This document shows positions 1 through 37,884 of a stretch of 37,884 nt of DNA, piece after piece. Each line of letters begins with the position of its first letter. Positions within the stretch are counted from its first letter, which is position 1. Source of the stretch: Candidatus Krumholzibacteriia bacterium. GTDB taxonomy: Bacteria; Krumholzibacteriota; Krumholzibacteriia; LZORAL124-64-63. The notes beneath the pieces are model-generated. The model was not told where the DNA came from, searched no databases, and worked only from the letters and a program-made list of their open reading frames with translations. A program made the position numbers and the translations under genes. Location of the stretch: contig JANTGJ010000019.1 of NCBI GenBank assembly GCA_024762975.1, forward strand, positions 1 through 37,884. Reading direction: 5' to 3'.

Positions 1-323
1 AGGTGAACCTGCTGGATCTGCTGATCCGTCACAGTAGCGCGAACCACAAGCGGGAGACGATCGCCTGGTCGAAGCGTCGGCAGTGCAGCAGTGAGCGGTT
101 GGCGGTCCTGTTGGTGTGGCGGAACTACATGAAAGGGCGTCGGGAGAAGGTTCGAGGGAGCCCTACGCCTGCAATGGCGCGAGGGATGCTGAACCGGAAA
201 CTGAAACCCGAGGAGGTGCTGAGTCGGCGCCTGTTCCGGAGTCTTGTCCGGCTTCCGGCCCGATGGAGCGAATACTGGAGGTCAGCGGTTCCGACGCGGG
301 CTTTGAGTGCTCGGACGTCCTGA
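1..323 (+). pseudogene. C-terminal part of a transposase-like conserved protein, cut by the window edge
   Basis: The reading frame is open from the first bases and ends at a TGA at 321-323, so this is the 3' end of a gene that begins outside the window. The visible part is basic and rich in Arg and Trp. It contains HKRETIAWSKRRQ, then LLVWRNYMKGRREK, then a stretch around RKLKPEEVLSRRLF and a final VPTRAL. I recall the pattern 'HxRETIAFSKRRQ...VWRNYxK' from a family often labelled transposase in delta-proteobacterial and planctomycete genomes, but I cannot confirm this without a search. It may be an intact C-terminus or a degenerate remnant. The other frames here are shadows. From 324 to 469 I see no gene. 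Confidence 0.4.
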
Positions 324-469
324 AATCGGATCTGTTGATCGGTCGCGGACCTGTGTCGGCCAACTGGTCATTGGCGTGGACACATTTTCGGCGGCACAAC
401 TCAAAAGTCTGGCGCTTTCGGCTCCAGACGCTATTCTACCGCGGTCGCTGAATTCCCACTCGCAATCGA

Positions 470-2296
470 ATGGACCCGATCATGCAGATCAGAAATGTCG
501 CCATCATCGCACATGTCGATCATGGAAAGACGACCCTCGTGGACCAGATTCTTCGCCAATGCCATGTATTCCGGAAGGGGCAGGAAGTACAGGAGCGGGT
601 GATGGACTCGGGCGACCTCGAGCGCGAGCGTGGCATCACGATCACTTCCAAGAATTTCGCAGTCACCTATCACGACACGCGCATCAATCTGATTGATACG
701 CCGGGACATGCGGATTTCGGTGGTGAGGTCGAGCGCGTGCTGAAGATGGCCGACGGAGTCCTGCTGCTCGTCGACGCTTTCGAAGGACCGATGCCCCAGA
801 CCCGCTTCGTGTTGCAAAAAGCGATGCAGTTGAACCTCAAGCCGGTGGTCGTGATCAACAAGGTCGACCGCAAAGGGGCACGACCGGACGAAGTGCTGGA
901 CGAGATTTTCAACCTTTTCGTCGAACTCGAGGCCAGCGATGAACAGTTGGATTTCCGTGGTGTCTATGCGGCCGGCCGGGATGGCTGGGCGGTGGGCGAA
1001 TTGGACGACGAGCGCAAGGATCTCGGACCCCTGCTGGACATGATCGTACAGCATGTGCCGGCGCCGGAGATGCAGGAGGGGCCGCTGCAGATGCTGATCG
1101 CCGCCATGGATCACAGCGACTACGTGGGGCGGATCGGCATCGGTCGGATCGTGCGCGGTTCGCTGCTGGCGAAACAACCGGTGGTGCTGATCAAGCGCGA
1201 CGGAACCCGAGTCAAGACAACGGCTCGGCGCCTGTACGTATTCGACAATCTGGGGCGCAGCGAGGTCCAGAGTGTAGGGTGTGGTGACATCTGCGCGGTG
1301 GTCGGCCTGGAAAACGTGGACATCGGCGATACGCTGGCCGATGCCGAAGCCCCCGAGCCGTTGCCGATCATCGCCGTCGATGACCCCACTCTGACCATGA
1401 GTTTCTTTCCCAACGACAGTCCGTTCTACGGCCAGGAAGGCAAGTACGTAACCAGCCGCCAGGTTCGTGACCGCCTCATGCGGGCGGCCGAGCGGGATGT
1501 CGCCCTGCGCGTCGAGGATACCGCCAGTGCCGACACGTTCAAGGTCAGTGGTCGGGGTATCCTGCACCTGTCCATCCTGATGGAGAACATGCGCCGCGAG
1601 GGTTTCGAGTTCATGGTCGGCCAGCCGCAGGTCATCTACAAGGAAATCAACGGCAAGAAGGCCGAACCAGTGGAGATCCTGAACGTCGACGTGCCTGCGG
1701 ATCTGGCCGGTACCGTGATCGAGTACGCCGCCACCCGCAAGGGCGAGATGATGGATATGCAGCAGAAGGAAGGGCGCACGCAACTGGTGTTCCACATTCC
1801 CAGCCGCGGCCTGATCGGGTTCCGCTCGAAGATGCTGCGCGCGACGGCGGGTGAAATCGTCATGCACCACCGCTTCCATCAGTACGAGTATTTCAAGGGC
1901 TCCATCCCCGAGCGGACCAGCGGATCCATCATCTCGATGGCTGCGGGCAAGGCGATTGCCTTTGCGCTCGACGGTCTGCAGGACCGAGGTGTCTTCTTCA
2001 TCGAGCCGGGCGAGAATCTCTACACCGGGCAGATCATCGGCGAATACACCAAGGAGGATGATCTGGTCGTCAACGCCCAGAAGGCGAAGCAGCTCTCGAA
2101 TATGCGAGCCTCGGGAAGTGATCGGAAAATGAAGATTGCCCCGGCGCTGAAGATGTCGTTGGAAGAGGCTCTCGAGTACCTCAATCGCGACGAGTACGTG
2201 GAGATCACTCCTCAATCGATCCGGTTGCGCAAGTCGATCCTGGATGAGAACCAGCGCAAGAAGGCGGCGAAGCAGGCACGATTGACCGAGGACTAG
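470..2296 (+). CDS. typA: Ribosome-associated translational GTPase TypA/BipA
   Basis: TypA (BipA) is an EF-G-like GTPase that binds the 70S ribosome and supports subunit assembly and stress adaptation. The 608-residue length is normal for the family. The G domain comes first: P-loop AHVDHGKT at residues 14-21, switch I in ERERGITI, G3 DTPGHADF and G4 NKVD. Beta-barrel domain II and the EF-G-like domains III and V follow, with the SRGLIGFRS and [15 protein letters not shown] signatures of TypA, then the BipA-specific C-terminus ending in [13 protein letters not shown]. No clear Shine-Dalgarno sequence precedes either ATG at 470 or ATG at 482. The shorter start ([11 protein letters not shown]) fits the family N-terminus equally well. 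The downstream thiamine-binding gene lies 61 nt away. Confidence 0.95.
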
Positions 2297-2357
2297 GGCG
2301 GCCGCCGGGGGACGTCCGGTGTCGGCACAACCCCGGGAAGCCGGATCCGGAAGAGAG

Positions 2358-2672
2358 ATGCATATGGTCCTGTTGGAATTTTCGCTCTACCCGACGGACA
2401 AGGGAGAGAGCGTCAGCGACTACGTGAAACGCAATTTGGAGATCATCGACGAGAGTGGCCTGCCCTACAAACTGGGGCCGATGGGAACGACTCTCGAAGG
2501 CGAGTGGGACGAGGTGATGGCCGTGGTGAAGGCCTGCCGCGATCGTATGGCCGAGGACTGTGCCCGCATCGCCTGTCAGATCAAGATCGATGAGCGCCCG
2601 GGACATTGCGGTCGGATCGACAGCAAGGTAGAGACCTTGCGCGCCAAGACCGGTCGCGATTTGAAGACCTGA
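2358..2672 (+). CDS. MTH1187/YkoF-family thiamine-binding protein
   Basis: This small protein of 104 residues belongs to the MTH1187 (former DUF77) ferredoxin-fold family, some members of which bind thiamine or related pyrimidines. The core is visible as LLEFSLYP near the N-terminus and YKLGPMGTTLEGEWDEVM in the middle, followed by a helix and a last strand, CQIKIDER. I chose the ATG at 2358 because GGAAGAGAG lies directly before it; ATG 2364 is also possible, and the longer GTG frame from 2319 looks like untranslated leader. The stop codon overlaps the next start in TGATG, so translation of the two genes is probably coupled. The cellular role is not known; a link to thiamine or metal uptake is only a family-level guess. 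Confidence 0.82.
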   Translation: MHMVLLEFSLYPTDKGESVSDYVKRNLEIIDESGLPYKLGPMGTTLEGEWDEVMAVVKACRDRMAEDCARIACQIKIDERPGHCGRIDSKVETLRAKTGRDLKT

Positions 2673-3643
2673 TGCGAGTCGACCTGCGCGCGCCCGCCTG
2701 GGCGACCCATTTGTACAGTGATCTGGGCGACTGGCGCAAAGCCCCCTTGCCGGTTTCCGAGATGCGTCCCTTCGATCTGCCGGATGATGTCTATTTCGAA
2801 TACGCCTGGCGTGACGCGGCCGGTGATCTGCAACCCGATCCGGACAACCACAACCCCGGCCTGAATCCGTGGTGGCCGCACGCCAGCCATCTGACCGGTC
2901 CCGACTACCGACCTGATCCCTATTCGTTGGTCGGAGCGGTACGTCCGCGTGGCCGCGTGCTGAGTCTGGACCTGCCGTCGAGCATCCTGGAACAGAAGCG
3001 GCGCCTGATGATCTACTCGCCGCCCGGGCTGGCCGACGCCGCCTTGCCGGTGGTGCTGTATCAGGACGGCAAGGCCTACTATGGCTGGGGCAAGGTGGCG
3101 CAGGTCTTCGACCGGCTCCATGCCGAGGGCGGGATCGAACCGGCACACCTGGTCTTCATCCCCCCGATCGAGCGTACGGCGGAGTATGCGTTCAATCCCG
3201 ACTTCCGGGCGTTTCTCCTGCAGGAGGCCCTGCCCTTTGCCGAGGAGCGCGCTCGTTGCAACGGGAAACGGATTTCCTGGGGCGCCAGTCTGGGCGGCCT
3301 GCTCGCATCGATGCTGGCCTGGGAGCGACCGGATCTTTTCCAGAGCGTGGTAGCGCAATCGGCGGCCTATCTGTTCTCCGAGGACATGGACCGGACCAAT
3401 CCCTATGCCGGGGGCGAGTCTTTTCGCGATACCGTCCTGACGAACGAACCCCGGCCGATCCGGTGGCACCTGCAGTGCGGATCGTTGGAATGGCTGCTCG
3501 GTTGCAACGAAAGGCTGCGTGATGCGTTGGCCGAACGGGACCACGATGTCGAATTGGTGATTCGCGCCGCGGGTCACAACTGGGTGAACTGGCGCAATGG
3601 ATTGGCCGACGGTCTGCGCTTTGCGCTGGGCACCGGCAACTGA
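2672..3643 (+). CDS. Enterochelin-esterase-like alpha/beta hydrolase
   Basis: The 323-residue protein has the layout of the putative esterase family (PF00756, esterase D/Fes type). An N-terminal beta-sandwich-like part (DLGDWRKAPLPV, as in starch-binding E-set domains of Fes-like enzymes) is followed by an alpha/beta hydrolase domain. The nucleophile elbow reads GASLGG with Ser at residue 206. A late GHNWVNWRNGL provides the likely catalytic His and resembles the GHDWxxW ending of this family. There is no signal peptide, so it is probably cytoplasmic. The start ATG at 2672 overlaps the stop of the upstream gene by one base. A convergent terminator follows. The substrate is unknown; siderophore esters, acylated sugars or other esters are all possible. 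Confidence 0.85.
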   Translation: MRVDLRAPAWATHLYSDLGDWRKAPLPVSEMRPFDLPDDVYFEYAWRDAAGDLQPDPDNHNPGLNPWWPHASHLTGPDYRPDPYSLVGAVRPRGRVLSLDLPSSILEQKRRLMIYSPPGLADAALPVVLYQDGKAYYGWGKVAQVFDRLHAEGGIEPAHLVFIPPIERTAEYAFNPDFRAFLLQEALPFAEERARCNGKRISWGASLGGLLASMLAWERPDLFQSVVAQSAAYLFSEDMDRTNPYAGGESFRDTVLTNEPRPIRWHLQCGSLEWLLGCNERLRDALAERDHDVELVIRAAGHNWVNWRNGLADGLRFALGTGN

Positions 3644-3665
3644 GTTCGCATCGGCAGAACGAAAA

Positions 3666-3688
3666 GCCCGCCGGGTATCCCGGCGGGC
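3666..3688. terminator. Bidirectional hairpin between convergent genes
   Basis: A perfect 10-bp GC-rich stem (GCCCGCCGGG / CCCGGCGGGC) closes a 3-base loop. AAAA precedes it and a T-rich stretch, GGTTCCGTTC, follows. It sits between the esterase gene (ending at 3643, plus strand) and the DinB gene (ending at 3714, minus strand), so it can serve both. Confidence 0.75.
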
Positions 3689-3713
3689 GGTTCCGTTCGT
3701 GATGGTACCCGCG

Positions 3714-4187
3714 TCAGTCGCTGTAGGGCATCGGCGGCGCATAGCCGATCAAGCGGGCATACACTGCCAGGGAGCCCCGGTGGTGAGCGGTATGTTCAAT
3801 GATCGCACCCACGATCGCGGCACGCGGTTCCCCGGACATGATCGGGCCGGCCGGCAACGGTTCGAGCATCTCCTCGGACGTCTTCGATTCCAGCACCTCG
3901 GCGGCATGATCGACGGCCGTTGCCAAGGAGGTGAAGGCGGCCTTCAGTGAATTGTATTTCCGGATCTCGACCTGCTGCGCACCGAAGTCCATGTCGAAAC
4001 CCTCGGGGCGAAATGCGCCCTCGATGAACCAGTCGATGGTGTGCGCTACATGTGCGACGTGCTGGGCCACGGAGAATTGACCCGGATCCGGTGTGTATCC
4101 GGAGTCTTCTTCCGTGAAGACGCTGCACGTACGGCTGAAGAACTGGAGCGCCTGCTTGATCGGCGCTGCGTACGCATTGGCGGCCAT
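3714..4187 (-). CDS. DinB-family four-helix-bundle protein
   Basis: This 157-residue protein has the DinB/YfiT-like four-helix fold with a His triad for a divalent metal. The first histidines are in AQHVAHVAHT (residues 41-50), and the last pair is in EHTAHHRGSL (His132 and His136), the usual HxxxHR ending. Members include damage-inducible DinB of Bacillus and metal-dependent thiol transferases (bacillithiol, mycothiol or glutathione). Which activity applies cannot be read from the sequence. The start at 4187 is preceded on the coding strand by GGAGGAAATCGAC, a strong ribosome site; an in-frame extension to 4274 is therefore unlikely. The gene stands alone, divergent from the lysine operon and convergent with the esterase. 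Confidence 0.85.
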   Translation of the reverse strand: MAANAYAAPIKQALQFFSRTCSVFTEEDSGYTPDPGQFSVAQHVAHVAHTIDWFIEGAFRPEGFDMDFGAQQVEIRKYNSLKAAFTSLATAVDHAAEVLESKTSEEMLEPLPAGPIMSGEPRAAIVGAIIEHTAHHRGSLAVYARLIGYAPPMPYSD

Positions 4188-4346
4188 GTCGATTTCCTCC
4201 GTGCTTTGGCGATGTCCAAGCCTCGACCATGAACTTTGATTGGTGATTGTCCCCTTCCCGATTCCGAATTGCAATGGATTTCTGGCAGCGAATCGTTCCT
4301 GTTTTTCGCTCCCGAACGGCGGCCGAAATCTCCTGTCGGCATGAAC

Positions 4347-4375
4347 TTGACTCGCCTCGCCGGTCCATCTAGCTT
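4347..4375 (+). promoter_or_regulatory. Candidate sigma-70-type promoter of the lysine degradation operon
   Basis: TTGACT at 4347-4352 and TAGCTT at 4370-4375 are separated by exactly 17 bases, the best spacing for a housekeeping promoter. The -35 box matches 5 of 6 consensus bases and the -10 box about half. The predicted transcript would begin near 4382, giving a leader of about 80 nt before the ATG at 4465. I see no lysine-riboswitch-like fold in this short leader. Confidence 0.45.
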
Positions 4376-4464
4376 ATTGCGCAGCGGTGTCTCGTCGAAA
4401 CGACGACTCGAACCGTAGGCGTCGCGGACAGCCCCCTTCACCACTCACTCCGGCAGGTCGCAAC

Positions 4465-5793
4465 ATGGGTATGGTCATCGGAATTCGCCGGGAAGACAAG
4501 AACGAGTGGGAACGACGGGTTCCCCTGATTCCCGCCGATCTGCAGCAACTCCAGCATGACCACGACCTGGAGTTCATCGTCCAACCCTCGCCGGTTCGTG
4601 CCTTTGCCGATGGCGATTTCAGGCAAGCAGGTTTGCAGGTCGAGGAAGATCTGTCCGGGGCCGACGTCGTCCTGGCGGTCAAGGAGATCCCCATGGATCT
4701 GCTGCAGGAAAAGAAGGCCTACTTCTTTTTCTCGCACACGATCAAGGGGCAGGACTACAACATGCCCCTGCTGCAATGTCTGCTGGACCGGAAAGCGACC
4801 CTGATCGACTACGAAAAAATCTGCGATGCGAACGGCCGGCGGCTGATCTTTTTCAGCCTTCACGCCGGCTTCGCCGGAATGATCGATACTCTCCATTGCG
4901 CCGGCCGCCGCTATGCGGCCCAGGACCGCTCGACTCCACTGGCCGAGATCAAGGCGGCTCACGAATACGGGAACCTGGATGCAGCGAAGGTCCACCTGCG
5001 CGAAATCGGCCGCCGGATCGAGGCCGAGGGTATCGGCGGGCGCACGACCCCGTTGGTGATTGGCGTTTCCGGCTACGGCAATGTCTACCAGGGCTGCCGC
5101 GAGATTCTCGATTGCTTGCCGGTCCGGGAGATCGAAGTCGACCAATTGCCTTCGATGGCGGATGCACCCGTCGAGGAGACCGGTCCGATTCTGCTGGTTG
5201 TTTTCCGCGAGGAGCACATGGTCGAGCCGCGTTCCGCGCATGCGCAGTTCGTTCTGCGCGACTACTATCAGCGGCCGGAGAACTATCGCGGGATTTTCAA
5301 GCGATACCTGCCCCATCTGGATCTGCTGGTCAACGCGATCTACTGGGACGAAATGTACCCGCGGTTGGTGACTGCGGATTGGGTGAAAGAGAACTACACC
5401 CGGGGTGTGCAACCGCGGTTGCAAGTCATCGGCGACATCAGTTGCGATATCGGCGGCGGCATCGAGGTCACTCTCAAGGCCCCGCAGCCGGACAATCCGT
5501 GTTTCGTCTATGATCCGGAAACCGGCGAGGCGGTGGACGGAGTGGAGGGCGTCGGACCGGTGATCATGTCGGTAGACAACCTGCCCTGCGAGATTCCGAT
5601 AGAATCGTCGACGCATTTCAGCGGCGTTCTGAAAGGAATGTTGCCCGACCTGGTCGATGTCGATTTCGATGTCGATTTCTCGAGCCTGAATCTGCCGAGG
5701 TACCTGAAGAATGCCGTTGTCACCCATCAGGGACAGCTGGCGCCGGACTACCGCTACCTGCAGGAGCACCTGGACGAGAGCGGGAAAAAATGA
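4465..5793 (+). CDS. Lysine-ketoglutarate reductase (saccharopine-forming), stand-alone
   Basis: The predicted enzyme condenses L-lysine with 2-oxoglutarate and reduces the product with NADPH to saccharopine, the first step of the saccharopine pathway. The 442-residue protein matches the N-terminal half of the plant and animal bifunctional enzyme. It opens with an alanine-dehydrogenase/transhydrogenase N-terminal fold (IGIRREDKNEWERRVPL, then FFFSHTIKGQDYNMPLLQ). A nucleotide-binding domain follows (VIGVSGYGNVYQGCREIL), and the ending contains VDNLPCEIPIESSTHFS, the usual LKR signature. The ATG at 4465 starts the conserved fold; upstream in-frame codons encode an Arg-rich stretch with no homology signal. 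Saccharopine dehydrogenase follows 57 nt downstream, so the two activities are split into two proteins here. Confidence 0.9.
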   Translation: MGMVIGIRREDKNEWERRVPLIPADLQQLQHDHDLEFIVQPSPVRAFADGDFRQAGLQVEEDLSGADVVLAVKEIPMDLLQEKKAYFFFSHTIKGQDYNMPLLQCLLDRKATLIDYEKICDANGRRLIFFSLHAGFAGMIDTLHCAGRRYAAQDRSTPLAEIKAAHEYGNLDAAKVHLREIGRRIEAEGIGGRTTPLVIGVSGYGNVYQGCREILDCLPVREIEVDQLPSMADAPVEETGPILLVVFREEHMVEPRSAHAQFVLRDYYQRPENYRGIFKRYLPHLDLLVNAIYWDEMYPRLVTADWVKENYTRGVQPRLQVIGDISCDIGGGIEVTLKAPQPDNPCFVYDPETGEAVDGVEGVGPVIMSVDNLPCEIPIESSTHFSGVLKGMLPDLVDVDFDVDFSSLNLPRYLKNAVVTHQGQLAPDYRYLQEHLDESGKK

Positions 5794-5850
5794 GGGCGAA
5801 AGCCCGGTGTGCCGTAGATTCGGACCGTACCGTGTGAATTGGAGGTTGGG

Positions 5851-7176
5851 ATGAAGAAGGTTCTGGTTCTGGGCGCGGGCATGGTGGCCGGCCCGTTGAT
5901 TCGCTACCTGCTGGAGCGCGAATACGCCCTGACAGTCACCAGTCTGGTGCTCGAGGATGCCGTGAAGCTGGTCGGAGGTGACCCCAACGGTGTAGCGCGC
6001 GCGCTGGACCTGGCCGATGAGAAGGAACTGTCGAGCCTGATTGCGGCGCATGATCTGACGATCAGCCTGGTTCCCTATACCTTTCATCCGGTGGTGGCGC
6101 GCCATTGTCTGGAACAAGAGAAGAATCTGATTACCGCTTCCTATGTCTCGCCCGAGATGCAGGCGTTGCACGAGGACGCCGAGGCCAAGGGACTGATCTT
6201 CCTGAACGAGATCGGCCTGGACCCGGGCATCGACCACATGTCGGCCATGCGGATCATCGACGATGTACACGAGCGGGGCGGCAAGGTCCGTCATTTCCGA
6301 TCTTTTTGTGGTGGACTGCCGGCCCCGGAAGCCAACGACAACCCTTTCGGATACAAGTTTTCCTGGGCACCGCGCGGCGTCCTGATGGCCAGTCGCAACG
6401 GAGCACGCTATTGGCGGGACAATCATATCGTCGAGGTAGCGCCCGAACGTCTATTCCGGGATATGAACATTCTTACGGTGCCAGGAGCCGGGGATTTCGA
6501 GGCGTACCCCAATCGCGACTCGCTGATGTACCGGGATATCTATCAACTCGGTGACGAGATCCGCTCCCTGTACCGCGGTACTCTTCGCTACGTGGGCTGG
6601 TGCGATACCCTCTACAACTTTGGCATGCTCGGAATGCTCGATACCGAACCCCGTGACAGCAAGGGCATGTCGTGCGCCGGGTACATGCGCGACCTGCTGG
6701 GCTGTGCCAGGGACGAGGACCTGAGAGTGGCCGCGGCGGCTCGGATGGGAATCCCGCCCGATTGCCTACCGCCCTGGAATCTGCACTGGCTGGGTCTCTT
6801 CTCGCGACGGCCGGTGGGGGCGGACCGGATCTCACCCCTGGATTTCCTCGGGGAAATCATGGAAGAGAAGTTGGCCTACCGACCGGGCGAGCGGGATATG
6901 GTCGTGCTCTACCACGAATTCAAGGCATGGTTCGAGGCCGACAACCACTACGAGCGATTGACCTCGACCCTGGTGGACTTCGGCGTGCGGTATGGGGACA
7001 GCTCGATGTCCCGCACCGTATCGCTGCCGGCGGCCATCGCAGCCAAGCTCATTCTGGATGGGAAGATTCCCCAACGGGGAGTGCTGCGACCGGTCTATCC
7101 GGAAATCTACAACCCGGTTCTGGATGAACTGTCCGAGATGAATATCGAATGTAAGGAAGAGAAAACGGCCTACTAG
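5851..7176 (+). CDS. Saccharopine dehydrogenase (glutamate-forming)
   Basis: This enzyme oxidises saccharopine with NAD(P)+ to aminoadipate semialdehyde and glutamate, the second step of lysine breakdown. The 441-residue protein begins with a Rossmann dinucleotide site, VLGAGMVAGP (residues 6-15). It carries the family signature NEIGLDPGIDHMSAM, followed by FRSFCGGLPAPEANDNPFGYKFSW, which lines the substrate pocket in fungal and animal enzymes. It ends in LDEL plus a short charged tail. GGAGG at 5841-5845 sets the ATG at 5851. The gene lies between the reductase (57 nt upstream) and the aldehyde dehydrogenase (58 nt downstream). Co-location of all three enzymes makes a catabolic role much more likely than fungal-type lysine synthesis. 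Confidence 0.93.
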   Translation: MKKVLVLGAGMVAGPLIRYLLEREYALTVTSLVLEDAVKLVGGDPNGVARALDLADEKELSSLIAAHDLTISLVPYTFHPVVARHCLEQEKNLITASYVSPEMQALHEDAEAKGLIFLNEIGLDPGIDHMSAMRIIDDVHERGGKVRHFRSFCGGLPAPEANDNPFGYKFSWAPRGVLMASRNGARYWRDNHIVEVAPERLFRDMNILTVPGAGDFEAYPNRDSLMYRDIYQLGDEIRSLYRGTLRYVGWCDTLYNFGMLGMLDTEPRDSKGMSCAGYMRDLLGCARDEDLRVAAAARMGIPPDCLPPWNLHWLGLFSRRPVGADRISPLDFLGEIMEEKLAYRPGERDMVVLYHEFKAWFEADNHYERLTSTLVDFGVRYGDSSMSRTVSLPAAIAAKLILDGKIPQRGVLRPVYPEIYNPVLDELSEMNIECKEEKTAY

Positions 7177-7234
7177 CGGACGCGATCACCATCGTGCCGC
7201 TCGTAGCCCTCAACCTGTTGGAGGATAGCCAGTC

Positions 7235-8782
7235 ATGGCCAAGAAAACCAAGATCACGAAGGCCGCGATTTTCCGGGCCCTGGGCCTGAAAGCGAAGATG
7301 AAGGGTGCCAACTGCGGCGGCGAGTGGTTCGCCGACAGCAAGGACTACATCACGTCCTTCAACCCGACCAACGGCGAGGTCCTGGCTCGTATTGAGCAGG
7401 CCAGTTCCAGGGACTACGACAAAGTCATGCGCGAAGCCCGCAAGGCGTTCCTCGTCTGGCGCGGGCTTCCCGCTCCCCAACGCGGCGAAATTGTCCGCCA
7501 GGTGGGCGAGGCCCTGCGCCAGAAGAAGGAAATGCTGGGTGCCCTGGTCAGCCTCGAGATGGGCAAGATCTACACCGAAGGACTGGGCGAGGTCCAGGAG
7601 ATGATCGATATCTGCGACTTCGCCGTGGGGCTGAGCCGCAACCTGTCCGGACCGACGCTGCAGAGCGAGCGCCCGAAGCATCGCATGATGGAGCAGTGGC
7701 ACCCGTTGGGCGTCATCGGCGTCATCAGCGCCTTCAATTTCCCGGTCGCCGTGTGGGCCTGGAATACCGCTTTGGCCTGGGTTTGCGGTGACTCGGCGTT
7801 GTGGAAACCTTCGAGCAAGACGCCGCTGTGTGCGATCGCCTGTCAGAATATCGTCAACGAGGTCTTCGCGAAGAACGACGTGCCGGGCGCAATTTCCAAC
7901 GTGACGATCGGCCGCGGTTCGACCATCGGCGAGCGCCTGATCAACGACAAGCACATCCCCATGGTTTCGGCGACCGGTTCGACCCGCATGGGACAGCGTA
8001 TCGGCGGAGTTGTCGGCGCACGTCTGGGGCGTACCATTCTGGAGCTGGGCGGCAATAACGCCGTCATTATCAGCGAGAAGGCCGACCTGACGGGCGCTCT
8101 GGCCAGCGCTTTCTTCGGTGCCGTCGGTACCGCCGGCCAGCGCTGCACCTCGACCCGCCGCCTGATCATCCAGGAGACGGTGTACGACAAGTTCCTCAAG
8201 AAGATGATCGCCAACTACAAGAAGGTTGCGATCGGGGATCCCCTGGACAGCAAGACCCTGATGGGACCGCTGATCGACGAGGGCGCCGTGAAGGATTACG
8301 AGAACGCCATCGCTGCGGCCAGGGAGCAGGGCGGGAAGGTGCTTTGCGGCGGCAAGGTTCTGAAGCCTTTCGGCGCGGCGACCTTCGTGCAACCGACGAT
8401 CATCGAGATCGACAACAAGGCTGCGATCGTCCAGAGCGAAACCTTCGCGCCGATCCTGTATGTGATGAAGTACAAGAAGATCGAGCAGGCCTTCAAGCTG
8501 CACAACGACGTGCCGCAGGGACTGAGCTCGGCTATCTACACCGACAGCGTGAACGAGGGTGAGGCATTCCTCAGCTACCTCGGTTCCGACTGCGGCATCG
8601 CCAACATCAACATCGGCACCTCCGGTGCGGAAATCGGCGGAGCCTTCGGCGGGGAGAAGGAAACCGGCGGTGGTCGCGAGTCCGGCTCCGACGCCTGGAA
8701 GCTGTACATGCGCCGGCAGACGAACACCATCAACTGGGGCGGCGAAGTGCACCTGGCCCAGGGAGTGGAGTTCCACGCCTAG
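7235..8782 (+). CDS. Antiquitin-type (ALDH7) alpha-aminoadipate semialdehyde dehydrogenase
   Basis: The 515-residue protein is an NAD(P)+-dependent aldehyde dehydrogenase. The general base Glu270 lies in LELGGNNA and the catalytic Cys304 in GTAGQRCTSTRRL. The stretch MGKIYTEGLGEVQEMIDICDF and the later SGPTLQSERPKHRMMEQWHP are characteristic of the ALDH7/antiquitin family, whose human member oxidises alpha-aminoadipate semialdehyde. In this operon it is the expected third enzyme, converting the product of saccharopine dehydrogenase into aminoadipate. GGAGGA in front of the ATG at 7235 supports the start. A strong hairpin follows 22 nt after the stop, closing the operon. Antiquitins can also oxidise betaine aldehyde, so a part in osmotic stress is possible. 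Confidence 0.93.
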   Translation: MAKKTKITKAAIFRALGLKAKMKGANCGGEWFADSKDYITSFNPTNGEVLARIEQASSRDYDKVMREARKAFLVWRGLPAPQRGEIVRQVGEALRQKKEMLGALVSLEMGKIYTEGLGEVQEMIDICDFAVGLSRNLSGPTLQSERPKHRMMEQWHPLGVIGVISAFNFPVAVWAWNTALAWVCGDSALWKPSSKTPLCAIACQNIVNEVFAKNDVPGAISNVTIGRGSTIGERLINDKHIPMVSATGSTRMGQRIGGVVGARLGRTILELGGNNAVIISEKADLTGALASAFFGAVGTAGQRCTSTRRLIIQETVYDKFLKKMIANYKKVAIGDPLDSKTLMGPLIDEGAVKDYENAIAAAREQGGKVLCGGKVLKPFGAATFVQPTIIEIDNKAAIVQSETFAPILYVMKYKKIEQAFKLHNDVPQGLSSAIYTDSVNEGEAFLSYLGSDCGIANINIGTSGAEIGGAFGGEKETGGGRESGSDAWKLYMRRQTNTINWGGEVHLAQGVEFHA

Positions 8783-8804
8783 TTCTGTCCGTTGGCCGTG
8801 AAAT

Positions 8805-8840
8805 AGAAGCCCCGCTCGTCATGGGATGAGCGGGGCTTCT
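8805..8840 (+). terminator. Hairpin terminator after the lysine operon
   Basis: A perfect 13-bp stem (AGAAGCCCCGCTC pairing with GAGCGGGGCTTCT), extendable by three inner pairs, closes a small loop 22 nt after the aldehyde dehydrogenase stop. There is no strong T-run behind it. It lies 58 nt before the next start and separates the lysine operon from the following gene. Confidence 0.7.
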
Positions 8841-8897
8841 GCTGGCTCGGAAGGATTTGTCTGGCGGCGCCCTTCGGGATGAATTAGCCTTCGGCGT

Positions 8898-11897
8898 ATG
8901 ACTGAAAGTAGCGAAAATTTCGTGCCGGTCGACGGCGATGGACGCTTCAGCGGCTTCGGCCACCTGATGCCCCACCGTGTCCAGGAGATCCTCCTGGTCG
9001 CAAGCATGTATGATGCCTTCACTCTGGAGGAGGGCGGTCGCCTGACCGAGCTCCTGCTGAACGAGTACCGGGACCTGAATCTCAGTTTTCCACCGCATGT
9101 GACTCGCGCCTCGACGGGCGAAGAAGCCCTTCAGTTGATGGATCTGCGACGCTTCGACCTGGTCATCACGATGACCCGCCTGGGTGACATGCTGGCGACC
9201 GAGCTGGCGACACAGATCAAGCAAGGCTCCCCGGATCTGCAGGTGTTCAATCTCTCGTTCAACCCGCGCGAATTGGCCCATATCCGTTCGATGGACACGG
9301 ACTGTTGTATCGATCGCTACTTCCTGTGGACCGGCGACAATCGGCTGCTGCTGGCGATCATCAAGCATGCCGAGGACGTTCTGAACGTTGCGCACGATAC
9401 CCGATATGGCGATGTGCGCTGTATCCTGCTGATCGAGGATTCGATCCGGTTCTATTCCTCGTACCTGCCGATGCTCTACACCGAAGTGCTCGAGCAGACG
9501 CAATCGCTGATGGTCGAGGGGATCAATCTCAGCCACCGACTCCTGCGTTTGCGCGCGCGGCCGAAAATCCTGCTGGCCACGACGTTCGAAGAAGCGTGGG
9601 AACTGTACCGTTTGTACCAGGACTCGCTGCTGGGGGTGATCAGTGACGGCAAGTTTCCCTGGAAGGGCGTCGAGCGACGGGACGCGGGTGTCGAGTTTAT
9701 TCGCCGCGTCAAATACGTCGATCCCCATACACCGACGGTACTGCAGTCCACGAACCGGGATCTCGCCGGGACGGCGCATGCGATCGGCGCCGGCTTCATT
9801 CACAAGCATTCCCGCAAGCTGTTGCGCGAACTGCGCCTCTTCATGCTCGAAAATTTCGGATTTGGAGACTTCGTTTTTCGCAATGCCGCAGGCGAGGAAC
9901 TCGGACGGGCACCTGACCTGAAGTCACTGGTGAAGTTGCTGCGTTCGGTGCCGGTGGAGTCGATCAGCCATCACGCCAGTCACGATCATTTTTCGAATTG
10001 GCTGCGCGCCCGCACGGAATTCGAATTGGCATCGCGATTGCGGCCGCGCAAGGTAACCGAGTTCAGCGATCTGGAAGAGTTGCGCGAATACCTGGTGATG
10101 GCGATCAACCGTTTCCGGACCGAGAGCCAACTGGGCATCGTCGCCGATTTTTCACGGCAGCAGTTTGACAACAGCAGTGCCTTCGTGCGGATCGGGCAGG
10201 GCTCGCTGGGGGGCAAGGGCCGCGGTCTGGCCTTCATGAATTCGATCCTGCACCGCTACAGCGTGACGGATCGCTTTGCAGGCGTGGAGATCCGCGTTCC
10301 TCCGACCGCCGTCGTCGGGACGGATGTCTTCGATCGATTCGTCGGCCAGGGCGATCTGCGGGAGCAGGTACTGGGTGATATCGAGGACGAAAAGGTCACC
10401 GAACTGTTCCTGGAGGCGAAGCTGCCGCCGGAGTTCTACGACGACCTGCGCGCATTCCTGGACCTGGTTCGCTATCCATTGGCGGTGCGTTCCTCCAGTC
10501 TACTGGAAGACAGCCAATTCCAACCCTTCGCGGGGGTCTACTCCACCTACATGCTGCCCAATTCCCATCCGGACCTGGGGGTGCGCCTGGATCAGCTCTG
10601 CGATGCGATCAAGCTGGTCTACGCCTCGGCCTACAGCCGCGCGGCCAAGGGCTATATCGAGGCGACCAGCAACCGGATCGAAGAGGAGAAGATGGCGGTC
10701 GTCATTCAACAGATGGTCGGCCGACGCTACGAGGGTTTCGACTACCCGCACTTCTCGGGGGTAGCGCATTCCTCGAATTTCTATCCCGGGGAGGGCGGTA
10801 AGCCCGAGGATGGCGTTGCCGCGGTGGCGCTCGGTCTGGGCAGGACCATCGTCGAGGGCGGCAAAACGCTTCGGTTCAGCCCGGCTCAACCGGGGGTGCT
10901 TCGGCAATTCGGTACGGTCAAGGATTGGCTGAACAACAGCCAACGAATGTTCTGTGCGATGGATGTTCGCGATCCCGAGCGCTACCCGCGTGCGGATGAC
11001 GGTTTCAATCTTGCGCAATTGGAACTTGCCGATGCCGAGCGTCACGGGACACTCGAGGCGGTGGGGTCGGTGTATTCGCCGGAGAACGACGCGGTCTATG
11101 ACGGCATCCACCGAAAGGGTGTACGACTGGTATCCTTCGCGCACATCCTGAAGTCCGATCTTTTCCCGCTGGCACCGATTCTCGAATTGCTGCTCGAACT
11201 GGGGCGGCGCACGATGAGCGCCGAAGTGGAGATCGAATTCGCGGTGGTGCTGGGCGACGGTCGGCTGGTGCCCCATCAATTCGGTTTCCTGCAGATCCGC
11301 CCCCTTGCTGCGGGGTACGAAGCGCCGGACATTCCGCCGGAAGCGCTGCAGAGCGAAGCCTCGGTGATGTCCACCGGACTGGCCCTCGGCAATGGGGTCT
11401 ACGATGAGATTCGCGACATTTTATACGTGCCACGAGACCGGTTCGACCGTTCACGTACCCAGGATATCGCGGTGGAAATCGGGCGCTTGAACCACCGCTT
11501 CGTCCAGGAGGGGATTCCCTATCTGTTGGTGGGCCCGGGGCGCTGGGGATCGTCCGACAGATGGCTCGGTATTCCCGTGCGCTGGGACGAGATTTCGGGG
11601 GCCCGCGTCATCGTCGAGACGGATCTCGACGATTTCAAGGTCACACCCAGCCAAGGGTCGCACTTTTTCCAGAATCTGACGAGTTTCCAGATCGGCTATC
11701 TGACGATCAGCACCGGAACCGAGGGAAGTCGGATCGATTGGGAATGGCTGGACAGCCAGCCGGGCAGCGACGAAGGCGAGTTCCTGCGGCATCTGCACTT
11801 TGATGAGCCTTTGGAAGTGCTGATCGATGGGCGTACGCAGGCGGGAGTCGTACTGCGCCCTGGTGCGGATGCTTATCGGCCCAACCGGGGGATCTGA
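8898..11897 (+). CDS. Receiver-like/receiver/PEP-synthase nucleotide-binding-domain fusion protein
   Basis: This 999-residue protein combines signalling and phosphotransfer-type domains. Residues about 25-165 look like a response-regulator fold in which the phosphoacceptor position of FDLVITMTRLG is not Asp, so it is probably a pseudo-receiver. Residues about 175-320 form a second receiver with the acidic pair in LLIEDS (180-181), the acceptor Asp250 in GVISDGKFP and a conserved Lys303. The rest carries a PEP/pyruvate phosphate dikinase-type N-terminal (ATP-grasp) domain: SLGGKGRG at 436-443 and VRSSSLLEDSQFQPFAG at 530-546. I see no swivelling phosphohistidine domain and no PEP-binding barrel, so it cannot be a complete PEP synthase. 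No membrane segment is evident. The gene stands alone between two transcription units. Substrate and partner are unknown. Confidence 0.8.
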   Translation: MTESSENFVPVDGDGRFSGFGHLMPHRVQEILLVASMYDAFTLEEGGRLTELLLNEYRDLNLSFPPHVTRASTGEEALQLMDLRRFDLVITMTRLGDMLATELATQIKQGSPDLQVFNLSFNPRELAHIRSMDTDCCIDRYFLWTGDNRLLLAIIKHAEDVLNVAHDTRYGDVRCILLIEDSIRFYSSYLPMLYTEVLEQTQSLMVEGINLSHRLLRLRARPKILLATTFEEAWELYRLYQDSLLGVISDGKFPWKGVERRDAGVEFIRRVKYVDPHTPTVLQSTNRDLAGTAHAIGAGFIHKHSRKLLRELRLFMLENFGFGDFVFRNAAGEELGRAPDLKSLVKLLRSVPVESISHHASHDHFSNWLRARTEFELASRLRPRKVTEFSDLEELREYLVMAINRFRTESQLGIVADFSRQQFDNSSAFVRIGQGSLGGKGRGLAFMNSILHRYSVTDRFAGVEIRVPPTAVVGTDVFDRFVGQGDLREQVLGDIEDEKVTELFLEAKLPPEFYDDLRAFLDLVRYPLAVRSSSLLEDSQFQPFAGVYSTYMLPNSHPDLGVRLDQLCDAIKLVYASAYSRAAKGYIEATSNRIEEEKMAVVIQQMVGRRYEGFDYPHFSGVAHSSNFYPGEGGKPEDGVAAVALGLGRTIVEGGKTLRFSPAQPGVLRQFGTVKDWLNNSQRMFCAMDVRDPERYPRADDGFNLAQLELADAERHGTLEAVGSVYSPENDAVYDGIHRKGVRLVSFAHILKSDLFPLAPILELLLELGRRTMSAEVEIEFAVVLGDGRLVPHQFGFLQIRPLAAGYEAPDIPPEALQSEASVMSTGLALGNGVYDEIRDILYVPRDRFDRSRTQDIAVEIGRLNHRFVQEGIPYLLVGPGRWGSSDRWLGIPVRWDEISGARVIVETDLDDFKVTPSQGSHFFQNLTSFQIGYLTISTGTEGSRIDWEWLDSQPGSDEGEFLRHLHFDEPLEVLIDGRTQAGVVLRPGADAYRPNRGI

Positions 11898-12018
11898 CGG
11901 CCCCGGACTCCGAATACCCCCGTTCACCTCTCCGTTTCCTCTGCCAGCCGTCCGCTGCGTGCCTCTCGCTTGGGCCGGCTTGCCCTGCGTGTCTCACGTG
12001 ATATAGCGTAAAAAATAT

Positions 12019-12045
12019 TAAGGTGAACACGTAGGCAGACGATCA
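12019..12045 (+). promoter_or_regulatory. Possible sigma-28 (FliA-type) promoter of the chemoreceptor gene
   Basis: TAAG at 12019-12022, a spacer of exactly 15 bases and GACGATCA at 12038-12045 resemble the flagellar sigma consensus TAAA-N15-GCCGATAA (3 of 4 and 6 of 8 bases). It lies 60 bp before the start of a chemoreceptor, the kind of gene usually read from such promoters. The match could be chance. Confidence 0.35.
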
Positions 12046-12105
12046 CTAGTTGTCATATGAAAAGTACTCGTCCGTACATTCCGTGCATGACCGAGGAGTT
12101 TGACA

Positions 12106-14448
12106 ATGAAGATCGGGCGTAAACTCACGCTGTCACACATCTTGATGGCATTGGTGCCGGTGGCCCTGCTGGCGGGTGCTCTTCTGTATGAATTCCAGCA
12201 TTCCATGGCGGTGCTGAATCATGCAGCGACCGTGGACGGAATCGATGTTGCGGTCGAGCAGGCTTCGTCCGCACTGACGGATGCTTCCCTGGAGAAACTG
12301 GGCGTCGTCCACGATCGCAAGGTCCAGGCGCTGGAAGAGATCGTCGCCGGTATGCGCAAGGATGCGGAGTATCTCTCGCACTCGGCACGAACGGCCGAAA
12401 TCTTCGAAGGTCTGAAGTTTTATCACGATTTCGGGGGACTGACCGAACAGAACACGCTGGATGTCACCAGCGACAGCTACGCCTCCCTCGACAGCGATGC
12501 CCAAGCCTTTTTCGGCGACTTCATGAAGGGCAAGACCTATGGCGAGCTCTTTCTGGTGTGCGCAGCGCACGGCCATGTCCTGTATTCCTACCAGAAGAAC
12601 TCGGACCTGGGTCAGAACGTGGGCGAGGGCCCGCTACGGAACGAGGGGCTCGGAAGTATCTGGCGGGCAGTCAACGCGAATCAGGCGACGAGCATCGTCG
12701 ACTACTCTCCCTATACGCCCGCCGGGGGCGAGCAAACCGCCTTCCTGGGAACCCCCTGTGTGAATGAGGATGGGGACGTGTATGCACAGTTGATCCTGGA
12801 GGTTGCCAGCGACGAGATTGAGGATATCATCAACGACCGGATCGGCCTGGGTGAAACCGGCGACTCCTTCCTGGTCGGTGCGGATGCCGATGGAGGAACC
12901 TCCCTGCGTTCGAACTGGCGCTCCATGAACCAATCGATCGGTGATCCGAAACAAGGCGAGTTCGTCGCCCGGATCATGGACGGTGAATCCGGCAACGGCA
13001 GCAAGACGCGACCGGACGGCAACGGGATTCTGGTCTGCTACTCGCCCGTGAACCTGGCCGGTCTGCAATGGGGGCTGGTGACCACCCAGGATCAGCAGGA
13101 AGCGCTCGCGGCGGTGGACCGAATGGTGGACGTACAAGAACGGATCGGGGCAGAAATCGAAGAGACCCGCGCGTCCGCAATCCGAAACGTGCAGTGGATC
13201 AGCGGAATCATGTTGTTGTTCTTTGTCGCCCTGGCCGGCGGTCTGGCGTTCGCGATCTCGCGCAACATTACGCGTCCCCTGGTCGGTGCGGTACAGGTCG
13301 CCGACGCGGTCGCGATGGGAGATCTGACCCATCGCCTCGAGAGCAATGCGACCGACGAAGTGGGGGAACTGGCCCGGTCCCTGAACACGATGACCGAGGG
13401 ATTGCGTACCAAAGCGGACTTGGCTGCGGCGATCGCCGATGGCGATCTGACTTGCGAGATCGTTCCGACCAGTGAGCACGATGAATTCGGAAAGGCGCTG
13501 CAGCGCATGGTCGAACAGCTGGCCGAAGTCGTCGGAGGCATTCAGACTGCAGCCGAACAGGTCAGCTCGGGTTCGAAGGAAATCGCGGATTCCAGCTCCA
13601 GCCTCTCACAGGGCGCCACCGAGCAGGCCGCGGCACTCGAGGAAATTTCCGCCTCGATGACCGAGCTCAACGGCCAGGTCAAGACCAATGCCGAGAGCGC
13701 CGGCCAAGCCGATCAGCTTTCGAACGTTGCGCGTGAGACGGCGGTCACCGGCGTCGATCAGATGCGTACCATGACCGGCGCGATGAACGAGATCAGTTCT
13801 TCGAGTGAGGAAATCGCGAAGATCATCAAGGTCATTGACGACATCGCGTTCCAGACCAACCTCTTGGCCCTGAACGCGGCGGTGGAGGCCGCACGCGCCG
13901 GCAGTCACGGCAAGGGTTTCGCTGTCGTAGCCGAGGAAGTCCGCAACCTGGCCGGGCGCAGCGCCAAGGCCGCCCGCGAATCCTCCCAACTGATCGAGGG
14001 CTCGCTGGACAAGGTCAGGAACGGTACCGAGATCGCCAACACCACGGCCGCGTCCCTCGAATCGATTGTCAGCAGCGTGACGCAGGCTTCCGACCTGGTC
14101 GGTGAGATCGCTTCGGCGAGCAACGAACAAGCCCAGGGCATCACCGAAGTCAGCCAGGGGCTGAGCCAGATCGATTCGGTGACGCAGCAGAACACGGCCA
14201 ACAGTGAGGAAACGGCATCGGCGGCGCAGGAGTTGTCGAGCCAGGCCGCCACACTGCAGCACCTGCTGAGCAAGTTCACGCTGCGCGATACCGGCCCGGT
14301 CGCTTCGACCTGGGATGTCGAAGAACAGGTCTACGAACCCGCCGGACAGGGGGAGGAATCGTACGATCTTCCTTCTCCCGATGCTCCTGCCGAGGATTTT
14401 GCGGCGGACCGGGATGTGATCGAATTGACCTCCGGATGGGGGGACTGA
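12106..14448 (+). CDS. Methyl-accepting chemotaxis protein with a large periplasmic sensor domain
   Basis: This 780-residue transmembrane chemoreceptor should control a CheA/CheW complex. A first membrane helix lies at about residues 11-29 and a second at about 362-385. The long external part between them (about 34-355) has the size and style of a double Cache (dCACHE) sensor; its ligand cannot be read from the sequence. A HAMP segment follows (SRNITRPLVGAVQVADAVA). The cytoplasmic signalling coil has the hairpin-tip motif FQTNLLALNAAVEAARAG. The C-terminus is an acidic tail of about 50 residues with no NWETF-type CheR-docking peptide. The ATG at 12106 is preceded by GAGGAG; the in-frame TTG six bases earlier is less likely. 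No other chemotaxis genes are in the window. Confidence 0.93.
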   Translation: MKIGRKLTLSHILMALVPVALLAGALLYEFQHSMAVLNHAATVDGIDVAVEQASSALTDASLEKLGVVHDRKVQALEEIVAGMRKDAEYLSHSARTAEIFEGLKFYHDFGGLTEQNTLDVTSDSYASLDSDAQAFFGDFMKGKTYGELFLVCAAHGHVLYSYQKNSDLGQNVGEGPLRNEGLGSIWRAVNANQATSIVDYSPYTPAGGEQTAFLGTPCVNEDGDVYAQLILEVASDEIEDIINDRIGLGETGDSFLVGADADGGTSLRSNWRSMNQSIGDPKQGEFVARIMDGESGNGSKTRPDGNGILVCYSPVNLAGLQWGLVTTQDQQEALAAVDRMVDVQERIGAEIEETRASAIRNVQWISGIMLLFFVALAGGLAFAISRNITRPLVGAVQVADAVAMGDLTHRLESNATDEVGELARSLNTMTEGLRTKADLAAAIADGDLTCEIVPTSEHDEFGKALQRMVEQLAEVVGGIQTAAEQVSSGSKEIADSSSSLSQGATEQAAALEEISASMTELNGQVKTNAESAGQADQLSNVARETAVTGVDQMRTMTGAMNEISSSSEEIAKIIKVIDDIAFQTNLLALNAAVEAARAGSHGKGFAVVAEEVRNLAGRSAKAARESSQLIEGSLDKVRNGTEIANTTAASLESIVSSVTQASDLVGEIASASNEQAQGITEVSQGLSQIDSVTQQNTANSEETASAAQELSSQAATLQHLLSKFTLRDTGPVASTWDVEEQVYEPAGQGEESYDLPSPDAPAEDFAADRDVIELTSGWGD

Positions 14449-14465
14449 CCTGATCCCTTGCGTTT

Positions 14466-14502
14466 GCGGCTCCGCCGGTCATCGGCGGGGCCGTTTTTTT
14501 TT
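14466..14502 (+). terminator. Strong rho-independent terminator after the chemoreceptor gene
   Basis: An 11-bp stem (CGGCTCCGCCG with CGGCGGGGCCG, including one G-U pair) is followed directly by a run of nine T bases. It starts 18 nt after the chemoreceptor stop codon. Confidence 0.9.
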
Positions 14503-14653
14503 AACACCCCTTCGATTTCGAATAGAAAAATGGGCATCGGCGCCGAATTTCCTTGCGCGGCATGATTGGGAACTCCATTTTTTTCGCAAATGGGATCCGG
14601 CTTTTTCGCCGGCCGTTATGCGATGAGAGCGAAGCAAACCAAGGAGTGCCGAA

Positions 14654-16015
14654 ATGGCTCAGAACGTTGCTGCCTTCATGGAAAACGTGATCGCCAAGAA
14701 CCCGTCGGAAAAAGAGTTCCACCAGGCGGTCGAGGAAGTCGTCGAGTCCCTGTGGCCGGTCCTGGACAAGCGTCCTGAGTACCGTAAGCACAAGATCATG
14801 GAGCGGATCACCGAGCCCGAGCGCGTCCTCATGTTCCGCGTTCCCTGGGTCGATGACAAGGGCGAGGTTCAGGTCAACCGCGGTTTCCGCATCGAGATGA
14901 ACAGCGCGATCGGTCCCTACAAGGGCGGCCTGCGCTTCCACCCGAGCGTCAACCTGGGGATCCTGAAGTTCCTGGCTTTCGAGCAGGTCTTCAAGAACGC
15001 CCTGACCACCCTGCCCATGGGCGGCGGCAAGGGCGGCTCGGACTTCGACCCGAAGGGCAAGAGTGATATCGAGGTCATGCGCTTTACGCAGGCCTTCATG
15101 AGCGAGCTCTTCCGTCACATCGGTCCGAACACGGATGTCCCCGCCGGTGATATCGGCGTCGGCGGCCGCGAGATCGGGTTCCTGTTCGGCCAGTACAAGA
15201 AGCTGCGCAACGAGTTCACCGGCGTCCTGACGGGCAAGGGCCTGAACTGGGGCGGCAGCCTGATTCGTCCCGAGGCCACCGGTTACGGTTCGGTCTACTT
15301 CGCTGCCAACATGCTCGAGACCAAGGGTGATACCCTCGAGGGCAAGACCGCCCTGGTTTCCGGTTCCGGCAACGTTTGCCAGTACACGATCGAAAAGCTG
15401 CTGGATCTGGGCGCCAAGCCGATCACCTGCTCGGACAGCGGCGGCTACATCCTGGACGAGGAAGGCATCGATCGCGAGAAGCTGGCCTTCATCATGGAAC
15501 TGAAGAATGTCAAGCGCGGCCGGATCAGCGAGTACGCTGAGAAGTATCCCAACGCGGTCTACACTGCGGTCGACAAGGACCTGGACTACAACCCGCTGTG
15601 GAACCACAAGGCTGACTGTGCCTTCCCGAGCGCCACGCAGAACGAGATCAACGCCAAGGACGCCGGTCACCTGCTGGCCAACGGCGTGGGTGTGGTCTCC
15701 GAGGGCGCGAACATGCCGACCGTCCCCGAGGGCGTCAACCAGTTCGTCGACGCCGGCATCCTGTACGGACCTGGCAAGGCTGCGAACGCCGGTGGCGTTG
15801 CTGTTTCCGGTCTCGAGATGAGCCAGAACAGCCTGCGTTACAACTGGACCCGCGAGGAAGTGGACCAGAAGCTGCACCGCATCATGAAGGACATTCACGA
15901 TGCGTCGGCCGCCGCTGCCAACGAGTTCGGTACGCCGGGCAACTATGTCAATGGCGCCAACATCGCCGGCTTCATCAAGGTTGCCGACTCGATGATGGAC
16001 CAGGGCATCGTCTAA
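14654..16015 (+). CDS. gdhA: Hexameric glutamate dehydrogenase (probably NADP-linked)
   Basis: The enzyme interconverts 2-oxoglutarate plus ammonia and glutamate. The 453-residue length and opening match the small hexameric class typified by E. coli GdhA. Visible landmarks are GPYKGGLRFHP (substrate-binding Lys90), PMGGGKGG with the catalytic Lys126, DVPAGDIGVGGREIGFLFGQY, the nucleotide-binding GSGNVCQYTIEKL, and the closing GANIAGFIKVADSM. AAGGAG eight bases before the ATG at 14654 is a good ribosome site. Codon choice is strongly biased (CTG, AAG, AAC, ATC), which suggests high expression. It is a single-gene unit with its own terminator. Glutamate produced by lysine breakdown could be one of its substrates; this link is inference. 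Confidence 0.95.
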   Translation: MAQNVAAFMENVIAKNPSEKEFHQAVEEVVESLWPVLDKRPEYRKHKIMERITEPERVLMFRVPWVDDKGEVQVNRGFRIEMNSAIGPYKGGLRFHPSVNLGILKFLAFEQVFKNALTTLPMGGGKGGSDFDPKGKSDIEVMRFTQAFMSELFRHIGPNTDVPAGDIGVGGREIGFLFGQYKKLRNEFTGVLTGKGLNWGGSLIRPEATGYGSVYFAANMLETKGDTLEGKTALVSGSGNVCQYTIEKLLDLGAKPITCSDSGGYILDEEGIDREKLAFIMELKNVKRGRISEYAEKYPNAVYTAVDKDLDYNPLWNHKADCAFPSATQNEINAKDAGHLLANGVGVVSEGANMPTVPEGVNQFVDAGILYGPGKAANAGGVAVSGLEMSQNSLRYNWTREEVDQKLHRIMKDIHDASAAAANEFGTPGNYVNGANIAGFIKVADSMMDQGIV

Positions 16016-16053
16016 GCTCGACGATCGTTCGAACGCGAATTCGATTCGCACAG

Positions 16054-16082
16054 ACGGGACGGCCTTCGGGCCGTCCCGTTTC
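16054..16082 (+). terminator. Terminator after glutamate dehydrogenase
   Basis: An 11-bp perfect stem (ACGGGACGGCC / GGCCGTCCCGT) closes a TTCG tetraloop and runs into TTTCTT. It begins 39 nt after the gdhA stop codon. Confidence 0.88.
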
Positions 16083-16219
16083 TTGTCGCTCCGCGCCTCC
16101 GTTTTGAATCCGCACCCGCAAAACGAACTCAAGTAATGAAGTCCGTAGTCGATCTTTGAAGATGATATTCGGCTGGATTTCGAGATTCGGGGGACCCGGT
16201 GAGAACTGGAGAGGGAACG

Positions 16220-16609
16220 ATGGCTCTGGATAAGAATCTTACAAAGGCCTTCCTGGAGTACTTGACGGGCCAAGGGGTCCTGAGCGACCAGCAGGTGTTG
16301 TCCGCGCTCGACCGGCAAAGGGAACTAACATCGCCGATCGGTCGCATTGCGTTGCAGACTCGAACCCTGACCATGAAGCAGGTCAACGCGACGTTGAGCA
16401 GCCAACTGGGCAGCGAGTTGCGTTTTGGCGAGCAGGCCATCGCCTTGGGATTCATGGATCGGACGGATCTGGAATTTCTGCTGACCCAGCAGGATCAGAT
16501 GCGGCCGAAGATCGGCCAGGTGCTGATCGAGATGGGGATCGCGTCGGGAGAGGAGATCGACCGGCTTCGGGTTCAATTTGCCGAATCCACCGCTGCAATT
16601 CTGGTGTAG
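16220..16609 (+). CDS. Small MshEN/GspE-N-like protein of unknown function
   Basis: This 129-residue soluble protein has two copies of a helical pattern seen in the N-terminal domain of type II secretion and pilus ATPases (GspE/MshE). The second copy is clearest: KIGQVLIEMGIASGEEIDRL, which is the usual 'LGxxLxxxGxIxxxxLxxAL' form. The first runs through VLSDQQVLSALDRQ and SPIGRIALQTRTLTMKQV. Some MshEN domains bind cyclic di-GMP, but the RLGxx-type binding residues are not clear here. No ATPase domain follows. GGAGAGGGAACG directly before the ATG at 16220 supports this start over an in-frame GTG at 16199. It is flanked by terminators on both sides and is probably transcribed alone. Confidence 0.7.
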   Translation: MALDKNLTKAFLEYLTGQGVLSDQQVLSALDRQRELTSPIGRIALQTRTLTMKQVNATLSSQLGSELRFGEQAIALGFMDRTDLEFLLTQQDQMRPKIGQVLIEMGIASGEEIDRLRVQFAESTAAILV

Positions 16610-16634
16610 ATCTTCTATTCTCTGCAGATCCGTT

Positions 16635-16666
16635 GGAGGCGCCTTCTGCCCAGGGGGCGCCTCTTT
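16635..16666 (+). terminator. Terminator between the MshEN-like gene and the dehydrogenase
   Basis: GGAGGCGCC and GGCGCCTC form an 8-bp stem around a 12-base loop, followed by TTTC. It starts 26 nt after the stop codon of the MshEN-like gene and ends about 30 nt before the next start. Confidence 0.65.
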
Positions 16667-16697
16667 CACCGTTCCCCCGATCGTGAAAGGTCTCAGA

Positions 16698-17564
16698 ATG
16701 AAAATCGGATTCCTCGGCCAGGGCCTCATGGGGAGCGCGATGTGCGCCCGTCTGATCCGCGCCGGACACGACGTATACGTCTGGAACCGTACTGCTGAGC
16801 GATGTGCCGACGTCGTCGCACTCGGCGCACGGCAGCAGGAAACTCCGGCCGCGGTCGTCACCGAATCGGAAATCACCATCGCCATGGTTTCGGATCCCGC
16901 CGCTGCCCACGCGGTGGTATTCGACGCCTCGGGGGTTGCCTCGGCCATCGGCCCGAACCAGTCGTACGTGGACATGTCCACCGTCGATGCACAAACGGCT
17001 CGCGAAATCGACAGGGCGATTCGCGCGGCGGGCGGTCGCTACCTGGAGGCGCCGGTCTCGGGAACCAGGGGCCCCGCCATCGACGGTACCTTGATCATTC
17101 TGGCCGCGGGGGATGAGTCCCTGTACCAGGATGCCAGGCCGCTCTTCGAAATCATGGGCAAGCAGGATTTCTTCTACGGCGAAGTGGGTCAGGCCGCCCG
17201 GATGAAATTAATCGTGAACATGGTCATGGGCGGGATGATGACCGCCTTCTGTGAGGGCCTGGCCCTCGCCGAACGCAGCGGTCTGAGCCAGTCCGACCTG
17301 CGTGAGGTCCTGGCGATCGGTGCCCTGGCCAATCCCATGTTCAGTATCAAGGGTCCCCTGATCGAGGCGGGCCAATTTGCACCGGCCTTCCCCCTGAAGC
17401 ACATGCAAAAGGACCTTCGCCTGGCCACCCTGCTCGGTGACGAATTGGAACAACCCGTCCCGACGGCCGCCGCCGCCCATGAAGCATTTATCGTCGCCCG
17501 CGCCCTCGGCTTGGCTGATGCCGACTTTTGCGCCGTATTCCGAGCCATCGCCAAAGGTTCCTGA
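16698..17564 (+). CDS. Beta-hydroxyacid dehydrogenase family NAD(P)-dependent oxidoreductase
   Basis: The 288-residue protein fits the 3-hydroxyisobutyrate dehydrogenase/glyoxylate-succinic semialdehyde reductase (GLYR) family. The N-terminus is a Rossmann site, GFLGQGLMG, with the family pattern GxGxMG at residues 7-12. The substrate loop APVSGTRGP (Ser121-Gly122) and the catalytic Lys170 in ARMKLIVNMVMGG are present, and the C-terminal domain carries KHMQKDLRLA. The WNRT after the second strand (an Arg where NADP enzymes bind the 2'-phosphate) favours NADPH over NADH. Likely substrates are small aldehydes such as glyoxylate or succinic semialdehyde. The start at 16698 begins the Rossmann strand; the upstream in-frame codons overlap the preceding gene and hairpin. 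Confidence 0.9.
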   Translation: MKIGFLGQGLMGSAMCARLIRAGHDVYVWNRTAERCADVVALGARQQETPAAVVTESEITIAMVSDPAAAHAVVFDASGVASAIGPNQSYVDMSTVDAQTAREIDRAIRAAGGRYLEAPVSGTRGPAIDGTLIILAAGDESLYQDARPLFEIMGKQDFFYGEVGQAARMKLIVNMVMGGMMTAFCEGLALAERSGLSQSDLREVLAIGALANPMFSIKGPLIEAGQFAPAFPLKHMQKDLRLATLLGDELEQPVPTAAAAHEAFIVARALGLADADFCAVFRAIAKGS

Positions 17565-17650
17565 CCCCCGAGCGGCCCCGGCGCATTCCGCTGGGCAGGG
17601 CCCGGGGAAATCACGGGGCCTCGTGAAATATGGATCGTCTCTGAATATCA

Positions 17651-17659
17651 TGCTATATT
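17651..17659 (+). promoter_or_regulatory. Possible extended -10 promoter of tmRNA
   Basis: TGCTATATT combines the extended -10 dinucleotide TG with TATATT (17654-17659). A start near 17666 would give a 20-nt leader to be removed by RNase P. No good -35 box is visible 17 bases upstream, which is acceptable for extended -10 promoters. Confidence 0.4.
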
Positions 17660-17685
17660 GAGTGTAGGTTGATTTGAGACAACCC

Positions 17686-18039
17686 GGGGGCGACCTGGCT
17701 TCGACGTGGTCGGGGGACCGTGGGCTGCATGCCGAGATTCCATGGAACTCGTAAAACGGTGGAAAAACCAATAAGTGACGAAAATAACTTCGCACTGGCA
17801 GCTTAGTTAAGCTGCTCGTCCCGGGATCGGGGGGTCACCAAACTGATCTCAAGGGGCGCCGTTTTTGGTGAATAGTTCGTGCTCAGGTTTCTGGGGTGCG
17901 GGCGAAATTTAAGTGAAACTAGCCGACTTGGTGGCGTGCTTCCTGGCCTCCTCTTCGGTTAAATAACAGGAAGCTAAGCATGTAGACGCTGACGGGGTAC
18001 CGGTTACGGACGCGGGTTCGATTCCCGCCGCCTCCACCA
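17686..18039 (+). ncRNA. ssrA: Transfer-messenger RNA (tmRNA)
   Basis: This 354-nt RNA rescues stalled ribosomes and tags the unfinished protein for proteolysis with SmpB. The tRNA-like ends are clear. The 5' GGGGGCG pairs with the 3' CGCCTCC (one G-U pair), followed by discriminator A and an encoded CCA at 18037-18039. The T arm is GCGGG-TTCGATT-CCCGC near 18013-18029. The 5' CTGGCTTCGACGTGG and the internal GCATGCCGAG are standard tmRNA blocks. A messenger part encodes a tag ending in ALAA with a TAG stop at 17804-17806, inside a GCAGCTTA/TAAGCTGC hairpin. The conserved GCTAAGCATGTAGACGCTG block precedes the 3' end. It is a one-piece tmRNA, convergent with the metal transporter operon. Confidence 0.97.
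17777..17806 (+). other. tmRNA tag reading frame, DENNFALAA
   Basis: Codons from 17777 read GAC GAA AAT AAC TTC GCA CTG GCA GCT TAG, giving DENNFALAA. I place the resume codon at GAC because AATA then stands at -7 to -4, as it does before the E. coli resume codon. The alternative is AGT at 17774, which would give SDENNFALAA and matches the E. coli distance from the conserved CTCGTAAAA block. The ALAA end is the normal ClpXP/ClpAP degron. Confidence 0.7.
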
Positions 18040-18047
18040 GAAACGCG

Positions 18048-18076
18048 AAGCGCCGGCTCGATCAGGGCCGGCGCTT
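18048..18076. terminator. Hairpin between tmRNA and the convergent transporter operon
   Basis: A 10-bp stem (AAGCGCCGGC / GCCGGCGCTT) starts 9 nt after the tmRNA CCA end. Its right arm covers the last codons of the minus-strand permease gene, whose stop lies in the loop. Neither flank has a long T-run, so the function is probable rather than sure. Confidence 0.6.
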
Positions 18077-18901
18077 TACCATGGCCACCGCGAAAAACGA
18101 GGTACCGGTCAGCAGGATCGTCACGGCGCCGGCCGGTAGATCGGGACCGTAGCTCAGTGCCAAGCCACCCGTCGTGAAGATCGCACAGAGCACGGCGGCC
18201 AGCGCCATCATCTGCCACAAACGCCGGGCGAAGAGGTTGGCGATCGCCGCGGGCAGCGTCAACAGGGCGATCACCAGGATGATACCGACGACCGTGACCA
18301 GCAGTACCACCGTCAGTGCCGTCAGACCCAGCAACAGGAAGTAGAAAGCCTGCACCCGCACGCCGCGCAGCGTGGCGAACTCCGGGTCGAAGCAAACTGC
18401 GAGCAATTGCTTGTGAAACAGGGCGACGACTCCAACGACGAGCAATGCCAGCGCTCCGACCAGCCACAGATCACGCGCGCCGACCATCAGGATGTTGCCG
18501 AAGAGGTAGCTCATCAGGTCCGTCGTGTAGCCGGGAGTCAACGAAATCATCACGATGCCCAGCGCCATGCCGACGGCCCAGACCGCGCCGATCACCGTGT
18601 CCTCGCGCTGGTGCAGGCGCAAGCTGACCCAGCCGATGATCGAGGCCGAGAGCAGCGCAGCCAGCACCGAGCCGAGCATCGGCGTGAGCCAGTGTACGCC
18701 GTGCACGACGTTCAGGTAGTGGGCGATCCCGAGACCGGCCAGTACCGAATGGGCAATTCCTCCGGCGATGTAGCTGATGCGCCGAATCACCACGAAGGTG
18801 CCGACGACGCCACACGAGATGCTCGCCAACAACCCGGCGAGCAGCGCATACTGCAGGAAAGCGTGATCGGACAGGGCCGGGAAAAACTCCAGGAAGCTCA
18901 A
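18062..18901 (-). CDS. znuB: Zinc/manganese ABC transporter permease (ZnuB-type, ABC-3 family)
   Basis: This 279-residue integral membrane protein is the pore subunit of a metal uptake ABC transporter. Eight or so hydrophobic helices alternate with short loops. The family signature ISYIAGGIAHSVLAGLGIA near residues 42-60 and the coupling-helix region around PEFATLRGVRVQAFYFLLL are present. The gene overlaps znuC by four bases (ATGA), so translation is coupled. It is the last gene of a minus-strand operon that ends beside tmRNA. The ABC-3 family carries zinc, manganese or iron; zinc is assumed from the His-rich loop of the binding protein. Confidence 0.93.
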   Translation of the reverse strand: MSFLEFFPALSDHAFLQYALLAGLLASISCGVVGTFVVIRRISYIAGGIAHSVLAGLGIAHYLNVVHGVHWLTPMLGSVLAALLSASIIGWVSLRLHQREDTVIGAVWAVGMALGIVMISLTPGYTTDLMSYLFGNILMVGARDLWLVGALALLVVGVVALFHKQLLAVCFDPEFATLRGVRVQAFYFLLLGLTALTVVLLVTVVGIILVIALLTLPAAIANLFARRLWQMMALAAVLCAIFTTGGLALSYGPDLPAGAVTILLTGTSFFAVAMVKRRP

Positions 18902-19656
18902 TGCTCGTGCCCCCCGTCACTGCAGCGGTGATCGTGACGGATCAGCCGCATGTCGCTGCCGTAGAGGTCGGCGATCACCTCTCCGGTGATGTTGCTGGTC
19001 GGGTGCACGACGACCTCGCGGCCGACACAGATCACGCTGCGGACGAATCCCGACACGAAGCCCAGGTCGTGGGAAACGAGCACGATGGTCAGTTGCCGGT
19101 TCAATTCCTGAAGGAGCCGATAGAACGTCTCTTCGACGTGGGCGTCCAGACCGGAAGTGGGTTCGTCCAGCAGCAGCATCTGAGGGTCGCCGGCCAGGGC
19201 GCGGGCGATCAATGTGCGCTGCTTCTGACCGCCCGAGAGTGAGGCGAAATGATGATCGGCTCGGTCGGCGAGTCCCACCTGCTCCAGGCAGGCCAGGGCT
19301 TGTACGCGATCATCGCGCAGCCAGGAGCCCCAGCGGCGGGTCACGCCCAGGCGACCCATCAGCGTTACATCCAACGCGGTCACCGGGAAGAGCGGATCCA
19401 GACGAGGGTGTTGGGGCACATAGCCGATCCGGCGTCGGGCCCGTGCCGGCTGCTGTCCGAATACCTCGATGCGGCCCCGGGTCGGTTTCAACAGGCCCAG
19501 CACGAGTTTCAACAGGGTGGTCTTGCCGCTGCCGTTGGGTCCGACGATGCTGACAAAATCCCCCTGCGGCACTGTCAGGTTCACATCCCGCAATACCATG
19601 TCGCGCTCATAGGCGAAATCCATGTTCTCGCAGTGCAGTGCCGAGTGGGGGGTCAT
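18898..19656 (-). CDS. znuC: Zinc/manganese ABC transporter ATP-binding protein (ZnuC-type)
   Basis: The 252-residue cytoplasmic ATPase drives the metal transporter. It has Walker A GPNGSGKT at residues 39-46, the signature LSGGQKQR, Walker B LLLDEPTSGLD and the switch His in VSHDLGFV. A short C-terminal extension with several histidines (RHDHRCSDGGHEH) follows the last conserved helix; it may bind metal, but this is inference. The gene overlaps both neighbours by four bases (znuA upstream, znuB downstream), giving a tight three-gene operon in the order A-C-B. Confidence 0.95.
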   Translation of the reverse strand: MTPHSALHCENMDFAYERDMVLRDVNLTVPQGDFVSIVGPNGSGKTTLLKLVLGLLKPTRGRIEVFGQQPARARRRIGYVPQHPRLDPLFPVTALDVTLMGRLGVTRRWGSWLRDDRVQALACLEQVGLADRADHHFASLSGGQKQRTLIARALAGDPQMLLLDEPTSGLDAHVEETFYRLLQELNRQLTIVLVSHDLGFVSGFVRSVICVGREVVVHPTSNITGEVIADLYGSDMRLIRHDHRCSDGGHEH

Positions 19657-20594
19657 GAATCCTCTTTCCGGGATTCGCGAGCGGCGAACTCTTCGGCCAA
19701 TCGATCGGCAAGGTACTTCAGGTTTTCCTCGTAGGGACGCGCCAGCGGGTCCAGGGCGATGACCCCTGCATCGATTTCTGCGGCGATCCTACCGGCCACC
19801 TCGCGTGAGAACTGCGGCTGGACGATGATCGTTCGAGCGCCTGCCGCCCGAGCCTGGGCGATTACCTGAGCCAGATGACGTGGTCCCGGTTCATGACCAT
19901 CGATCTCGATGGCGACCTGCTTCAGCCCATACGCACGGGCAAAGTGTCCGAAAGCCGGATGAAAGACGAAAAAGCTCTCGCCGCGGTAGGGTGCCAGCAA
20001 CGCCTTGATCTCGGTGTCCAGCCGGGTCAAACGAGAATCGAGCGCGGCGGCTCGAACCCGGATGCTGTCCGCCGACGTCGGCCGCAATTCGATCAGGGCC
20101 GCCGCCAGGGCCGATGCCTGGGCACGTGCCTGATTCGGATCCAGCCAGGTATGGGGGTCGATGCCGCCGTGATGGTGGCCGTTGTGTGGCTGATGCTTCC
20201 CGTGCGCCGGTTCCTGGTTCAACTCATCCGCCATCGCGGGCGGCAGCAGGATGCGCGGCCGGCCGGGAAGCCGTTCGATCTTGGGCATCAGGCTGCGTTC
20301 GAACGGGACGCCGGCGCGCACGAACAATTTGGCGCCCAACAGACGGGCGATCTGGCGGGAAGTGGGATCGAAAGTGGCCGGTGACTGACCCGGACCGACC
20401 AGCACCTCGACCGTCCACTCCGGTCCCGCGATCTGTTCGACGAACCACGCTTGAGGCAGGATACTCACCATCACGTCCGGGGTGTCCGCGGGCTGTTTGG
20501 CGGCGCCACCGCAGCCGGCCATCAACAGGCACATCGCCACTACCGGCAGGATCAACCGGCGGGACAGGATGCGGGGGAGTATTTCGCGGATCAA
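19653..20594 (-). CDS. znuA: Metal ABC transporter substrate-binding lipoprotein (ZnuA-like)
   Basis: This 313-residue protein delivers metal to the ZnuBC-type pump. A signal peptide with lipobox LMAGC (Cys28) anchors it as a lipoprotein. A His-rich loop, HGKHQPHNGHHHGG at residues 131-144, is typical of zinc-binding ZnuA, and His148 in DPHTW plus the HPAFGHFARAYGL segment supply conserved ligands. The usual first ligand (His in PHTYEPTP) is replaced by Ala in SPATFDPTSRQ. The start appears to be TTG at 20594, with GGAAGGG upstream; the nearest ATG is out of frame. No obvious Zur-type palindrome is visible in the 241-bp divergent gap to the aldolase gene. Confidence 0.9.
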   Translation of the reverse strand: MIREILPRILSRRLILPVVAMCLLMAGCGGAAKQPADTPDVMVSILPQAWFVEQIAGPEWTVEVLVGPGQSPATFDPTSRQIARLLGAKLFVRAGVPFERSLMPKIERLPGRPRILLPPAMADELNQEPAHGKHQPHNGHHHGGIDPHTWLDPNQARAQASALAAALIELRPTSADSIRVRAAALDSRLTRLDTEIKALLAPYRGESFFVFHPAFGHFARAYGLKQVAIEIDGHEPGPRHLAQVIAQARAAGARTIIVQPQFSREVAGRIAAEIDAGVIALDPLARPYEENLKYLADRLAEEFAARESRKEDS

Positions 20595-20835
20595 GATTTC
20601 AGCCCTTCCATTCCGAATTCAGCACAAGGCCTGACCATGATATACGTTGCCCTTGGATTCGCAATCGGTATGTTGACACCGGAGCGGGCTCCAAGGGGTC
20701 TTTTTTGCTGGTTCCGCGCCGCCGGTTCGTTTAGCTTGGGCGAGAGACTTGCATCGGCGCGAGACCCGATTCGTACGCGCCGGATAGTATCCTCATCGAC
20801 CGGTGCGGACCGGAATTTCCGCGAAGGAGTACGTC

Positions 20836-21852
20836 ATGCCCCTGATTCCCATGCGCGTTATGCTCGACCACGCCGCCGAGAACGGCTACGGCGTCGGTGC
20901 TTTCAATGTGAACAACATGGAGCAGATCCAGTCCATCATGATGGCGGCCACCGAGACCAACAGCCCGGTCATCGTGCAGGCCAGTCGCGGCGCCCGCTCC
21001 TACTCCGACGACAATTACCTGCGGCATCTGATGCTGGCCGCGGCCGAGCTGAATCCGAAGATCCCGATCGCTATGCATCAGGATCATGGGAACAGCCCCG
21101 AGACCTGCTTCAGCGCAATTGACTACGGATTTACTTCGGTCATGATGGACGGCTCACTCGAGGCCGATGGCAAGACCCCGGCGACCTATGACTACAATGT
21201 GGATGTGACCCGCCAGGTCGTGGCCAAGGCTCACGCGCTGGGAGTCACCGTCGAAGCCGAGCTGGGTTGCCTGGGCGGAATCGAGGATGGACACGGTGCC
21301 GGCCTGAGCGAGGACGAGGCGGCTGACCACTTGACCGATCCGGCCGAAGCCGAGCAGTTCGTCCAGGATACGAATTGCGATGCCCTGGCCGTGGCCATCG
21401 GTACCAGTCATGGTGCCTACAAGTTCACCAAGAAGCCCACGGGCGATGTGCTGAAGATGGACGTCATCGCCGAGATTCACCGTCGTCTGCCGAACACCCA
21501 CCTGGTCATGCACGGCTCCAGTTCGGTGCCGCGCGAACTGGTCGACATCATCAACAATTACGGTGGTGGCCTGAAGGAAAGTTACGGCGTTCCCGTCGAA
21601 GCGATCCAGGAAGGCATCAAGCACGGCGTGCGCAAGATCAATGTGGATACGGATAACCGCTTGGCGATTACCGGAGCGATCCGCAAGGTCTTTGCCGAGA
21701 ATCCCGAGAAGTTCGATCCGCGCGACTACCTCAAGCCGGCGCGCATCGCGATGGCCGAGGTCGTCAAGGCCCGGATGATCGCTTTCGGTCAGGCGGGATG
21801 GGCGGACAAGGTGCCGCATGTGACACTGGACGAGATGGCCAAGCGCTACTAG
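20836..21852 (+). CDS. fba: Class II fructose-1,6-bisphosphate aldolase (zinc-dependent)
   Basis: The enzyme cleaves fructose-1,6-bisphosphate to dihydroxyacetone phosphate and glyceraldehyde-3-phosphate, and runs in reverse in gluconeogenesis or the Calvin cycle. The 338-residue protein carries the zinc and catalytic residues of class II: Asp83 and His84 in MHQDHGN, His192 in GTSHGAYKF and His226 in VMHGSSSVP. The [15 protein letters not shown] loop binds the phosphate. The overall form resembles the subtype labelled 'Calvin cycle subtype', but no other Calvin genes are here. GAAGGAG eight bases before the ATG at 20836 sets the start. It is a single-gene unit, divergent from the metal transporter, with a strong terminator. 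Confidence 0.95.
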
Positions 21853-21871
21853 TTCCGGTGAAATCGTGATC

Positions 21872-21908
21872 GCGGGCGGGGCCAGGGGCTCCGCCCGCTT
21901 CATTTTTT
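21872..21908 (+). terminator. Rho-independent terminator after the aldolase
   Basis: An 8-bp GC stem (GCGGGCGG / CCGCCCGC) around an 11-base loop is followed by TTCATTTTTT. It starts 20 nt after the aldolase stop codon. Confidence 0.88.
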
Positions 21909-22112
21909 GCGGAATCTTTCACTAAAATTTGACCTGGCAGATTTGCATTTTCGCCGCTTCTGCCCTATTCTACGGACCGCGCCGCGTCTGCCTGCCATGC
22001 ACCAAGCGACTTCTTGAGGCTGGGCGGACGTGCTTTTTTCTACCCCGAGCAGGGGTTTTGAAATTCACTTTCAATCTCCGGCGAGATGGTTGCCGGGAAC
22101 GGGAAAGACGCC

Positions 22113-24200
22113 ATGATTGACGATCTGAGCCGGATCAGGAATATCGGCATCAGTGCCCACATCGATTCGGGCAAGACCACGCTGACCGAGCGGATCCTCT
22201 ACTATACGGGACGAATCCGCGCCATCCACGAGGTCAAGGGGAAGGATGGCGTTGGCGCTACCATGGATTCGATGGAGCTCGAGCGCGAGCGCGGTATCAC
22301 GATCCAGAGCGCGGCGACGCACACCGTCTGGAAGGACTACCACGTCAATATCATCGACACACCGGGGCACGTGGACTTCACGATCGAAGTCGAACGTGCG
22401 CTGAAGGTGCTGGACGGCGCCGTGCTGGTGTTGTGCGCGGTGGCCGGCGTGCAGAGTCAATCCATCACCGTCGATCGGCAAATGAAGCGCTACAACGTGC
22501 CGCGGATCGCCTTCGTCAACAAGTGCGACCGTTCCGGAGCCAACCCCGCGCGGGTGACCGAGCAATTGCGTGAGAAGCTGAAGCACAACGCCGTCATGAT
22601 GCAGATTCCGATCGGTCTGGAGGCGGAACTCGAGGGCGTTGTCGACCTGGTGACGATGAAGGCAATTCGTTTCGAGGGTGAGAACGGCGAAAATATCGTC
22701 GAGTCCGAGATTCCCGCCGCCCTGCAGGTCGAGGCCGCCGCCCGCCGCGAGGCCATGCTGGACGCCGTATCGATGTTTAGTGACGATCTGATGGAAGCAA
22801 TTCTGGAAGAAACGGTCACCGAGGAAATGATCCACGCAGCGATCCGCAATGGTGTCCTGGCCAACGAGCTGACCCCCGTCTACATGGGATCAGCCTACAA
22901 GAACAAGGGTGTGCAGCTACTGCTCAATGCGGTGCTGGAATACCTGCCGTCCCCGACGGACATCGAAAATACAGCGCTGAAAATGTTGCCCGGCGGCGAG
23001 GAGGAGGAGTTCATCCTCTCGAATGACCCCGAGGCGCCGCTCGTTTGCAACGCATTCAAGCTCGAAGAGGGCCCGTATGGTCAGCTGACCTATGTGCGCA
23101 TCTACGAGGGCATCCTGCAGAAGGGTTCGGATATCTACAACAGCCGCACCGGCAAGAAGGTCAAGGTCGGCCGTCTCGGTCGCATGCATGCGGATGAGAT
23201 GGAGGAGATCACCGAGGCCAGCGCCGGTGATATCATCGCACTCTTCGGTGTCGACTGCGCCAGCGGTGATACCTTCACTTCGGGCGAGCGCATCTCGCTG
23301 TCGAGTATGCACGTGCCCGAGCCGGTGGTGTCCCTGGCCGTGCAGCCCGAGGACGCCAAGGCCGCCGATCGGATGAGCAAGGCGTTGCACCGTTTCACGC
23401 GCGAGGATCCGACCTTCCGCACCGCGGTCGATGACGAAACCGGGGATACGCTGATCAGCGGGATGGGCGAGCTGCACCTCGAGGTCTATATCGAGCGCAT
23501 CAAGCGCGAGTTCAATGCCAATGTCGAGACCGGTGCGCCTCAGGTGAAGTACCGCGAGACGATGACCGAGGCGGTGGACTTCGACTACACCCACAAGAAA
23601 CAAACCGGTGGCTCGGGCCAGTACGCCAAGGTGCAGGGCACGATGGGCCCGAACGATAAAGGCGACTTCGAATTCGAGAGCAAGGTCGTCGGCGGAAATA
23701 TTCCGACCGAGTACATCGGAGCCTGCAAGAAGGGCTTCGAAATGTCGATCGATGAAGGCAGTTTCATCGGCCACCCCGTGCAGGGGCTTTCGGTCACTCT
23801 CAGGGATGGAAATTCGCACGCGGTCGATTCGTCGGACATGGCCTTCATGGTCGCCTGTCGGCAGGCCTTCCGCGAGTTCTACCTCAAGGGCAAGCCGGTG
23901 GCTCTCGAACCGTTGATGCTGGTCTCCATCGAAGGACCGACCGAGTTCCAGGGCGATATCATCAAGACGTTGATGCAACGCCGCGGTGTCATCGTCGGTA
24001 CGACAGAGGATGAGGGCTTCATTCGTGTGGATGCGAATGTTCCCCTGGCCGAGATGTTCGGTTATGCTTCGGTCCTGCGCTCGGCGACTCAGGGCAAGGC
24101 CGAGTTTACAATGGAATTCGCACGGTACGCCCCGGCCCCGGCCGAGGTCGCCGAAGAACTGGTCAAGAGTTATCAGGAGCGGCGGGCCCAGGGCCGCTAG
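22113..24200 (+). CDS. fusA: Elongation factor G of the spdEFG1/mitochondrial-EFG1-like type
   Basis: EF-G drives translocation on the ribosome; this 695-residue copy has all five domains. The P-loop is AHIDSGKT (residues 15-22) where standard EF-G has AHIDAGKT. The following text ([21 protein letters not shown], then [31 protein letters not shown] and [11 protein letters not shown]) closely resembles mitochondrial EFG1 and the spdEFG1 clade. G4 is NKCDR. Domain IV ([13 protein letters not shown]) and the SPPxxFGYA-type end of domain V ([11 protein letters not shown]) are present. I start it at ATG 22113 because [16 protein letters not shown] fits the family; ATG 22086 would add nine residues. 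It is not next to rpsL, rpsG or tuf, as canonical fusA usually is. Confidence 0.93.
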
Positions 24201-24263
24201 TCTGTTCGGAATCTACCACGCGAATCTGCGGAAATAGCTGGAAATCAGCGAGTGAGGAACGAC

Positions 24264-24971
24264 ATGACCGAGAAAAGCATGATCGAGCGCAGCCCCATCC
24301 GCATCTTCGACCGGGCGATCGGTGGGGGACTGGGCACGGGCAATCTGGGTGTGGTGTTGTCACGTCCGGGTGTCGGCAAGACGGCCTTCCTGATCGGGCT
24401 GGCCGTGGACCAGTTGCTGCAGGGCAAGAAAGTGCTCTACATTTCGACCAAGGAACCGGTGGATCACATCCATCACTTCTTCGACGAGGTCTTCCACTCC
24501 ATGGCTGCCGCGCTGGACGCCAGCAGCGTGCCGCAGCGTCAACTGAAGATGGAGCGCAACCGCCATATCCTGGTCTACAACCGCGACTTCTTCTCCCTGG
24601 AGAAGCTGGAACAGTCCGCTACCTTTTTGAAGGATGCTGCGGGCTTCGTGCCCGACATGGTGATCATGGATGGCACTCCGCGTTTCTCGAAATCCGAGAA
24701 GTGGGAAATCGAGGGCGTGCGCAAGTTGGCCGCCGAGTGGAATGCCGAGGTCTGGACGAGCGCGAATACCCATCGCGAAGGCCAGGACATGGACGAGCGC
24801 GGCGTGCCGAACGCCATCGCGAAATATGACGAGCTGGTGGACGTGATCGTCCACCTGTGCCCCGAAAGTGAACACATCAGGGTTCGGATCACCAAGGAGC
24901 ACTCCAACGAGGAGATCGCTCAGGTGCAGATGGAACTGGACGCGGCCACGATGTTGCTGCGTTGGAACTAG
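24264..24971 (+). CDS. Orphan RecA/KaiC-like P-loop ATPase of unknown function
   Basis: This 235-residue cytoplasmic protein has a single RecA-fold ATPase core. A lead-in resembling KaiC/DnaB (IRIFDRAIGGGLGTGNLGVV) runs into Walker A RPGVGKTA (Lys39), then a strand VLYISTKEP in the place where KaiC and RadA have a catalytic acidic residue. Walker B is PDMVIMDG. A strand reading EVWTSANTHRE follows, like the sensor strand of RecA-type ATPases. There is no HTH, zinc finger or second ATPase domain. GAGGA ahead of the ATG at 24264 supports the start. It lies 63 nt after EF-G and 4 nt before YggS, so it is probably co-transcribed with one or both. Function unknown. Confidence 0.75.
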   Translation: MTEKSMIERSPIRIFDRAIGGGLGTGNLGVVLSRPGVGKTAFLIGLAVDQLLQGKKVLYISTKEPVDHIHHFFDEVFHSMAAALDASSVPQRQLKMERNRHILVYNRDFFSLEKLEQSATFLKDAAGFVPDMVIMDGTPRFSKSEKWEIEGVRKLAAEWNAEVWTSANTHREGQDMDERGVPNAIAKYDELVDVIVHLCPESEHIRVRITKEHSNEEIAQVQMELDAATMLLRWN

Positions 24972-24975
24972 ATTC

Positions 24976-25698
24976 ATGACCGCGCCGAATGTGCGGGAGA
25001 ATCTGGAGCGTATCGGCGAGCGCATTGCGAACGCCTGTGGCCGAGCCGGGAGAGATCCCGGCTCGGTGCGTTTGGTGGCCGTCTCCAAGCGGATTCCCTT
25101 GCCGTTGGTTGTCGATGCCTGTCGGGCAGGGCACCGACTCCTGGGCGAGAACCGGATCCCCGATGCCCTCGACCGCCAGCCCGAACTGGCCCGCGCGCTG
25201 GACGAGGCCGGCCTCGATTCGTCGGCTGTCGAGTGGCACTTCATCGGCCACCTCCAGGGCAACAAGGCGGGCAGGGTCATCGGCCATTTCAGCCTGAACC
25301 ACGGAGTGGATTCCCTCCGTCTGGCCCAGCGCATGTCTCGTCTGGCGACCGAAGGCGGCCACATCGAGCGGATCCTCCTGGAGGTGAACATCTCCGGCGA
25401 GGAACAGAAACATGGTTTCGCGCCCGAAGCGGTCGGTGACGCGATCGCCCGAATCGATGGGATGGACGGCCTGGAGGTCCGAGGTCTGATGGGTATGGCT
25501 CGCGCCGGAGCCGACGAAGCGGAGTTGCGACGCACTTTCGCCCTGCTGCGGGAAACGGCCCTGAACGCCCGGGGGCCGAATGGACCCCAGTTGCAGGAAT
25601 TGAGCATGGGGATGAGTGGCGACTTCGAAGAGGCCATCGTTGAAGGAGCGACACTGATCCGCATCGGCTCGGCCATCTTCGGTCCTCGTCAATATTGA
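24976..25698 (+). CDS. YggS-family pyridoxal-phosphate homeostasis protein
   Basis: YggS/PROSC proteins hold pyridoxal 5'-phosphate on a single TIM barrel and balance vitamin B6 and amino-acid pools; no enzymatic reaction is established. The 240-residue length is normal. The PLP Lys is Lys38 in RLVAVSKRIP. Other landmarks are HFIGHLQGNK, LLEVNISGEEQKHGF, ELSMGMSGDFEEAI and the phosphate-binding IRIGSAIFG. The ATG at 24976 is four bases after the ATPase stop, and the gene is followed directly by YggT. Together with the DivIVA protein downstream this resembles the ylm/divIVA cluster of Gram-positives, where ylmE is the YggS member. Confidence 0.93.
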   Translation: MTAPNVRENLERIGERIANACGRAGRDPGSVRLVAVSKRIPLPLVVDACRAGHRLLGENRIPDALDRQPELARALDEAGLDSSAVEWHFIGHLQGNKAGRVIGHFSLNHGVDSLRLAQRMSRLATEGGHIERILLEVNISGEEQKHGFAPEAVGDAIARIDGMDGLEVRGLMGMARAGADEAELRRTFALLRETALNARGPNGPQLQELSMGMSGDFEEAIVEGATLIRIGSAIFGPRQY

Positions 25699-25739
25699 TC
25701 AATCGTGCGCTGTGGCCGTGCGAAGTGCAGGGGGGAATT

Positions 25740-25988
25740 TTGAGCATCCGCCAACTGATCCTGGCCATCCTGCAGGTGGCATCGTGGTTGATTCTCCTGC
25801 GCGTGATCCTGTCCTGGGTCCATCCGAAGCCGAAGAACGAAATCCTACAATCGATCATCTACTATACGGATCTACTACTTGCTCCATTGCGCGCCATCAT
25901 CCCGGTGCGCGGCATCGATCTCTCTCCCATCCTGGCATGGCTCTTGATAAACCTCCTCATGAGATGGATTGCCCAGACCGGTGCCTGA
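25740..25988 (+). CDS. YggT-family small membrane protein
   Basis: This 82-residue protein has two hydrophobic segments separated by a short polar loop. The motif ILLRVILSWVHP in the first half and LAPLRAIIPVRGIDLSPILAWLLI in the second are typical of YggT (YlmG). Family members sit in the inner membrane and have been linked to cell-division septum or nucleoid organisation. I start it at TTG 25740 because AGGGGGG lies four bases before it; the frame is also open upstream to TTG 25695, overlapping the YggS stop, and includes a GTG at 25725. It lies between YggS and the DivIVA gene, the same order as ylmE-ylmG-divIVA. Confidence 0.85.
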   Translation: MSIRQLILAILQVASWLILLRVILSWVHPKPKNEILQSIIYYTDLLLAPLRAIIPVRGIDLSPILAWLLINLLMRWIAQTGA

Positions 25989-26073
25989 TTCTTGCGTGTT
26001 GAATTTTTATGAGGCCCATGCGGGGCCCAACCGCCGGACCAGCGCTCCCGGTTTCCCGAACCAGGAGAAGATC

Positions 26074-26994
26074 ATGAGGATTACGCCCCTTGACGTTCGT
26101 AAGCAGGAATTTCGTCGTTCCGTTCGCGGATTCGACTGCGACGAGGTCCGTGCCTTCATGGCTACTCTGGCCGATGAATACGAGATCGTGCTGGTCGACA
26201 ACAAGCAGATCCGTGAAAAGCTGATGGTCCAGGACGAGAAGATCACCGAGTACAAGGCGATGGAGCGTACCCTGCGTGACACACTGATGACCGCCGAGAA
26301 GCTGATGCAGGAGACCCGTGAAAATGCCAACCGGGAGGGCGATCTGATTGTTCAGGAGTCCAAGCTGAAGGCAAAGGAAATCCTGGCCGAGTGCCGCTTG
26401 CGTACGGAGGAACTGCGCAAGGAGATCGAGGGACTGCGCAAGGAAAAAGAGGCTTATCTGGGCCGCTTCAAGAGCCTGGCCGAATCCCAGATCCAGTTCA
26501 TCGAATCGCATCGCAGCGACTTCCGGGATCTGGACCAGCGACTGACCACGATCGTCGATTCGGTGGCCGAAGGAGTCGCCGGAAGTGCCGAGGAGGCCGA
26601 AAAGGAAGCCGTCGTCGAGACGATCGTCGAGGCCCTGATCCAGCCCGAGATGGCGGGCGAAATGAAGTCGGACACGACTCCGGCCGCCCCTCCGGCTGCA
26701 ACCAACGAGAACGATATCTGGCGTGACTACACGCCGGTATCGGGTGTCCAGACCGGAGATGTGGCCGTGGAAAAATCCGAGGAAACCCACGACGGCCCGT
26801 CCGAGTCCGCGCAGGAACCGACCGCCGAGACCCCGGAAAATCAGGAAACGGAAAACAGGGAAGCGCCCCAGGACCAGGACGTCGCCGATGACGGTGGCTC
26901 GAATCCTGACAACCATCCTGACAACCATCACGACAACCCGATGTGGAATGGGCAGCCCGAGAATCAGGAGCACGAGGAGATCCTTCATAGCTAG
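26074..26994 (+). CDS. DivIVA-domain coiled-coil protein with a long acidic tail
   Basis: DivIVA proteins recognise curved membrane at poles and division sites. The 306-residue protein starts with the family signature: MRITPLDVRKQEFRRSVRGFDCDEVRAF is the membrane-binding N-terminus, with the usual 'I-T-P-x-D-I-x-x-x-x-F' spacing. A coiled coil fills about residues 30-175 (heptads in RDTLMTAEKLMQETRENANRE and the Glu/Arg-rich part after it). The last 100 residues are disordered, Glu/Pro/Gln-rich, and include PDNHPDNHHDN. AGGAGA eight bases before the ATG at 26074 sets the start. In its YggS-YggT context it probably acts in cell division or envelope growth. A terminator follows. Confidence 0.88.
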   Translation: MRITPLDVRKQEFRRSVRGFDCDEVRAFMATLADEYEIVLVDNKQIREKLMVQDEKITEYKAMERTLRDTLMTAEKLMQETRENANREGDLIVQESKLKAKEILAECRLRTEELRKEIEGLRKEKEAYLGRFKSLAESQIQFIESHRSDFRDLDQRLTTIVDSVAEGVAGSAEEAEKEAVVETIVEALIQPEMAGEMKSDTTPAAPPAATNENDIWRDYTPVSGVQTGDVAVEKSEETHDGPSESAQEPTAETPENQETENREAPQDQDVADDGGSNPDNHPDNHHDNPMWNGQPENQEHEEILHS

Positions 26995-27027
26995 ATTGAG
27001 GTGGAATCGCCTCGAAACAAGGTGCAA

Positions 27028-27058
27028 AGGCGGGAATCCAGGGGTTCCCGCCTTTTTT
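27028..27058 (+). terminator. Rho-independent terminator after the DivIVA gene
   Basis: A 9-bp stem (AGGCGGGAA / TTCCCGCCT) is followed by a run of T bases. It ends the EF-G to DivIVA stretch about 35 nt after the stop codon. Confidence 0.9.
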
Positions 27059-27175
27059 CTTGGTGGCCCGCAGGGGCCATGTTAAGTTGTTTCGTCGCCG
27101 AATCCTGCGCATTCGGTTTGGTATGTCAACAGGTGATGCCGCGCTGTGCATCAGACCCGTCCCCGGAGGCCGCTC

Positions 27176-28003
27176 GTGAGCGATTTGTGGAACAAGATCG
27201 AGGAAGCCGTTGCCTACATCCGCTCGCAAACGGATTTCACGCCCGAGATCGGACTGATTCTGGGCACGGGGCTGGGCGAACTGGGCGGCAGGATCGATGC
27301 CGTCTGCACCCTACCCTATACCGATGTGCCGCATTTCGTGGCCTCGACCGCGACGGGGCACGCCGGCAATCTCGTGCTGGGCACTTTGGCCGGTCGCCGG
27401 GTGCTGGCGATGCAGGGCAGGGTACACTTCTATGAGGGATACACCATGCAGGATATCACGCTTCCGGTACGCGTGATGAAGGCCCTCGGAGCCCGGGCGT
27501 TACTGATCAGCAACGCGGTCGGCGGCATGAATCCGCATCTGGTGCCCGGTGATATCGCCGTGACCACCGATCACATCAACCTGATGGGCGATAACCCGTT
27601 GATCGGTCCCAACGATGATCGTCTGGGAGTCCGCTTCCCGGATATGTCCGAACCCTACGACCGGGAACTGCTGGCCACGATGGAGCAGACTGCGCTCGAC
27701 GAGAAAATTCCCCTGAAACGCGCCGTATTCGCCGCCGTGGCCGGTCCCAATCTGGAAACGGGAGCCGAGTACCGCTTTCTGCGTGCCGTTGGCGCCGACA
27801 CCGTGGGCATGTCCAGCGTGCCGGAATGCATCGTCGCGGTGCACGGCGGTCTGCGGGTGGTCGGCGTGCAGGTGATCACGGATGCCTGCTTCCCCGACAC
27901 GCTGGAGCCGGCCCATGTGGAGGAAATCATCCGCGTCGCCAACGAGGCCCAACCGCGGCTCGAGGCGCTGGTGACCGGATTCCTGTCCCGCGTCGAAATC
28001 TAG
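27176..28003 (+). CDS. Trimeric purine nucleoside phosphorylase
   Basis: The enzyme splits purine nucleosides with phosphate to a free base and ribose-1-phosphate, in purine salvage. The 275-residue protein belongs to the trimeric PNP/MTAP family: ILGTGLGELGG (phosphate), TGHAGNLVLG, MQGRVHFYEGY with His83, the purine-site Glu195 in GPNLETGAEYR, and VGMSSVPE. At the base-specificity site it has Asp236 (VITDACFPD) where human PNP has Asn. GGAGG six bases before the GTG at 27176 marks that codon as the start, rather than the GTG at 27146. It precedes ileS by 85 nt and may be read with it. Confidence 0.92.
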   Translation: MSDLWNKIEEAVAYIRSQTDFTPEIGLILGTGLGELGGRIDAVCTLPYTDVPHFVASTATGHAGNLVLGTLAGRRVLAMQGRVHFYEGYTMQDITLPVRVMKALGARALLISNAVGGMNPHLVPGDIAVTTDHINLMGDNPLIGPNDDRLGVRFPDMSEPYDRELLATMEQTALDEKIPLKRAVFAAVAGPNLETGAEYRFLRAVGADTVGMSSVPECIVAVHGGLRVVGVQVITDACFPDTLEPAHVEEIIRVANEAQPRLEALVTGFLSRVEI

Positions 28004-28088
28004 ATGCCGGCCCGCGGGTCCGGTCTGTCGATCCGATGGAGAACGAGACCGCGAAGCGGGCCCAGACCCGAGAAGGACGAACGATAGC

Positions 28089-31000
28089 ATGTCCAGCGAC
28101 ACGAACCATGAAGGGGCCCTGTATCCGGCCCTGGCCCGGAAATTCCACGATGCAAAGTCCGAAGAGCTGATCTCCGGCTTCTGGAAAGAGCATGATGTGT
28201 TCCGGCGCAGTATCGACGCGAGGGAAGGCGCTCCGGATTGGGTCTTCTACGAGGGGCCCCCGACGGCCAACGGTCTGCCGGGTGTCCATCACGTCATGGC
28301 GCGTCTGTGCAAGGACATCATGTGCCGCTACAAGACCATGACCGGTCACCGTGTCGTACGCAAAGCCGGCTGGGACACGCATGGTCTGCCGGTCGAGCGA
28401 GCTGTCGAGAAGCAGTTGGGCATCCAGGGCGCTCAGGCGATTCAGGACTTCGGTCTCGAGCCCTTCAACGAGAAGTGCCGCGAGAGTGTCTGGACCTGCA
28501 AATCGGATTGGGACGAGTTCACCGAACGCATCGGCTACTGGGTCGATCTCGACGATCCCTATGTCACCTACGACAACAACTACATCGAGACGGTGTGGTG
28601 GATCCTGAATCGTTTTCACGAAGCGGGTCTGCTGTACAAGGGCCACAAGGTGGTGCCCTACTGTCCGGTTTGCGCGACTCCCATCAGCGCCAATGAGATG
28701 GCCAACAGCTATCGGACCGTCAATGATCCGAGCATCTTCGTGAAGCTCAAGGCCGCCGATGCGGACGAGTACTTCGTTACCTGGACGACCACTCCGTGGA
28801 CGCTGCCCTCGAACGTCGCCCTCGCGGTGGGAAAGGAATTCGACTACGTCCGGGTCCGTTTCGCCGGAGAGACGCTGATTCTGGCCGAGGCTCGTCTCAG
28901 CGTTCTCGAAGGTCTCCATGGCGACGAAGAGCCCGAGATCCTGGAAACCATGAAGGGTGCCGATCTGCTCGGCCGCACCTACGAGCAGATGATCCCGTTC
29001 GTGAAACCCGAAGACGGAACCCGCGCCTTTGTCGTCGTCGAGGCCGATTTCGTGACCCTCGACTCCGGTACCGGGATCGTCCACATGGCGCCGGCCTTTG
29101 GCGAGGACGATTATCAGGTCGGCCGCCGCGAGAACCTCAGCTTCTTCAAGCCCGTCGATGCCAATGGAGCCTTCACCGCCGAGATCGAGCCCTGGGCCGG
29201 CATGCACGTCAAGAAGGCCGACAAGCACATCATCAAGCATCTCGAGGGCACCGGTCAGTTGCTCAACGCGATGCAATACAGCCACGACTATCCGTTCCAC
29301 GATCGCTGCGACAACGCACTGATCTACTTCGCCACGCCCAGTTGGTTTATCCGCACCAGCAAGATGCGCGATCAGTTGGTGAAGGCGAACGAGGAGATCA
29401 CGTGGGCTCCGCCCGAGGTCGGCAGCGGCCGCTTCGGCAATTGGCTGGCCGGCAATATCGACTGGAGCCTGAGTCGCAATCGATTCTGGGGCACCCCCCT
29501 GAACGTGTGGATCTGCGACGACTGTGGGCATCTGCACTTGCCGACCTGCCGCGCGGACCTGTCCGAACTGACAGGCCGGGATCTTTCCGAGCTGGACCTG
29601 CACCGTCCGCATGTGGACGGCATCTCCTTTGGCTGTACCGCCGAGGGCTGCAACGGCACCATGCGCCGCACTTCCGAAGTGATCGACTGCTGGTTCGATT
29701 CCGGCAGCATGCCGTTCGCGCAGTACCACTATCCTTTCGAGAACAAGGAACTCTTCGAGAGCCAGTTCCCGGCCGATTTCATCAGCGAAGGCATCGATCA
29801 GACCCGTGGCTGGTTCTACACCATGTTGGTCATCAGTACCTTCCTGATGGGCAAGAGCAGCTACAAGAGCTGTCTGGTCAACGAGCTGATCCTGGATGCC
29901 AAGGGCAAGAAGATGTCCAAGAGTCTGGGCAACGGCGTCGATCCGATGGAGATCCTGCGCACGTCCGGAGCCGACCCTCTGCGCTGGTACATGCTGACGG
30001 TCAATCCGGTCTGGCTACCGACAAAATTCGACCCGGCCGGTGTCCAGGAAGCGCAGCGCAAGATCCTCGCCACTCTCGAGAACACCTATGCGTTCTACAC
30101 CCTGTACGCGAACCTCGATGGGTATCGTCCGGACGCCGCCGGAGAGATTGCTCCCGACCAGCTGGACCGTTGGATTTTGAGCCGGCTCCAGAGCGTAACG
30201 GCATCGGTGCGCAAGGATCTCGACGCATTGCACCTGAGCCGGGCCGCCAAGACGATCGGTACCTTCATCATCGACGATGTCTCGAACTGGTATGTGCGTC
30301 TGTGCCGCCGTCGTTTCTGGAAGGGCGAGATGACCGTCGACAAGCGCACCGCCTTCCATTCCCTCTACACGGTGATGGAAACCAGTCTCCGCTTGCTGGC
30401 GCCGTTCCTGCCGTTCGCGACGGAGGAAATCTATCGCGGATTGACGGCACACGCCGACCCCGATTGTTCGGTCCATCTGCAGGATTTCCCGGGAGTCGAC
30501 GAGGCCCTGCTCGACCGGGAACTGGAGCGAGCCATGTCCGCCGCCCAGACGGCGGTCGGCCTGGGGCGCAGTCTTCGCCAGGATGCGAGCTTGAAGACGC
30601 GCCAGCCGCTCGGGCGATTGCTGTTGCATTCGGATGACGACCGGGCCGATCTGCTGATGAGCGATGAGCGCTTGGTGGGATATATCGCTGGTGAATTGAA
30701 TGTCAAAGCCGTCGAGCAGATCGCCGATCCGCGCGAAGTGGCCCGTCTCGAGGCGAAGGCCAATTTCCGCGCCCTGGGACCACGGTTTGGCAAGGGAGCG
30801 CCCCTGGCGGCCCGGGTGATCACGGCCATGACGCCCGAGCAGATACTGGAACTCCGTGCCAACAGCCGCGTTGTCCTGGAGTTGGAAGGCAAGCCGACCG
30901 AATTCACGTTTGACGAAATCAAGGTGCAGGAAGAGGGCATTGAGCCCTTCGTCGCTACGGGCGACGCAGGATTGACGGTGGCGTTGGATACGACCCTGAC

Positions 31001-31265
31001 GGACGGCTTGCGCCAGGAGGGCTGGTGCCGGGAAATCATCAACAAGGTGCAGAATCTACGCAAGAAGAGTGGCCTGGAGGTCTCTGACCGGATCCGTCTG
31101 TCCGTCTCCGGCACCGAGGACGTCCAGTCGGTCATTGACAAGTTCGCCTCACACATCCAGGCCGAGACTCTTGCGGTGAGCATTGCTTCGGACGGCGATT
31201 TCGATTATAAAGACACATTCACGATCGAAGAGAACGAGATCAGTATCGCCCTGAGCCGCGACTGA
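28089..31265 (+). CDS. ileS: Isoleucyl-tRNA synthetase, eukaryote-like long type
   Basis: The enzyme charges tRNA-Ile. The 1058-residue protein has the class I catalytic core with the HIGH-type motif degenerate as HHVM at residues 67-70 in PTANGLPGVHHVM. The editing (CP1) insertion includes TWTTTPWTLPSN, and the second core motif KMSKS is at 608-612. An anticodon-binding helical domain follows, then a C-terminal extension (FRALGPRFGKGAPLAARV, later CREIINKVQNLRKKSGLEVSDRI) of the kind found in the eukaryote-like IleRS group. GAAGGA lies upstream of the ATG at 28089. It heads a cluster with dksA-like, lspA and rluA genes. Eukaryote-like IleRS enzymes are often mupirocin-tolerant (family knowledge, untested here). 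Confidence 0.95.
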   Translation: MSSDTNHEGALYPALARKFHDAKSEELISGFWKEHDVFRRSIDAREGAPDWVFYEGPPTANGLPGVHHVMARLCKDIMCRYKTMTGHRVVRKAGWDTHGLPVERAVEKQLGIQGAQAIQDFGLEPFNEKCRESVWTCKSDWDEFTERIGYWVDLDDPYVTYDNNYIETVWWILNRFHEAGLLYKGHKVVPYCPVCATPISANEMANSYRTVNDPSIFVKLKAADADEYFVTWTTTPWTLPSNVALAVGKEFDYVRVRFAGETLILAEARLSVLEGLHGDEEPEILETMKGADLLGRTYEQMIPFVKPEDGTRAFVVVEADFVTLDSGTGIVHMAPAFGEDDYQVGRRENLSFFKPVDANGAFTAEIEPWAGMHVKKADKHIIKHLEGTGQLLNAMQYSHDYPFHDRCDNALIYFATPSWFIRTSKMRDQLVKANEEITWAPPEVGSGRFGNWLAGNIDWSLSRNRFWGTPLNVWICDDCGHLHLPTCRADLSELTGRDLSELDLHRPHVDGISFGCTAEGCNGTMRRTSEVIDCWFDSGSMPFAQYHYPFENKELFESQFPADFISEGIDQTRGWFYTMLVISTFLMGKSSYKSCLVNELILDAKGKKMSKSLGNGVDPMEILRTSGADPLRWYMLTVNPVWLPTKFDPAGVQEAQRKILATLENTYAFYTLYANLDGYRPDAAGEIAPDQLDRWILSRLQSVTASVRKDLDALHLSRAAKTIGTFIIDDVSNWYVRLCRRRFWKGEMTVDKRTAFHSLYTVMETSLRLLAPFLPFATEEIYRGLTAHADPDCSVHLQDFPGVDEALLDRELERAMSAAQTAVGLGRSLRQDASLKTRQPLGRLLLHSDDDRADLLMSDERLVGYIAGELNVKAVEQIADPREVARLEAKANFRALGPRFGKGAPLAARVITAMTPEQILELRANSRVVLELEGKPTEFTFDEIKVQEEGIEPFVATGDAGLTVALDTTLTDGLRQEGWCREIINKVQNLRKKSGLEVSDRIRLSVSGTEDVQSVIDKFASHIQAETLAVSIASDGDFDYKDTFTIEENEISIALSRD

Positions 31266-31285
31266 TCCCGGACGGGAGGAACCCG

Positions 31286-31663
31286 ATGCGGAAGACCGAA
31301 CTCCAGAGATTCCGGAAACTTCTCATGGAGGAAAAGGAACGGGTGAGCAAGTCGCTGGCGCAGCATGAGAAAACCATCATGCATCGGGACGACCAGTCCG
31401 GCCTGGAGACCGGCAAGGCTCACTCGAACCACATGGCCGACCAGGGTTCGGATGAATTCCAGTATGAGACGACGATCAAATTCGCCAAGACGGAAGGCCG
31501 CTACCTCTACAATATCGAGGAAGCTCTGCGGCGCATCGAGGATGGCACGTACGGAAAGTGCCTCGGCTGTGGAAAACAGATCGGGCTGCCGCGTCTGAAG
31601 CGACTGCCCTATACGCGCCTCTGCATCGAGTGCAAGGAAAAGGAAGAGGCGGGAACCCTCTGA
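31286..31663 (+). CDS. DksA/TraR-family C4 zinc-finger protein
   Basis: Proteins of this family enter the RNA polymerase secondary channel or are small relatives of such factors. The 125-residue protein has a helical N-terminal half followed by a four-cysteine zinc finger: Cys92 and Cys95 in KCLGCGK, then Cys113 and Cys116 in RLCIECK. The coiled-coil tip lacks a clear DxxDxA motif of true DksA; ADQGSDEFQYE resembles the conserved middle of the YocK/TraR-like branch. GGGAGGA precedes the ATG at 31286. Its stop overlaps the lspA start by one base (TGATG). The ileS-dksA-like-lspA-rluA order recurs in several bacterial phyla. Confidence 0.9.
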   Translation: MRKTELQRFRKLLMEEKERVSKSLAQHEKTIMHRDDQSGLETGKAHSNHMADQGSDEFQYETTIKFAKTEGRYLYNIEEALRRIEDGTYGKCLGCGKQIGLPRLKRLPYTRLCIECKEKEEAGTL

Positions 31664-32214
31664 TGCTCAACCGCTTCTTTCCGGCCTGGATCTGGGCGCC
31701 GCTGGTCCTTGTCGTGGATCTGGTCAGTAAGCGCATCGTGCTCGCGCACGAAGAAGCGCTGCGGCGCAAGATCGAAGTCCTCGGCGAGTTGCTTCGTTTC
31801 ATCTATGTGCGAAATCCCGGCTCGGCGATGGGGCTGTTCCCGGTCGGGCGTACCGTGCTGGTATCGGTCAGCATCCTCGCCTCGATCTTTCTCACGTATC
31901 TTTTTTTTACGACCGAAAAGAGGTTGACCGTTCGCCGGGCTGCCATGGCTGCCATTCTGGGTGGAGCGCTCGGAAATCTGGTCGACCGGCTCTTCTACGA
32001 TGGCCTGGTCGTCGATTTCATCGACATTGGAATCGGCACCAGCCGCTTCTACACTTTCAATGTCGCGGACATGGGGGTGACCATCGGCGGGGCGTTGCTC
32101 TTTTTGAGCCTGCTGCGTGAGAGTTTCTCCGGATCGGACGACAAGCAGACGGACCCGGCTCCCGAGGCGCAGATGGCTACGGCAGCCGACAAGGGCCGTG
32201 ATGAAACACCCTAG
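31663..32214 (+). CDS. lspA: Lipoprotein signal peptidase (signal peptidase II)
   Basis: This inner-membrane aspartyl protease removes signal peptides from prolipoproteins such as the ZnuA-like protein in this window. The 183-residue protein has four hydrophobic helices and the conserved blocks DLVSK (residues 19-23), VRNPGSAMGLF, GGALGNLVDR with catalytic Asp108, and VVDFID...FNVADMGVTIG with catalytic Asp136. A polar tail of about 30 residues after the last helix is longer than usual. The start overlaps the DksA-like stop by one base, and the end overlaps the rluA-type gene by 14 bases. Confidence 0.95.
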   Translation: MLNRFFPAWIWAPLVLVVDLVSKRIVLAHEEALRRKIEVLGELLRFIYVRNPGSAMGLFPVGRTVLVSVSILASIFLTYLFFTTEKRLTVRRAAMAAILGGALGNLVDRLFYDGLVVDFIDIGIGTSRFYTFNVADMGVTIGGALLFLSLLRESFSGSDDKQTDPAPEAQMATAADKGRDETP

Positions 32215-33199
32215 TCGGGAACCCGCTGCGCCGCAGTCCGCCGCCGATCGCGCGTTCACCGTTGTGGACGACGAGCAGAACCTGCGTCTGGATGCCTTTC
32301 TGGTCGCCCGCTGTCCCGATCGATCCCGCACGCGAATCCAGGCCGATCTGAAAGAGGGACGCGTCCTGGTCAATGCGCGATCGCGCTCCAAGAGCTTTCG
32401 GCTGACACCCGGGGATGAAGTGACCTACACGCCGTCCGAGCAACGGGAACTGTCGGCCGAGCCCCAGGATATTCCCCTGGATATCGTCTACGAGGACGCT
32501 TCCATTCTGGTAGTGAACAAGCCGGTGGACCTGGTCGTCCATCCGGCGCCCGGTTCGCCGGACGGGACACTGGTCAACGCCCTGTTGCACTACTGCCGCC
32601 ACCTGGCCGATAGTGGGGATTCGCTGCGACCGGGAATCGTACATCGACTGGACAAGGACACGAGCGGCTTGTTGGCCGTTGCGCTGGACGATGTGGCGCA
32701 CCGATCGCTTTCTCGACAATTGGCCGATCACTCCATGGGGCGTACCTACCACGTCATCAACTGGGGTAGCTGGAAAGAGGAAGAGGGCAAGCTGGACGGG
32801 AGCATCGGGCGCGATCCGGGGCAGCGCAACCGGATGGCCGTGGTCACCACCGGCGGAAAGCGAGCGGTCACCCGGTACCGTGTCCTCGAGGATTTCGGCT
32901 TCGTACAACACTGCGAAGTCCGACTCGAAACCGGGCGCACCCATCAGATCCGGGTTCATTTCGCGCACCGGGGACATCCGGTTCTCGGCGATCGGCTGTA
33001 CGGAAACGACCAGCGCGCCCGGGGAGTCCATCCGTTGGACCGTTCCCTTGCCGACCGGGTGGTTCGGCTCGCCCACCGGCAGTTGCTTCACGCGGCGCGG
33101 CTCGAGTTGGAACACCCCGTAACGGGGAAGAAGATGACCTTCGAGGCTCCGCTTCCTTCCGATCTGGAAAGTGTTCTTGCCATCCTACGGGCGGGTTGA
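32201..33199 (+). CDS. RluA-family RNA pseudouridine synthase
   Basis: The enzyme isomerises uridine to pseudouridine in rRNA or tRNA. The 332-residue protein begins with an S4 RNA-binding domain (LRLDAFLVARCPDRSRTRIQADLKEGRVLVN, about residues 28-58). The catalytic domain follows with the family motif HRLDKDTSGL, catalytic Asp151, and further blocks LVVNKPVDLVVHP, RTYHVINWG, ETGRTHQIRVHFAHRGHPVLGDRLYG. The S4 domain points to the RluD-type branch (23S rRNA helix 69), but the exact target is uncertain. I use ATG 32201; GTG 32198 is equally close. The gene overlaps lspA by 14 bases. Confidence 0.93.
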   Translation: MKHPSREPAAPQSAADRAFTVVDDEQNLRLDAFLVARCPDRSRTRIQADLKEGRVLVNARSRSKSFRLTPGDEVTYTPSEQRELSAEPQDIPLDIVYEDASILVVNKPVDLVVHPAPGSPDGTLVNALLHYCRHLADSGDSLRPGIVHRLDKDTSGLLAVALDDVAHRSLSRQLADHSMGRTYHVINWGSWKEEEGKLDGSIGRDPGQRNRMAVVTTGGKRAVTRYRVLEDFGFVQHCEVRLETGRTHQIRVHFAHRGHPVLGDRLYGNDQRARGVHPLDRSLADRVVRLAHRQLLHAARLELEHPVTGKKMTFEAPLPSDLESVLAILRAG

Positions 33200-33379
33200 G
33201 GGACCACGTCGTTGGTGACGTGGAGTCGCTAGGGTTGTCTCCGGTGTCGGTTTTTTTTGAGGGCCACGGCTGGACAGAAGGGAGCCGTTGTTCTATGGTG
33301 ACGCCTTCAAAGTTCCGGTCCGGCGAAACGAATCGTCCCGGAAAGGCTCCCCGCAGCAGTCAAGGCAAAGCGAGTCGTA

Positions 33380-33718
33380 TTGAAGATCAAGGAACGCAAA
33401 CGGGACGGCGTGGTCATCCTCGAGATGAGCGGGAAGCTGATGGGCGGACCCGACGCCGGCGCCATCGATGAGATCCTGAAGAATCTGATCCATGAGGGCT
33501 ACAAGAACGTGATTGTCAGCATGGAACGGGTCAAATGGGTCAACAGTACGGGACTGGGGATCCTGATTTCCGGTTACACGACACTGAAAAAAAGCGGCGG
33601 TGAGTTGAAACTGCTCAAAGTCTCTGACCGTATCGAGAACATCTTTATCGTCTCGAAGCTGTTCACGGTCTTCGATTCCTACCAGGATGAAGACGAGGCC
33701 GTGCAGAGTTTTTCCTGA
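33380..33718 (+). CDS. STAS-domain anti-sigma factor antagonist-like protein
   Basis: This 112-residue protein is a single STAS domain of the SpoIIAA/RsbV type, which binds a partner kinase in its unphosphorylated form. The helix-start motif is NSTGLG at residues 55-60, where SpoIIAA has DSSGLG; Ser56 or Thr57 would be the phosphorylation site, and the usual Asp is Asn. The strand before it is VIVSMERVKWV. The frame opens with TTG at 33380; nearby ATG and GTG codons are out of frame, and the ribosome site is weak. The next gene, 24 nt downstream, encodes the RsbW-like kinase. No sigma factor or PP2C phosphatase is nearby. Confidence 0.9.
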   Translation: MKIKERKRDGVVILEMSGKLMGGPDAGAIDEILKNLIHEGYKNVIVSMERVKWVNSTGLGILISGYTTLKKSGGELKLLKVSDRIENIFIVSKLFTVFDSYQDEDEAVQSFS

Positions 33719-33742
33719 TCCCAGACGAACGGACGGTAAAAG

Positions 33743-34165
33743 TTGGGCTCCAAGATCAAACTCGTCCTCCCCAGTGATATGAATTATCTGGGTATACCCG
33801 ACGTCGTTCTGATGGAGCTGGGCAGCGAACTCGACTGTTGCCAGCGCGGGCTCGAGGAGTTGGGTGCTTCGGTGATCGAGGCCTGCACCAACGCCATGGA
33901 GCACGGCAACAAGCTGGATGAAGACCACACGATCGAGGTCCTCCTCGAGCTGGACGAAAGAGTCGTCACCGTGACGGTCCTGGACGACGGTCCGGGCTTC
34001 GATATCGGTGCCTGGGAGCCCTCCGACGAATTGATGCGGGTTCGCGGCCGCGGTATCATGATCATGCGCGAATTCACGGACTCCCTGACCTATGGCCGCA
34101 GCGACGACGGGCGCTTCAGCGTTACCCTGGTCAAGAAGCTGGTCCCGCCTCCCGAAGATGACTGA
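33743..34165 (+). CDS. RsbW/SpoIIAB-like anti-sigma factor-type kinase
   Basis: This 140-residue protein is a GHKL-fold ATPase domain of the RsbW/SpoIIAB type, which phosphorylates a STAS antagonist and sequesters a target. The N box is EACTNAMEHGN (Glu46, Asn50), the G1 box DDGPGFD (residues 81-87) and the G2 box RGRGIMIM (101-108). No dimerisation domain of a histidine kinase is present. The start seems to be TTG at 33743, like its STAS neighbour. Its last eight bases overlap the start of ruvX, so the pair is likely translated with the downstream cell-envelope gene set. The target of the pair is unknown. Confidence 0.9.
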   Translation: MGSKIKLVLPSDMNYLGIPDVVLMELGSELDCCQRGLEELGASVIEACTNAMEHGNKLDEDHTIEVLLELDERVVTVTVLDDGPGFDIGAWEPSDELMRVRGRGIMIMREFTDSLTYGRSDDGRFSVTLVKKLVPPPEDD

Positions 34166-34604
34166 TCCGGTCCGAACCCTGCTTGGAATCGATTACGGAA
34201 CCCGCCGCATCGGATTGGCGTGCGGGGATTCCGAACGCAGGATTGCGTTCGCCGTGGGCGTCCATGACGAGGGGCGGGACGGTTCCGTTTTTCGGTATCT
34301 CCGTTTGTTGGTCGAGCAACGCCATATCGATGCCTTCGTGGTCGGGATGCCCTTGCGCGCCGATGGCGGCGAAGGCGAGATCGCTGCGCGAGCACGCCGC
34401 TTCGCAGACCGACTCGAGGCGGAGTTCGGGCTGCCCTGCATTTTCTGGGACGAACGGTACTCCAGCCAGGAAGCGGATCGTTGGCTTGGGTCCGGGCGTG
34501 GCCGTGACAAGGGCGAGCGCGATGCGCTGGCTGCCGAGATCATTCTGCAGTCGTATCTCGATTCGTTGGCGGGGGGCGCTACCGCGCCGGAGGTGGGCCC
34601 ATGA
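34158..34604 (+). CDS. ruvX: RuvX/YqgF Holliday-junction-resolvase-like nuclease
   Basis: YqgF/RuvX proteins have an RNase H fold and act on pre-16S rRNA ends or on Holliday junctions, depending on the species. The 148-residue protein has GIDYGTRRIGLA (first catalytic Asp in strand one) at residues 10-21, VVGMPLRADGGEG with the second acidic position replaced by the usual family context, and WDERYSSQEADRWL. A late KGERDALAAEIILQSYLD holds the C-terminal Asp. The start overlaps the kinase gene by eight bases and the stop overlaps mltG in ATGA. ruvX-mltG is a common bacterial gene pair. Confidence 0.92.
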   Translation: MTDPVRTLLGIDYGTRRIGLACGDSERRIAFAVGVHDEGRDGSVFRYLRLLVEQRHIDAFVVGMPLRADGGEGEIAARARRFADRLEAEFGLPCIFWDERYSSQEADRWLGSGRGRDKGERDALAAEIILQSYLDSLAGGATAPEVGP

Positions 34605-35695
34605 AGCGGCATCTGCTGATGGCCGCCCTGGCCGGAGTCGTGGTCGGTGCCATGGTGGTCGCCTGGGGATGGTGGCAGTGGAATCGTCCGGGACCGTTGT
34701 CCGGCGGCGAAACCGGTGGACCCCAGACGCAGCGGGTACGGATCCGTCCGGGCATGACGCTCTCGGCCGCCGCAGACACTCTGGTCGAGCGCGGGTTGCT
34801 GAGGAATCGTCGCATTTTTCTGGTCGGCGCGCGCGTCGGGGGGCAGGCGCGGGCCCTGCGGGCGGGGCTGTACGAACTGCAATATGGCAGATCGGCGCGC
34901 CTCCTGCTGCGCGATCTGGTCACAGGGCGTGCAGTCCAACTGAAGGTCACATTGCCGGAAGGATTGTCGGCCGAAGAAATCGCGGCACGGACGGCCGAGG
35001 TGCTGGGATTCGATGCCTTGAAATTTCTGGCGGTGGCTGATTCGCTGGTGCGACAGAGGCTGGCCGCAGCTGCCGGCGCCGACTCCGCGGCCCTCGTGCA
35101 ATTGGATCACCTGGTCGATTCTGGACCGACGGGAAAACGAGAGGTCCACTGGTGTGAAGGGTACCTCGCCCCGGATACCTATCACTTCGCTGAAGGCACC
35201 TCCGCAGCCCGCGTGGCCGAACATCTGGTCAAAATCCAATTCGAGCGTCTGGACCGCGCCGGCAGCGGAGGCGCCCGTCTGTCGGGGCATCGATTGTTGA
35301 CACTGGCCTCGCTCGTTGAAGCGGAGGCCCGCTTGCCCCAGGAGCGTTCGAAGGTGGCTGCCGTGTATTCGAATCGGTTGCAGCAGGGCTGGCGGCTGGA
35401 GGCTGACCCCACGGTCGCCTATGTACTGCACAAAAAGGGCAAGCGTCTGTATTACAAGGATCTGAAGGTGGACTCGCCCTACAACACCTATCGCTATCGC
35501 GGGCTCCCGCCGGGCCCGATCGGCTGCCCGGGACCGGCCGCCCTGGCGGCGGCCGCCCACCCGGATTCGACCTCGAAGGACTTCTATTTCGTTTCCGATG
35601 GGGCGGGGGGACATGTCTTTTCCCGCACGTTGCAGGAACACGATGCCGCGGTTCGGAGTTTCCGCCGGATCCGGGATGGCAACGCTCGACGTTGA
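34601..35695 (+). CDS. mltG: Endolytic murein transglycosylase MltG
   Basis: MltG cuts nascent peptidoglycan strands inside the chain at the membrane and sets glycan length. The 364-residue protein has one N-terminal membrane anchor (about residues 5-24), a LysM-like segment (RIRPGMTLSAAADTLVERGLL) and the YceG catalytic domain. The catalytic Glu is Glu240 in ASLVEAEA, followed by VAAVYSNRL and the signature SPYNTYRYRGLPPGPIGCPG. A WCEGYLAPDTYHF block matches 'LEGYLFPDTY' of the family. The start overlaps the ruvX stop (ATGA), so it is translationally coupled. Confidence 0.95.
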   Translation: MKRHLLMAALAGVVVGAMVVAWGWWQWNRPGPLSGGETGGPQTQRVRIRPGMTLSAAADTLVERGLLRNRRIFLVGARVGGQARALRAGLYELQYGRSARLLLRDLVTGRAVQLKVTLPEGLSAEEIAARTAEVLGFDALKFLAVADSLVRQRLAAAAGADSAALVQLDHLVDSGPTGKREVHWCEGYLAPDTYHFAEGTSAARVAEHLVKIQFERLDRAGSGGARLSGHRLLTLASLVEAEARLPQERSKVAAVYSNRLQQGWRLEADPTVAYVLHKKGKRLYYKDLKVDSPYNTYRYRGLPPGPIGCPGPAALAAAAHPDSTSKDFYFVSDGAGGHVFSRTLQEHDAAVRSFRRIRDGNARR

Positions 35696-35787
35696 CGCGC
35701 GCGCCGCGGATGTCTATTCTTGCCCGGCAGCGCGCACGGGCCCCGCAGAAGCGGGAACCCGAAGCTCTCAGCAGAGGAAGTGAACCG

Positions 35788-35964
35788 ATGGACATCCTGC
35801 GCAAGACCTGGCTTCTTTGGGCCGCATTCGGCTCGATCGTCGGTGGATTCCTCTTTCTCTCCGCCGGCCGCCTCTCGGCGGGACCGTTGTTGCTGGTGCT
35901 GGGGTACTGCATATTGCTGCCGTTTTTTCTGTGGAGATCGTTTCGAAAAAGTGTGGGCGAATAG
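35788..35964 (+). CDS. 58-residue membrane protein overlapping tRNA-Val
   Basis: This tiny protein has two hydrophobic segments (about residues 7-26 and 31-49) joined by a short Gly/Arg turn, with basic residues at its ends (WRSFRKSVGE), so it should span the inner membrane as a hairpin. GAGGAAGTGA before the ATG at 35788 is a convincing ribosome site; the open frame upstream of it overlaps the mltG end and is not needed. The final codons GGC GAA TAG are the first bases of the tRNA-Val gene, an overlap of 10 bp. I do not recognise the family. Confidence 0.6.
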   Translation: MDILRKTWLLWAAFGSIVGGFLFLSAGRLSAGPLLLVLGYCILLPFFLWRSFRKSVGE

Positions 35965-36031
35965 TTCAGTTGGCTAGAGCGCCTGCTTTACACGCAGGAA
36001 GTCGCAGGTTCGAGTCCTGCTTCGCCCACCA
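35955..36031 (+). tRNA. tRNA-Val (anticodon TAC)
   Basis: A full cloverleaf can be drawn: acceptor GGGCGAA with TTCGCCC, anticodon stem CCTGC/GCAGG around TTTACAC (anticodon TAC), T arm GCAGG-TTCGAGT-CCTGC, discriminator A and an encoded CCA at 36029-36031. The D loop contains AGTTGGCTAGA. The gene is 77 bases with CCA. It begins inside the last codons of the upstream small ORF. Confidence 0.97.
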
Positions 36032-36161
36032 CTTTTATCTCCTGATCCTCTTTTTCAAATCCCCGCCGAAACCACAATTTGCTTCGAACTCCCAGTGCCT
36101 GCCGCCAGTACCGTCGATTGTCGTTTCTGGTAAAATTTAGATGTAGACGCAAAAAAGAGGG

Positions 36162-36190
36162 TTGCGCACCGGTTGGGGGTGTGGTAATCT
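36162..36190 (+). promoter_or_regulatory. Candidate sigma-70-type promoter of the dockerin-like gene
   Basis: TTGCGC at 36162-36167 and TAATCT at 36185-36190 are spaced by 17 bases. The predicted start near 36197 gives a leader of about 105 nt before the ATG at 36303. The 272-bp gap between tRNA-Val and this gene otherwise shows only AT-rich text and no gene. Confidence 0.4.
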
Positions 36191-36302
36191 TATTGCGTCA
36201 AGTGATGGACATGTGAGTGGAAGGAGTGCTCAGCGCAGTTGTCATTGTGTTCGCTTGGGCTAGCCACCCTCGCTAGAATGTGCCTTTTATGGAGGTGTCC
36301 TA

Positions 36303-36953
36303 ATGGTTCTTAGGAAACTCATGGGTATCTTTGCGGTTACCCTGATTGTCTGTGGTGCTTCGTTTGCTACCGCCGGTATCCCCGACTTGGAAGAGTCGAC
36401 GGCTGACGCGGCGACGGCCGGCACCCTGTCCCTGTTCTGCCTGCCGAACGGTGCCGGAAGCGTCTTCAGTGATGCTTACGTCAAGGGCGGCTCTGGTGGA
36501 TCTACCGTTGCTGCTGATGCTACGGTTACCCTCACGCTGCGTGACGGTGGCGGCTTCGTCATCCCGAACTTCCCGGCTGAGGATATGTGGCTGCAGTGGA
36601 CCGATGAGGCTACCCTCGTCGTGTGTGCTGGTGGTACCATTGCCGATTTCGACACTGACGCCAGTGGCGTGACCAGCTGGAATGCTGGCCTGAACCTGGG
36701 CGGCTTCGCCGAGGCTCTGGTCCAGGTTCGCATCAATGGTGATGCCCTGACCAGCAGTGCCGGCATCGCCCTGCACGTGAACAGCGCCGATGTCAACTTC
36801 GACGGCGTTGTCAACCTGGCTGACGTTGGAACGTTCTCCAGCGACTTCGCCAATCCTACCGTTCAGTACCGTTCGGACTTCGCCAATGACGGCGTCATGA
36901 ACGTTGCGGACGTAGGTAAGATGGCTCTGGGTGTTGGCGCGAGCTGCCCCTAA
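36303..36953 (+). CDS. Secreted protein with a paired dockerin-like calcium-binding ending
   Basis: This 216-residue protein starts with a signal peptide (hydrophobic core GIFAVTLIVCGASF, probable cut after ATA at residue 24). A beta-rich region with few charges follows, including paired Cys residues. The C-terminus has two EF-hand-like loops in dockerin style: D163-VNFDGVVNLA-D174, complete, and D192-FANDGVMNVA-D203, with Ala at the third position. It ends in GASCP. Dockerin pairs normally bind cohesins on scaffold or cell-surface proteins; no cohesin is in the window. A perfect GGAGGT seven bases before the ATG and codons rich in GCT, GGT and GTT suggest strong expression. Confidence 0.75.
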   Translation: MVLRKLMGIFAVTLIVCGASFATAGIPDLEESTADAATAGTLSLFCLPNGAGSVFSDAYVKGGSGGSTVAADATVTLTLRDGGGFVIPNFPAEDMWLQWTDEATLVVCAGGTIADFDTDASGVTSWNAGLNLGGFAEALVQVRINGDALTSSAGIALHVNSADVNFDGVVNLADVGTFSSDFANPTVQYRSDFANDGVMNVADVGKMALGVGASCP

Positions 36954-36970
36954 GCCTCTGATTTGATTTG

Positions 36971-37002
36971 GGATGTTTCCCGGTTTCGGCCGGGAAACAT
37001 CC
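36971..37002 (+). terminator. Perfect 13-bp hairpin between the two secreted-protein genes
   Basis: GGATGTTTCCCGG and CCGGGAAACATCC form a perfect stem with a 6-base loop, 18 nt after the stop at 36953. No T-run follows (AAAATG instead), so it may end transcription weakly or protect the mRNA end. Confidence 0.55.
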
Positions 37003-37043
37003 AAAATGAATGTCGCAGTTCTTTTCGATACTGGTCGGACGAC

Positions 37044-37219
37044 AACAGCCTTCCTCACGGGAAATCGTGGGAGGGAAGGGAAGGCAACAAGTTACTTTCC
37101 CGCCGGTGGTCAAATCCCAGGAGGTTCCGCTGATGCAGGCAGCCGGAACCAAAGCATTGAACTCGCCTGTTTAATGCACCAGTAGAAGGACAACATTTTA
37201 GGTCCTGCGTACCTAGGAG
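37044..37219 (+). promoter_or_regulatory. Structured leader before the second secreted-protein gene
   Basis: About 175 nt upstream of the ATG at 37226 can fold into several helices. GCCTTCC...GGGAAGGC brackets an inner CAC/GTG pair near 37048-37088; GGTTCCGCTG pairs with CAGCCGGAACC (37123-37149); AGGAC...GTCCT lies near 37187-37206. I tried to fit c-di-GMP, glycine and lysine riboswitch cores and found no match. No gene is seen here. Confidence 0.35.
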
Positions 37220-37225
37220 ATGACA

Positions 37226-37819
37226 ATGAAGAAGTTGGTAGTTCTGATTCTGGCCAGCCTGTTCGTGGCCAACGTGGCGGCTGCCGTCGTGGATCCCGAT
37301 GCGAATAGCATGGGCATCTACTTCGACATGAACGCTGATACGTATGAGTTCGCGGCTGCACCGTACGCCATCTACCCGGCGTATGTGATGTTGACGAACC
37401 CGGACTTCGACGCCGTTTATGGCTATGAGTTCGGTTATGAGATCGTTGGTGCCCATACGGTGACCGGTGTCGTGCTTGCTGGCACGGGCCCGATCGATGT
37501 TGGTGGCGCTCCTGGTAATCACATCGTCGGTCTGGCTGGCCCCATGGCCACCGCCCCGGCGACTCTGATTGCCACGATCAACGTGTTCGTCCTGGATGCC
37601 AACCCGATCAGCATGAAGCTGATGGGCGCGTCCCCGAACTCGGTCGTCGGTTCCCAGGCTCCCGCCGTGCTGCTCGCCGGTGACGAGATCATGAGCACCG
37701 GCCTGTCGGCTGGCTTCACCGAAGACGGTGCTGCGAACATCTGTGCCTACGTTAATGGCACGGGCGTCGTCGCTACCGACGAAGTGAGCATTGACGCTGT
37801 CAAGGCTCTCTATCGGTAA
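37226..37819 (+). CDS. Secreted protein of unknown function with an IDAVKALYR tail
   Basis: The 197-residue protein has a clear signal peptide (KKLVVLILASLFVANVAAA, cut near residue 20). The mature part is beta-rich, hydrophobic and low in charge, with no catalytic motif. It contains IYFDMNADTYEF, YVMLTNPDFDAVYGYEFGYEI, IVGLAGP and a final ATDEVSIDAVKALYR. I associate the set 'IYxD...LTNP...VGL...(W/I)xxVKALYR' with many paralogous secreted proteins in Krumholzibacteriota/Eisenbacteria-type genomes, from memory only. AGGAG seven bases before the ATG at 37226 favours it over ATG 37220. Codon choice resembles that of the preceding secreted-protein gene. Confidence 0.7.
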   Translation: MKKLVVLILASLFVANVAAAVVDPDANSMGIYFDMNADTYEFAAAPYAIYPAYVMLTNPDFDAVYGYEFGYEIVGAHTVTGVVLAGTGPIDVGGAPGNHIVGLAGPMATAPATLIATINVFVLDANPISMKLMGASPNSVVGSQAPAVLLAGDEIMSTGLSAGFTEDGAANICAYVNGTGVVATDEVSIDAVKALYR

Positions 37820-37845
37820 GTGAATCGATAGCGATTTCGATCGCG

Positions 37846-37879
37846 AAGGCCCGGACGGGAAACCGTCCGGGCCTTTTTT
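37846..37879 (+). terminator. Rho-independent terminator after the last gene
   Basis: A perfect 13-bp stem (AAGGCCCGGACGG / CCGTCCGGGCCTT) closes a 4-base loop and runs into a six-T stretch, 26 nt after the stop. Confidence 0.92.
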
Positions 37880-37884
37880 GTGGT

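Follow-up and report, generated by a model that had tools for sequence, protein, structure and literature searches.

The window analysed here (37,884 nucleotides of contig JANTGJ010000019.1 from a Candidatus Krumholzibacteriia bacterium, assembly GCA_024762975.1) carries a gene for a protein of 999 amino acids in which two receiver domains precede an ATP-grasp domain of the pyruvate phosphate dikinase (PPDK) type. The question raised by this locus is what such a protein acts upon, for which the first-pass annotation could offer only an unknown partner. That partner can now be narrowed to a probable one, glutamate dehydrogenase (GDH), as the GDH gene was the only neighbour found to be conserved across phyla.

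Identification of the gene and its relatives

The 999-residue open reading frame noted in the first-pass annotation was present on the forward strand, and its parts were assigned as follows:

8898..11897, + strand: family-a gene, encoding a REC-REC-PPDK_N-C-terminal domain protein of 999 aa
8979..9410, + strand: receiver 1 (residues 28-171), a pseudo-receiver, with the Met92 codon at 9171-9173 (AlphaFold2 fold)
9417..9872, + strand: receiver 2 (residues 174-325), intact, with the D250 codon at 9645-9647 and the K303 codon at 9804-9806
9873..10142, + strand: mostly helical linker (residues 326-415; AlphaFold2 model, weak DUF5752 match)
10176..11318, + strand: ATP-grasp / PPDK_N domain (residues 427-807; Pfam, VIA-align, conservation)
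11355..11867, + strand: C-terminal alpha/beta domain (residues 820-990), with the His922 codon at 11661-11663

The full-length protein (family a) was kept at 40-82% identity across more than 10 phyla, and a family-a match, mostly of full length, was found in 38 of 38 genomes of the relatives search; an artefact, a pseudogene or a one-off fusion is thereby ruled out. The relative with 82% identity (L023) lies in a record titled Gemmatimonadales, a title that may be a misassignment.

The architecture itself is already known. 'Bacteroides-like' REC-PPDK response regulators were noted in PMC5847659, and REC-PPDK proteins are among the outputs of Asp-less receivers in PMC4395418; like family a, these combine one or more receivers with a pyruvate-phosphate-dikinase-type domain. 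The domain set had been put forward as the most unusual in the window; it is a widespread response-regulator type and not unique to this DNA. The surveys go no further than listing the architecture; what is added here is the pairing with GDH, the His922-bearing C-terminal domain and the two sets of paralogs (b and c) described below. No paper linking REC-PPDK proteins to GDH was found in the literature searched.

Receivers and linker

A model of the whole protein was made with AlphaFold2 using 50 relatives (pLDDT 85, pTM 0.76). Residue conservation was counted among 77 relatives, and the invariant histidines were counted in a 50-sequence alignment. Pfam returned a sub-threshold receiver match at residues 67-122 of the 999-aa protein. 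Structure prediction, which had been set in advance as a check on which the receivers could fall, gave two receiver folds, at residues 28-171 and 174-325; both predicted domains have the (beta-alpha)5 fold, with structural matches at Z 14-16, and PorX receivers matched receiver 1 of the model at Z 15-16 (VIA-align).

The two receivers differ in their acceptor residues, much as had been read from the sequence. Receiver 1 has Met92 in place of the acceptor aspartate (methionine in 69 of 77 relatives). Receiver 2 has the full acceptor set of E180, D181, D250, S284 and K303, of which E180, D250 and K303 were each present in 77/77 relatives, while position 181 was aspartate or asparagine. Residues 337-412 of the linker gave a DUF5752 match below the Pfam cut-off (E 0.0011).

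ATP-grasp domain

The PPDK_N-like region of the first-pass annotation was borne out and proved wider than the 436-546 given there, with a Pfam match to PPDK_N (PF01326) at residues 436-805 (E 5.7e-37). When the model was compared with known structures by VIA-align, this domain matched rifampin phosphotransferase (RPH; 5hv1) at Z 26.7 and Neisseria PEP synthase (2ols) at Z 26.5, and several alignments to PEP synthase and PPDK extended to model residues 987-999. The residues K440, R531, E778, E780, Q799 and R801, which we take to be the ATP-contacting residues of PPDK, were conserved; R531 and R801 were present in 77/77 relatives and Q799 in 76/77, so that a family-wide loss of ATP-binding residues did not occur.

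No match to the PEP/pyruvate barrel (PF02896) was obtained with Pfam at E up to 1 and the model leaves no room for one, in agreement with the earlier reading. As there is no barrel, PPDK or PEP synthase proper is ruled out as the identity of the protein.

C-terminal domain

The C-terminal domain contains the motifs GPGRWG, LGIPV and PSQGSHFFQN and, when modelled alone, was predicted with a pLDDT of 90.7 and a pTM of 0.89. It had no match to PF00391 or to any other Pfam family (with PEP-utilising domains searched for up to E = 1), an hhalign comparison with local PEP-utiliser domains gave E values of 0.13-0.65 and thus no recognition, and Foldseek with the domain alone returned nothing at E<=0.001. 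The best 12 VIA-align matches were modest (Z 5.4-6.9) and comprised the central (phosphoryl-carrier) domain of PPDK, the swivel domain of RPH and the extension at the C-terminus of pyruvate kinase; most of them are phosphoryl carriers from enzymes that share this type of ATP-grasp. His922 was the sole strictly invariant histidine of the protein in the 50-sequence alignment and is placed at the start of a helix, and every b and c paralog inspected kept the HFF motif.

The domain is thus a probable, though not proven, divergent phosphohistidine swivel domain. A Z of up to 6.9 lies below the level at which such a match would stand alone and is suggestive only, and the call is held at probable because the scores are modest and because Foldseek, Pfam and profile alignment were blind to the match. 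It is supported by the fusion of the domain behind exactly the kind of ATP-grasp that swivel domains serve and by the invariant histidine at a helix start. The phosphohistidine domain had been declared absent, which, judging from the model, is probably wrong; the blindness of Pfam to this domain would explain that verdict.

Family a resembles PPDK and PEP synthase in its ATP-grasp fold and ATP residues and in a C-terminal domain similar to the phosphoryl-carrier domain (PPDK residues 374-518), but differs from them in lacking the barrel and the PF00391 signature and in having added receivers. RPH and the two-component dikinases HpeHI, CreHI and PpsAB share with it a PPDK_N-type ATP-grasp and the lack of a PEP barrel, and have a swivel domain with a conserved histidine to which the C-terminal domain of family a is the probable counterpart; in HpeHI the two modules work without the barrel and need the conserved histidine (PMC12167813). 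Unlike family a, these systems carry a small-molecule-binding domain and no receivers; the C-terminal domain of family a, for its part, is not recognisable by sequence.

Pairing with glutamate dehydrogenase

When the neighbours of family a were clustered, a GDH cluster was found in 72 loci and was the only neighbour conserved beyond a single lineage; the next commonest cluster occurred in 27 loci, all from Krumholzibacteria relatives. The same clustering over loci gave no histidine kinase as a conserved neighbour. A GDH gene lay within 1.2 kb of 53 of the 77 distinct family-a copies. Because that set had been gathered by similarity, the pairing was recounted on evenly drawn genomes (395 from Bacteroidota and 297 from Desulfobacterota).

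Among the Bacteroidota, 54/395 genomes carried family a in 66 copies, and 52 of these lay less than 1 kb from a GDH gene, where about 0.15 would be expected. A family-I GDH was present in 54/54 carriers and in 19/81 tested non-carriers, a comparison that ignores phylogeny. The Desulfobacterota repeat this pairing independently: 14/297 genomes carried 15 copies, of which 13 were within 350 bp of GDH as read from coordinates, and GDH1 occurred in 14/14 carriers and in 5/41 of the non-carriers tested (Fisher P = 2.7e-9, ignoring phylogeny).

The arrangement of the two genes varied. GDH was downstream of family a on the same strand in Krumholzibacteria and Desulfobacterota, upstream on the same strand in Acidobacteriota, as well as in the loci of Zixibacteria and Phycisphaerae that have a GDH, downstream on the opposite strand in Gemmatimonadota, and on both sides of family a in Ignavibacteria. 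Family a stood head-to-head with gdhA in Parabacteroides distasonis and Phocaeicola massiliensis, and in two further loci (L171 and L172), whose family-a proteins are 66% identical to that of Parabacteroides, it was just downstream of gdhA and convergent with it. Such variety implies that the association was re-formed or was kept through rearrangements. Genomes with two family-a genes mostly had a separate GDH for each of them, although in one Bacteroidota group this one-to-one pattern may be a single inherited arrangement.

Family a had no adjoining GDH in marine archaea, several Planctomycetota, Fermentibacteria and some Bacteroidales, and a GDH-family gene (PF00208) was present somewhere in 16 of 18 genomes checked, linkage controls included. 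Bacteroidales of one sediment data set (L063, L064 and L071) had two tandem family-a genes with no GDH beside them. Full-length family a also occurred in Marine Group II/III-type archaea (L057, L058, L066 and L068) with no GDH nearby, next to a glycosyltransferase gene in L066 and a PKD-domain gene in L057; the archaeal copies are possibly the result of horizontal transfer.

When partnered and unpartnered family-I GDHs were compared, in an alignment that held one badly aligned sequence, no residue separated the two groups, and hence no GDH modification site was visible.

Paralogs b and c

Two sets of paralogs share the PPDK_N and C-terminal domains. Family b (about 580 aa) is without receivers, and family c (about 800-1060 aa) often has a nucleotidyltransferase domain at its C-terminus. 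GDH2, b and c were contiguous in 10/10 loci with b, complete a-GDH2-b-c operons were found in L090 and L092, and loci of Bacteroidota and Ignavibacteria had the order c-GDH2-a-GDH1-a-GDH1. Family-c genes with an NTP_transf_2/Polbeta domain adjoined GDH2 at L097:8052-11225, L093:6068-9238 and L089:6578-9343. Family c may be a second GDH modifier with GlnD/GlnE-like chemistry.

The locus in the window

The gene is flanked as follows:

4387..8782, + strand: genes for an AlaDH/PNT-N protein, saccharopine dehydrogenase and L-piperidine-6-carboxylate dehydrogenase, just upstream
12100..14448, + strand: chemoreceptor-like gene (HAMP + MCP), separating the family-a gene from GDH
14654..16015, + strand: NADP-type glutamate dehydrogenase (GDH1), the putative partner

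This GDH was the only one found in the genome, and paralogs b and c were not detected there. The genes just upstream probably form the lysine-to-glutamate (saccharopine) pathway of lysine catabolism, the product of which, glutamate, fits a catabolic role of the nearby GDH in this lineage. Family a, the chemoreceptor-like gene and GDH1 follow one another in the window, while the relative L095 has the order a-GDH2-c-chemoreceptor-GDH1, so that the order in the window resembles that operon with GDH2 and c lost. The chemoreceptor homologue follows c in both L095 and L033, with GDH1 next in each; this gene was conserved in only three loci. Elsewhere in the window a small KaiC/DnaB-like ATPase gene (24252-24971) lies between the EF-G and DivIVA genes.

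Proposed function

The domains, the conserved residues, the predicted swivel-like fold and the GDH pairing were all observed here. The position of family a beside a GDH gene across many phyla suggests that the protein is probably a dedicated GDH controller. We rate at about an even chance the full proposal, namely a response regulator devoted to GDH with a dikinase-type phosphotransferase output, and if that holds, this receiver-gated histidine phosphotransferase probably controls GDH by phosphorylating it. Receiver 2 would take a phosphoryl group on Asp250 from a donor, the Asp-less receiver 1 serving as a dimerisation or regulatory module, and phosphorylation of Asp250 would open or close the ATP-grasp. 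The latter would phosphorylate His922 on the swivelling C-terminal domain, with release of AMP and Pi as in PPDK and RPH, and the phosphoryl group would then pass from His922 to the neighbouring GDH, or to an effector bound to it, and so set GDH activity. We infer ATP turnover, phosphorylation of His922, receiver gating, the role of GDH as acceptor and the direction in which its activity would change.

The best of the alternatives, one that we nonetheless consider unlikely, is a non-covalent regulator that transfers no phosphoryl group but binds GDH stoichiometrically and activates or inhibits it, the ATP-grasp sensing ATP/AMP charge and the receivers a signal. It would account equally for the GDH linkage, and is consistent with GDHs that show no visible phosphosite and with the weak score of the swivel-domain call; the ATP-grasp residues and His922 are, however, all invariant or nearly so, which seems to exceed what sensing alone would require.

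It is improbable that the protein is a metabolic enzyme acting next to GDH, one that would phosphorylate some 2-oxoglutarate- or glutamate-linked small molecule, as HpeHI and RPH do with theirs, while its receivers tune flux. HpeHI does show that ATP-grasp and swivel modules lacking a PEP barrel can have small-molecule substrates (PMC12167813), and the locus in the window comes after a lysine-to-glutamate pathway, but Pfam and the model reveal no additional domain for binding an acceptor, whether of the rifampin or the PEP-barrel kind, the metabolic neighbours vary between phyla while GDH is constant, and the receivers suggest regulation.

More doubtful again is a self-contained phosphorelay, in which His922, charged from ATP, would pass its phosphoryl group to Asp250 of the same or a partner protein and the phosphorylated receiver would control GDH, the dikinase module standing in for a histidine kinase. 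Asp250, Lys303 and His922 are invariant together, no histidine kinase is conservedly linked, and paralog b, though receiver-less, retains the ATP-grasp and His922; against this, we know of no citable precedent, and neither b nor c contains a receiver. A broader form of the idea, to which we give similarly little weight, is that a, b and c make up an unrecognised GDH signalling layer, in which PPDK-derived phosphohistidine chemistry would charge His922, and His922 would supply the Asp of a fused receiver, GDH or both, making up a His-Asp relay that needs no histidine kinase.

Mere co-regulation, with family a sharing nitrogen-responsive loci with GDH and acting on another target, is the least likely reading, for although some lineages hold family a away from GDH, it is GDH alone that persists in two independently sampled phyla and in differing orders and orientations, and duplicates pair with it nearly one-to-one.

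Significance

GDH stands at the junction of carbon and nitrogen metabolism, and for Bacteroidota, as for many other phyla, we know of no protein regulator dedicated to GDH. A conserved phosphotransfer family, so far only catalogued, that is paired with GDH would be a strong candidate for such a regulator.

The pairing may also bear on an older observation. In the title of their paper, Baggio and Morrison (1996; pmid 8955404) report a dependence of the activity of Bacteroides thetaiotaomicron GDH, a family-I enzyme, on one or more trans-acting genes, located downstream of gdhA; family a is likewise just downstream of gdhA in L171 and L172. Family a is a candidate for the trans-acting gene(s). 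BT_1971, which was also considered, is ruled out as it is a catalase. Family a could nevertheless give a testable identity to the gene(s) there described and, if the proposed function is true, would be a case of dikinase chemistry put to regulatory use.
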